From the NCBI GenBank assembly GCA_964058845.1, contig CAXKVR010000060.1:62001-126000 (forward strand): a DNA stretch of 64,000 nucleotides. The letters are read 5' to 3'. The notes under the pieces were generated by a model, which searched no databases, was not told the DNA's origin, and saw nothing but the letters and a program-made list of their open reading frames with translations. The stretch comes from Carex sylvatica (lineage: Eukaryota; Streptophyta; Magnoliopsida; Poales; Cyperaceae). Below, one piece after another: positions 1 to 64,000 of the stretch. The position numbers and the translations under genes are program-made. Within the stretch, counting starts at the first letter, position 1. Each line of letters starts with the position of its first letter.

Positions 1-296
1 AAGTAATGACCATAAATGAAGACTAATAACAATGATGAATTTGTAACAATTATTTTTATGTTCAATTATATTTTCTAATCATCCATTATATATATACACA
101 TAACATACAACAGACACTATAATTAATTAATTAAGGGCATGCATCTATATGATGTATCCATATATGATCCGTTGGGTATTTATATAAAGTAACATAAAAG
201 TTTAAGTTCAAATTCAGAAGTCAAATCTGAGATAGCACGAATATTAACTAAAATAATTACAGATCGGGCAATCCAGTTGACAACACAAAATTCGCA
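1..296. other. AT-rich flank, no gene seen
   Basis: No coding region or known repeat is recognisable. The sequence is AT-rich. Its last bases (ATACT, 297-301) are the target duplication of the gypsy element that follows, so this stretch was continuous with 9465 onward before that insertion. It is therefore probably the inner part of the CACTA element that ends at 12012. That assignment is inference; no CACTA terminus is visible here. Confidence 0.4.
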
Positions 297-301
297 ATAC
301 T

Positions 302-2481
302 TGTCACACCCCGAGATCAGGGGCATGACGGTATCGCCATGAATATATAGATCGTATATATTCACCAGGCATTTACGATGAGATAAATGGTGTTTTTATC
401 CCAAACCGAACACTTAATCAATTTTATTAAATCTGAAATCAGTTTAAAACTGATCCGAAACTTTTCAAAACTTTTATACATGCCTTTGTAAATTCGATTC
501 GATAAAACCAATAGAACAATGACTTATCATATCAGAAAACCAAATTTATTTTTTTATTTATATCTACCCGTATTAGTCAGAATTATAAATATCAAGTACC
601 GTGGAGTATAGACCCTCCACGCCGGTCATCCCACCCGTATTCATTTAAACCCCCAAATTCATATCATGTCACAACAAAAACATATATGCAAAAGACCATA
701 TAACTTTTAAAACATAAACTTTGAAAACATAAAAGCATACATACACATAGCATGGAAAGCATAAAGCAAGCACATAAAATTTTAAAACATAAATCGAAAC
801 CGTTTAGAAATATTTACGCAAGTCCGGTTAGCTGGATATATATACAACAAAAGTTGATCCAAGTACTAAACAAGTACAACGATCTCAAAACAGGGCATAC
901 ATATACCTAACACCTCAGCTAGCTCACTGTCTGATCCCGAAAGCCTCTAGTCCTTCTTTCCTGAAATGTTTCACAAGGAAACGGGTGAGAAAAACCTTTT
1001 CGCGGTTTATCTCAGTGCCGAAGCTACTGGATTTATCAGATATTCACGTCAGAATTAAATACGGAACTAAAATCAGAGTTAAAGCATGAATGTAAAGCTT
1101 TGAATCGATAATCAAATGAATCTACATCTTTAAATGCCTTTAAACAGAATCATCAGAAACATATCAGAATATTGGGTCTTAATTAAACTCAGATATCTGG
1201 TAGCACATGCAGATGTTCCACCGAACTGGTCCCAGAACATACCTGCATCTGTAGGGTTACATACACCTACAGATGTCGCTCCCCGTGCAATCAAATCAGA
1301 TCCTCATCTGCAGTGCTTTGGCTTAACCATTTACAAAAGACTGGTTCTTAATCAGACATTACAGTTCCAATCATACAGATATATCCTTTCCAGTATTTAG
1401 TTCCAGAAATCAGAGCAGAAATCAGAATAACAGAATCTTATCTACCACAGTTATAGTCACAGAATAACAGATCCCCATTCCAACCGGTTTGGACTAAGAG
1501 GGGTCGTTCCCCAATGCGCATATGGTTCCCGAAATTGAAATCTAGTGTATACTCTAGATTTCGCAGAACAGAATATCACTTACAGTGATATATATATATA
1601 TAATAGTAGCAATTCACTGTGGTTTCATTCTCTATCAGAATCAGAATAACAGTTCAATCGGTAAACCATACCAGAATGCAGATCAACAGATAAAACAGTT
1701 CAATTAGTTATGCAATGCTCAGATGATGCTTGAAATCAGAAATTCAAAATGCAATTTAAAAACGTCCTATTTCATTCCTAATTGAACCTCAGGAAAAATC
1801 CCGTGAACCCCCGCACCTTTGTACTTTTCGTGTCGCTTACGGTTGGTCTGAACTCCTTTCGGTATTCCGGGATTCACCTGATTGTCCTGCTAAACCTGCA
1901 AATTGAAGAGAAGGAGGTGATCAAGGTGGTAGTGCTTTGCTCCAAACTCGATTTCGCGTACGTCTGATCGATTCGGTGTACTCGGATCTCACTTTTTTTC
2001 TCTCTTCTCACCTTCTCCCTCTCTTTTCCTCTTTGTTTCCGCCACCCACCACACACAACACACACACACACGTGTACACACACAAGGAGTCACGGCCAAA
2101 GGAAGAGAAAAATCAATGTTTTAGATTTGTTTTGGCAATTTTGCTAATAGGCCCTTTAAACTTCCAATATTGCATACATGTAAATTTTTCAAGAAAAGCC
2201 CTTGCTTAATTTAAATAGAAATTTGCATTATAGCATATATATATACATATAGATATATTCATATGTATAATTTAATGATCCATTTGATATTTCAATTCGG
2301 ATAGGTTTATTTTTATTCGATCAAATCAGAAATTCGATTCTAAATGCCTTGACTCAGAAAAGTCAGAATAAAATTAGAAAAATATATCAAGGCATCAGAT
2401 TTAAATTCGGAAAAATTCAGATGAACTTAATATTTCGAAATTTTTATTATTTTAATATTCTTCAGATTTCGCTACGTCACA
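302..2481 (-). repeat. 3' LTR of the Tekay-type element
   Basis: Starts TGTCAC and ends GTCACA on the plus strand, so it has the canonical TG...CA ends. Its 2180 bp equal the other LTR. Differences seen by eye are near 340, 355, 1191 and 1233. It holds a CA-rich microsatellite near 2052-2092. Several 60-90 codon open frames occur in both LTRs; none shows a recognisable domain. Confidence 0.95.
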
Positions 2482-2495
2482 TTTCTCCCCTCCTT
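2482..2495 (-). other. Polypurine tract of the Tekay-type element
   Basis: On the minus strand the 14 bases directly before the 3' LTR read AAGGAGGGGAGAAA. This is the expected primer site for plus-strand DNA synthesis and it fixes the element's orientation. Confidence 0.85.
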
Positions 2496-2523
2496 AAAAA
2501 TAAGTTCAGTCCTCTGAACTTAA

Positions 2524-5500
2524 TTACATACCTGAATCATCGAATAACTCAAGGTATTGCTCTCGGATCTTTGCCTCCAATTCCCACGTAGCTTCTTTCT
2601 CCGAATGACGTCCCCACTGCACCAATACCAGATCTATCACTCGGTTTCTCAATCGTTGCTCCTTTCGATCTAATACCTGCATCGGTCCTTCAGTATAAGC
2701 AAGGTTCTCGTCCAGAAACAGATTGGAATGATCGATGCAATGTGACGGATCCCGTACATATTTGCGAAGCTGCGAAACATGAAATACCGGATGAACCCGG
2801 TCCAACGCCGGTGGCAATGCCAACTCATAAGCCACGAGTCCAACTCGACTCAAAATCTGAAATGGTCCGATGTATCGCGGACTCAGCTTACCCGAAACTC
2901 CGAATCTGTGCACTCCTCTAGTCGGAGATACACGAAGCCAAACATGCTCGCTTTCCTGAAATTCCAGCGGTCTACGGTGTATATCCGCATACTTCCTTTG
3001 TCTATCCTGAGCTGACTTCAATCGACTCAGTATCACTTGCGTTTTCTCCGCTGCTTCCTGAATCAGTTCTGGCCCAGTAGACGGATGAATACCCGTCGGT
3101 CCCCACCACAACGGTGTCCTGCAAGTTTCACCAGTCAGAGCTTCGTATGGTGGCATCCCGATACTCGAATGGAAGCTGTTATTGTATGCAAATTCCACCA
3201 AGTGCAAATGATCGAGCCACGATCCCGGAAAACTCAAAGCACAGGCCCGTAGCATATCTTCTAAAGTCTGAATCGTCCTTTCAGATTGTCCGTCAGTCTG
3301 AGGATGGTGCGCTGTGCTGAACCTCAACTTCGTGCCCATATTCTCTTGAAAACTCTTCCAAAAATGTGAGGTAAATCTGGTATCCCGATCAGATATGATT
3401 TCCCTCGGACATCCGTGATACTTAACAAACATTTTCAGAAATAATCCAGCTAGTGTCCGTCCCGATGTATCGGGTCCAAGCGGAATAAAATGCGCAACTT
3501 TCGTCAACGTGTCCACAATCACCCAGATAGTATCATATCGACCCGTTGTTCTCGGAAACCCTGATACAAAGTCCATGGCAATAACCTCGAATTTCCCTCG
3601 CTTCTTATCCATTGGTTGCAGCAATCCAGCTGATTTCCGTCGATCAGCTTTGACCTGCTGGCAAACCTGACACTTCTCTACATATCCCGTCACTTCCCTT
3701 TTCATGTTGGGCCACCAGAAATACCGTCTCAGATTCTGATACATCTTTACTTCTCCCGGATGAATCGTGTATCCAGAATCGTGTGCCTCTGATAAAACTA
3801 AGGTCTTTAACTCCGAATCATCCGGAAGGCATATACGGTTGTCAAACCACAACATACCTTCACTATCCAACTTGAAATGACTATCTTGGTTCGATGTTGC
3901 ATACTCCCAGAATTTCTGACATTTCTGATCTCCTTGCTGAGCTACCCGGATACGATCATGTAACTCTGGTCTTACTTCTATTACTGCGGCTATCATACTT
4001 ACTCCGGCTGACTTGCTCGTGCCTGCTTCAGACTTAATCAAATGAGCTGATACTGCTTCTGCTAACTCTCCAGATATTCCAACATACAAGCTCATAAGCC
4101 TCATCTCTTCGATTAACCGCACTTCACTTGTGATCGCGGTTGCCAGATTAACTTGACTTTTCCGACTTAAAGCATCTGCTACTACATTAGCCTTTCCTGC
4201 ATGATACTGGATATCCAAATCGTAATCTTTCATTAGCTCCAGCCACCTCCTTTGCCTCAGATTCAATTCCTTCTGAGTGAAGACATATTTCAAACTCTTG
4301 TGATCGGTGAATATCTGACATTTGACGCCATATAGATAGTGTCTCCAAATCTTCAGTGCAAATATCACGACTGCCAACTCCAAATCGTGCGTCGGATAAT
4401 TTTGCTCATGCGGTCTCAACTGCCGCGATGCATACGCAATGACTTGGCCTTCTTGCATCAATACACAACCTAAACCCGCACGAGAAGCGTCGGTAAACAC
4501 CGTGTAATCCTTTCCAGTTATTGGCATAGTTAGAATCGGTGCTGAAACTAACCGACTCTTTAATTCCTCAAAACTCCTTTCCTGTTTTTCGCCCCATTCG
4601 AACTTAACACCTTTATGCAGTAATGCCGTAAGTGGTCGGGCTAACTGCGAGAATCCTTTAACAAATCTGCGGTAATACCCGGCCAAGCCGAGGAAACTTC
4701 GAATTTCTGTAACTGTGGTTGGCCTCTTCCATTCCGTAACTGCTCGTATCTTTTCCGGATCCACTGCCAAACCCTCGCCTGACACAATATGCCCCAAGAA
4801 AGCCACTTTGTTCATCCAAAACTCGCACTTCGAAAATTTCGCATACAACTTGTGATCCCTCAGTCTTTGCAGTACAACCCTCAGATGCTCTTCATGCTCC
4901 TCCATCGATCGGGAATAAATCAATATATCATCTATAAACACTACTACACTTGTATCCAACAAATCCCGAAAAACTCGTTGCATTAAATTCATAAAAGCTG
5001 CCGGTGCGTTTGTCAATCCGAATGGCATGACCCGGTACTCATAATGCCCGTACCGAGTTCGGAAAGCTGTCTTTTCTACGTCACTTGAGTTGATACGGAG
5101 CTGATGATACCCGGTTCTCAGATCAATCTTGGAATAAACCGAGGATCCTTGCAATTGATCGAATAAGTCATCGATCCTCGGTAACGGGTACTTGTTCTTC
5201 ACAGTAACCTTATTCAGCTCGCGGTAATCGATGCATAACCTCAATGTACCATCCTTCTTTCTCACGAATAACACCGGTGCTCCCCAGGGTGAGGTACTCG
5301 GTCGGATAAAGCCCTTTTCCAACATTTCTTCTAGCTGCATCTTCAGCTCTTTCAGCTCAGCTGGTGCCATTCTGTACGGTGCCTTCGATATTGGTAGTGT
5401 GCCCGGCATCAGATTGATATTAAAATCCACTTCACGATCCGGCGGTAAACCTGTAATCTCATCAGGAAATACGTCTGCAAACTCTGCAACAACTGGAATG

Positions 5501-7116
5501 TCAGATATCTCCGGAACCTTAATGTTGGTACTCATAACCATTATCAAGTAGGCTGGACACCCAGACTCTATCAGGTGTCTCGTCTCAATTGCAGAAACAT
5601 ACGGTACAATCTCCTTGGCTCCTCTACACTTAAAGACACACGAACCTCCTGGCAAACCAAACAGAACAGACCGATGCACGCAATCTATGGTGGCTACATG
5701 CTCGACTAGCCAATCAAAACCCAGTAAGGCATCATAGTCGGTTATATCCATAACCAACATATCTGCGGTAAAATCCCTTCCATCTACTCGTACCTTCAGG
5801 TCTCGGCAAGTTCGTGCAATTTTGGTAGTTGAACCGAGAGGGGTATTAATGTCCAATACTCGCCCGCTCGATTCGGTAGCCCACCCACATTTATCCACTA
5901 ATGCACTCGCAATGATTGAATGGCTACAACCCGTATCAATTAACACATATGCAAGATAGCCCGAGATAGAGATTATACCTGCCATCAGATCCGTCTGAGT
6001 AGGAACCGGTGCTATCTCGGTGCTCTCCTCAGGCAACTCAACTACATCTATAGCTCTCATGCTCACCCTTCCTCCATTTCTACCTCCCCGCTGCTGCGGT
6101 GCCATACCTCGACTCCTGATCAACGGTAAGCCTCCACGTCCTTGCCCCTGCGGTACTCTATAACCCGCACCGCTGCTACTGCCTCCAGCTGAACCCGAAT
6201 AAGTGTTCGGGCAATCCTTAATCCAATGATCAGTGCTGCCACAACGAAAGCAGGTCTGTTTCAAGCGGCGACACTGAGACTCGGTGTGTGGCATATTGCA
6301 ATGGCGACACCATGGCTTAGGAGCTCCAGGGGTGAAACTCGGTACAACCTGACCTCCAGTTGGGTATCGAGGAGCTGGTGGTCTAGCCCCCGATCCACTA
6401 GCCTGCTGGCGCGAGTCAAATTTAGGTCTGACATTTCTTGCTTGGCTTTGTTGCCTGCTTCTCTTGAGATACATTTCTGTTTCCTCCGCACACTTCATCA
6501 AAGCTGGAATCCCTTCTGCCGGAGTGTGATGTATCGCCAGTGCAACCCTCGGATCCAACCCGTCTAAATACTGCCTTCGGTATCTCACAACATCCCCCTT
6601 TACATCAGGTGCATATCTAGACAACTCATAGAACCTCCGGTTGTAATCCTCAACAGATCTCTCATTCTGTTTTAAGTTCAGAAACTGGCTTCTCAGAGCT
6701 TCTTTGTGCAAGCTACTCAGAAATTGTTCTCCGAATCTCCGCTCGAACTCCTCCCATGTAATACCTTGCGCAACCCCCGCGTATTCAATCTTTATACCAT
6801 CCCACCAGTGTCTACCCGTCTTTTCCAGCAACTGCACAGCTAACTCCACTTTATTTCCTTCCGGTACGCGGCACAGCTCAAACTTATCTTTTACTCCTGA
6901 GATCCATTCTTCAGCTGCGGTGTATCCCCCCGATCCGTCAAACCGAGGGGGTTTCAACCTCATAAATGTTTCATAAAGCTGACGGAACTCTTCTCCAGCT
7001 GTTCCGGCTCCTGCTGCTTGTCCTTGATTTGCCCTTTCATTTGCGGTACGGCCCCTTTCATAGGCCGCCAGCAAGATTTCTGCAAATTCTCTTTCTGCGA
7101 ATCCCCTTTCACCCAT
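2524..7116 (-). CDS. Gag-Pol polyprotein of the Tekay-type chromovirus
   Basis: An uninterrupted ORF of 1530 residues starting at ATG 7114-7116. Domains in order: a retrotransposon Gag region (about 50-230); one CCHC zinc knuckle ([14 protein letters not shown], about 288-301); an aspartic protease with LIDTGCSH near 393; reverse transcriptase with the FIDD active site near 727; RNase H with its first aspartate in FTDAS near 870; and integrase with an HHCC zinc module (about 1110-1160) and a D,D35E core (D near 1180, D near 1242, E near 1278). The last about 50 residues (about 1475-1525) form a chromodomain-like segment including VQWGR and ATWEL, which marks chromoviruses. All catalytic motifs look intact, so the element may be autonomous. 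Gag and Pol are in one frame, as is usual for plant chromoviruses. Confidence 0.95.
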
Positions 7117-7263
7117 AATCTATTCAGATATCAGAACAGTTCAGTTCACAGATCAGATATCAGAACAGTTCATTTCACAAATCAGTTAGTCTATCTTTAC
7201 TTACTAACCCATACTTAACCCAGTCGCTTATCCTGTCAGGTCTGGTTAGGCGTCTAAACCATT

Positions 7264-7275
7264 GCTCTGATACCA
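7264..7275 (-). other. Primer-binding site (initiator tRNA-Met) of the Tekay-type element
   Basis: On the minus strand the sequence is TGGTATCAGAGC, the standard complement of the 3' end of plant initiator tRNA-Met. It lies nine bases inside the 5' LTR. It is a primer site, not a tRNA gene. Confidence 0.9.
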
Positions 7276-7284
7276 CCTCAATAC

Positions 7285-9464
7285 TGTCACACCCCGAGAT
7301 CAGGGGCATGACGGTATCGCCGTGAATATATAGATCATATATATTCACCAGGCATTTACGATGAGATAAATGGTGTTTTTATCCCAAACCGAACACTTAA
7401 TCAATTTTATTAAATCTGAAATCAGTTTAAAACTGATCCGAAACTTTTCAAAACTTTTATACATGCCTTTGTAAATTCGATTCGATAAAACCAATAGAAC
7501 AATGACTTATCATATCAGAAAACCAAATTTATTTTTTTATTTATATCTACCCGTATTAGTCAGAATTATAAATATCAAGTACCGTGGAGTATAGACCCTC
7601 CACGCCGGTCATCCCACCCGTATTCATTTAAACCCCCAAATTCATATCATGTCACAACAAAAACATATATGCAAAAGACCATATAACTTTTAAAACATAA
7701 ACTTTGAAAACATAAAAGCATACATACACATAGCATGGAAAGCATAAAGCAAGCACATAAAATTTTAAAACATAAATCGAAACCGTTTAGAAATATTTAC
7801 GCAAGTCCGGTTAGCTGGATATATATACAACAAAAGTTGATCCAAGTACTAAACAAGTACAACGATCTCAAAACAGGGCATACATATACCTAACACCTCA
7901 GCTAGCTCACTGTCTGATCCCGAAAGCCTCTAGTCCTTCTTTCCTGAAATGTTTCACAAGGAAACGGGTGAGAAAAACCTTTTCGCGGTTTATCTCAGTG
8001 CCGAAGCTACTGGATTTATCAGATATTCACGTCAGAATTAAATACGGAACTAAAATCAGAGTTAAAGCATGAATGTAAAGCTTTGAATCGATAATCAAAT
8101 GAATCTACATCTTTAAATGCCTTTAAACAGAATCATCAGAAACATATCAGAATATTGGGTCTTAATTAAACTCAAATATCTGGTAGCACATGCAGATGTT
8201 CCACCGAACTGGTCCTAGAACATACCTGCATCTGTAGGGTTACATACACCTACAGATGTCGCTCCCCGTGCAATCAAATCAGATCCTCATCTGCAGTGCT
8301 TTGGCTTAACCATTTACAAAAGACTGGTTCTTAATCAGACATTACAGTTCCAATCATACAGATATATCCTTTCCAGTATTTAGTTCCAGAAATCAGAGCA
8401 GAAATCAGAATAACAGAATCTTATCTACCACAGTTATAGTCACAGAATAACAGATCCCCATTCCAACCGGTTTGGACTAAGAGGGGTCGTTCCCCAATGC
8501 GCATATGGTTCCCGAAATTGAAATCTAGTGTATACTCTAGATTTCGCAGAACAGAATATCACTTACAGTGATATATATATATATAATAGTAGCAATTCAC
8601 TGTGGTTTCATTCTCTATCAGAATCAGAATAACAGTTCAATCGGTAAACCATACCAGAATGCAGATCAACAGATAAAACAGTTCAATTAGTTATGCAATG
8701 CTCAGATGATGCTTGAAATCAGAAATTCAAAATGCAATTTAAAAACGTCCTATTTCATTCCTAATTGAACCTCAGGAAAAATCCCGTGAACCCCCGCACC
8801 TTTGTACTTTTCGTGTCGCTTACGGTTGGTCTGAACTCCTTTCGGTATTCCGGGATTCACCTGATTGTCCTGCTAAACCTGCAAATTGAAGAGAAGGAGG
8901 TGATCAAGGTGGTAGTGCTTTGCTCCAAACTCGATTTCGCGTACGTCTGATCGATTCGGTGTACTCGGATCTCACTTTTTTTCTCTCTTCTCACCTTCTC
9001 CCTCTCTTTTCCTCTTTGTTTCCGCCACCCACCACACACAACACACACACACACGTGTACACACACAAGGAGTCACGGCCAAAGGAAGAGAAAAATCAAT
9101 GTTTTAGATTTGTTTTGGCAATTTTGCTAATAGGCCCTTTAAACTTCCAATATTGCATACATGTAAATTTTTCAAGAAAAGCCCTTGCTTAATTTAAATA
9201 GAAATTTGCATTATAGCATATATATATACATATAGATATATTCATATGTATAATTTAATGATCCATTTGATATTTCAATTCGGATAGGTTTATTTTTATT
9301 CGATCAAATCAGAAATTCGATTCTAAATGCCTTGACTCAGAAAAGTCAGAATAAAATTAGAAAAATATATCAAGGCATCAGATTTAAATTCGGAAAAATT
9401 CAGATGAACTTAATATTTCGAAATTTTTATTATTTTAATATTCTTCAGATTTCGCTACGTCACA
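7285..9464 (-). repeat. 5' LTR of the Tekay-type element
   Basis: Same 2180-bp length as the 3' LTR and nearly identical to it. On the minus strand it would hold the promoter and polyadenylation signals. I did not find a TATA box I could defend. The CA-rich tract recurs at about 9035-9075. Confidence 0.95.
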
Positions 9465-12012
9465 ATACTTTAGGCCAACTCTCAAAGCATTTATTATAAT
9501 TGAAGTCGCGACTTCCCCAGCGATGTCCTGACTTTTTGTTTAACATCGCCATCGGTTACAATTTGACACAAAAACAGGTTAATTATTATATTTTATAATT
9601 TGTAACCTAATTAGAACAAAATATATTTATTTTGGATCGTTTCATCTCCCCCAATTTCAAATTTTGCAACTTTACTCTCTCTCACTAGGAATAACCGACC
9701 TCCATCTGAGCTCTCTCTCTCTCCTAAGTCCTAAGTTTCCTCGATCGCTAGCACTCTCTATGTAGATCGCGATCTTACTAAGTATTTATGTAGTGTTTTA
9801 ATTTCTAGTGCTTTTTAAATACTTAGGTGTAGATCTTACTGTAGTGTTTTTCTGTTCAGATTTAGCTTACTTTTTAAGGGGTTTTGTAGGGGGTATAATT
9901 TTTTAGAGCTTTACTTAAATGTTGATATATTTTAAATTTTTAGTTTTAAATTTTTTTTTTTTTTTGGAGCTTAGTTCTCTAGGTTAAGGTTTCTTGTTAA
10001 GGGGTATTTGGGTTTTTTGTAGATGTACTTAAAGATTCAATAACCCAAGAATGCGATTTTAAAGGATTATTGAACCTTTAAGTAGATTCACAGGAGGAAT
10101 TTAGATCAAATATTTAGTAACTCATTCAATAACCACAAAGGTTAAGATTTGAGTTCAAATCTACGAGTACTCCCTCTTACAGTTAACAATTAGGTGAAGA
10201 ATTAGGTTTATCAATTATTTCGAATCACAAATCTATCAAGATGAGCGACTATTTTTGTAGCTCATATATGAAGATGGGTCCGATATAATTGATAACCTAC
10301 ATCTCGAATTCTCATGTGAATTGCTTCATTTCTCCAATAAATTTATACCTCATTCTCATTGTTATCTAAATTATAACAGAATGGTAATGCTTGTTAATTA
10401 ATGATTTATAGTGACTGATATGGACAAGTTCAACGTGATATTGGAGGAAAAACCCGAGGAGACTATATCTCCGAAAGGTAATAAGTCCAATAATTTGTAT
10501 TATGTTTCAATTTTAGAAAAAATATTCATTGTTACTTTCATTATATTTATTCACTCGTCTTTTGTTCCTTTTTTTTTTTGAAATCCTGATAGTGGCTATC
10601 AGGTTAACTTTTGTTTTAATTTCAGGTGAAGCTCCTGCTACTAGTAATGAAGGAAATCATTATGAGTACAAACCACGTGCTGGATCACGAGAGGAGACTC
10701 AGCGATCTATTAACTATTTGATGACCCTATTAGTGGCTCTTGTACTAAACGGGTTTGAAGAAGCACAAAAGCAGGCTAGGGGGGAGGATGAAGAGATTGA
10801 GCTACACCACAACAAAAAAATCATGTTGACGACAGGTGCATTTCCTTTCGCCACAACTTTAGCTATTACTTGTAAAGTTTAATTTTAGTAAATTATGTTA
10901 AATAGGAATAGTTTTATGGTATGTTAATTAGATGTATATTTGTATTATGTAGAGGAGGAAACACGAGAGGAGCAACTACAAGAGGTGGACATCAAGGTGG
11001 AGAAGGCACAAGATGAGCAGGCAAAAGAGACACAAGATGTGGAGATCAAGGTGTAGAAGGTGGAGGCGGCACAAGAGGCTCAAGAGGCTCAAGAGGAGCA
11101 AGCTCAAGAGCTGGAGAAGGCACAAGAGATAGAGAAGGCACAAGAGGAGCAAGCTTACTAGCATGGTACAGCAACCCTTCTGATGATGATTAATTAATCT
11201 GTCTCTGTTTAGCTAAGTAAAGCAACACTCTTATTGATTTTGTTATCAGTGATCGATGATGATTAATATGTGTCTGTTTAGAACAACAACCCCGTTTTGG
11301 ATTTTATTATCAGTAATATCTAGCTAGGGGGTCCTTAATTTTGTAATTGCTCTTGTATGAGTTGAATACAACTTGCATGTATTAAATATATATATGATAC
11401 AATTAGTTGTTTCTATTTATATTAATTTTCTATTCATATTAGCTTGCATGGTTTTATATTATTTATTGATTGGTGCCTACTATTGTGTTTTTTTAATATA
11501 AATGGATGGATATATACACACACACACACACACTTACGGGGGCTACACCCTAATAAAAGCAAAATTTTAGAAAATATTCTCATAAATTACCAACGGCTCA
11601 AAATTAGTTAGTACCAGATGGCAAAGCTAAAAACCAACGCATCAAAACAGATAGCGTAAGTGACATTTGCCATCAGTCGAACAACCGCGCGCACGAGATG
11701 GCATTAGAGCCTTAACAACGTCAAATATCAAATGCTGTATGTATGATCGCCATCGGTTCATTAGCAAAGTAGATCCGATGGTGTTGTACAAACGGTTTAT
11801 TTGACGACTGGAAAATTCTTACTCGCATCGGTGTCCGCCGATGGCATAACGCCCGGAAAATACATTAAAACAGATGGTGTTGGTGTTTAACGCCATCAGT
11901 TTTCGCCGATGGCATATGTCTGTGCATTTCTTATCGGGAGATATGTATCGGTTTAGAACCAGACGGCATAACGCGATTGCAAGCAATGTAAAAGAGTTTT
12001 TTTGTAGTAGTG
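9465..12012 (+). mobile_element. Right-hand part of a CACTA (En/Spm) transposon, left end not in window
   Basis: The right terminus at 12012 reads TTTTTTTGTAGTAGTG, the reverse complement of the plant CACTA end CACTACTACAAAAAAA. Subterminal copies of a GCCATCGG-type motif occur in both orientations at about 11600-11950 and again near 9555. A 3-bp target copy TCC (12013-12015) is expected at the right side. A paralogous stretch at 31741 onward lacks the element and shows the empty site. The left end is not seen; the gypsy element at 302-9464 is inserted inside this element. It carries a small spliced gene (10411-11160). (CA)n lies at about 11517-11533. Confidence 0.8.
10411..11160 (+). pseudogene. 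Spliced Glu/Gln-rich gene of the CACTA element, probably with a premature stop
   Basis: Three exons can be read. Exon 1 ends at 10477 (first ATG 10420, donor AAAG|GTAATA). Exon 2 is 10626-10835 (acceptor TTTCAG, donor ACAG|GTGCAT). Exon 3 starts at 10953 after TATGTAG. Phases agree at both junctions (phase 1). The product begins MDKFNVILEEKPEE and is acidic. Exon 3 encodes a Glu/Gln/Ala-rich repetitive tail (EEQ, KAQ, AQEAQEAQ). A TAG at 11054-11056 interrupts it where the earlier repeat has GAG in IKVEKAQ; beyond that stop the same frame stays open and repeat-like to TAG 11158-11160. It probably belongs to the transposon, in the position of a TNPA-like gene, but I see no diagnostic TNPA motif. 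Function unknown. Confidence 0.5.
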
Positions 12013-14277
12013 TCCCAATTGTACGTCAGCTCTTAGTCAAGTTGATGGCTACACCTGATAATTTATAGTTGTTTAAAATGGACTCTTTATTATTTTATGA
12101 AATAGTAGGTGATCAGCCTACCTAATCTCCATTAATAAAAAAAATATATGTAAGTACGAGATATTACATTGTTTAAAGAACGAAGAATAACTAGCGTTAA
12201 AAGGTAATAATTATTATAGCTGATTACAAGAAGATAATGTATATGTTGTACACATGAAAGTCCTCATGAATATTCATTTAAAGTTTTAAACCAAACATGG
12301 CCTAAACTCCGAAGTCTCAAGTCTTCATTGCAAATTCTTAGAATGCATTTGGTTGATGATAGAATATAGAGTTAACTCGAGAATAGTATTATTTTTTGGA
12401 ACTAATTCACATTTGAATCAAGAGCTACCAACTATTCTTTGTTTATCTTTTATGAATTAGCTCACTAACTCATCCGTCCAGTCAAATGCACCCTAAGGCA
12501 TTGAGTGTCCTTGGTTGTTTCTTGAATTACGTAACAGTTCCTCTTCTTCCATAAGTCAGATATAATCAGCAGTCAACACAACGTATTGGTGTACAGTATG
12601 TAGGGACCGGATGGAGAAGGATGCATATGTTGTTTGAAGGTTTGGTGGAAGCAAAAAAAAAAAAAAAAAAGATGGCAGGAGGGGGTGCTCGAGAATTTCT
12701 GATCATAATTAAGGAGGAAGATGTGTTGGATATTCCAAGATATATGGTGACGTCAAAACTGAGACTATGTTTTAAAAACAAGACAACGCGCAGAAAAGAC
12801 TAATAATGTAACTCGATTAAAAAAATATATATCATGGGTTGTTATCCCCAAAGTAAGAATGCAAGGAAAAAAAAATTGCCAGTTATATCTAAAGAATTAA
12901 TTAGAGAAAATGTTGTAAAAGTATCATAGAAGTTGATTATGCCAAAGAAAGAAGAAATAGAAAAAAAATCATTGACTAATTGTCAGTACGCTCGCACAAA
13001 TCAGTTTACAATTTGACAAACAAATTAATCCATTGGTTTATAAACGTCCCATATATTACCATTACAAGGCGGCTAATGATCAAGGTTCGGCTCAAATTTG
13101 GTTCGGCTCAATGAGAGAAACAAAATGACTCGGTTCTTGCTCAGCTCAGTTTTGAAAGAAAAAGCTTGGCTCGGCTCGACTCGTCTCAGCTAGGTCCGGC
13201 TCGCGAGTCAGCTCATACTATATTTGAGGTGACAATAAATATATTCAAGTCCGTTGAAGACTTAGATTGAACACTTCTTGCAAGTAGAACGTATAAGTAA
13301 TTAGTATAACCGAAATAAACACATAATAATTTTTGAAATAACGTCATCCATTTTAAACTCAAAAAACTTTCACCCCTAAAATGTAATTTGCATTTTTTTT
13401 AAATAATAGTTTTCACCCCTAAAATTTTTCACCCCTAAAATATAATTTTCACCTACAATTTACACTCATTAAAATAAAATAAACACTTATTTTAGTTCAA
13501 AATAAAGATATGATAAAAATAAAGATATGATAACTATTACGTATTAAATCAAAATACATTTTGATAACTGTGAATTTATTATTTGAATTATTAATAATTG
13601 TATCCATGTCGTCGGAGGCTCATAATGAACACTTCTTAAAAGTAGAATGTTTACTTACTATAACTGAAATAAACACAATAGTTTTTGAAATAGCCTCCGA
13701 GGCCCAGCTCACAAGTCGGTTCGACTCAGCTCATATTTTGTTCAGATTAAGCTTTAAAACAGATTCAAAGGGCCTCCAAACCATTTAGCGGCACCATCTT
13801 TATATTTTTTTGGACATGCAAAATGGCAATTCACCTATTTGGAATATTGGGTCTACATTGGGATTCATGGTAGATAAAACTGACGACTCAGTTCTCACTA
13901 TGCAAACTAATCGGATATTGACTGTATCAAAAAAAAAAAGGGGGCACTGAATGGTTTGGAGGTCTCTAGACAGGAGCAGCTGGGCTAATTGGCAGCCATC
14001 AGTTTTTGGAGCCGCCAAACAATTTGACTGTCTAGGTGAATTTCAAATTTTTTTTTTTTTTTTTTTGTAATCATGGTACAAATAAAAATTTAAGCTTTTA
14101 CCCATTTTCTATTTTTCCTTTTTCCTTTTTTTATTGGAGAACAATAACCTACTTTCTCCAATTGTTGTTCTCGGAAGACCCAAGTCAAAGATGCTTTCAT
14201 AGATTAGTGTGTAATTAAAAATGCCACTTGCAGAAAAAATAATTAAAAAAATCCATATATGACGACCAACCAATTGT
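12013..14277. other. NLR-cluster spacer, copy 1
   Basis: No intact gene. From 12016 to about 13310 it is collinear with 31744 to about 32910, including a shared block with TGTACGTCAGCTCTTAGTC and a GGCTCG-rich stretch (13081-13215, matching 32694-32825). It is therefore part of a duplicated unit of the NLR cluster. The remainder, 13310-14277, is AT-rich. Two segments with CTCCAAACCATT and its reverse complement (13772 and about 13950) may bound a small foldback element; I could not confirm ends. Confidence 0.6.
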
Positions 14278-16631
14278 ATTGAAGATTCATTTCATGCATC
14301 AAATATTGTAATAGAGAGTGGGGACTCTTCTCATCTACAGTTCACACTTTGACACCCACAGACCTTATAAATAGTTTAACTTCAGCCTCTCACAATTCAT
14401 CGTGACTTTTGACTTCTTTCTCTTTCCTGTTCACGCCTAGCTCGCCCCCTCAGACTCAGAGTCAAACTTCGATTTCTTTCGATATTTGACCGATAAATAA
14501 CCAAAACATAGAAAAAAGAGAAGGACGAGAAAAGACGCGCTAGTATGCAACATCTGGTGCGTTTGTAGGGCTGCTATACTAGCTTGCTCTTTTGTTTCTC
14601 GATCGAGAGGTATGTCCGTAGTTCCATTTAATTTTTCTTATTTTGCATTTTTTATTTAATTAAAAAATTGTGCTACAATATTGAATGGGAGGAGGAAAAA
14701 TCCGGACCATGTCCAAACCAAACTCAATTTGGAAAGTCCGGATTAAGAAAAATATCAGTATTTTAATTTGTCAGTTTTAAGAAAAAATTATTTATTTCTC
14801 TACCTAAATGTTAGTATACATAAGCATATACATACTTAAAAAATAGTATGTAGCTGTCAAAGGTAGAGCGATAAACCATTTATTTTGGATATGGACCAAC
14901 ACTTTTCTTAAATACACTTCACTAATCTCAAATTAGATTATGTTAGAGTGATCTATTGAGTGTTTTTCTTGTGGAGATCAAACTTTGAGACTTCATTATC
15001 TCCTTTTAAGTTGGCCGTGTGACTTCCCGAGTGGTTTGTAAAAGCTCACCGGTTCACAAGTTGTAATCCTTTCGTATTAGGTAATAGAAAGACGCACTTA
15101 GAACAAGTTGCGACGTCTCGGAGACGTAAACCTTTGATTTGCCAAACTCCATTATTTACATGTCAGTTTTCTCTAAACTCATATATTTTCATTTTAATTG
15201 CAATTAGTTTAATTTTTTATGCAATTAAGTGGTGCATTTAGTATAACAAGTAATATACATAAGCATATACCTAAAAAATAGTATGTCGCTGTCAAAAGTA
15301 GAGCGATAAACCATTTATTTTGGATATGTACCAACACTTTTCTTAATTAAAGAGGCTATGTATTTTTTAATTTTTTAGTGAAGGGTAAAATTGATAATTA
15401 TAAATATAATATGAGATATAAACTTTTAATTGAAAAGACATTAAAATTAGAAAATATGTGATTTTTTAAAATTTAGAAAGATAAATATGATATTATAAAT
15501 TTTAGAGATGAAATACATAATTTTGAAGTTCTTAAATGATATACATGAAATTTGTCCCTAGAAAAAAACATAAAATAAGTCTGCCACTTATTATTTTTAT
15601 GGACATGTGCCAATGAATAATAGTAATTTTTTAATTTAGAAAAAAAAATATCTAAGTTATTTTCATGATAAAAGAGAATATTAGTGTCAACTACAGAACT
15701 TTTTTACTTTTCAATTTATCTTGAACCGATATATATATATATATATATATCATCGCTATAGTTATAGATGTCAAAACAGTTTCTTATAATCGTGCCCTGA
15801 TCACCAGACACTGACTGCAACTCAAAACCTATTAATTTCTCCTCGACCAGATGCTTAAATGACCAACTTATCAAGCTCTAGATCCTTGATCGAGCCTCAA
15901 AATTCCTTACGGCCCATGGCACCCTTTATTTGAGTCTTAATTTCAAGCCTATGTCAATCCAACTGATCATCTGACATCAATCCAAATCACTTGAGATTTT
16001 CTGAAGTTTCCAGTAAACACATCACCAATAGGGTGTTCAAACGGTTCAGTTTGTTTGGTTTTCTTCCGAACCGAAAAGTTTTGATTTAAATGGATCAGTT
16101 TGTCAGTTTAAATTAATCAGTTCGGTTTAGACTTTTTAAAACCGATCGACTAAACTGAATTGACCAAATTATAACATTTCAAGTATGATTTATATTTTAT
16201 TTGGTTCAATCATCATTTTCTTTCTTTAATTTTGGTTTGAATATTTTAGAACATTTAATATTTTGTATAGAATTAAAGAGCTTGTGGAGTAAAATATATA
16301 CCTTTTGTTAATAATGGTGTCAATAGGTTTACTTTAGTTTGAACCGAACAAACTGAAATTTACTTCGGTTTGTTTGGTTCGGTTCTATTTTTGAAAACTG
16401 AAAAAAAAAATTAATTTAATTTACTATTTTACTTCGGTTTCAATGGAACTGACAGTTTAAACACCCCTAATAACCAATTGGTTGCATACATAAAATTCCA
16501 ACAATATTTATCTTAACATATTTTAGAATAATTGTTGTTAGTTTTTAATGAATAGAAAACCAATTTTCAATAATAGAGAAAATTGAAAATTGCTTATCAA
16601 AATGATATGGTAGGTTTTATATGATTGCCTA

Positions 16632-16677
<46 letters not shown>

Positions 16678-16737
16678 TTTGAACAGCTCATGAATTAATG
16701 AATAAATAACTGTACAGTTGAACCCGATTAACTGAGC
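14278..16737 (+). promoter_or_regulatory. Promoter and 5' leader of NLR1, with likely 5'-UTR intron
   Basis: This region is collinear in part with the stretches before NLR2 (about 57230-59085) and with two gene-less copies (about 30060 and 54865). A TATA box TATAAATAG lies at 14366-14374, with the conserved CTCACAATTCATCGTGACT about 20 bases on. A donor-like GAGAG|GTATGT is at 14609-14610. An acceptor TTGAACAG ending at 16686 is conserved before NLR2 (ending 59033), only about 50 bases before each ATG. I infer a 5'-UTR intron of about 2 kb. It contains a hAT MITE (16029-16469) and (TA)n tracts at about 15729-15750 and 16635-16673. A direct repeat of about 100 bp is at 14813-14920 and 15252-15345. 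Confidence 0.6.
16029..16469. mobile_element. hAT-type MITE, 441 bp
   Basis: Ends TAGGGTGTTC and GAACACC-like (right end AAACACCCCTA) form terminal inverted repeats. Flanks ATCACCAA (16021-16028) and ATAACCAA (16470-16477) are an 8-bp target duplication with one mismatch, as expected for hAT elements. No coding capacity is seen. It sits in the inferred 5'-UTR intron of NLR1. Confidence 0.75.
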
Positions 16738-19461
16738 ATGGCTGAGGCGGCCATTCTTGCAGCCCTTCGGGTCCTTGGAGAAACCTTAACTAATGAAGGA
16801 GCCAAGCTAGCAATCTCAAAATTTTCAAGGCTTTGCTCAACATACAAAAACCTTGAAGCAAACATAAACAATATTAATAGTGAACTTCGGGTGATGCAAG
16901 GATTTCTTGATGGGATAGAAATGGACGATCAGAGCAATAAACCTCAAGTAGCTTGGATAAAAGAGGTACAGGAGTTAGCAAATCACATTGAAGATGTCGT
17001 GTCTGAATTTGCATACCTAATTAATAATCATAAGTTTGGTGGAATATCCATTTATGTTACCAAACTTTTTAAAGATCCAATTGCTCAAATTGCCTCTCAA
17101 TTGTTCGGAGCAGAAACAAGGCTTGTGAATCTTGCAAGGATGAGAGAGAGATGGGTGCCGACAACAAATGTCAGTACTGGGGAAAACTCACACTACTCAA
17201 ATGAATACTCATATAAAATGGCCATCTCTGCCCATTTCATTGATGAAGATCAAATCGTGGGAATAAAAAATAATAGCGGGAAGTTGACGAGCTGGCTAAA
17301 TTCTAAAAATCTAGAACTCTCTGTGATATCTGTTTGGGGAATGGGTGGTGTAGGCAAAACAACCCTTGTTACTAATGTTTTCAAGAGAGAGAAAAATAAC
17401 TTTGATTGTCATGCATGGATAAATATCTCTCAATCTTACACCCTGGATAATCTTCTCCAAAATATTATCTCCAGGATTTGTAAAGAAGGGAAAAATAATT
17501 CAATCAACACAGGCAATATGGATCTCAGAGAATTAAAAGAAATAGTGGTCAAACTCTTGAAAGAAAAAAAATATCTAATTGTATTAGATGATATGTGGGA
17601 TCTAAAAGCATTTCAAGATATAAGGGACACGCTTGTTAATGACCATCGAGGAAGCCGAATTATGATTACGAGTAGAATTGCAAGTGTCGCATCTCTTGCT
17701 CCAGAAAGAAATAGGTTAGAGCTAAAACCTTTACCAGAATTAGATTCATGGGACCTGTTTTGTAAAAAGGCGTTTCCTATTGAAAGAAACCATGAATGTC
17801 CTCAACCCTTGAGGAGGTGGGCAAAAGAGATTGTTTCGAAGTGTGACGGGTTGCCATTAGCACTTGTTTCTTTGGGTGGTGTATTATCTTGCTCTGAGAA
17901 AACGGAATCTGAATGGAGACGTGTACATGATCAACTAACCTGGGAACTAGACAACAACCCAAATTTGGATCCACTTAAAAATATTCTTAATCTAAGCTTT
18001 AAGTACCTTCCAAAATACCTCAAGAATTGCTTTCTACATTGTAGTTTGTTTGCAGAGGATTTTCGCCTTCCGAGAAAAAAACTACTAAGGCTTTGGATAG
18101 CTGAGGGCTTTATACAACAAAAAGGGAGAAGCACATTAGAAGAGGTAGCAGAGGGTTATCTTATGGAGCTCATACATCGCAGCATGTTACAAGTAGTACA
18201 AACAAATTATTTTGGTCGAGTGAAGAGGTGTCAAATGCATGATACCTTGAGAGAGTTGGCCATCTCTTTATGCAAAAGAGAAAACTTTGGATTGATGCTA
18301 GAGGATAACAAGTCAGAAAATGCCGATGGTTCTACTCGCCGGCTCTCAATAATCAATCTAAGGGAGACAGTCAAGCATGATGTTTGTCTACCAAAACTCA
18401 GAACCTTTTTGTCACTTGACAATGATGTGCTCTCATCTCCTTTTCTATCCATGATTTTTGGTAAGTCAAGGTATCTTACCGTTCTGGATTTAGAAGGCTT
18501 GCCAATTGAAATGGTTCCAAATGCAATTGGGGATTTGTTCAATCTCCACTACTTGGGTCTGAGGAAAACAAAGGTTAAATCTTTACCAAAATCTATCAAC
18601 AAACTTCAAAACTTGCAAACATTAGATCTCCTTTTTTCTCAGATACAAACACTACCAAATGGTATAGCAGAGCTAAAAAAGTTACGGCATCTATTTGCTG
18701 AGGTGGTGGTAGATCCTACACATAGGTCATTTTGGATCCGTACTGGAATCTCTCCACCTAAGGGCATATTTTACCTGAAACATCTCCAGACTATACAGTC
18801 ATTAGAATCGAATTCTATGGTAGTAAGAGAACTGGGTAATTTAACTCAACTGAGAAGCTTCCGAATAATGAATGTGAAAGAAAACCACTCAGTAGAGTTA
18901 TGCAAATCATTATCAAAGATTAGTTTCTTTTCATACTTATCTATTAATGCAAGTGATGAGAAAGAGATTCTCCAATTGGAAGGCCTGAACCTCCCACAAC
19001 TTCAGAAGTTTATTCTCAGAGGGAAACTAAAAGAAACCATGCTTGAATCACTTTTATTCAAAATATCTGGGGATAGTATCCAAACGCTACATCTTGGATG
19101 GTCTCAATTCCAAAATGATCCTCTGCCATCTCTTTCCCATTGCAGAAACCTCACGTTCTTGAACTTCAAAAGAACATATGAAGGGCAACGACTAATTTTT
19201 CAAACAGGATGGTTTCCTAAACTGAAGAGACTGGACTTGGAAATAATGCCTAATCTGATTCATGTGGAGATGGAGCAGGGCACCATGGCGAGCCTTGAAG
19301 AGATTGGGTTGAGGGAACTGGAACAGCTAGTGGAGGTCCCAAAGGGCATCGAGCACCTCGTTTCCCTCAAGTGGATGTATTGCAAATATATGCCTGTTGA
19401 TTTTGGGAATTTAGCTGAAGGAACTCACCAACTATTTCATTTCACCTGTCGTGTTTTCTAG
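16738..19461 (+). CDS. CC-NBS-LRR (CNL) immune receptor, RPM1-like (NLR1)
   Basis: A single-exon gene of 907 residues for a cytoplasmic intracellular immune receptor that senses pathogen effectors or their effects and triggers defence. An Rx-type coiled coil occupies about 1-150 with an EDVID-like IEDVVSEF near 84. The NB-ARC domain follows: P-loop GMGGVGKTT (201-209), kinase-2 LIVLDDMWD (280-288), RNBS-B MITSR, GLPLAL (371-376), an RNBS-D-like CFLHCSLFAEDF, and MHD as QMHD (499-502). Short leucine-rich repeats run from about 530 to 880. All nucleotide-binding motifs are intact. It closely resembles NLR2 in this window, most strongly from the MHD motif through the LRRs. The start AUG is fixed by the conserved MAE(A/T)AIL and by equal upstream context in NLR2. 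A conserved GTGCAAG|GTAT after the stop suggests a 3'-UTR intron. Family assignment is strong; the recognised effector is unknown. Confidence 0.95.
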   Translation: MAEAAILAALRVLGETLTNEGAKLAISKFSRLCSTYKNLEANINNINSELRVMQGFLDGIEMDDQSNKPQVAWIKEVQELANHIEDVVSEFAYLINNHKFGGISIYVTKLFKDPIAQIASQLFGAETRLVNLARMRERWVPTTNVSTGENSHYSNEYSYKMAISAHFIDEDQIVGIKNNSGKLTSWLNSKNLELSVISVWGMGGVGKTTLVTNVFKREKNNFDCHAWINISQSYTLDNLLQNIISRICKEGKNNSINTGNMDLRELKEIVVKLLKEKKYLIVLDDMWDLKAFQDIRDTLVNDHRGSRIMITSRIASVASLAPERNRLELKPLPELDSWDLFCKKAFPIERNHECPQPLRRWAKEIVSKCDGLPLALVSLGGVLSCSEKTESEWRRVHDQLTWELDNNPNLDPLKNILNLSFKYLPKYLKNCFLHCSLFAEDFRLPRKKLLRLWIAEGFIQQKGRSTLEEVAEGYLMELIHRSMLQVVQTNYFGRVKRCQMHDTLRELAISLCKRENFGLMLEDNKSENADGSTRRLSIINLRETVKHDVCLPKLRTFLSLDNDVLSSPFLSMIFGKSRYLTVLDLEGLPIEMVPNAIGDLFNLHYLGLRKTKVKSLPKSINKLQNLQTLDLLFSQIQTLPNGIAELKKLRHLFAEVVVDPTHRSFWIRTGISPPKGIFYLKHLQTIQSLESNSMVVRELGNLTQLRSFRIMNVKENHSVELCKSLSKISFFSYLSINASDEKEILQLEGLNLPQLQKFILRGKLKETMLESLLFKISGDSIQTLHLGWSQFQNDPLPSLSHCRNLTFLNFKRTYEGQRLIFQTGWFPKLKRLDLEIMPNLIHVEMEQGTMASLEEIGLRELEQLVEVPKGIEHLVSLKWMYCKYMPVDFGNLAEGTHQLFHFTCRVF

Positions 19462-19516
19462 CTGCAGGCAGCCAATATCACATTCAATGATTTGAGTGCA
19501 AGGTATCCTCCACTTA

Positions 19517-19547
<31 letters not shown>

Positions 19548-21226
19548 TCATTTTGCATTCTGAAACTTGTGCGTATAATTTTTTTGTCTGTTACAGGAAA
19601 AACAATTGAGGATTTGTATCAATTATTAATCTGTCAAAATAAATAAATAAATTGTTGTCCTTATTTTTTTTTATTGATTTACTTATGAAAGTAGAGTAGA
19701 GTTAGCTTCTTTATGATTGTAACATTTCTACTTATTTATTCACTATTTGTATTTTTTTTTTGTTCGTGCATGCAACATTTACCCCACTGCCATTTAATTA
19801 TTTTTTCATCCTGAATATTTCTTGTAATGAGATTACAAGAGCTTGTGAAACAACAAAATAATTCCTTTTGTTATTTTTTTGCAAATCTATATGTTGCATG
19901 TTTTAGTAATAAATAAGTTTTGCCACAAATAAATTTTAAATTACCATCATCTAATATATTGCTACAAATTAGCTTCAAATTGTTTTTGCTATTTTAATAT
20001 ACTCAAATTATTAAACCATGTTACAATTCCACCAAGCTTTTACTTTGAAGTTTATTTTCTATATTTTTCCACCATTAATTAATTAATTATATGTTCTTCA
20101 CATTTGAGATTCTCTAGCTTAGAAATTAGTTTATTGGATGTATATTAAATAATCGGTATAAAATAACTACTGTTTTACATTTATTTTTCAAGTTCCCTTA
20201 ACTTGTTGATTGAGAAATATGTGCTCAATTTCATATTGTAGGCCTTTCACACAGTTGAGTTGCATGCAGCATCAATCAGCTCGGAGCATTTTGTTTTAGA
20301 ACTTTGTTATTATGCAATTAATGAATAATATTTGGTTGTGTGTTTTTCCTTCCAATTTGGATCAAAATAAAGTTGAGTCTCAGTTCCTTGTAGTGCTTAT
20401 TAAGGTAGGCACTTTTTGCGAGGATAAAAAGTGACTTTTCACGACATAATACCATCATAAACGTATGTTTTTTTATTAGTGACGGTACTTTTAGCGACGG
20501 AGTACCGTCATAAATGCACTTTTTCTCTCGCGAAAAATACCTACCTTGTTGTTGTATTTAGGCAAAAGTATGTAATTTGCTCATCTGTAGGCTTCATGCT
20601 ACCTTAGCAACTTGCAATATATTTTGCAATTCTAAGCGCACTATTCAGGAAAGTCATGACCAAGGAAACTTGTTTTGTGTTTGCTTTGTGTATTATATTT
20701 AATTGGAATTGGATTTGATGATTGTAAATTTAATTGCCATGTTGTGTGCATGCTATTGGGGTGCTTGACTACATGACACTATATAAATTCAGTTCAGTGA
20801 CATTATAAATAATTATTTCCCGTTTACTGATATTATTATTATTGTTGTATTTTTGTTGTTGTTGTTGTAATAGAGAGGAAAGCATGTATAAATATTGGAA
20901 TTTTCTCACTACCATGAAGAATTTAGTGAGTGGAAGGGAAAATAAACTATTACAGTAAACTTCATTACAACATAATTCTTGCAATTATGCCCTCACGGTC
21001 TGTGAAATAACAAGCTCTGTTTGCTCCCTTTCCAAGGTCCAAGTCTGATGCCTACTTCACAACAGAACTTTCATTAATGCTGTTGCCTAATTCTATATAA
21101 CATTTTCAGATTGGGATGAAGGGTTAAATGTCTGGAATGAAATAAATTGTAATTAATTACTTCGGAAAATGTACAAGCTTTTTATTTTTATTTGCTTTGT
21201 GAATTATTATTTGGACTTGGAATTGA
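19462..21226. other. 3' UTR and downstream flank of NLR1
   Basis: Collinear with 61822-63030 behind NLR2, for example the shared GCATGCAGCATCAATCAGC near 20260 and 62572. A probable 3'-UTR intron starts at GTGCAAG|GTATCC (about 19503) and ends near TGTTACAG (about 19598). No other gene is seen. The flank is interrupted by a small MITE (20402-20547), and at 21227 by a CACTA element, after which it resumes at 28428. Confidence 0.6.
20402..20547. mobile_element. Short foldback MITE, about 146 bp
   Basis: Left end AAGGTAGGCACTTTTTGCGA and right end TCGCGAAAAATACCTACCTT are inverted copies. The paralogous flank of NLR2 (near 62700) runs across this point without the insert, so it was gained after duplication. 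The inside holds CGACGG/CCGTCA-type motifs reminiscent of CACTA subterminal repeats. The superfamily is not certain and the target duplication is unclear. Confidence 0.6.
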
Positions 21227-21779
21227 CACTACAAGAAAACTACTCTTTCCCGGCGCTTACAAACACCACCAAATGTGCTGAAAAACGCCACCAAATACTT
21301 ATCCCGGCGTTTAGACAATTGCCGGCAATACTGCCGTCGGGAAAGGCCTTTCCCAGCGCTTCCCTGGGTTTTCCCGGCGCTTACAAAGCGCCGCCCGAAA
21401 TTTTGCTTTTCCCGACGTTTGCAAAGCGCCGTCATACTTGTTTTGGTTTTCCCGGCGTTTATTTGGCTTTTACCGGCGCTTAAAAAGCACCAGTAAAATC
21501 CACAAAAAATATTAAAAAAAAAAATCAAATTTAATATTTCCTGGCATTAGAAAACGCCGGTAAAAACTACAAAAATATTAAAAAAAAAATCACTTGCGCA
21601 GAAAATTTATGACAATAATTATATATAACATCTCACTTGTACAGAAAATCTAGAGATCACTTCTGTAAGAAGTATTCAAATTGCGTTGTGTGGTTCCACC
21701 TGAGAAACGAGAAGTCAAACCCTTTGACATGTCCTTGGGGTCAAAATTGACATTTTTCCTCCCGGAAGTCAAATCCTTC

Positions 21780-22040
21780 TCACGGTCCCACAGCTTCCAA
21801 GGATGGTTCCCTTCCTACTCGTCTTTCTCCTTCTCCTTCTCCTTGCCGATGCCGCCTTTCTCTTTCTTTAATTTCTTCTCCTTCTTCTTCTTCTTCTCTT
21901 CTCTGTGCTTTTCTACCAGAGATTGCTTTGATAAATTGTATACTTGTCAACCAAAGAGGCGTCAGAGGTTGGTTTCGGTTGCTTCTAGCCTCTTCCGCAT
22001 CAGCAAGTGATTTTGCCTTGTCGTATGCCTCCAAGTAACT
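21780..22040 (-). pseudogene. Possible captured gene fragment inside the CACTA element
   Basis: On the minus strand, after an acceptor-like GGGAATGCAG near 22039, an open frame reads YLEAYDKAKSLADAEEARS and continues into a Glu/Arg-rich low-complexity stretch. The plus strand of the same segment is CT-rich. It could be an exon of a captured host gene, perhaps the same one as the exons at 25366-27560. No family is recognised. Confidence 0.3.
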
Positions 22041-22199
22041 GCATTCCCATAAAACTATGTTACCAGTATTTTGTTTGCATCTGTATACTTGTGACAGTGA
22101 GCAAATTGTATCTGAGAGTATGTTCTTATAAATAAAATATGGGTGATGCAAATTGGATGATCCTAAATCGTTTCAATTTAGCACAGATCATGACATCTG

Positions 22200-22667
22200 T
22201 GTTGAAGATAACAACACCGAAGGAAAGCCCAATTAATATTTTTATTATGAAAGAAGGCCCAAAGCCCATTAATTAATTCTAGAGTATTCAAGATATATAG
22301 CCGGCTATGTTGAAAAAGTGGATTATTCTAGAAAGTACAATACTTTTAGATAGTAATTTGTAGATTGGTGTATAGTGTAAAATCTAGAATATAATAATGA
22401 AGGACCAAAACCGACATATGCAAAGTTGGTAGAAATAGAAAGTATATTCTAGAAATATCCTAACCGACTTTAGGATCTTATATAGATGTAGAGCTTATGG
22501 CATAGAGTTGAAAAAAGAGAATCAGATAATAAAGAAAGTGAGGCGTGAAAATATATTCAAAGCTTTGTACTCCAATCACTTGTACTCTTCTTCCAAGTAA
22601 TAAAAAAAGTTTAGAAGTATAAACTTCTCTCCAATACCATCCACAATCCGAGTCATAATTTCTAATA
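22200..22667 (+). repeat. 5' LTR of the deleted copia element
   Basis: 468 bp, TGTTGAAG...CTAATA. A TATATAGATGTAGAGC block near 22480 is a plausible promoter/TSS region. It matches the 3' LTR over its full length with about five substitutions. Confidence 0.93.
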
Positions 22668-22752
22668 TTTGGTATCATAGCTTCAGGTTCGAATTAGTAT
22701 CAAGTTAGCGAAGTAGACAAGAGCGTTCGTGAATAAGAAGCATCTTAAGTCG

Positions 22753-24750
22753 ATGTCTTCAGGTATTGACGTAACTATGGCGCAATCGATGGTTCCCATA
22801 TTTACGGGAGAAAATTACGCCATGTGGAAGATCAAGATGCGGACGCTGCTAGTCTCGCAGGGATTGTGGGATGTCGTCGAACAAGGTTTTACGGCGCCAA
22901 AGGGAGCATTGACGCCGGCGCAACAACAACAACAAATGAAGGATGCCAAGGCCTTGTTTCTAATGCAACAGGGTGTTGTCGAAAGTCTATTTCCACGAAT
23001 AAGTGGAGCAACTTCATCTAAGAAACCATGGGAGATTTTGAGAGAGGAGTTTGAAGGCTCCGAGAAGGTAAAAGCAATGAAGCTGCAAACATTAAGAAGA
23101 CAATTTCAAAATCTCCAAATGAAGGAGTCGGAGAAGATCAAGGAGTACTTCTCGCGAGTCGTCGAAATTGTCAACCAGATGCGGACGTATGGAGAAGATA
23201 TCTCCGATCAGAAGGTAGTCGAGAAAATTTTAATTAGCCTCACTAACAAGTATGACTACATCATCACGGCAATTGAAGAATCAAAAGATATATCGACGCT
23301 CTCGATTCAACAACTAATGAGCTCCTTGGAGTCTCACGAAGAGAGAAAACTCCGGCGCCAAGTAAATCTGGTGGAAGACGCATTCCAATCTAAGTTGAAC
23401 TTCAGACATAGATATAACCCCACGAGTCAACAAAATAACCAACGCGGCGGACCGCAACAAGATGCAGAAAAGCAGTTGGAGCAAAAGGAGAAAGCACCAG
23501 GTTCGAGTTATTTAAATTTATGGTGCGATATACACAAAAGGTCAAACCACAGTACATCTGAATGTTGGTCGACAAAGAGATGCAACAAATGCAAGAAGAT
23601 CGGCCACATAGCACGAATGTGCAGATCAAGAATAAACAACCGAGCAAACTTCGTAGAAGAAAATGAGAGTCATGAAAGCATTTTCTATGCGTGCCACTCA
23701 GCCAATGAAGAGAAAAGTGATATCTGGTTTCTTGACAGTGGCTGCACGAACCATATGACCGGCAACCATGAATTATTTCGAGATATCGATACTTCATATG
23801 AGACAAAAGTACGTATGGGAAATGGCTCCATTGTTCAAGCAAAAGGCAAAGGAAATATTGCCGTGCAAACCAAGATGGGTCTGAAATTTATTCGTGATGT
23901 ACTACTGGTTCCGAACATAAAACAAAATCTATTAAGCGTGGGGCAATTAGTGCAAAACGGATATGTTGTTCATTTTGAAGATGGAGGCTGCAAAATTTTC
24001 GATCGAAGAAATAAAAATAAAATAATAGCAAGAATACAAATGGAGAAGTCTAGAAGCTTCCCACTTCGGATAAGCTACGGTCCGCATTTGGCACAAAGAA
24101 ATGAGGTGATCGAGCCACAAGAAAAAGGTGATACATGCCAAGACGAGTCAAGTACAAGACAAAAATTTCGACCAAGCTCAAGTCCGAGTGCCAATCTAAA
24201 AACTAAAGAAGGATCTACAATATCATAATCATCCCCCAATCAAGTTAGATCTTTACCCGAAATTTATGAGTCATCTAATTTTTCAATAATTGAATCTCAA
24301 AATCTTGAAAATGCCGAGAAGCAAGAAAATTGGACAAAGGCCATAAAGAAAAAGATGCAAATGATTGAAAAGAACAACACTTGGAAGCTTGTAAATCGAC
24401 CAAACGATCATGAAGTCATTGATGATAAATGCATCTACAAGACAAAGCTAAATCTTGGTGGTGAAGTTAAAAACTACAAAACAAGATTGATGACAAAAGG
24501 CTTCAAACAAGAACCCGACATCAACTATTGGAAGGCATATATTCAGATGAGAAGGCTTGCAGCTTCCAAGAAGTGGCGATCATATCAATCCAATGTTAAA
24601 TCGGCATTACAAAATAACTACCTTGATAAAAAAAATTATTATGTGAAGAAGCCAGACAGGATTTTAGCTCAAGGGGGAGAGTATCAGGGATACAAAAAAT
24701 CGATCGGCAAATTAAAATTTAAAAAGAATCAAGTCGGTGTTGAGGGGGAG
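22753..24750 (+). pseudogene. Gag-protease-partial RT of the deleted copia element
   Basis: The frame opens at ATG 22753 and is uninterrupted to TAA 24226-24228. The same frame then continues open to the 3' LTR, so a single stop divides it. Domains: copia Gag (about 1-230), CCHC knuckle CNKCKKIGHIARMC (277-290), and protease with FLDSGCTNHMTG near 326. Then, with no integrase, comes a linker and the first part of reverse transcriptase (NNTWKLV, YKTRLMTKGF near 24370-24510), which decays before the YVDD site. RNase H is absent. The in-frame junction suggests one internal deletion followed by drift. Gag itself looks intact and could still be made. Confidence 0.85.
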
Positions 24751-25218
24751 TGTTGAAGATAACAACACCGAAGGAAAGCCCAATTAATATTTTTATTATG
24801 AAAGAAGGCCCAAAGCCCATTAATTAATTCTTGAGTATTCAAGATATATAGCCGGCTATGTTGAAAAAGTGGATTATTCTAGAAAGTACAATACTTTTAG
24901 ATAGTAATTTGTAGATTGGTGTATAGTGTAAAATCTAGAATATAATAATGAAGGACCAAAACCGACATATGCAAAGTTGGTAGAAATAGAATGTATATTC
25001 TAGAAATATCCTAACCGACTTTAGGACCTTATATAGATGTAGAGCTTATGGCATAGAGTTGAAAAAAGAGAATCAGATAATAAAGAAAGTGAGGCGTGAA
25101 AATATATTCAAAGCTTTGTACTCCAATCACTTGTACTCTTCTTCCAAGTAATAAAAAAAGTTTAAAAGTATAAACTTCTCTCCAATACCATCCACAATCC
25201 AAGTCATAATTTCTAATA
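24751..25218 (+). repeat. 3' LTR of the deleted copia element
   Basis: 468 bp, directly after the polypurine tract GAGGGGGAG (24742-24750) and directly before the target copy ATCTG. Substitutions against the 5' LTR include CTTGAG for CTAGAG and AGGACC for AGGATC. Confidence 0.93.
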
Positions 25219-25365
25219 ATCTGTCCTTTTATTTATAAATAAAATATGGGTGATGCAAATTGGATGCTCCTAAATCGAACCATAATTGAAATCAAGAACT
25301 TCAGGAACCATTTGCATAATTTATGTCATAAGAAAAGGGGGGGAAAAATAAAAATTACTTTTCTT

Positions 25366-27560
25366 TCAGGGGGCAAAGTAGTCATCCACTTCACGTTTTG
25401 GCGCCTCCTTAATTTGGGCCAGCCAGAAGCTCCTCATCACCTTCCATTGATATACCTGCACCATCATAGGCACTTTATTAACAGTTTTCTGTTTAAATTA
25501 CTGAATCGATCTTGCATGCTCCTTGAAAACAAGGTAAGCATACAAGAACAGCTGTCAACAATTCCTATAACATAGCCAAAATATGTCCCTTTTCTTCCTG
25601 GCTTTACTTAACAAGTATATTAATTTGATGTATTTTGACGCAAATGGGGGAAGGCTTAAGGTGGACATTTTTTTGTAATTAAGAGTTAAAATGAATTCTA
25701 CAACCAATGGTTTGCATGATATTTCTTGTTTTTCAGGATATGATTGATATTTGAATTTATCTGAGGAGACCTGAATTGCCCCTTCTTATGTTTGTCAGGT
25801 GATTTTAAGACAGATAATACCTTGTATCTTCCTCCACTGTGCTGCTTCTCGCATTGCTTTGAGCTCAACCTATATTATTACAAACAGGCAACAGAAACCA
25901 AAATTTACAAATTATATATACTTTTTTTTTATAACGGCCATCTGTATTATGGTCTAGTAGACGGAAATCAAACATACCTCAAATCTCTCTTGCTCCTCTT
26001 TAACTTTCAGCTTATCATCTATTGCTCCTCTCTGCACCCCGTAAGGTCTTTGCATTAGATATGTTACTCCTCCCATGAATGAAGAAAAAAAAACAATGTG
26101 CAACAGATGCTAGAGTTGTACCTTATTTGGATCTTGCAAGTCTTTGAAAGCTTTGTTTAATAAACTAGAGCCAATATAAGTTTCTGCTTTCTTAAACTAG
26201 AGCCAAGGAGAGCATACGGGTTAATAAATCCTAAAACACAACTATGGTCCATATACTGCAAGATATTACATCATAAAAGACAGCTATATTTCTTTCAAGT
26301 TTACCTGCGGGGGCGTTGTTGAATGTAATCCAAATCATGAACCAGGTCAGCAAGGCGCATAGGTGCTGCAGTTTTCCAGAAGTTACGGTTTTAGGTATAG
26401 GTCTATTTTTAGTTAAGAATTAGGTGTAAACTGTGCTCTGTTTTAGACGTGTGCAGGGATAGTTATAGCTGTCATGTAATGGGTAGGTTATAGCTGTCAT
26501 GGGCTAAATATGGCAGCTTTGGTTAGTGGGTGCAAAATTAGGATTATGTTCTGTGTTAAATACCATGTATCTTGTATCAGTTATTGAATAAGTTGAGTAA
26601 GAAAAATCCAGATTCTGTATTTTCTGTTTTTCTATTTCCGAAACTTCCAACAGGCGTTGATCAGGATCTCTGAACTCTGATAATTTACATACAAAAGAAA
26701 AGGAAGCACAACAATTTCTGCATATTCAAACCCGAATATAATACTTCTAAATAGTGTAATTATCAATTCTTAAAATGCATGTGCATTGTTAATCTTACTT
26801 GTGAACTTCTGTGTCATTTCTTCTTTGCATAATTTGGTAAGCAAAATCCTTATTGGACTCAAGTCCGGGTTGAGAGATCTCCAACCCATATTTCTTCACC
26901 AACTTTATGTATATAAAATTTCCATCACAAAAATGTACATGTCCCCTCAAAAGATAGAAAATCAGAAATTATACAACTATATATCTCCTCCCTCTTTTTA
27001 GATTTTTTAAAAATAGAATTCCACAGCTGCTGTCAGTCTTTAAAAAAAAAAAAAATAGGATTCCAGAATGATGACTTATTCCTAAATTGTTTCTGAAGCA
27101 TGTGTGTAGATAAGGCAGAAAGGAGGGTAATTTTCATAATTTTTTGAAGAAGAGAGAAAAGGTATTTGTGATGTTTTCTAAGTATATGACACAATTGTTA
27201 TCATATAGTGCAGATCATAAGAGAAATTAAGAAAAGAAAAGCACAAAGGTTACCACTATAATCCTCAAGCTTTAGCATACCAAATCCATTTAACTTTTGC
27301 AGTTTCACCCCCTGAATTCCCACATCTATTTCTTAAGCAAGACATTTAAAACCAACATATAATGGTGAAAACCACCAAGATAAAGGGAACAAATAGAAAT
27401 CAAACAAATACATAACCAGCAAGATATCTCATAAATACATAACCAGCAAGAAAACTCTTTTAAGTTTACACGCATAAAATTAAGACGAAATAGAACAGAT
27501 AGTACCTGAATGGGATGAGGTACCAGCTTGAATGCCGGCTCGGCTCTCGATGTCAACCAG
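25366..27560 (-). pseudogene. Exons of a captured host gene within the CACTA element
   Basis: Short minus-strand segments bounded by canonical splice signals carry matching open phases. They are: about 27506-27558 (LTSRAEPAFKLVPHPIQ, donor CAG|GTACTA); a small exon at 26653-26686 plus 26300-26316, now split by a solo LTR; 26122-26190 (KAETYIGSSLLNKAF..., donor AAG|GTACAA); 25978-26031 (RGAIDDKLKVKEEQERFE, donor GAG|GTATGT); 25821-25869 (VELKAMREAAQWRKIQ); and 25366-25455, which ends DDYFAP and TGA after acceptor TGCAG. The 26122, 25978 and 25821 exons join in phase 0. The product is charged and coiled-coil-like. I do not recognise the family. Retained introns indicate DNA-level capture, as in Pack-type transposons. 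No start codon or full gene is established. Confidence 0.4.
26317..26652. mobile_element. Solo LTR, copia-like, 336 bp
   Basis: Starts TGTTGAATG and ends TTCCAACA. It is flanked by a perfect 5-bp duplication GGCGT (26312-26316 and 26653-26657), with no internal region. It is the product of LTR-LTR recombination after insertion. On the minus strand it splits a candidate exon of the captured gene. The TGTTGAAT...CCAACA ends resemble the LTR of the copia element at 33243, but the bodies differ. Confidence 0.85.
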
Positions 27561-28049
27561 AAGTCACCATTTAATGCTCAATTTCTATTCTATTTTCTCC
27601 CTAATTCATACCCCTTCATCAGCACCAATCTACCAATTATAATCTAATCTATGTTTCTTTGAACAATATCACACTTCCCCACAAGGGGACAAAAGAGAGA
27701 CAACACACCGATTGAATTGCAATTCAGTTATAACTTCTTAACAAAAGTAAAACCCCTAAATCTCCCTCAATTAAGGCTCAATGTCTTCTCATTTTTTACA
27801 AGGAAGTCAATTTAATCTAATTGTTCATTTTTCGTTTACACAAATGGATTACACAAATGGAATCAAGATAGTATAAGCCAAAAGACCGACCAATCAAGGA
27901 AAGGGCGAAACCCTCCGTTGAAGCCGGCCGGTACCAAGGTTGTGGATAATGACCTCGCAACCCTGCCTCTCTACCGTCTTCGAGTCCAAATTCACGAATC
28001 AGCAGGGCACCCTTTTTATTTTCTATTTCCAGCCTCGTCGTGTTGCAAA

Positions 28050-28260
28050 TGGATGAGATGGAACGGAAGAGAAGAGAGGAGGAATGGTAAGCATAGTCTT
28101 CCAATCAGACTCTCTAACAGTGAATGGGAGAGGAGAGGAGAAGAGAAGGGAGAGGCGGAGTGGATAAGAAGAAGGAGAGGTGGAGTGGAGAGGAGAGGCA
28201 GGGTAGGCGGGGGAGTAGGGTTTGGTCTGGACTCGGGAGGGAGACGAAAAGATCCAGAAG
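28050..28260. other. Purine-rich GA/GGA tract inside the CACTA element
   Basis: A long AGAGGAG/GGAGAGG-rich stretch, CT-rich on the minus strand. It lies upstream of the minus-strand captured exons, where a 5' UTR would be expected, and could be the captured gene's leader. This is inference; no start codon in a convincing frame was found. Confidence 0.3.
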
Positions 28261-28427
28261 ACTAGAACTCGCACAACTTCTTGTGGCATTGCGATATTTT
28301 TTTTTTTAACAAAAATTTTGAGCGACCCCGGCGTTTGCGCGATCGAAAATTCCACAAGCGACATATGCTGGCGTTTTTTCTAGCGCCGGATAGATTAACG
28401 CCGGGAATTAGTATATTTCTTGTAGTG

Positions 28428-29560
28428 TGATAATTGCAAGTTTCACAGGCAGATTATGTATGCATGCTATTGTACAGATTTAACGTAGTTGTCAGCCAAA
28501 CATTTTTAACTTTGGTGATGATTTCAGTTCATTATCCTTGTAAATAATCAGTCGTCGTTTTTTTTTTTTTCTTTTAGGTAATGCTAAGGAGTTTGAATAC
28601 ATATAACATGAGATCTCCTCAACTGAGATAAGGAATTGAGTGCTTGGAAGGGAAACAAAATTGCAGTGAACTTCGTAACATAGTGATTTCATGCAAATAA
28701 GCGCCTAAAGGTTGAGGCCTACATTTTTTATACCAAAAAAACAGAGTTTTTGTTTTAGGGTTAATGGGTTTCCCCGCCAACGATATATTAATGAAGAAAA
28801 ATTATTTACAAAGGCCTTATGTTACATCACTTAATTAAAATTAGATCGACAAGGATGGCAGTAGTAGTCTAACAAGCTAGACCACCCCCTAGGAACCCAT
28901 TCTTATGTCCCATGTGCCCGAAGCATAATGTTCCTCGCAGTATCCTCGATCAGATGGTGTACTAATTGTCTCTTATTGGAGAATAGTCTATGGTTTCTCT
29001 TCCATCACAGTGCTCATACACCTGCCACCCATATCCTATTCGAAAGTGTTTTTTGGTTTTGATGGAAGTTCGCATTTCCCCAGCTCCACAAGTCCACAAT
29101 AGAGTTTGCAGCTCTAGTGGAGACCCTGTAGTTGAAATGGGCGAACAATGCCAGAATCTATCAGAGAATCCACACTCTGCCAGCAGAGTTTAAGAAATAA
29201 AAAACACATTATGTTCCTCCTTACTAGGGTTCAAAATTTGCATGATTGAAGTCTGGTTTATCTTACCAGAGTTTGAATATTGTTTGACTGACATAAAATT
29301 CAACAGTATTTTCACTCACTGGACTTACATAGTTACATATGATTGAAAAACTACATAAGAGTAACTTCTTCCACTTTACTACTGTCCATGAGATTACCTA
29401 TTATAATTTGAAAATTCTTACCTAGAATTCAAACAGAAATCAAATATTGCAATTACGTAGCTTCACTATACATAATTAGAAGCTGTCAAAAATTTCTAAT
29501 TTGTTTGACGCGGTAGTGCTACGGAATAAAATATGTCATATGTTCCTTGTAGATAGCAGA
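28428..29560. other. NLR1 3' flank resumed after the CACTA element
   Basis: Collinear with the NLR2 flank at about 63025-63690, for example GCATGCTATTGTACAG near 28462 and 63067, and TTTGCATGATTGAAGTCT near 29237. No gene is seen. About 455 bp (28732-29186) is absent from the NLR2 flank and looks like a LINE remnant. Confidence 0.6.
28732..29186 (-). mobile_element. LINE (L1-type) 3' fragment, truncated
   Basis: Absent from the paralogous flank of NLR2. On the minus strand a decayed frame reads NRIWVAG and KRNHRLFSNKRQLVHHLIED, the W..RN.R.F type found near the C-terminus of plant LINE ORF2. It is followed by a 3' UTR ending near GGCGGGGAAACCC. 5' truncation is typical for LINEs. The frame has stops, so it is a relic. 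The assignment rests on short motifs only. Confidence 0.45.
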
Positions 29561-29729
29561 CTTGACCCTAGAATCGAACATAGTTTTGTTGGACCAAACT
29601 AGGCTCATCAATCTCTTGGGCCGGTCGGGCCTAATAACTGGGCTCAAAGCTTAATTGTAATTCCTAGAGAAACCAAGTTCAGGTGACAAGTTCAAAACCT
29701 AAATTTTCATTTTTTTTTAAAGAAAAAAA

Positions 29730-31727
29730 AAAATCAAGTGTCACCATCCTACAGCAGAGTTATGGAGTGAAATACAAAGCATCTCACTTCTGTCTCCGTG
29801 AAGCAACAGAACATGTGGTTGGTTCTTTTACCGGTTACCCACTCTTATTTTTTTCTTTCGAAAACGACACACTTTCTCTAAAAAACCTAAGAAGCTCAAA
29901 ACATTGACTGCTATCTAAGAGTTAAGGATTTTATGTACCCGTAAACAAAGATACTTCTATGAACCAGTGGCATATACTCTCCAAACCCGAACCAATTAAT
30001 AATGTCTATCTACAGATAGAAACCATTGGAGATACATATACAAAGAATCTGAAGTGTTTTTTTATTTCACAGCTCACAGCTTCACACCAACATTGACCAG
30101 TTGACCACAGACCTTCATTAAAGCTTGGCAGCTGCTATTCCAACTTCCTCTCTCACAATTCCTTTTTGACTTGTGACTTGTCACCTCTTTTTATTTCATG
30201 TTCATACAACGCGATCTAAGAGTTTTCCTCTATCAATATTCCTAGCTCCGATTGCTGTCATATTTGGCCAAAAGGCAACACCCGGTGTGGTTGAAGGGCT
30301 GTAGCTTACTCTTTTGTTTCTCTAGATGTAAGTCGATAATCTCATTTCATTTTTATTTTTTTTGCCTATTAACTTTATTAAAAAAATTATCCTAAAATAC
30401 TGCTTCACAAAATGTTCTATTAGCAAGTAATTTTACTTTGCATCTTGATTCTTGAAATATCAGGGCTAATTTTTATATTCATTTACCTTTTCTTATTATA
30501 CTTTTAATGTGAGAAAGAATTTTTTTTTTTTAAAAAGAAGCAATTATTCGTGCTTCATTAATGAAAGTTTGGGTTATCGATCCCAGAACATGACCCCTAG
30601 ACAAAGCATCGCAGCATTAAACCCCTGGTCCCTGGATATATAGTCTTCCAGTTTACACACATCCTGCTTCATAGACAGAACATGCAACTAGTAACACACT
30701 CTGTACCAAATGAACTCAGTCCCTTACTACCTAATTATCCACTACAATTAATTCTGTTAACTAACAAAGTCAAATTATCCAAACGTAAAATGAACTATTG
30801 TTATTGAATGGTTAATTTTTAAAATTAAATGATCTATCTATCCTAATTCTTACAAGATTGTAAACTATATTAAATTGAATATAATTTTCTTACAAAATTT
30901 CAATATATTTAGCACATTAAGTTGCTCAGAGGCATGATTTAAATTTTAACTAATGAAATTTGGGGTCAAAATATTGCTGATCTGTATTTTGTAAATCATA
31001 ACTATTGTTAGTACTTTTATCAAAGTTAGGGTCCACCATGACCAGTGGATCAGGACAGATGTTATAGACCTCCATCAGGTACTAGTCTTGATGCTCCAAA
31101 TTTCAATTTTTCTTTTCTTTTTTTTTTTAGTAAAGTTGGAGGTCAGGTCATCCAACTATTTAATATTTTTATTATTGCAACAAAGGATTTCGCCCTTTTG
31201 GATTTTGACCCCATGAACTCTCATATAGAAAATTTCAATGTTATAGAAAGATGGAGGTCAATAATATTGCTATATATATTATTTGTAGTCTTAGCACCAC
31301 TCCTTTTCTACTGCAGCATATATCCATAATTGTGAAGAAAATATTATCCTATTGTTATGAAAATTATATAAGCATTTTTTTTTACTAAAAAGAAAACTAT
31401 ATTATCGTTACTTGCAGCTGAAATAAATTGAGATTGAACTAAAGTACTCTGTATTTAAGTTTACAGATATGGCTGCTGTGATTGGGCTTCAATTCTCCCT
31501 ATTGGACTTGATCTTCACATCCAAATGTTAGCAAGGCCTCGAAAACAATTCTTAACATCAGTTATATGGTTTCGAGGTACCTTAATTAAGTTCTCTGGTT
31601 TCGTTGATTACTCCTTTTTTTTTTTTTTTCTATTTGGTAGATTTGTACAACTTCTATAATTAATATGGTAAATATAATATATACAGATCACCTAATATTA
31701 TTTTTCTATATATTATAGTAATCACCC
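29730..31727 (+). promoter_or_regulatory. Orphan NLR leader (no NLR follows)
   Basis: Matches the leaders of NLR1 and NLR2: ACCAGTTGACCACAGACCTTCATTAA near 30095, CTCTCACAATT near 30151, CTCTTTTGTTTCTCTAG near 30310 with a donor-like GAT|GTAAGT, and a later block ATGGCTGCTGTGATTGGGCT near 31469 that matches 57586. Instead of an NLR, spacer sequence like 12013 onward starts at about 31728. Insert-like sequence of unknown type lies at about 30530-30790. I read this as the scar of a lost or recombined NLR copy. Confidence 0.55.
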
Positions 31728-33237
31728 TTGGCAGGATCTTCAGATGTCCCTATTGTACGTCAGCTCTTAGTCAAGTTGATGGCTACACCTGATAATTTAT
31801 GGTTGTCTAAAATGGACTGTTTATTATTTTATGAAATAGTAGGTGATCAGCCTACCAAATCTCCATTAATAAAAAAAATATTTAAGTACGAGATATTACA
31901 TTGTTTAAAGAAAACGAAGAACAACTAGTGTTAAAAGGTAAGAATTATTATGGCTGATTACAAGAAGCAAATGTATATGCTATACACATGAAAGCCCTCG
32001 TGAATATTCATTTAAAGTTTTAAACCAAATGTGGCCCAAACTCCGAAGTCTCAAGTCTTCATTGCAAATTCTTAGGATGCATTTGGTTGATGCAAAGAAT
32101 AGAGCTAACTCAAGAATAGCACTATTTTTTTTGAGTTAATCCATATTTGAATTAAGAGCTACCAACTATTCTTTGTGTATCTTTGATGGATTAGCTCACT
32201 ATTCTACTAACCCACCCCTCCATTCAAATGCACCTAAGGCATTGAGTGTCCATGGTTGTTTCTTGAATTACGTAACAGTTCCTCTTCTTCCATAAGTCAG
32301 ATATAATCAGTAGTCAACAAAACGTATTGGTGTACAGTATGTAGGGACCGGATAGAGAATAGGATGCAGGAAGACTGTTTTAAAAACAAGACAACGCGCA
32401 GAAAAAGACTAATAATGTAATTCGATTAAAAAAAAAATCATGGTTGTTATTTATCCCCAAAGTAAGAATGAAATGAATAAAAATTGCCAGTTATATCTAA
32501 AGAAATAATTAGAGAAAAAAAAAAAGAGAAAATGTTGTAAAAGTATCTTAGAAGTTGATTATGCTAAAGAAAGAAGAAAAAGAAAAAAATCACACAGATT
32601 AGTTTACAATTTGACAAACAGATCGATCCATTGGTTTATAAACATCTCATATATATTACCATTGCAATTAAGGTTCCACACAGGGCTGCTAATGGTCAAG
32701 GTTCCGCTCAAACTCGACTCGGCTCAATGAGAGAAGGAAAATAACTCGGCTCTAGCTCGGCTTGGTTTTGAAAGAAAAAGCTCGGCTCGGACTGGCTTGG
32801 TCCGGCTCGCGAGTCGGTTCATACTATATTTGGGATGACAATAAATATATTCAAGTTCCTTGAAGACTCAGATTGAACACTTCTTGCAAGTAGAACGTAC
32901 AATTACGGCTCTAGCTCGTCTTGGTTTTGAAAGAAGGTTCCGAGATTTTGTTGGATATTCTGACCTTGTAAGTATGACTATGATCTGGTGCAAATCTTAC
33001 TGAAACAGATTTATTATACAATGGTTAATGTGCTACATGTGGTGGTATTGGCTCCTGATGTTCCTAACGTTACTTAACTGGTAGAAAGATATCCCTGTGA
33101 ATTGATGGGATTTACAGTAGCTTTACTGGTAATTAATGCACTACCTCACTTGTGTTGTATTAATTAATTTGCAACTTTTGGTGCTTAACCTCACATTTCA
33201 TATTTGCTACCATCTAAGTTTACATTACAAAGGAGAA
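31728..33237. other. NLR-cluster spacer, copy 2
   Basis: Collinear with 12016 to about 13310 and continuous across the point where the first CACTA element is inserted in copy 1 (CAGATGTCCCTATTGTACG near 31741). It includes the GGCTCG-rich stretch at 32694-32825. After about 32910 similarity ends. No gene is seen. The copia element at 33243 interrupts the sequence at the target CTAAT. Confidence 0.65.
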
Positions 33238-33242
33238 CTAAT

Positions 33243-33589
33243 TGTTGAATATTGATACAAAATTAGAATCCGAATATTTCAGATTTAGAGATCTGGATGC
33301 AACGTGTTGTGATGTATTTTTAGGCATGTAGTTGAGTTAGTGGGTTCTATAATTAGTCATGTAGGTTTTGTTTATAATAGCATGATACATGGGGAATAAT
33401 TCTATTTTGGGGACTGCTTGTAATAGGAGGATAGGTAGTGGGGTCCTAAATTTAGATGTTCTAGATTTAGATTAATGTTTAGCTATAAATTGAGATGTAC
33501 TTTGTATCCGAATTAAGGAAGCAATAGAAGTTAAATTTCAGCAGCAAATTTGTTCTCTCTATTGTTGTATCCTTCAGAAATTTCCAACA
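33243..33589 (+). repeat. 5' LTR of the PB1-carrying copia element
   Basis: 347 bp with canonical TG...CA ends. It matches the right LTR except for two substitutions by eye (CAGCAAATT/CAGTAAATT and TTTCC/TTTTC). A CTATAAATTGAG stretch near 33483 is a plausible TATA box. Confidence 0.93.
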
Positions 33590-33635
33590 AATTGGTATCA
33601 GAGCCTAAGGTTTAGAGATCAGGGCAGATCCGACC

Positions 33636-35777
33636 ATGGCAGAAAACATGAGCGTTTCGAATCCGTCGATTCCGTTGTTCAAGGGAGACAACTATGAGTT
33701 TTGGAGCATCAAGATACGAACTTTGCTCAAGTCTCAAGGTCTATGGGAATTGGTGGAGACGGGAGCACCGGGCATAGATCCCACACCAGCAGAAACAGCG
33801 AAGCGAGATGCGAAGGCGCTGTTCTTCATTCAACAAGCCGTTGTTGACACGGTGTTCACAAAAATAGCAGCAACGGCATCGGCAAAGGAGGCCTGGACAA
33901 CCCTGAAAACTGCATTCCAGGGAAGTTCGAAAGTCCGCGAGATAAAGCTACAAGGCTTGAGAAGAGAGTTTGAGACGTTGGACATGAATCAAGGCGAATC
34001 TATTCAAACATTTCTCACAAGAGTCACATCCACCGTCAACCAAATCAAGAGTTGTGGTGAAGATATCACAGAAAAGATAGTGGTTATGAAGGTACTCCGC
34101 AGCCTTACAACAAAATTTGACCATGTCGTGGCAGCAATCGAAGAGTCCAAGGACCTGTCCACATACTCTTTCGACGAGTTGATGGGATCACTGCAGGTCC
34201 ATGAAGTTCGTCTCAACCGATCAGAAGTGAAGGATGACACCAAAGCTTTCTATACCAAGGGTGATTCCTCAAGAAGCCAACAGCAAGGCAGAGGTCTAGG
34301 CCAAGGTAACAGCAGAGGTCGTGGAAGAGGCAAGAGCAGTGGAGACAACCGTCAACAACAACAAACAACAAAGAAGGATATTGAGTGCTACTATTGCCAC
34401 AAGTTTGGTCACGTCAAGGCAGACTGCTACAAGAAGAAGTGGAAAGACGGACAAGGCAAGCAAGGCGTTGAATGCCACTATTGTCACAAAATCGGCCATG
34501 TGCAGGCTGATTGCTACAAGAAGAAGCGTGAGGAAGAACAAGCCAATATTGTAGAGGAAAATGAGCAACCATCACTCTTCATGGCACACACCGAAAGCAA
34601 GATTGATGCAAGCAGCAAGAGCACAGTAGGAGTGCATATAAAAGAAAATGGTGGCAGCAGTCCAGGAAGTGGCAAAATCATGGTGAGTAGAAATATTTTG
34701 TTTGATGAAAAAGCCCTCAAGGTGGAGAATCTAGGGCTCAATCGTAAGAGGCCGTTGAAGCTAGTGTACAACCATGATATACGACTAGCTCAGATGCCAG
34801 AAAAATGTAGTTTCAAGGTGTTGAGAGATATTGTGACAAAGATTTTTCCTTCATTAAAATCTGTGCTGATCAAGTACAAGGATTCTGATGGGGATCTGGT
34901 TACCATTACTGATACACAAGTGCTGAGGATGGCAGAATCATGTTTTGACCAGCCTGTACAGATGGAGGCAGAGAAAGAAGAAAAAGGACTTTCCTTGATG
35001 AGACTATATATTGTAGAAGTCAATCCTGAGCAAGAGCCTACAATCACGGAGGAGGAAGATCATGTAGTCGAAGAAGAAGAAGAGCCCATAGAAGAAAAGA
35101 TAGGAGAGGGAGATGAAAAAGAAGAGTTTACAAAAGGAAGGAATATTGATAAGAAGAGAGAAGTAAGAATTCTAGCACTAGATGGCAGTGGATTGACTCC
35201 AGACCTGTTAACCCAAGCAGAGGTAATCATGGAAAGAGGAGGTGACATGCCAAGTCAAGTGTCTGATTCCTTTGGAAATGGAAGAGGTTTTCTGGAGATG
35301 AAAAGTATTAAGGGAGATATTTTGAAAAAGATGATCACAGAAGATACTGTTATCAAGCAAGAGAAGGTAATTGTCAAGGTTGGTGAAAGTTCAAAGCAAG
35401 CAACTGTGGCGTTGTCAACCTCTGAGGCAAAATATTCAGCAGTCGGTTCAGCGGCTTGTCAAGCAGTTTTGTTGAGGCGTATACTTGCTGATTTTGAGCA
35501 GGAACAGCAACAGCCTACAGTGATATTCTGTGACAACCAATCAGCAATAGCAATGGCGCAAAATCCAGAAGTTCATGAAAGGACCAAGCATATTGACATA
35601 AGTGTTCATCTCATTCGTGACCTTGTGACAAATGGTGACGTTGAGATCAGATATGTCAATTCAGACAAGCAGGTAGCAGTCGTGCTTACGAAGGCATTGG
35701 CACAAAGCAAATTTGAACAATTTCGTTCGGCACATGGAGTTGGCAATTTTGTATCAAGGGGGAGTGTTGAATATTGA
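33636..35777 (+). CDS. Gag-PB1-RNase H fusion protein of the copia element
   Basis: An intact 713-residue ORF. Residues about 1-230 are copia Gag (IPLFKGDNYEFWSIKIRTLL near 11). Two CCHC knuckles follow, CYYCHKFGHVKADC (251-264) and CHYCHKIGHVQADC (280-293), from a local duplication. At about 330 the retroelement sequence stops. Residues about 372-465 read as a PB1 domain: basic start RKRPLKLVY, then IKYKDSDGDLVTITDTQ as the acidic OPCA motif, ending LYIVEVNPEQEP. From memory this is closest to plant TPR-PB1 (PHOX/CLMP1-type) proteins. A Glu-rich linker and an unrecognised segment (about 500-585) follow. Copia RNase H resumes at about 588 (ATVALSTSEAKY, FCDNQSAIAMA, RTKHIDI) but lacks its first catalytic aspartate. 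All parts are in one frame. Protease, integrase and RT are absent. The PB1 could mediate head-to-tail protein assembly with Gag; that is inference. Confidence 0.85.
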   Translation: MAENMSVSNPSIPLFKGDNYEFWSIKIRTLLKSQGLWELVETGAPGIDPTPAETAKRDAKALFFIQQAVVDTVFTKIAATASAKEAWTTLKTAFQGSSKVREIKLQGLRREFETLDMNQGESIQTFLTRVTSTVNQIKSCGEDITEKIVVMKVLRSLTTKFDHVVAAIEESKDLSTYSFDELMGSLQVHEVRLNRSEVKDDTKAFYTKGDSSRSQQQGRGLGQGNSRGRGRGKSSGDNRQQQQTTKKDIECYYCHKFGHVKADCYKKKWKDGQGKQGVECHYCHKIGHVQADCYKKKREEEQANIVEENEQPSLFMAHTESKIDASSKSTVGVHIKENGGSSPGSGKIMVSRNILFDEKALKVENLGLNRKRPLKLVYNHDIRLAQMPEKCSFKVLRDIVTKIFPSLKSVLIKYKDSDGDLVTITDTQVLRMAESCFDQPVQMEAEKEEKGLSLMRLYIVEVNPEQEPTITEEEDHVVEEEEEPIEEKIGEGDEKEEFTKGRNIDKKREVRILALDGSGLTPDLLTQAEVIMERGGDMPSQVSDSFGNGRGFLEMKSIKGDILKKMITEDTVIKQEKVIVKVGESSKQATVALSTSEAKYSAVGSAACQAVLLRRILADFEQEQQQPTVIFCDNQSAIAMAQNPEVHERTKHIDISVHLIRDLVTNGDVEIRYVNSDKQVAVVLTKALAQSKFEQFRSAHGVGNFVSRGSVEY
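34749..35031 (+). other. PB1 domain coding segment, host-derived
   Basis: Encodes residues 372-465 of the fusion ORF. Hallmarks seen: a conserved lysine in the first strand (PLKLVY), a central VLRDIV helix, the acidic DSDGD turn and a closing beta strand LYIVEV. Plant TPR-PB1 proteins have the same order, with similar wording around the IRxAQxP and QEP residues (recalled, not searched). The segment has no introns, which fits capture through RNA. Confidence 0.75.
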
Positions 35778-36111
35778 TACAAAATTAGAATCCGAATATT
35801 TCAGATTTAGAGATCTGGATGCAACGTGTTGTGATGTATTTTTAGGCATGTAGTTGAGTTAGTGGGTTCTATAATTAGTCATGTAGGTTTTGTTTATAAT
35901 AGCATGATACATGGGGAATAATTCTATTTTGGGGACTGCTTGTAATAGGAGGATAGGTAGTGGGGTCCTAAATTTAGATGTTCTAGATTTAGATTAATGT
36001 TTAGCTATAAATTGAGATGTACTTTGTATCCGAATTAAGGAAGCAATAGAAGTTAAATTTCAGCAGTAAATTTGTTCTCTCTATTGTTGTATCCTTCAGA
36101 AATTTTCAACA
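35765..36111 (+). repeat. 3' LTR of the PB1-carrying copia element
   Basis: 347 bp directly after the polypurine tract. The last codons of the fusion ORF run 13 bases into this LTR. The right target copy CTAAT follows at 36112-36116. Confidence 0.93.
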
Positions 36112-36598
36112 CTAATTGCTGAATTCGAATCAAAAGGCAGGTTATATAGATAACTCATGTGCAGTAGCATTTACAACAAAACACACCATAGAATGTTCAC
36201 ATAGGCAACATACATACTGATACAAGCAAGAAAGATCAATAGCCATTTCATTATTTTACAAAATTTACTAGTGAAATCGTAAGAGGTAAGATAAGAATGC
36301 AATAATGTTTTTATTATTTCTTGATTACATTTCACAGTACATTGTATTGCCCTTTATATAGAGAATGTAGTTACAAGCTCAATCACAGAAGCATGTAGAC
36401 GCATAGTCTGTTATAACTAATTATCTCAACTACCATCCTAATAGCCTATGCTAACTAACTGTGTTGACCGATCTTGAGTATGCATTGACTGATCTTGAGC
36501 AGTCACTGTGATGACTCTATTAACTAGCTTTTTTTTTTTCGTTAAAAGGTCAGATAGAGACTTGGTATCATAAAAGACCAGGAAATTTCCCAAGTAAA

Positions 36599-37783
36599 TC
36601 ATCTTGGCAGTTCCATGGAATATTGCATGCTAGTCTCTAGACTATACTGTCTAGTGACTTCTTCTTCTCTACCACCTGAGTAACTAGAATTTTCTGCAAT
36701 CCTGGGCCCACTCAACAATGGCACAAGCGCATCTGTGTCCATGTGAGCTGACTCTTGCTCTATGGCTTGTCGGAGCCTTTCCAATTCGGATGCCACTTTC
36801 CTCATCGTTGGCCGCTCTTCTCCTTTCAAGCTCAAACATTTATTAGTAAGCCTTCCAATGGCTTCTATTTGCTCAAAACCAGCTTCCTCTATTATATAAG
36901 GCTCCATCATTTGCGCCAGCTGGCCTTGGCAAAAAAGCATGTTAATATATGCAGCTAAACCTTGGATTTCGGTCGGTCTATCAAGGGAGATAGGCTTTTC
37001 CCTTAACCACAACTCAGCTAGAACAACCCCAAAACTGTATACATCACTCTTCTCTGTTAGTTTATGCATAGTAAAGTACTCGGGGTCTAAATACCCAAAA
37101 GTCCCTTGTAGTTACATGAGCTTGGTCAAATGGCAAAGATCTTGATGCACCAAAGTCGGATATTTTAGCAGTGTAATTCCTGTCTAGCAAGATATTTGCT
37201 GATTTAATATCCCTGTGAATGATTGGTGGAGAAGCAGCTGAGTGCAAATAATCCAATGCTCCTGAAATATCTGCAGCTATTTGCAGTCTATCTTTCCACG
37301 GTAAAGGAATAGGATCATGGATGCGGTTAAACAGCGTTCCATTAGGTATAAATTCATACACCAGCAACGGGACTTCAGTCTCTAGGCAGCAACCCAAAAG
37401 CTTGACCACATTTCTGTGGTTTATTTGAGAAAGGATGATAATCTCATTTATGAACTGTTCTACTTGGCTTTCCTCAGAAAGCTTTGATTTCTTTATGGCA
37501 ACCAGACTTTTGTCTTGGGGAATTCCCCTGTATACAGTACCAACTCCTCCTCGGCCGAGGACTTGGCTCTCATTGTAGTTATCTCTGGCCTTTTTGAGCT
37601 GTTCTTCCATGAAAATCTTTGTTTTTGGATCGATTCCTTCAGCACCATATCGTTGTTTCAGCACGTGCCCTCCATTTTGTCTGAAGAAATTGGCTCTCCT
37701 TTTTGTGAGTTCCCTTTTCTTGAAAGCCAAATAGGTAAAGAAACTTGCAGCAGTCAATATGAACAAGGAACCAAGCCCTAAAC
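36599..37783 (-). pseudogene. WAK exon 3: transmembrane helix and Ser/Thr kinase, frameshifted
   Basis: After acceptor TTTTTGCAG the exon opens with a hydrophobic helix ([20 protein letters not shown]), then a kinase. It has a glycine loop [15 protein letters not shown] with the ATP lysine, the catalytic [12 protein letters not shown], and DFGAS. Just after HVTT the frame breaks near 37107; the expected continuation [11 protein letters not shown] is found in the next frame. The C-lobe then runs normally ([17 protein letters not shown]) to TGA at 36599-36601. The catalytic residues are present but lie on the wrong side of the frameshift from the substrate-binding lobe. Confidence 0.88.
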
Positions 37784-38141
37784 CTGCAAAAATTGTTCAG
37801 AATAATTTTTTTTAAGTGCTAATTTCTGCATTTATTTGTCAGACATGTCCTAGTTACTTCATGCAAAATTTATAGAAATAAAATCCTCCAATAAAATTCA
37901 TTTGCTCAGTTAATAACACAAAATAACTTCAATCCTCCACTACCCAACCCTGAATTGCTCCAATAGAAATCAGAATGATATAACTTGAGATTTCAATACG
38001 ATCCAAACTCAAAACAACTAAATCTAATAACGGATGTGAATTCCTCAGGTCCGGATGTAACCCAAACAAGCCAAGAACATACATTTTAGTTTGTTCTGGG
38101 GATGAGTATGGATATCCATGTGAACAAAACAAGTCAATGTC

Positions 38142-38391
38142 TAATAAGCATAAAATGGATCTCTCCATTTAGGCTCAAACTTTAGATTAGATCATAGGAA
38201 GAATATATTGAGATATGGCAAGAATATCAGAATGGATCTCAATCCCGTCTACAGCTCAATTTTATATTTTACTATCTTTGCTCTCTGCGCACAACAGCCA
38301 TATATATGAGGCTTGCTTGTAATCTTTACTGTGTATCAAAACAATACAGATAATGAAAACCTAAATATATTTCCAAATACCTTTTCCTTTA
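38142..38391 (+). repeat. 5' LTR of the full-length copia element
   Basis: 250 bp, TAATAAGC...TTCCTTTA, with no difference from the 3' LTR found by eye. TATATATGAGGC near 38310 is a plausible TATA box. Length and target duplication fix the unusual TA ends. Confidence 0.93.
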
Positions 38392-38407
38392 TGGTATCAG
38401 AGCAACT

Positions 38408-41400
38408 ATGGCCGACGCCGCACAGACTCCTCCTCCCACCAGTCCAATAATACCAATCAATTTTCCCATTGCCACGAAACTTAATCAAAATAATTATCTC
38501 ACATGGAAATCTCAAATACAACCCATTATCCACGGTTTCAATTTAAACCATTTTTTAGATGAACCAGCACCAACAAAGACCATTCAAACCGAAGCCGGTG
38601 TGACTCAAGATAACCCGGCTTTTCACCCATGGAACCTCCAGGATCAATTTCTCCTTGGTTGGATTCGCTCATCACTAACCGAAGGTATTCAAGGACAAGT
38701 TGCTAATTGTCTCACTACACGCGAGCTTTGGTCTACGCTTCGACAGATTTATTCCGCCACCTCCCGGGCTCGCCTCACAGACTTGAAATGCCAACTTCAA
38801 ACCACCACCAAAGGAACATCCTCTTGCACCGACTATCTTCAGGCCATGCGACGTATAGCAGATGAACTTGCTTTTTGTGGTTCCCCTATGCCCGACGAAG
38901 ATCTAGTTATGACGGTTCTTAACGGGTTAGGTCCGGAATTCGATTCCTTTGTCATCTCCGTCACCACTTCAGGTAGACCTTTTACTTTTGCTGACCTTCA
39001 TGGACACCTTCTTAGCCATGAGTCTCGGCTCCAAGGCCACACTTCTAGCACCGGCCTTCTTCCATCACCGCCCAACCCCACGGCATTTATAGCAAAAACC
39101 AACAATAACTATCAAAACCGGCCTCCTAACCACCAAAACCGATCCAATAATTACCAAAATCGTACCAATAACCATCAACCCCGACCTAACAACTATCAAA
39201 ACCGGCCTCCTAACCAATACCAGTCCCCATCTAATAACCCCCAACCACGTTATTCCAACAATAATTATCACCCCAAACCGAAATCTATTTCAAATAGCCA
39301 AAGACCGAACTACCAACCAAATCCGAAACCTCAATGTCAAATTTGCACCAAATTTGGTCATGTAGCCAAAGAATGCTATTTTAGGTATGAAGTTGATCCA
39401 ACATATCAAGGCCGGCCACCCACCTTCCAAGCCTATGTAGCCGAACCCTCCTCCTCTACCAATTCCTCCACCGAATGGGTGCTAGACTCGGGCGCTACCA
39501 ATCATGTCACTCATGATCTCAACAATCTCTCTTCTTTTTTCAATTATGATGGGCAAGATACTCTCCAAATTGGCAATGGTACGGGTTTGTCAATTCTTCA
39601 CATTGGTTCATCTACTCTCACTTTCTCTTCTCATCCTATCTCTCTAAATAACATATTACATGTTCCAAGCTTTTCAAGGAACCTCTTAAGCCTCTCACAA
39701 CTTATACAAGATAATCCTCATTTAACCATTGAATTTTCCTCTTTCTCTTGTTTTTTAAAGGACCACCTCACCAAGACTACTATTCTCCAAGTTCCTTGCA
39801 ATAATGGACTCTTCTTCTTTTCACAACCTCGCTCCACACCACTTCAAGCTTTCCTTGGTGTCCGTGCTTCGGCCGATACTTGGCACGCTCGCCTTGGACA
39901 TCCATCCTCCACTACTACCTTACATTTACTACAAAATTCTCATTTACCTTGTAATTCAAATAAGTTGAGCACTTGCCATGATTGTTTTTTGGCCAAGTCT
40001 CACAAACTTCCTTTTACTCCTTCTATCTCCTCTACTACTAAACCTTTAGAACTTGTTCATTCGGATGTTTGGGGTCCTTCCCCTGTTATTTCATATAATG
40101 GCTTTCGGTTTTATGTGATTTTTGTTGATGATTTCTCGAAATTTACATGGATTTATTTTATGAAACACAAAAGCGAAGTACCTCACCTCTTTTCCCTCTT
40201 CAAAGCTCAAGCCGAAAACTTGCTCTCAAATACAATTAAAACATTGCGCACGGATGGAGGAACCGAATACCTTCCAATTGCAACTAAATTTCCCAATATA
40301 ATACACCAAACCACTTGCCCCTACACACCTCAACAAAATGGACTAGCCGAAAGAAAGCATCGACACATTATTGAATTAACCTTGGCCGTCATGTCCCATG
40401 CTTCTATCCCTTCCCTTTATTGGGATGAGATTTGTTCAAGTATTGTCTATCTCATTAACCGCCTCCCATCACCATCCCACAACTCCAAAATCCCTTATAC
40501 CGAACTTTTCAATAAACAACCCGATTACTCATTTCTTCGTATCCTCGGTTGCCAATGCTTTCCGTATACTCGGCCATATAACTGTCACAAACTTGAGAAC
40601 CGTGCTCTTCCTTGTATTTTCCTTGGCTATGCAACAAATCAAAAGGGCTACCGATGCTTACACTTGCCATCCAACCGCCTTTACATCTCGCGACATGTTC
40701 AATTTGATGAAAAATACTTTCCCTTTAAAATTACCAACCAAAACCCATCTGCCTCTGCCTCCACCGAAACACCTCAAATTTTTTCTTTTGCACCAGCCCC
40801 TTTTTACCACCAGGCCGAACCCTTCTCCATCTCTTCAGCAGCCCCAACCAACACAATTTCAGCCCAACAACACCCCACTTCGCACCAGCCCAACAGGGAC
40901 ACTATGCCGCCTTCTAATCATCCCACCTCCTCTACCAGCGAACCTCAACCCAATCAAACCAGCAGCAGCTCTAACCCGCCTACTGCACCTACACCCAACC
41001 ACCCCATGACCACACGACTTCGTGATAACACAAGAAAACCACGTGTCTTTCCCGACCATGTTGCCTTCTCTGCTACTCTGGAATCCGAACCCCATAACTT
41101 CTCTCAAGCAAATACTCAACCCGAATGGCGCAATGCTATGGCCCTTGAGATGAATGCTCTTGTTCAAAATAACACTTGGACTTTGGTTCCTTCTCACCCG
41201 AATCAACAAGTCATTGGATGTAAATGGGTCTATAAAATCAAACGGCGAGCCGATGGTTCCATTGAGCGTTACAAGGCACGATTAGTGGCCAAAGGATATA
41301 ACCAAGTCGAAGGTATCGATTATTTTGACACCTTCAGCCCTGTTGTCCGACCCACTACGATCCGGTTAATTCTTTCTATTGCCATCTCATCTCATTGGCC

Positions 41401-42622
41401 TATTCGACAGCTAGATGTTCACAATGCATTTTTGAATGGTGACCTATCCGAAAAGGTACTCATGTCTCAACCACCAGGCTTTATTAACCCTGATTACCCT
41501 AATCATGTTTGCCTTCTCTCTAAGGCACTCTATGGCCTCAAACAATCATCCCGTGCTTGGTTCAACAAACTCAGTTCGGTTTTGCTCTCTCATGATTTTG
41601 TGGCCTCTACCTATGATCCTTCGCTCTTCACATCCCACTCCAAGGACCATACCACTATGATTTTAATCTATGTGGATGACATCTTAATAACTGGTAGCAA
41701 CCCTTTACATGTTCAAAGAATCATTGACCAACTTCAACAAGCCTTTTCTCTAAAAGACCTTGGCCCTTTACACTATTTTTTGGGGATTGAAGTTACATCT
41801 CAACCTCATGGCTCCCAATTTTCTCAAACCAAATACCTCACCGATCTCCTTACAAGAACCAATATGTTTTCGGCTAAGCCTTGCTCCACACCCATGGCCA
41901 CAAATTCCAACCTTTCAAGTGATGACAGTACACCATTTCATGACCCAACCCTATACAGAAGCATAGTTGGTGCTCTCCAATATGCTACTATTACTAGGCC
42001 GGATCTCTCTTTTGCCGTTAACAAGGTTTCTCAATTCATGCATGCTCCAACCATCAACCATTGGTCCGCGGTTAAGCGTATCTTGCGCTATATCCGTGGT
42101 TCCCTTGACCATGGCCTCTTCATTCACTCCGATTCCTCAAATTCTTTACATGCTTATAGTGATGCCGATTGGGCCGGCTCCATTGATGATCGGCGCTCCA
42201 CTACCGGTTTTTGCATCTACTTAGGCCGAAACCTAATTTCATGGAGTGCTAAGAAACAACCCACTGTATCGCGCTCAAGCACCGAAGCCGAATATCGAAG
42301 CTTAGCAATTACTTGTGCCGAACTTCTTTGGGTCCAATACCTGCTAGCCGAACTCAACATCTCTCTGGTCACAACCCCAACTCTTTGGTGTGATAATCTT
42401 GGTGCCACATTTCTCGCGGCAAACCCAATGTTTCATGCAAGAACCAAACATGTTGAAATTGATTACCACTTCGTTCGCGAAAGAGTTGCTTCCAATGAGC
42501 TACAGGTTAAATTCTTATGTTCAAAGGATCAACTAGTGGACATTTTTACCAAGCCTTTGCCTCCAACAAGATTTTCATTTCTTCGCTCCAAGCTTTCAAT
42601 GGCTCCTGCCACTTCCGCTTGA
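38408..42622 (+). CDS. Gag-Pol polyprotein of the full-length copia element, Ale/Retrofit-like
   Basis: A 1404-residue uninterrupted ORF. In order: copia Gag (about 20-230); an Asn/Pro/Gln-rich tandem-repeat linker (about 225-300, repeats of NYQNRPPN); a CCHC knuckle CQICTKFGHVAKEC (309-322); protease WVLDSGATNHVT (357-368); integrase zinc region starting WHARLGHP (492); integrase core D553, D616 and E648; reverse transcriptase with YVDDILITGS (1088-1097); and RNase H with SDADWAG near 1250, RSSTEAEY and the final RTKHVEIDYHFVRE. Between the second D and the E only 31 residues lie, against 35 usual for copia integrase. All other motifs look intact. Lineage by motif wording is Ale/Retrofit-like, moderately sure. 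The start ATG is 4 bases after the primer site. Confidence 0.95.
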   Translation: MADAAQTPPPTSPIIPINFPIATKLNQNNYLTWKSQIQPIIHGFNLNHFLDEPAPTKTIQTEAGVTQDNPAFHPWNLQDQFLLGWIRSSLTEGIQGQVANCLTTRELWSTLRQIYSATSRARLTDLKCQLQTTTKGTSSCTDYLQAMRRIADELAFCGSPMPDEDLVMTVLNGLGPEFDSFVISVTTSGRPFTFADLHGHLLSHESRLQGHTSSTGLLPSPPNPTAFIAKTNNNYQNRPPNHQNRSNNYQNRTNNHQPRPNNYQNRPPNQYQSPSNNPQPRYSNNNYHPKPKSISNSQRPNYQPNPKPQCQICTKFGHVAKECYFRYEVDPTYQGRPPTFQAYVAEPSSSTNSSTEWVLDSGATNHVTHDLNNLSSFFNYDGQDTLQIGNGTGLSILHIGSSTLTFSSHPISLNNILHVPSFSRNLLSLSQLIQDNPHLTIEFSSFSCFLKDHLTKTTILQVPCNNGLFFFSQPRSTPLQAFLGVRASADTWHARLGHPSSTTTLHLLQNSHLPCNSNKLSTCHDCFLAKSHKLPFTPSISSTTKPLELVHSDVWGPSPVISYNGFRFYVIFVDDFSKFTWIYFMKHKSEVPHLFSLFKAQAENLLSNTIKTLRTDGGTEYLPIATKFPNIIHQTTCPYTPQQNGLAERKHRHIIELTLAVMSHASIPSLYWDEICSSIVYLINRLPSPSHNSKIPYTELFNKQPDYSFLRILGCQCFPYTRPYNCHKLENRALPCIFLGYATNQKGYRCLHLPSNRLYISRHVQFDEKYFPFKITNQNPSASASTETPQIFSFAPAPFYHQAEPFSISSAAPTNTISAQQHPTSHQPNRDTMPPSNHPTSSTSEPQPNQTSSSSNPPTAPTPNHPMTTRLRDNTRKPRVFPDHVAFSATLESEPHNFSQANTQPEWRNAMALEMNALVQNNTWTLVPSHPNQQVIGCKWVYKIKRRADGSIERYKARLVAKGYNQVEGIDYFDTFSPVVRPTTIRLILSIAISSHWPIRQLDVHNAFLNGDLSEKVLMSQPPGFINPDYPNHVCLLSKALYGLKQSSRAWFNKLSSVLLSHDFVASTYDPSLFTSHSKDHTTMILIYVDDILITGSNPLHVQRIIDQLQQAFSLKDLGPLHYFLGIEVTSQPHGSQFSQTKYLTDLLTRTNMFSAKPCSTPMATNSNLSSDDSTPFHDPTLYRSIVGALQYATITRPDLSFAVNKVSQFMHAPTINHWSAVKRILRYIRGSLDHGLFIHSDSSNSLHAYSDADWAGSIDDRRSTTGFCIYLGRNLISWSAKKQPTVSRSSTEAEYRSLAITCAELLWVQYLLAELNISLVTTPTLWCDNLGATFLAANPMFHARTKHVEIDYHFVRERVASNELQVKFLCSKDQLVDIFTKPLPPTRFSFLRSKLSMAPATSA

Positions 42623-42630
42623 GGGGGGTG

Positions 42631-42880
42631 TAATAAGCATAAAATGGATCTCTCCATTTAGGCTCAAACTTTAGATTAGATCATAGGAAGAATATATTGA
42701 GATATGGCAAGAATATCAGAATGGATCTCAATCCCGTCTACAGCTCAATTTTATATTTTACTATCTTTGCTCTCTGCGCACAACAGCCATATATATGAGG
42801 CTTGCTTGTAATCTTTACTGTGTATCAAAACAATACAGATAATGAAAACCTAAATATATTTCCAAATACCTTTTCCTTTA
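42631..42880 (+). repeat. 3' LTR of the full-length copia element
   Basis: 250 bp, directly after the polypurine tract and directly before the target copy ATGTC at 42881-42885. It appears identical to the 5' LTR. Confidence 0.93.
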
Positions 42881-43009
42881 ATGTCCCATAACAACATATA
42901 TAACACAAAGTCAGAGAATTCTTAGTCCCTCTTCGCATTTAGTTTGTTATGCTATGTTATTTAATTATGGTTGTTTTCAAGTCCTAAATGATTTCTACAT
43001 GTCCATTAC

Positions 43010-43168
43010 CTAAGGTAAGGTCAAGTGGAAAGACCCTCCTGCAGCCACTTCCTTGCTTCTTGCCATCACCAATCATACCTTTGGGGCAAGAGCAAGACAC
43101 ATTTCCTATTTCATTGATGCAATTCCCGATGCAAGGGTTCAAATCTGGATCCTTGCATTCATTGATAT
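43010..43168 (-). pseudogene. WAK exon 2: calcium-binding EGF-like domain
   Basis: 159 bp between acceptor TTTTTCAG and donor TTAG|GTAATG, entering and leaving in phase 1. It starts DINECKDPDLNPC, the calcium-binding EGF signature, and continues with CINEIGNVSCSCPKGMIGDG, so the cysteine pattern is intact. This exon itself has no frameshift. Confidence 0.88.
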
Positions 43169-43760
43169 CTGAAAAATAGTAAATAATTAAGTATGTTTTC
43201 AATTATCAGGCCTGGTTATGGATCATCTGAATGTTGGAATAATTAATTGAAATTGACTAGTACAGCATAATTGTTACATGTAAAAGATTTATTCTGTTGT
43301 CAAGAGTACAAGTTTGGAACTATTTGTTACAACCCGGAATACTGGTCAGGCATACAAAATAATTATCAAATGGGCATGACTCCACAAGAAAAAGAAAAAT
43401 TAAAAGAGGAAACAGCAAAAAGAAAATTAATATAATAATACCTTTGTCGTGAAAGAAGCTAGTACTATAATATAAAGCGCATTTTCATAATCACAAATTA
43501 ATACTGACATTTAGTACTAATTATTTCATCGTAATAAGGTTCCAGAAACCATTTGATTTAGCGATGTGTGCAAGTAAATCTTAATTTGTGCAACAAAACC
43601 TACAAAATGAAGAGACATTGAAGATCATTGGTTTGAATCAACTACCATGACTTAAAATTTCAAGAATTAAATTTTGGCCCCTTGTTCTTGCACAATAATG
43701 AATGAGTTGGTAGGTGCACTGAAATCATTTTTTGGTGAAACACATTGAAAAAGTACGTAC

Positions 43761-44682
43761 CAGCGCATCCACCCAAGACATATGGATTTCCCTGGAAGCC
43801 CCTGGCTACAATTGCAGAAATAACCACCAAAACTTGTGGGTGAGTCATAGCAATCACTGTTATTTGTACAATGGTAGCTCTCTGATTGATTCCTTGCTTC
43901 TTCACAGGTCTGATCTCCAATTGCCCACTCGAGAGTTAAGGTTTGGATGTACGGATAATATTCTTTCTCTTTAGAACTGAGGTATGAACTGTTGTTTAAC
44001 TTCCCCCAGAAATTGTACCCAAAATCTAATGCAGCTATTTGTTCGGCAATGAAGGCAATGGAACAATTGGCAAAGGGACCATTTGTGCTGCTTGTAATGC
44101 GCTTGAGTTCCAAACTAAAGCTCTTCATGCCATAACTAGGTAAGGTAGCTGTGCAGCAGCCCAATCCGGAGCAATAGGCGCCTCCAGGTGATGATCCACA
44201 GAACGCAGCACATCCATTTTGTTGGATATATGAATATCCATGCATGTGATCTGTGACATTGATCTTCAGTAAATCATCACAGCCGACAAGTAGAAGGACA
44301 TTTTCACTGGTAGATACTGTGTAAGGACTAAGGAGTTCCCAATAAGTTTAATAACCCAGAATGATTTTCTATTATTTCAGATCCATTATCTTTGTAACAT
44401 CGGATGTAAATACTCCCAAAACTTACAGAGTGTATTTTTGTAGATAGCACGGATTATGTAAGATTGGCTGTTACTTGGTAGCAAGTAGGCTTCTCCAGAG
44501 TGGCAGCTCAACTCAAAGCCCGGCAAGGCTCTGCCGCGTGTGCCGAAGGGAAATGGAATGGAATCACAAGGTTCTCCTTCCAACCAACCAAATCTTTCAA
44601 AACAAGAAGAAGGACATGTGACAATCACCAATAGAATCACAATATACAAGATTGATCTCAAACTCAAACCTCTGGTTGTCAT
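43761..44682 (-). pseudogene. WAK exon 1: signal peptide and GUB_WAK pectin-binding region, frameshifted
   Basis: Starts at ATG 44680-44682 with a hydrophobic signal peptide (SILYIVILLVIVTCPSSC). The GUB_WAK region follows: CDSIPFPFGTRGRALPGFEL SC. Frame breaks occur near 44428, 44327 and 43800; between them the pieces VLLLVGCDD and CAAFCGSSPGGAYCSGLGCC keep the family cysteines. The end GGCA|D joins the EGF exon in phase 1. The TCCTTAG/TCCTTAC pair at 44321-44334 looks like a short tandem duplication. Confidence 0.85.
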
Positions 44683-45099
44683 CCCTAACTTGGTTCGCAG
44701 ATGTAAGAACGAAAGTTATTTATGAACAGAAAAGCCGAAACATAAATGAGAAGTGACTAGGAATTGCGGGAGCAAAGTTTGATTAGTAGCAGCAAAGCTC
44801 TAAGCCTTGGAAACAGGTTTGTGGTCATGCAGGGTTTAAAATGTGGTCATGTGAAGTTAGAAGATACCAATTGTCTGTACACGGAACTGCCAGCGCCTTT
44901 GCTTCCTAAGAATCAATATTTATCACTTTCATTTTCTAGATAATTAATTAGGTATTTATTACTTGATGGGGATATATATAAATTTCTCTAAGATTTGTTA
45001 GAATAAGAAATTTCGACTGGTAGTCTAGGAGGCTATAAGTAACTTACTTGACATCCTCATTGAATGCTTGAGCAAAGTTAACGTGTAATATGCTCACGT
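44683..45099. other. Upstream region of the WAK relic
   Basis: This is the expected promoter side of the minus-strand WAK gene. No TATA box at a convincing distance and no gene were found. The right part is AT-rich and runs into a foldback MITE. Confidence 0.3.
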
Positions 45100-45440
45100 T
45101 TCGTAACCATAGCTCTAAAATATATTAGATTAGTTTAAAGTGACAAATCTAAACTATTGAAATAAATCTACTTCACGAGTAATGTGTGTATATACAAAAT
45201 TTTAAAAATTTTGAATTTATTTAGTACAAAGTCGAGTGATAAAAAAAAGATGAAAAATGAATGCATCAAAATCACTTATAAGACTTTATTTTTTTTATTG
45301 CTTGACTTTATATTAAATAAATTTGAAATTTTTAAAATTTGGCACATATACACATCACTCATAAATTAGATCAAAGTTAATAGTTTGAATTCGTCATTTA
45401 AAACAAATTCAATATATTTTAGAGTTATACCAAGCCTCCC
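45100..45440. mobile_element. Foldback MITE, about 340 bp
   Basis: The arm at about 45100-45255 is repeated in inverted form at about 45290-45437 (CTCTAAAATATATTAGATT against ATTCAATATATTTTAGAG; GTGTGTATATACAAAATTT against AATTTGGCACATATACACA). The centre is short, with no coding capacity. Exact ends and target duplication are not resolved. Confidence 0.65.
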
Positions 45441-45887
45441 ATTTTTGCTGAGACAATGATAACAACATCTCTAAGTATTTTTGCTTCCAAGTTTATTTAT
45501 TTATAATATAAAATTTAATTTTATACAATTTAAATTTATGCATACTTTATATTAACAAGAATTTTTTTTATATATTTTACAATTATTATTTATAAGGTTC
45601 ACAAATGATGGATTAGAAATTCAAATGATTTGCCTAAGGGTATTCGAAAAAAGAATACAAAATGATTGGCAAATGAGGAGCGAAAAATTTCTAGACCCTA
45701 TTCTACATGTTCCAATGAGATACGACCTTGTAATATTTAGTGTGTTTAACCTCGCAACCTCCAAATTATCATCAGAATGTAATACACAAATGACTTTTAA
45801 ATTATTCAAAATGTAATACACAAATTAATTATCTAAATAATAAAAAATATATCTAACATTTTACAATTTGAACTCGATTAATTGTTT

Positions 45888-46271
45888 GGGAAAATTGTGT
45901 CCATGCCACTACAAAATTTTTAATTTTGAAAAATGCCACTACATACTTTGAATTCACGCCAATGCCATCACAAAGTTGGTTTACTTCTAATTTTGTCATT
46001 ATTATACAATTTTTATACTATTTTGATTAAAAAATAATCTAAGAAATTCTGTTTTGAAATACATATTTCTGTATTTCCGATTATACCCCTCAATTAAAAT
46101 AAATGCACAGTTATACTATTATCATTTTTTAATCAAAATAGTATAAAAATTGTATAATAATGGCAAAATTAGAAGTAAACCAACTTTGTGATGGCATTGA
46201 CGTGAATTCAAAGTATGTAGTGGCATTTTTCAAAATTAGAAATTTTGTAGTGGCATGGACACAATTTTCCC
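45888..46271. mobile_element. Mutator-type MITE, 384 bp, with 9-bp target duplication
   Basis: Terminal inverted repeats of about 150 bp start GGGAAAATTGTGTCCATGCC and end with the reverse complement, nearly perfect. Flanks TAATTGTTT at 45879-45887 and 46272-46280 are a perfect 9-bp duplication, which is diagnostic of the Mutator superfamily. No coding capacity. Confidence 0.88.
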
Positions 46272-46572
46272 TAATTGTTTTATTAATTGTGACGGCTATT
46301 AAATACATATGGTTAATGCTTTAAAATTAAAATACATAGGAAACCCAAACAAAGTTTTCTAAGACCAATCTCTCTAGAATGGAAACCAAACCTGGTTGAG
46401 TCATGCCAATCCGTACATGTCCGACCTTGTAATCTGCTCATCCGGCAGGGTTTGACCACTGCGTTGGCTTTTTGACGATCCAAGATAGACTCAACAACCA
46501 AATATATATATTTCGACAAAAAGGCAGGATGAAATCCGTTTGTACTTTTTTTTTTCTTCTACTACCCACGCA

Positions 46573-48405
46573 TAGGGCTGACAAAAAAATTCGAGGTTCG
46601 TAATTTGATTCGGGTTTGATTCGGATTTGATTCGAGTTTTAATTCGATTCGAAATAGGTTCGAATTGAAACGAACCAAACCAGGTTCGGTTCGGAATTAA
46701 TTCAAATCAAACTCAAACCTAGCTTGGTTCGATCGAAATAGGTTCGTGATTTTTTTGTGGTTCGAATCTCATAAAATTATCGGCCATTCATTTTACTTGA
46801 TCAGATAGAATCTCATAAAATCTAGCCATTCATTGTACACCTCTGAGTCGCTCTCATTATTTCATTTAACCTAGCCGTCTGGGAGACTCCCAGCCTCCGA
46901 CGCTCTCTGACTCACTCTCATCTCACTCTCTGAGTCGCTCTCATCTTGCTCTCTTCTCGCTCTAAACCCTAACTTGGCCATCGCTCCTCTCTCTCTCGCA
47001 AGTCGCAACTGCTTTCATCTCGCAACAGTACTGCTCTCTCTCTCTCTCTCTCTCTCTAAGCCAGCAGTACACCTCCGTCGATTGGAATACTTCCGCCGAC
47101 CTAGGGTTCAGAGCTAGGGTTCCAGCACCGTCGTTAGCAAGGCGATTGAACACCAACAAAAGTAACCCGTTTAATTGGTACGCTATGCATAGTACATTTG
47201 CCTCACTCTGCCAATTGATTGGCATTGTTTCTATTTTACTTCATCTTTTATTTTTCTTGCCTTGACTGGATTTTAAGCAAAACAAAAATAATATTTTAAT
47301 ACCTATTTCTTCTTATACTGGTCATTACCAATAAATTATCTGAATTTGATATACTAATAAAACCTTTAGCTGATATACTGATATATTGATAATCTGATAT
47401 ACTGATATACTGATATACTGATAATCCTTTCCTGCAGATTTGCGCCCTTCTCAACTGCGTAGAGTTGGATCTGTTATTTCAGCTGCGGATTGGCAAATTA
47501 GTTTAGGTATGTTCCTTATAATAAATTTTAGTAATTTACTTGGGAATTCTTTCTATTTTATCTTTTATATGCATTTCTATTATACATAACTTGTCTATTT
47601 TGTGTTGGCTGTGTTGATTGTGTTGTGTTGGTTGTGCTGGTTGTGCTTCTCTGTAAGCTGGCTGTGTTGGATGTGTTGTGTTGTGCTTCTCTGTCAGTTG
47701 GCTGTGTTGACTATGTTGTGTTGGCTGTGTTGATTGTGTTGTGTTGGCTGTGCTGGTTGTGCTTCTCTGTAAGCTGGTTGTGTTGACTATGTTGTGTTGG
47801 CTGTAGCTCCTCTCTGTGTTGACTATGTTAAGTGCTTTTACTGTCATGCCTTACCTATTTTGTTGGCATGTCTGTAAGTTGTTGGCTATGGATATTAGGA
47901 TGGGTGTAATTGTGTTTTGCCTATGGTCAATGATGTAAATAATCGACATGGCTGAAACCTTGATACTGCTTCTTTTGGAGTTCAGTACCTAGTTTAGGAT
48001 GCCACATATGATACTACACATGATACTGAGACCTATTATGGCATTGGTTTTCTGTTTCGGGTAGCTTTCTATTTTCTGTCTATTTTTCATTTGAACTATT
48101 GTATGTGATTGGTTGTGCTATTGTATGCTGTTTAATGGATTGTTTAATGGATTATTCAATGGATTGTAGCTTTCTATTTTCTGTCTATTTTTGCACTTGT
48201 TTAATGGATTGTTCAAAATCAGATCTCATTTCGAACCTATTTCGAACCAAACCGAACCAGTTCGAATATGTACCGAACCAAACCCGAACTGGTCTATGAG
48301 GTTTGAAATCAGATTCAATTTCGAACTAGTTTAGTTCGAAATTATTTCGAATTCGAACTCGAACCTGAGGTAAGTTTGGTTTGGTTTGGTTCGTTGCCAG
48401 CCCTG
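46573..48405. mobile_element. hAT transposon, 1.83 kb, non-autonomous
   Basis: Termini TAGGGCTGACAA and (reverse complement) CAGGGCTGGCAA, with a perfect 8-bp duplication CCCACGCA at 46565-46572 and 48406-48413. Subterminal regions are full of TTCGAA/GGTTCG motifs in both orientations. The inside keeps a leader-like, CT-rich stretch (46840-47060, with a (CT)n run and TAAACCCTAACTTGG) and one possible small exon around 47438-47505 with a donor-like TTTAG|GTATG. No transposase is recognisable. A minisatellite lies at 47595-47835. Confidence 0.88.
47595..47835. repeat. Minisatellite (TGTGTTG-type) inside the hAT element
   Basis: Imperfect tandem repeats built from TGTGTTGGCTG, TGTGTTGATTG and GTGCTTCTCTGTAAGCTGG units, in about three higher-order rounds. 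A second short tandem array of TGATATAC units lies at about 47365-47420. Neither has the spacer structure of a CRISPR array. Confidence 0.75.
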
Positions 48406-48413
48406 CCCACGCA

Positions 48414-49716
48414 TGATGATGAAAAAAAATTATCGGTAGGGATTTGGAATGTCCGATCCAAACCTAGGGTTAGATATGGGCCATGTGGCACATCGGGTCC
48501 ATTTATTATTTTGGTTCGGATGTGGCAAGATCAGTATGACCAAAAGATGTATAGGACCGATCCAATGATCCATTATCAGGTATATTTGTTGTTGTTGTTT
48601 TTCTTTTTTCATTGTCTTTTTCTTTTTCTTTTTCTTTTTTTGAGTTAAGCAGTTTAGGTATATTTGTTGATATTTTGGTGGTATATGTTTGTAACTGACA
48701 TTAAGGTTGAGTTTTAGATACTTAAACTTAGCTCTCGTGGTTTCTAATAAAATCAGTGGTCGACCTTGAATCCACTACTTTTCAAAAAAAAAAAAATTCT
48801 ATTTTTTATTTAAACTCAATGAAGATCAAATAATTTATTACTCCAACAAAAATATCCAATACTAATGATCAAATATACGGGAAAGGTTCAAATGCATCCA
48901 TCTTTTGTGTATTCATTATGTCTCTATTTTTAAAAACTTTAATAACTCAAAATTTTGAAACTTAAAAATCAAAATAAAACCGTTAGATATAAAGTACATC
49001 ATTTTATCTATGCATGTGTAAAAAAGTATGACATTTCAATTTTATTTTGATTATCATCAAGAGTTTATAAAAATATATTAATATGAATAATTTTTAGATA
49101 TTGATGTTTCAACTTATTAATTTATATAAAAAAATATCAAAATGTGATAATATTTTATGAGTGCATAGAAAAAATAATATAAATCATATCTAACAATTTT
49201 ATTTTAATATTTATAATTTAAATTTTAGTGATTAGCTTTTTAAAAGTAGAGATATGAAAAAGACATTTAAATCCTTCTCCAAACATATATAAGTTCAAAT
49301 TTTGATATAATTTCAAATCATAGGGAATGATTTGTCAGAAGAGCCCGTCCAAATCCAGAGACAAATCAAATACTGTTATTGGGTTCCACATACCGACATA
49401 CTGTTATTGGGCCTGATTTGGGCCAACTTGGACGGTTAGTTGTGCAAGAATAATGTTTCTTGTTAAAATGTTCCAGATTCTTTACACTTGAGTTGTTTGG
49501 TCTCCTATGAAGAAATGTTTCTTGTTAAAATGTTTCAGATTCTTTACACTTGAGTTGTTTGGTCTCCTATGAAGGAAAAAGGGTCCAGATTCTTCATTAA
49601 ATTTCATCACGGATCACTAAATTTTATTTTTTTTAACAAATTGATCACTCAAATTTGAACATATTTACATATTATTTAATTTGATAACTATTTAATTTGA
49701 ACATATTTATACATAT
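48414..49716. other. AT-rich intergenic region with one MITE-like repeat and a tandem duplication
   Basis: No gene seen. Pyrimidine-rich low-complexity DNA lies at 48590-48650. About 48889-49282 belongs to a dispersed repeat with a second copy at about 56074-56490. A 62-bp tandem duplication lies at 49452-49575 (both copies contain TTTACACTTGAGTTGTTTGG). Confidence 0.45.
48889..49282. repeat. Dispersed MITE-like repeat, copy 1
   Basis: Its two ends are imperfect inverted copies (ATGCATCCATCTTTTGTG against the end TTTAAATCCTTCTCC region). The body, including TTCAACTTATTAATT, is shared with about 56074-56490. It is AT-rich with no coding capacity. Confidence 0.5.
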
Positions 49717-50506
49717 AGAGGTTGGCTATTCTACTTTCATAAGCATATGAGAGCATATGTTTATAAGTCATTTTTGTATTTTCAATGTCCAAATGGTTGA
49801 TCTGAAGTGCTCAACATATTCTCCATATTAATATGTGTTCGGAATCAAATTTTATATTTTTTTGAATTTTTTTTACTATTTTTTCAGAATTTTTCAAAAC
49901 AGAGTTTTTCATTTATTTTTTTAATATATTTTATGACTGTTTTGAAAAATTCTAAAATAATAGTATTTTTTTTTTAAATATAAAATTTGGTATCAAAGCA
50001 CATTCTAGTATGAAGAACATGTCGAGTGCTTCAGATCGACCATTTGGACATTAAAAAATGCAAAAATGACTTATAAGCATATGTCATCATTTGCTTATGG
50101 AAGTAGAGTAAGGCTACCATGCTTTGCAAATTAAAGTGAGTGTTTTAATTTGCACTCATATCTCTAGTTTCAAAGTTCAAAATGTCGATCTGAACCATTC
50201 AAGTTAATATCCATATTAAATTGGTGCTTGGAGACCAAATTTTATATTTTTTGGAAATTTTTTACTATTTTTTTAGAATTTTTCAAAACCAGTTTTTTTT
50301 TCAGAAAATTTTGGACCATCAACGGTGATTTTGAAAAATTCTAAAAACATAGTAAAAAAATTTCAAAAAATATAAAATTTGGGCTTCAAGCACAATTTAA
50401 TATGAATATCAACTTGAACGGTTCGGATTGACGTTTTCAACTTTGAAACTAAGATATGAATACAAATTAAAATACCCACTTTAATTTGCAAAGTATGGTA
50501 GCCTTA

Positions 50507-50544
<38 letters not shown>

Positions 50545-50967
50545 GAGAGAGAGAGAGGCTATGGTACGTACATTGCAATGCATAGGTATTTTTGTGCATT
50601 GGACCATAAATTATTGGATTAAAAGTCCAAATGACCGATCCAAACTATTCATCTTGTTCTCCATATTAATATGTGCTTGGAGACCAAATTTTATATTTTT
50701 TGAAATTCTTTTACTATTTATTAAGCCACTTTGAAAATCGCTAATCCAATGGTGCCTTTTGATTTTACTGTTACCGTTGGATCAGCGATTTTCAAAGTGG
50801 CTTAATAAATAGTAAAAGAATTTCAAAAAATATAAAATTTGGTCTCCAAGCACATATTAATATGGAGAACAAGATGAATAGTTTGGATCGGTCATTTGGA
50901 CTTTTAATCCAATAATTTATGGTCCAATGCACAAAAATACCTATGCATTGCAATGTACCATAGCACA

Positions 50968-51007
<40 letters not shown>

Positions 51008-51460
51008 GAGGTTGGCTAATAGCAAATCAATTGTTCCTGAGGTCCCATGCAACTAAGTCGTTTTTCAATTTTCAACGTCCAAAAAATTTATCCGAACAGT
51101 TAGATGTGATATCTATATTAAAATATGCTTGGAGACCAAATTTTATATTTTTCTGAATTTTTTTTACTATTTATTAAGCCACTTTGAAAATCGCTGATCC
51201 AACAGTGGCTTTTGATTTTACTATTTTGTTAGGCCAACGTTGGATCAGTGATTTTCAAAGTGGTTTAATAAATAAATAAAAAATTCAAAAAATGTAAAAT
51301 TTGGTCTCCAAGCACATTTTAATATAGAGATCAACTTGAACGGTTCGGATTGGCATTTTGAAGCTTGAAAATTGAAAAATGACTTAGTTGCACGGGACCT
51401 CAGGAACAATTGATTTGATATTAGCCAACCTCTCTCCCTCTCTCTATATATATACTAGTA
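49717..51460. mobile_element. Cluster of four foldback elements in AT/AG microsatellites
   Basis: Four consecutive inverted-repeat units: about 49717-50119, about 50105-50508 (overlapping the first over GAGTAAGGCTACC), about 50552-50970 and about 51003-51450. Each arm holds a shared core GACCAAATTTTATATTTTT. Ends are GAGGTTGGCTATT, GAGTAAGGCTACC, GAGGCTATGGTAC and GAGGTTGGCTAAT. They abut (AT)n and (AG)n tracts at about 50509-50556 and 50970-51007. The third has nearly perfect arms of about 190 bp around CTTTGAAAATCGCT. No genes; open frames on the two strands here are mirror images of the arms. The placement recalls microsatellite-associated MITEs such as rice Micron. Confidence 0.75.
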
Positions 51461-52644
51461 TCATGCTCGTGCATTGCAACGGAAACATTATAAGATTGAA
51501 TAGAATATGAAGAGATTTTTTATTGACATTTCCCCCAGAATTAAGGAAAAAAATATATAATTGAAAATAAAAAACACAAAAGAAAAAAAAACGGAGAGAT
51601 AAAAAGAAGTATTGATTGTCTTCTTTTCCTATTAACAGACAAGGAATGTGCAAAATAATTTTTTTTTTCTTGAGTTGTAGTAGCATCTTTTATGTAAAGT
51701 TCGCGTCAGATTCAAATTATATTTTGAAGTTTTTATGAATATATATAAAGTTACAAAGAATTAATGACATGTTACAATATAAAAGTACTAATTAAGAACA
51801 CAATTGTAATGCAACCAAGTTGTATGAAATGACAAGATAGAATTTATAATAAATTACAACAATTTTTTTCTATTTAAAAAAGTAGAGAATATTTTTTTAT
51901 AAATATTATATATCGGATCAATAAGGAATTTGAAATCGGATCCAATAAAATATGAATGTGAATACAAAAAATTAAGTGGACCCTCCTTTGTGACTTAAAT
52001 CAAACTATGGATCCACAATTCTTGTTATGTTGATTTATGCTTCTAAGATTTTCAATTGATTTCTATTGTGATCTGTATAGAAGCAAAATTAATAATATTT
52101 ATAGATTTCTCACAACAATAGCTATAAAAACATAGAAGAGAAATAAGGAATGAAAGAAATAAGAAAACATAATTATATTGTGAAATTGAAGAAGGAGAAA
52201 TAAGAAATGAATGAAATAAGAAAACATATTATATCGTCAAATTTCAGAGTTTATTTAATTTTAATTGTAATGTATCGTGTGGTAGTACATGTGGTGAATA
52301 TGTTTTTAGTTAATTTTAGACTTTTACACATTATTTAGATGCATTTAATCAAAAAAAGACAAATTATGTAATAGGAGGACTGAGATTTAAATTCAAAATT
52401 TTATCTTTCAATCATAATCGTTAACGGATCGGACACCCAATGTGCTTAATAATAAAATGAAGATATTATATGTCACACCATTCATATTTTTATCCTGTCA
52501 ATTTAGTTTCTCTCTTCTCATTTTTTGATTGGAACCCATCTACTTCTCTCTTCATTTAAAAATATATTTGTTGTATCCAAGGTGCAATATAACTTTTAAA
52601 TTTAAACAATCTTTTTAAGTTCTTCTATTGAATTATTGCCCAGT
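51461..52644. other. AT-rich intergenic region, nothing recognised
   Basis: No gene, no clear repeat boundaries. The left edge has ACTAGTATCATGCTCGTGCATTGCAACGG (51453-51481), a wording seen at the edges of some plant repeats; nothing more can be supported. Confidence 0.3.
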
Positions 52645-53157
52645 TATTCATTTTTTTACAAAGAACTAAATCCTCTGCCCCCCATGTGAGCAGGATTTTT
52701 CTGGCCCTCAATCAATTTGACCAATTTTTAGTTGACATGTGGCATACATTTTTAATTAAATTATTATTTTAGTAGAAAGGGGTAGTTTGGATATTTTCTT
52801 TCCCTTTTGTCTCTTAGCCTTTCAAATTCACAAAAAGTGAGGATCTACTTGTAACTTTCTTTCTTCAATTCTTCTGACAACCAATCCCATTTTTTTTTTT
52901 TTTGATGAAAGCCCGCATACTTGATTAAATATAAAAATTTCAAAGCTTAAGCAATCTCTTGTCATGAGAACTTTTTGAGTTGAATCAAGTTGCAAAATAT
53001 TTTACTTGTAAGTTATTTTTTTTATTTTCTGTTGTAAATTCTAGATTTTTCATCTAATCGGTTCTACTTTGCTTTTTTTTTTTTGTCTCTTTTTATCTTG
53101 ATGGAGTCAAGGTGATAAGTCACCTAATTAATTTCCACAATTTTTTTAAAGGCTGAG

Positions 53158-53229
53158 ATGAAAGGTGCCATCCAATGTCAGTACTGTAGTAGGGAATATC
53201 AAGAAACCCACATTTTTTTAAGACATTGA
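53158..53229 (+). other. Short ORF with CxxC...H...H pattern inside the long-TIR element
   Basis: A 23-codon frame from ATG to TGA containing CQYCSREYQETHIFLRH, a spacing like a zinc finger. It follows an acceptor-like TTTAAAG. It may be an exon fragment of a captured gene. Too short to assign. Confidence 0.25.
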
Positions 53230-53408
53230 AACAATTACTTAATGTGAGGTTAGCAACAATGCTAGATTAAAACTGGTTTATTAGGCAGTAGAATAACACT
53301 GATGCTTTCGTACTAATATGGTTGTTTTAAGCAAAGTTGCTATGTTGCTCCATTTACTGGTAAAAATCGGGACAAATTAGGAGTAGTTTATATTTACTGG
53401 TAAATGAA

Positions 53409-53576
53409 ATGGGTTGTCAAGAATTCAGCCATCAAATACAAATCACAGAGACAATTGATGAACGGCTGTTCAATCTCGAAACGAGATTAGCAAAAGAGAG
53501 AGACGAGCACAATGAGGTTCTATCCTGTGCGAGATCTCATGTAGTTGGAATTTTAATTTCACTAGGTAGTAGTTGA
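53409..53576 (+). other. Short charged ORF inside the long-TIR element
   Basis: A 55-codon frame from ATG to TGA. Its middle (ETIDERLFNLETRLAKERDE) is heptad-like and coiled-coil-like and differs from the AT-rich surroundings. It could be a captured exon or a relic of the transposon's own gene. No family is recognised. Confidence 0.25.
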
Positions 53577-54115
53577 TTAAATTATTTTCATTTCAGTCTT
53601 TTAATTTTCAAGTGCCCAGCAAAGGTAACCGATTAAGTTAGGCTTTCAATTTCCTCTTCCGTAAGATGTAATGTATTGTTTTTTATTTAATCAAGGATGC
53701 GGGCTTCCAATAAAAAAAAATGAGATGGGTTGTGAGAAGAATTGAAAAAGGAAAGTTACAAGTCGATCCCCACTTTTTGTGAATTTGAAAGGCTACGAGA
53801 CAGAGGAAATAAAATATGCAAGCTACCCCTTTGTACTAAAAAAATATCAATTAACAACCAAGCCTTTAGTTTCAAACAAGTTGAAGTAGGTTAGAAATGA
53901 AATCCAATCACAATCATAAAATAAAGATAAGCAGTAATAAAGTAGTAATAAAAAAAAATGGTGAAAGAATAAAAATACAAATGAAAGTGTACTAAAAATA
54001 TAATTTAATTAAAAATGTATGCCATGTGCCAACTAAAGATTGATCAAATTGAATGACCGAAAAATTCTGCCAACTGGAAAGCAGAAAATTTGGTTCTTTT
54101 TACAATTGTGTATGC

Positions 54116-54864
54116 CTTCAATTTTTAAAAAGAAACATTTATTTATGTCTAAATTTTTTTCCGTGCCAAATATTTTTCAAGAAAAAATATTTTATTTTGA
54201 AATTGACAGTTCTTTCAGCATATTTTTTTTTCTAACAAAATTTGGAAAACAAACTTAGTAATAAAAAAAATCGGCCAAATCATTTTTAATTTTTGAGAAA
54301 CGAATCGGTCAAAGAATTGGACAAAGTCACAAAAAGCGAGGCCATTTTTATTAATACCCTTAAAAAAACATAATTTTAAAAATGCTCCTGCATTTGATTT
54401 TTTTTTCAAAATTGCTCCGACCGCCAGTACCAGGTCCACGGGCGGCCCAACCTCCATAGCAGATCGCCCCTGATCTGGACGGTCGTCTTTTTTTTTTAGA
54501 GATCTTAATATTTTTCATTTAAATAATTTTGTGAATAAAAAGTTTTCTTGTTTAGAGTGTATGCAAAAAAAAAAAAACATTTGATATATTTATAAAGTGA
54601 TGTCATAACTCTTTATAACTTTGATTGATTTAATTTGTCAGTTGAATATCATAAGTCTAAAGATAACACTAATTAAGGACTTGATATTAATTCTTAATAA
54701 TTTATTTTATTTGAATATACACAAGAAAATGTAGCTAGATGAACTTAGAAACACCTAGTTCTACTCTAGTTATGATCTCTCAAAAATCAAAAGTCAAAGC
54801 AAAAATGAAAGAAGAGCATCGTCGTCACTGCTGTGTTCTTGAAAGAAAATAATAGAAAAAAAAA
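54116..54864. other. Intergenic region, nothing recognised
   Basis: No gene seen. A GC-richer patch at 54415-54485 (GGGCGGCCCAACC) stands out from AT-rich surroundings but has no recognised identity. Confidence 0.3.
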
Positions 54865-55195
54865 ATCAAGAAGCAAGTGTCACCACCAGACCGCAGAGAA
54901 GTTGCGATTTAGGATATCCTATTCCCTGTCCACAAAGATGCTTCTTTGTTTTGAGATCATTTTTTTTTTTTGAGATCAACAAAGATGCTTCTATGGACCA
55001 GTGCGGATCAGCGGAAGGCACATGCTCTTCAGAGTTCAGAGAAATTAAAAATGCTTTTCTACACTCTTATATATGTATCTGTGCATCTGTAATAAAGAAT
55101 CTGGACTTCTTGCTTCATAGCTCACACAAACTGACAAACGAACCCTCTTTACCAGTTGACCGCAGACCTTCATTAACGCGAATTTTTATGGGAGT
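54865..55195 (+). promoter_or_regulatory. Truncated orphan NLR leader
   Basis: Matches the other NLR leaders: AAGTGTCACCACCAGACCGC, ACAAAGATGCTTCTATGGACCA and CCAGTTGACCGCAGACCTTC, the same order as at 29735-30120. Similarity ends near 55190, before the transcribed leader. No NLR follows. It is a fragment of another duplicated NLR unit. Confidence 0.5.
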
Positions 55196-56559
55196 GAAAA
55201 AAATTTGAAAATAGAATTGGGTTGAATATCAAAGTCATTTAACCTATTTAAAATTTAGAATATAGAATTGCGCAAGTGTATGAAAAATACATTAGGATAT
55301 ATATTAGTTTTTTTCGTTTACAAAAGATGTAATATTTAAATTAAACTATAAACTTAAAGATGTAATATTATTGATACTAAACACTTATTATGATTAATAT
55401 TTTACAAATTAGATTCTACAAAGAAAATTGAATTAGTGAATTGAATATACATTGCAAAGTAATATGAGTGAATTGACGTTAAAATATAAACTTAAAAATT
55501 AATTTTGTGTTTTGTTTAATTGAAATTTCTTGTACTTTTAAATTCTATTTGTTTAATTATTTTTAGTCTTGTGTTTAATCAATTATTATTGTACTGTTGC
55601 AATGCTATTTGAAGTTAATTTTAGTCTTGTGTTTCAATTCATATATTAATGTATTGCAAACTATTAGCTTAATCACAATTCAATTAATTAAATGAATAAT
55701 CAAATTCATGAATTTAATAAGCTTAATCATTATTTTAATTTGATTATTTGGCTCTTTTATTTTGCTTTTTTAACTATATATCTAAGGATGAGATTATATG
55801 ACTCTCAATTGAGACATAAATGGGGCATAATAATGCTTTGTAACAAAATGGGACCGGCTATAATTTTTTTTGTTTAATAATCAAGGCTCCATAAGGAGCA
55901 ACAGATGTTGGGAAAAGAAAAAAACATAAGTGGGACATGATTTATTTTTCTTCAGTGGGTAAAAACCAACAAAATATAAATGGTTTTTGTTTGTCTACAA
56001 AATTTTCGTTACAAAATTAGAAATGATATAAAAATAATAAAGTATGAACTTAATTTAAATTTGTAAAATATATTTTAGAGTCATTCAAATGCCTCCATTT
56101 TTTATACCTATGTTATGTCTTCATTTTTATAATTATAAAAACTCAAAATTTAAAGCTTAAATTATTATAAAAAAAAGTCATTATATATGATCTATGTCAT
56201 TTTCTCTGTACACATATAAAAAACTATAGGATTATAATTTTGTTTTAATTAGTATTAAGAATTTATAAAAATATATCAATGTAGATAACTTTTAGTTGTT
56301 GATTTTTCAACTTATTAATTCATATAAAATTAAAATTTAAAATAATTTATTTTTATATTAATATAAAAAATAATATATATCACATTTGACGATTTTATTT
56401 TAAGATATAAATTTTAAAATTTTATTTTAAAAAAATAAAAATAAATAAAAGCTCCATGACACACAAAATGGAAGAATTTGAAGTCTACGCAAGATTTTTA
56501 TATATCCATTAAAATACGAAGAGACGTGATGCATTGAAAATGACAAACGAACTGAGAGG
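55196..56559. other. AT-rich intergenic region with dispersed repeat copy 2
   Basis: No gene. About 56074-56490 is the second copy of the MITE-like repeat at 48889-49282. The rest is AT-rich and unassigned. Confidence 0.4.
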
Positions 56560-57825
56560 GCTGTCATCATTTCTTAAAAAGTCAAAACAATAATGAGGAG
56601 ATGCAATTCGGGATTTTCTGTTTCCTGTACATAAAGATGCTTTTATGGAGAATTCATTTTACTTGAGGTAACAAAATATTTTTGTTTGAATCTGGACCGT
56701 CTAATTAAAATCCTCATGACTATTAATATGGTTTTGTGCATTTTAACTGGATTTGTTTAGATTTTAGAGAGCTGCGATTCAAACAAAAATATTGAGTTAC
56801 CTTATAGAATATGAATATCTACTACAGATGGCATTTGCTCTCTAGAGTCCATATTTATACCATAATGATTAATAAATTATTTGGATTCGATTCGGTGAAA
56901 TCAAAAATTCGTAATTCAGTAATAATTCAGATATAAATTGAGAATAATTTGAAATTATATGAACCGGAGATCTCAGGTCCACAAGGGAGCAAAAACAAAA
57001 ACAAAAATTAATGAATAATTTGTAATATTCAAGAAAAATTATGTAATATTTGTGAATTATTCGCTAATAATATAGTCAAAGTTCAGTCTCGTTCAGTTTG
57101 CTATCATCACAAAATATTTAATATACGAATAATTCGTGAATTAAGAAACAATTTTGTGACTTTGCTCCGGACCAATCAAAATAACCCTCTACACTTTTTT
57201 GCATTTGTGCATCTACAATAGAAAATCTGAACTATTCTTACTTCCCAGTTCACGCAACCACGCCGTCATTCCCAGTTAACCACATAATTAGGGCTTGGCA
57301 GCGGATAATCGAACTTCTACCTCTCACAATCCATCGTCGCTTCCCACTTATTATTTCCTCTCTACATGGCCTAGCTTCGAATCCTCTCGATATTTAACCA
57401 AAAGGTAACAAAAAGAAGAAACAAAAAAAAGGACACAACAGACGCGCAGCAACACCTGGTGCTCTTCAAGTTGAAGGGCCACTTAAAGTGGGTAATTCCG
57501 TTTTATTTATATTAATTTGCATTTTCAAGTAAATTAAATAATTTGAGATTGGATTAAAGTTCTCTATACTAAATTTTGCAGATATGACTGTTGTGATCGA
57601 TCTTCCATTCTTTTCTTCGGCTTCATCTTCACATCCAAATTTATTCTGCAAACCAGTTATGTGCTACAGTAATCCATCTTCCATCAAATCAGATGTTTGA
57701 ATTACTATTTCGGCACAGAGTAAGAGAAAACCTAGGCCCAATAATTTATTCTGCACAGAGATATTACACCAAAGCTGCAAAGTCAGGAATCAAATCTGCT
57801 GCGATCCAAATTTCTGCTACAGTAT

Positions 57826-57970
57826 TATGAAATTCTTGTTTTTTCAAATCTCACTGTTTATTTTTTTCAGTACACGCATCTCTAAATAGCTAGTTTTTCT
57901 GTGCACGTATCTCAAAAAACATCAACAGTTAGATTTGAAAAAACAGAGATTTCAGAGTACTGTAGCAGGG
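57826..57970. repeat. Hairpin-forming inverted repeat
   Basis: The left arm CTACAGTATTATGAAATTC...TTTTTTCAAATCTCACTGTT is inverted at the right (AACAGTTAGATTTGAAAAAA...AGTACTGTAGCAGG), giving a foldback of about 145 bp. A small MITE is likely; no target duplication was found. Confidence 0.5.
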
Positions 57971-58181
57971 ATTCGAATCGAGCAGATTTGTTTCCACAAA
58001 GCCACACCGTTTGATCAAAAATTTATAAAACTTGAATGTGCTGAATTAACTGTTCAGTACAGCAAAAAAAATAAAAAAAACTTTCATCCCGAGATGCTAT
58101 TTCAGTAACTATGGTTTTTTTTTTTTTTTTTTGTATTTATAGTTTATAAAAAAAGTTCCTGGTTCCGAGTCTTCCGACTAG

Positions 58182-58340
58182 GGGTGGCAAAATAGTTCAT
58201 AGTTCGTGATTTGATTTGAGTTTAATTCAATTCGAAATTAGTTCGTTTTGAAACAAATCAACCCAGTTCGATTCGAATCTTATTCAAATCAAATTCAAAT
58301 TAGATATAATTCGTTTGAAATTGATTCGCGAACTATTTAG
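58182..58340. mobile_element. hAT-like end fragment
   Basis: TAGGGGTGGCAAAATAGTTC followed by TTCGAA-rich sequence closely resembles the left end of the hAT element at 46573. No matching right end was found nearby, so it is a fragment or one decayed end. Confidence 0.4.
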
Positions 58341-59085
58341 ATTTGAATTTCAAATTTTTTTATCTGATTTGCAGAATAAATTTTTTACTGTAGAATAATT
58401 TTTTTTCAAATCAAACTCAAACGGCTTCATCTGATTTGCAGAATAATTTTTTTTTTTTTTAATGCTCCAACCATCAAAATTTCTGGTGGTTTACTGTAGC
58501 ACATAACTGCTAGGGTGTGAACTGTTCGGTTTGTACCTAACTGCGCCCTGATGGACAGTTACGGCACTCAAATCCTTTTCATTTATCCCAGAACGAATGC
58601 TTAAATGACTAATCGAAGCCCCATTCCGTGATGGAGCCTCAAATTTCCATTAGTCGTAACACCTTGTTTCATTGTTTTAAGTCTATATTGGTCTCTGTCT
58701 CTCAAAAAAGTCTATATCGATCTAACTCATCTAAGATTAATCCAAATCACAAGTCTCTAGGAAAACACAACACCAATTTGTTCCATACACGAAATTCCAA
58801 CTATATTTATCTTAACATATATTTCGAATAATTAATTATTACTTTTTGAAGAATAGAATATCAATTATGAATAACAGAGAAAATTGAAAAAAAAACATGT
58901 ATAGAGAGAGAGAGAGAGAGAGAGAGAGTGAAATTGTATAAATATTTTACATAAAGGAAAATCAATTATTAATTTTCTATACAAAATTGAAAATTTAATG
59001 AGATAGCCTAATCTTGATATTTGCTTTGAACAGATCTCGAATGAATGAATAAATAAGAAGTATAGTTGAAGTTGATTAACTGAGC

Positions 59086-61821
59086 ATGGCCGAGACAGCC
59101 ATTCTTTCAGCCCTCAAGGTCCTTGGAGCAGCCTTGGCTGAAGAAGTAACGAGCCTAGCAACCTCAAAAATTTCAGATCTTCGATCAATTTACGCAAACC
59201 TCAAATTAAACATGAGCAACATTAGTACTGAACTTCGAGTGATGCAAGGATTTCTTAATGGGATAGAAACAGACAACCCAAGCACTGAATCTCAAGTAGC
59301 TTGGATAAAAGAGGTACAGAAGTTAGCAAATGATATTGAAGATATCGTGGTTGAATTTGCATACCTAATTGGTAATCAGAAGTTTGGTGGAAAATCATTT
59401 TATCTGAAAAAACTTTTTAAAGAGCCCAAGTTATTGATAGCTCTTAAACGAATTGCCTCTGAACTGCTTGAAGCAGAGGAAAGGCTTAAGAACCTTGCAA
59501 GGATTAAAGAACGATGGTTGCCAACCATAGAAAAAAAAAATGAAAAGAACTCTAACTTCTCAAACAAGTACTCACACAATGTGGCTGTCTTTGCGCATGT
59601 CGTGGATGAAGATCATCTTGTGGGCATCACAGAAGATAGGGTGAAATTAACGAAGTGGCTAAATTTTGAGGAGCCACAACTCTCTGTTGTATCCGTTTGG
59701 GGAATGGGTGGTGTAGGGAAAACTACATTGGTGGCCAATGTTTATAAGAGAGAAAGAAAAAACTTTGATCGTCATGCATGGGTTTCTATATCTCAATCAT
59801 ATACCACTGAAACTATTCTACGGAATATAATCTCTGAAATATGTAGGGATGAGAAGGGTGTTAAAATTGATGCAACCAACATGGATGTTTTGAGATTGAA
59901 TACAACTTTACAAAATCTTTTGGGAGAACATAAATATCTGATCGTGTTAGATGATATGTGGGATCCAAAAGCATTCCTTGATATAAGGGACACACTTGTT
60001 GATAACCATCGGGGAAGCAAAATAGTGATTACTAGCAGAATGGCTGAGGTAGCTAATCTTGCTCCAGAAAACAAGAGACTAGAGCTAAAACCTTTCTCAG
60101 AAACATATTCATGGTCCTTGTTTTGTAGAAAGGCTTTTAATCATGAAATAAACCACGCATGTCCTCCTCCCCTGGAAGAGTGGGCAAGAAAGATTGTTTC
60201 AAAGTGTGGTGGATTGCCACTGGCTATTGTTTCCTTAGGTGTTATGTTGTCCGTGTTTGAGAAGACAGAATCCAAATGGAGACTGTTATTTGATCAACTT
60301 AGCTGGCAGCTAGACAACAACCCAAGCTTGGATCCATTGAAAAATATTCTTATGCTAAGTTTCAAGTACCTTCCAAAGTACCTCAAGAATTGCTTTCTAT
60401 ATTGCAGTTTGTTTCCAGAGGATTTTCTTCTTCCAAGAAAGAAACTGTTAAGGCTTTGGATCGCTGAGGGCTTTATAGAACAAAAAGGGAGAAGCACATT
60501 AGAAGAGGTGGCAGAGGGTTATCTCATGGAACTCATAAATCGCTGCATGTTACAAGTTGCAAAAAAAAATTATTTTGGTAGGGTGAAGAGGTGCAAAATG
60601 CATGACACGTTGAGAGAGTTGGCCATCTCTTTGTGCAAAAGAGAAAATTTTGGATTGATCCTAGAGGATAACAATTCAGAAAATGCTGGTGGTTCTACTC
60701 GTCGGCTGTCAATAATCAATCTGAGGGAGACGGTCAACCATGATGTTTGTCTACCAAAACTCAGAACCTTTTTGTCAGTTGACAATAATGTGCCCTCATC
60801 TCCTTTGCTATCCATGGTTTTTGACAAGTCAAGGTATCTTACTGTTTTGGATTTAGAAGGCTTGCCAATAGAAACGGTTCCAAATGCAATTGGGGATTTG
60901 TTCAATCTCCACTACTTGGGTCTGAGAAACACAAAGGTTAAGTCTTTACCAAAATCTATCAAGAAACTTCAAAACTTGCAGACCCTGGATCTCTGTGGTT
61001 CTCAAATACAAACACTACCAGATGGCATAGCAGAGCTGAAAAAGTTACGGCATCTATTTGCTGAGGTTGACTTAGATCCTACATATAGGTCATTTCATAC
61101 TCATACTGGAATCTCTTTACCTAAGGGCATATTTTACCTGAAAGATCTCCAGACTATACAGGCATTAGAATCAAATGCTATGGTAGTAAGAGAACTGGGT
61201 AATTTAACTCAACTGAGAAGCTTCCGAATATGGAATGTGAAAGAAAACCACTCAGTAGAGTTATGCAAATCATTATCAAAGATGAGTTTCATTTCCTTCT
61301 TATCTATTAGTGCAAGCGATGAGGAAGAGATTCTTCAATTGGGAGGCCTGAACCTCCCACAACTTCAGAAGTTACGTCTATGTGGGAAACTGAAAGAAAC
61401 CATGCTTGAATCGCCTTTATTCAGAATATCTGGGAATAGCATCCAATCGCTATGGCTTTGGTGGTCTCAACTACAAAATGATCCTCTGCCATCTCTTTCC
61501 CATTGCAGAAACCTCACGGACTTGGAACTCAATAGAGCATATGATGGACAACAACTAATTTTTAAGGCAGGGTGGTTTCCTAAATTGAAGAAACTGGAAT
61601 TGAGACAAATGCCTAATATGATTCAAGTGGAGATGGAGCGGGGCACCATGGCGAGCCTTGAAGAGATTTGGTTGAGGGAACTGAAAAAGCTAGTTGAGGT
61701 CCCAAAGGGAATCCTGCACCTCGTTTCCCTCAAGCGGATATTCTGCAGAGATATGCCTCAGTTTGGGGGTTTATCTAGAGGATCCCACAAACTATTTCAT
61801 TTCACCTGTGTTGTTCACTAG
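59086..61821 (+). CDS. CC-NBS-LRR (CNL) immune receptor, RPM1-like (NLR2)
   Basis: Single exon, 911 residues, a close paralogue of NLR1. An Rx-type coiled coil is at about 1-150 with IEDIVVEF in the EDVID position. NB-ARC has P-loop GMGGVGKTT (206-214), kinase-2 LIVLDDMWD (285-293), VITSR, GLPLAI, CFLYCSLFPEDF and MHD as KMHD (about 504-507). Short LRRs lie between about 535 and 885. All ATP-binding motifs are intact, so it is probably functional. Compared with NLR1, the coiled coil and the solvent-exposed LRR positions differ most; long stretches between MHD and the middle LRRs are nearly the same. The start context GAGCATGGC is identical to NLR1. A conserved splice-like GTGCAAG|GTAT lies in the 3' UTR. 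Confidence 0.95.
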   Translation: MAETAILSALKVLGAALAEEVTSLATSKISDLRSIYANLKLNMSNISTELRVMQGFLNGIETDNPSTESQVAWIKEVQKLANDIEDIVVEFAYLIGNQKFGGKSFYLKKLFKEPKLLIALKRIASELLEAEERLKNLARIKERWLPTIEKKNEKNSNFSNKYSHNVAVFAHVVDEDHLVGITEDRVKLTKWLNFEEPQLSVVSVWGMGGVGKTTLVANVYKRERKNFDRHAWVSISQSYTTETILRNIISEICRDEKGVKIDATNMDVLRLNTTLQNLLGEHKYLIVLDDMWDPKAFLDIRDTLVDNHRGSKIVITSRMAEVANLAPENKRLELKPFSETYSWSLFCRKAFNHEINHACPPPLEEWARKIVSKCGGLPLAIVSLGVMLSVFEKTESKWRLLFDQLSWQLDNNPSLDPLKNILMLSFKYLPKYLKNCFLYCSLFPEDFLLPRKKLLRLWIAEGFIEQKGRSTLEEVAEGYLMELINRCMLQVAKKNYFGRVKRCKMHDTLRELAISLCKRENFGLILEDNNSENAGGSTRRLSIINLRETVNHDVCLPKLRTFLSVDNNVPSSPLLSMVFDKSRYLTVLDLEGLPIETVPNAIGDLFNLHYLGLRNTKVKSLPKSIKKLQNLQTLDLCGSQIQTLPDGIAELKKLRHLFAEVDLDPTYRSFHTHTGISLPKGIFYLKDLQTIQALESNAMVVRELGNLTQLRSFRIWNVKENHSVELCKSLSKMSFISFLSISASDEEEILQLGGLNLPQLQKLRLCGKLKETMLESPLFRISGNSIQSLWLWWSQLQNDPLPSLSHCRNLTDLELNRAYDGQQLIFKAGWFPKLKKLELRQMPNMIQVEMERGTMASLEEIWLRELKKLVEVPKGILHLVSLKRIFCRDMPQFGGLSRGSHKLFHFTCVVH

Positions 61822-64000
61822 CTGGCAGCCAATATCACACTCAATAATTTGAGTGCAAGGTATACCTCCACTTATATTTTTTTTTTTTCAAATTTGTATT
61901 CTGAAACTTCCGCATATAACTTTTTTTGTCTGTTTCTTGAGAAAAATTTGAGGATTTGTACCGATTATTAATGTGTCAAAATGCATAAAAAGATTGTTGT
62001 GTCCTTATTTGTTTATTTCCTTAGAAAACTGATCTAGACTTGTTTCTTTATGATTGTAATGACTCAACTTATTTATTCATTATTTCAAAAAAAAAAAAAA
62101 TTGTTCCTGCATGCAAGATATATTCTATTGCCATTTTTTTCATGAATATTTTCTGTAATGAGAAAAATAACTGTTTTATTATTTTTTTTCTTTTTTTCTT
62201 TTTTTGGAAAATCTATGTTGTATGTTTCTGTAATAAGCAAGTTTTATTTGCCACGAATAAATTTAAAATTACCATCATCTATTATATAATCACGAATTGC
62301 TGCTTTGAATACACTTAAACTGATTAGACACAATTGCAATTCCACGATACTTTTTCTAAAGTTTAACTTTTATATTTTTCCAACCATTAATTAATTAATG
62401 TTATTGACTTAAGAGATTATGAAGCCCATAATTAGTTTATTGGTTGTATATTAAATAATCGGTATAAAATAATTACTGTTTTACTCTCTCTCTTTTCCAG
62501 TTTTCTTAAAACTCTACAATTGAAAAGTATGTGCTCAATTTCATATCGCAGGCCTTTCACACATTTGAATTGCATGCAGCATCAATCAGCCCGGAGCTCT
62601 TTGTTTAAGAAGGTTGTTATTATGTAATGAATAATATTTTGTTGTGTTTTTTCCTTCCAGTTTGGATCAAAATAAAGTTGAGTCTCAATTCCTTGTAGTA
62701 CTTATTTATGGCAAAAATATGTGATTTGCTAAGTTGTAGGCCTCATACTACCTTAGCAACTTGCGATATAATTTGTAATTCTAAGTGCACTATTCAGAAA
62801 ATTTATGACTCAAGGAACCTTGTTTAATTTGTGTTTGCTTTGTGTATTGTTATTATTAGGAATTGGATTCGATGATTGTAAATTTAACTACCATGCATGG
62901 TCTGTGTATGCTATTGTTGCCTAGTTCTATTTAACTTTTTCAGATTGAGATGAAGGGTTAAATGGCTGGTAACAATCTGGTAATTTTTATTTGCTTTGTG
63001 TATTATTATTTGTACTTTGATATTGATATTTGCAAGTTTAACAGCCCGATCATATGTACTATGTATGCATGCTATTGTACAGTTTTAATGTAGTTGTATA
63101 TATGCCAAATATTATTATTTTTACTTTTGGTGATGATTTCAATACATTATCCTAAAGAAATAATCATTCATCATTTTTTTTTCTTTTTGGTAATGCTTAA
63201 GGAGTACGAATATTAATATATATATAACATGGCTTTCTCAACGGTGATGAGAAATTGATAGCTGGAAGGGAAACTAAATTGCAGTGAAGTACATAATATT
63301 GTGATTCATGCAAATAAGCCTCTAAAGTTGAGGTCTACTTTATTTTATATAAAATCAAAGTTTAAGAAATAAAAACACATTATATTCCTCCTTAATATCT
63401 AGGGTTTGAAATTTGCATGATTGAAGTCTAGTTTACGTTACCAGGGTTTGAAATTTGCATGATTGAAGTCTAGTTTACGTTACCAGGGTTTGAATTTTGT
63501 TTGCCTGACATAAAATTTAACAGTACTTTCACTCTTTGAACTGACTTCCATATTCATGGGAAATAGAATCTCCAAATTATATAGGAATAACTTCTTCCAT
63601 TTTACATCAACTATATAATTAAAAATTGTGAGAATTTATAATTGTGAGATTGTGAGAATTTATATTATGTTTGGCGCGGTAGTGCTACATGACAAAATAT
63701 GTCAAATTTTCCTTATATATTGTATTTTACTTTTGAAGAAAGAGTATTGTCTCTTCTTCTTCTTTCACCATACTATAAACGAATTAACAAAACAAAAGAA
63801 GCATCTTCATTGATCATTATTTTGTTCTATTTAAATGCATAATAATATTTACCAAAATACTGCCTTAGTTGACAAAATTAGAGTTGATTTCTGCAAGTCA
63901 TTATTTAGTGATGATCAAAGATTCAAAATGAAATGCAAAACGCTTCAAGTTGATTTTTCCAAAACATGTCAGTGATCTGTTCTCAGCTAGTTTACAGTTG
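61822..64000. other. 3' UTR and downstream flank of NLR2
   Basis: Collinear with the NLR1 flank (19462-21226, then 28428-29560), but without the small MITE, CACTA and LINE insertions found there. A 42-bp perfect tandem duplication lies at 63401-63442 and 63443-63484; the NLR1 flank has one copy near 29227. No further gene is seen to the window end. Confidence 0.6.
63401..63484. repeat. 42-bp tandem duplication
   Basis: Two perfect 42-bp copies starting AGGGTTTGAAATTTGCATGA, followed by the start of a third (AGGGTTTGAA at 63485). The paralogous flank near 29227 has a single copy, so the duplication is specific to this unit. Confidence 0.85.

Follow-up and report, generated by a model that had tools for sequence, protein, structure and literature searches.

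A recently mobile copia-type element of Carex sylvatica with a host-derived PB1 domain in frame behind Gag

A single open reading frame (ORF) of 713 codons, free of internal stops (33636..35777, + strand), lies within an LTR element in the window, by which we mean the whole 64,000-nucleotide stretch of Carex sylvatica DNA that was analysed. An earlier, sequence-only reading had taken it for an in-frame fusion of Gag, a PB1 domain and RNase H. This raises the question of where the parts of the fusion came from, how the element moves, and whether a PB1 domain behind Gag is of any use to it.

The whole non-autonomous element occupies positions 33243-36111 (+ strand, as are its LTRs, priming signals and coding parts). 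Its two LTRs, 347 bp each and of the TG...CA type (33243..33589 and 35765..36111), are identical at 345 of 347 positions; the two differences, both C/T, are at LTR positions 303 and 342. A perfect 5-bp target site duplication (TSD), CTAAT, is found at 33238..33242 and 36112..36116. Just past the 5' LTR is the primer binding site (PBS) TGGTATCAGAGCC (33593..33605), which we take to be of the initiator Met tRNA type, and directly before the 3' LTR is the polypurine tract (PPT) AAGGGGGAG (35756..35764). The same bases stand after the 5' LTR and before the 3' LTR in three relatives of the element, L034, L035 and L036. The stop codon of the ORF is located within the 3' LTR. The intact ORF, the near-identical LTRs, the duplication and the two priming signals were thus all as first described, and the paired TG...CA LTRs with a 5-bp TSD are those of a copia LTR retrotransposon.

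The ORF begins with Gag (residues 1-329, 33636..34622), i.e. a capsid and two zinc knuckles. The Retrotran_gag_2 profile of copia-type Gag (Pfam PF14223) matches residues 28-197 at 2.8e-32, and the zinc-knuckle unit is present in duplicate with an 87-bp period (34381..34546). Two scraps of pol follow: TVGVHIKENGG (residues 330-341, 34623..34658), which was aligned by eye with GTIAVHTKENG from the protease region of the autonomous ORFs, and the C-terminal integrase scrap GKIMVSRNILFDEKA (residues 342-360, 34659..34715), which in tblastn matches each of L034, L035 and L036 at 68% over 19 aa. Next comes a captured piece of PHOX/CLMP1 type, made of a PB1 domain and an acidic tail (residues 361 to about 500, 34716..35135, the 3' border being approximate), at 76% to residues 281-425 of the C. 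littledalei protein P0003. It is followed by the tail of a plant mobile domain (PMD) protein, about residues 509-588 (35160..35399), the match of residues 509-591 to residues 561-645 of C. rostrata P0122 being at 67% over 85 aligned columns, and by a C-terminal RNase H fragment (residues 585-712, 35388..35771), at 67% over 128 aa to the end of the L034 ORF.

The similarity to RNase H starts at about KQATVAL, and the counterpart of the L034 segment GYSDSDWAG, which holds the first catalytic Asp, is missing from the window ORF. A functional RNase H requires all its catalytic acids, and loss of the first Asp kills catalysis; the window ORF does not have the full set. No RNase H, reverse transcriptase (RT), integrase core or protease was matched by Pfam in the window ORF at E<=10, the same library finding both RVT_2 and rve in the autonomous L034 ORF. 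The RNase H of the proposed fusion is therefore there as a C-terminal part, the part with the first catalytic Asp being gone. As to the claim that PB1 replaces protease, integrase and RT, the absence of these domains stands, but PB1 is not all that is found in their place: protease and integrase scraps and a PMD-protein tail are present as well.

The identification of PB1 was borne out by a Pfam search (2.3e-11, 43.9 bits for a cut-off of 23.6, residues 373-438); the domain proper extends over about residues 373-455 (34752..35000). In PMC7051960, PB1 types are defined by a lysine in beta1 and by the OPCA core. The window domain keeps the beta1 lysine and the DSDGD core, as in type 1/2 PB1, and K15, D56, D58, G59 and D60 are all conserved in 16 of 18 copies of the element, window included; the exceptions are L055, with N60, and L051, with a gap. 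The acidic residue after the OPCA core, E in 25/25 CLMP1 proteins, is V in 18/18 copies and in P0001, an annotated C. rostrata protein. In the predicted structure, which is of modest confidence (mean pLDDT 60.4), strands and helices follow one another as in a PB1 domain, and PB1 domains head the list of its PDB matches, none of which reaches E<=0.001.

Judging from similarity, the donor of this domain is a sedge PHOX/CLMP1 TPR-PB1 gene. The 109-aa PB1 fragment is at 84% to C. littledalei, 80-81% to Rhynchospora and 69% to Juncus, so that a parent-type host gene, as had been postulated, is found in sedges. In the PB1 tree (support 75-100, read after re-rooting and hence approximate) the element copies and P0001 cluster inside the sedge CLMP1 sequences. 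Four residues of the fragment, N19, L47, V69 and F77, are present in all 18 copies (and in P0001) and in 0/25 CLMP1 proteins, which implies a single capture. Two further residues characteristic of the element, T41 and M72, are shared by 4/25 and 2/25 CLMP1 proteins, respectively. In the 64-Mb assembly the CLMP1 parent gene was not found with the captured piece, the PB1 profile or the whole C. littledalei protein as queries. The profile gave 21 matches, 18 of them cassette copies; the three non-element places (on C312, C36 and C646; L037-L039) had no match to the CLMP1 query.

The second donor family was recognized through P0122, which is a PMD protein (PF10536, 5.1e-100). A JGI record, P0123, is a second PMD protein with the same tail, which favours transfer from a PMD gene to the element rather than the reverse. 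A search for the PMD donor in the 64-Mb assembly returned element tails and weak PMD-domain matches only, and the donor protein could itself be transposon-borne. Two putative host-derived pieces were thus captured, and for the CLMP1 piece and the PMD piece alike the attribution is clear. The proposal that a host-derived PB1 piece was fixed in frame behind the Gag zinc knuckles holds, with one 713-codon frame and a PHOX/CLMP1 donor.

The fusion is also found in C. rostrata. The pieces of P0001 (663 aa) follow one another as in the window ORF up to the PMD piece, which is longer in P0001; its C-terminus does not align with the RNase H part. Its PB1 fragment is at 92% to that of the window. Its Gag is at 91% over residues 1-277 to the Gag of the autonomous element on C100 (L034), versus 79% over residues 1-158, the best local match, for the window Gag. 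P0001 and another C. rostrata protein, P0121, have the PMD piece in common up to ...EEEDDVEAW and then diverge, one of them entering a receptor-like kinase; an exon end within the element could be used there for chimeric transcripts.

A search of the 64-Mb assembly with the cassette, i.e. the captured pieces and the pol scraps, gave 25 matches at 21 places: 18 copies (window included), a piece at the end of contig C225 and a mosaic on C194 and C510. Among the first eight full-length matches listed, six had no stop. LTR pairs are present in 17 of the 18 copies. Gaps apart, the two LTRs differ at 0-9 positions in 16 of these copies and at 18 in L055; no pair was found for L053. Perfect 5-bp TSDs, differing from one copy to another, flank 15 of the 16 copies assessed (14 of 15 by script, plus L002, CTTGG, by eye; L053 and L055 are outside this tally), and that of L008 has one mismatch. 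An age of less than 1 My is obtained for 14 of the 16 LTR pairs dated (L002 left out) if substitutions accumulate at 1.3e-8 per site per year. Together with the two LTR differences of the window element, this bears out the suggestion of recent movement. The internal junctions, four in number, were compared in 20 rows (18 copies, the C225 piece and the mosaic): 19 rows cross any given junction, with 91-100% identity to the window, and the integrase-CLMP1 junction is 100% identical in all 19 rows that span it. The window element is therefore not the sole copy, and a mis-joined contig or other assembly error is ruled out by the many copies, their separate TSDs and their agreeing junctions.

Some copies showed peculiarities. 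L007, L008 and L052 have a common 42-nt in-frame deletion in the acidic tail, which marks a cassette subfamily. In another PB1-family copy, L047 (1743-3511), there is a direct repeat of about 315 bp, some 1.1 kb apart; part of it appears twice in the ORF alignment, and it may be a rearranged element piece, not a nested one. At G000:C462:10876-11863, two stretches about 0.65 kb apart match the PB1-family LTR without any cassette match, possibly a very short derivative of the family.

How does an element devoid of RT move? In the same genome, L034 and L035 each consist of one ORF, of 1364 and 1350 aa, between identical LTRs; Pfam finds Gag, Pol_BBD, gag_pre-integrs, rve, an SH3-like integrase domain and RVT_2 in L034. 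The window ORF aligns with the autonomous ORF at both ends (Gag and the last 128 RNase H residues) and in the 19-aa integrase scrap; the window Gag is at 59-62% to those of L034, L035 and L036. Leader, PBS and PPT match as well, and the LTR matches L034, L035 and L036 in its last 82-102 bp only (72-77%). No intact autonomous element with a window-type LTR was seen in the 64-Mb assembly. Among the 150 of 620 RT candidates that were scored, at least six match the L034 RT at 99-100%, two of them in long frames; the next match by score is at 58%, and a broken piece on C199 is at 68%. This piece (G000:C199:17682-20696, partly L061) is a copia relative whose Gag is at 78% to that of the window over residues 1-276, and it may indicate that a closer autonomous relative once existed. 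Another relative, L063 (1581-5204), is an RT-deleted copia copy with an autonomous-type Gag and an LTR whose last 160 bp are at 99% to the PB1 family, and would thus link the two LTR groups; the frame adjoining it looks NLR-like by eye.

The divergence among copies is very uneven. The mean pairwise synonymous difference among the 18 copies is 0.20-0.29 in Gag, as compared with 0.08 in RNase H and 0.03-0.07 in the stretch between them, which begins with the scraps and ends with the PMD piece. Likewise, identity to the window is 92-100% for the cassette (93.5-100% without the mosaic) and 87-99% for RNase H, and forms a patchwork of 70-98% in Gag. The window Gag DNA itself is at 98% to L034 across nt 1-150 and at 67-89% in its remaining segments. 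In L055, nt 300-600 of Gag are at 93-96% to the autonomous L034 and the cassette is at 94-96% to that of the window. Five copies (L002, L007, L048, L049 and L050) match the window LTR over its 3' part only. The mosaic on C194 and C510 is a different copia, with a Gag frame at 46% to the P0001 Gag and a protease-region frame that continues into the knuckles and the first half of PB1 (L058 1614-4276, same on L057); it is a further recombinant of the cassette. What stays constant among the copies is thus the cassette, around which segments of Gag and of the LTRs are exchanged. This swapping, with the L034-like Gag of L055, suggests co-packaging and trans-mobilization. The earlier view that the element is mobilized in trans gains support from the recombination, from the cis signals in common with an autonomous relative and from the presence of RT-bearing relatives in the same genome.

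Taken together, these data lead to the following scenario. A copia element shed its protease, most of its integrase, its RT and the front of its RNase H, and a PHOX/CLMP1 piece (PB1 plus acidic tail) and a PMD-protein tail took their place in frame, once. Transcription from the LTRs would give a Gag-PB1 fusion protein. The element RNA, with its PBS, leader and PPT, would enter mixed particles with the RNA of an autonomous relative, which would supply protease, integrase and RT in trans, and template switching between the co-packaged RNAs would replace parts of Gag and of the LTRs and leave the cassette as it is. The PB1 domain, if used, would most likely link Gag-PB1 molecules with one another or with PB1 proteins of the host. 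We regard this explanation as a whole, a chimera of single origin supplied in trans and reshuffled by template switching, as very probable; the anatomy, donor families, single origin of the cassette, recent mobility and patchwork Gag are what the sequences themselves indicate.

Within this scenario, the captured pieces could be inert filler in an open frame, with only Gag and the cis signals counting for the element, a reading which we consider evenly poised between true and false. Mean pairwise dN/dS is 0.19 for the Gag capsid, 0.32 for the knuckle region, 1.06 for the scraps (i.e. around 1), 0.36 for PB1, 0.60 for the acidic tail, 0.62 for the PMD piece and 0.49 for RNase H. Changes shared by at least two copies (N, nonsynonymous; S, synonymous) indicate constraint on the capsid (21 N, 53 S; P<1e-12), although the low dN/dS of Gag may stem partly from autonomous donors via recombination. 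They reveal no constraint on the PMD piece (10 N, 2 S) and give 16 N and 10 S (P 0.12-0.24) in RNase H, a fragment in which a catalytic residue is missing. The cassette has about as many nonsense changes as expected under neutrality (3 private seen for 2.8-3.5 expected, 0 shared for 1.3-1.7 expected), so that depletion is not clear there; it is not significant in RNase H, and for Gag the count is confounded by indels in the knuckle region that compensate one another. The V that stands in every copy for the acidic residue after the OPCA core also fits inert filler. On the other hand, PB1 has fewer replacement changes (dN/dS 0.36) than the flanking cassette (0.60-1.06), its key residues are kept in most copies, and, of the cassette indels counted by eye (nested insertions left out), the two shared ones are multiples of 3 and 5 of 6 private ones are not, the numbers being small.

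Purifying selection on PB1, assessed by N and S counts and binomial tests, is suggestive only. The shared changes are 12 N and 10 S (P 0.04-0.11 depending on the assumed kappa), or 8 N and 7 S in a stricter tally of two-state columns, the private ones 20 N and 11 S (P 0.16-0.36), and in its substitution counts PB1 is not different from the remainder of the cassette (P 0.20, Fisher test). The dN/dS comparison among copies that had been called for thus places PB1 below the flanking cassette, and the binomial test on PB1 itself is marginal.

If the domain does work, it may let Gag-PB1 polymerize or bind host PB1/PHOX (MadB) proteins, which would aid assembly, packaging or myosin-based movement. 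This we see as possible but somewhat unlikely. It accords with the conservation of key residues on both PB1 faces, with the PB1-like model and its first PDB matches, and with the 18 cassette copies as against at least six close RT copies among the 150 of 620 candidates scored. It is also in line with a report, in PMC7051960, that PHOX/MadB proteins work with myosins, preferably via PB1. It has against it the marginal selection test and the acidic residue lost in every copy. In its more specific form, with co-assembly through PB1 chains or docking on PHOX/MadB-myosin providing an edge in packaging or transport, we find it rather doubtful.

A third possibility, that Gag-PB1, like the truncated Ty1 Gag p22, poisons or titrates the particles that the autonomous element forms, could draw on the whole Gag region with its C-terminal extension and on the same excess of copies over RT-bearing elements (at least six among the 150 of 620 scored). 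It seems improbable: the chimera itself spreads, so that particles containing it must work, and the identical LTRs of L034 and L035 mean that autonomous elements moved recently. That the ORF is a domesticated host gene, as the annotation of P0001 as a protein in C. rostrata might suggest, or an artefact of contig joining, is refuted by the LTRs, the TSDs and the separate insertions with the same junctions, and its chance of being right is negligible.

Capture of genes by plant LTR elements is already known; what appears new is a host PB1 domain in frame behind Gag, for which no example was found in the literature searched, which took in few subscription papers. The reading that we retain, a trans-supplied chimera of single origin, recalls maize Bs1, which is said to be without its own RT and to move in trans. 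According to PMC13317346, Bs1 is an LTR element that has transduced pieces of three host genes, the donors named being an ATPase, a xylan endohydrolase and a glucanase; the window element would likewise hold pieces of more than one host gene, if the PMD donor is itself a host gene. It differs from Bs1 in that its PB1 shares a frame with the whole Gag that precedes it, and in that the family is multicopy and recombines. TR-GAG elements, as described in PMC8704663, are also short LTR elements; they have a single ORF, for Gag, and an autonomous relative, and one of them transposes in Arabidopsis ddm1. They code for Gag only, whereas in the window element Gag is fused to host pieces and pol scraps, so that Gag is not the sole coding domain, PB1 and the PMD tail sharing its frame. 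Acquisition of a PB1 domain by a plant transposon lineage has a parallel in the MUSTANG-B genes MUG7 and MUG8 (PMC8616336); these, however, are of DNA transposon (MULE) origin, are now host genes and carry PB1 on an added 5' exon. Compared with the PHOX/CLMP1 (MadB) TPR-PB1 proteins, the donor family of the PB1 and acidic-tail piece, the element has not taken over the TPR repeats and the C-terminal part, and it has derived residues, including the change from E to V after the OPCA core.

Elsewhere in the window there are two resistance-type genes of the NLR class, each in a single frame (Rx_N, NB-ARC, LRR; 16738-19461 and 59086-61821). Several retroelement frames are also present in the window, among them an open copia frame of 1404 aa (38408-42622) and an open gypsy-type frame of 1530 aa (2524-7116).

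To conclude, this is a recently mobile multicopy family for which an intact autonomous relative is in view, as are relatives of the two donors. With it one can test whether capture of a domain brings a retroelement new function, and whether modules of the coat protein are shuffled between co-packaged RNAs around a cassette that stays fixed. If PB1 is a working part, one capture would have given rise to a cassette that was preserved whole during the exchange of Gag and LTRs, and a plant retroelement would have upgraded its coat protein with a host polymerization domain.
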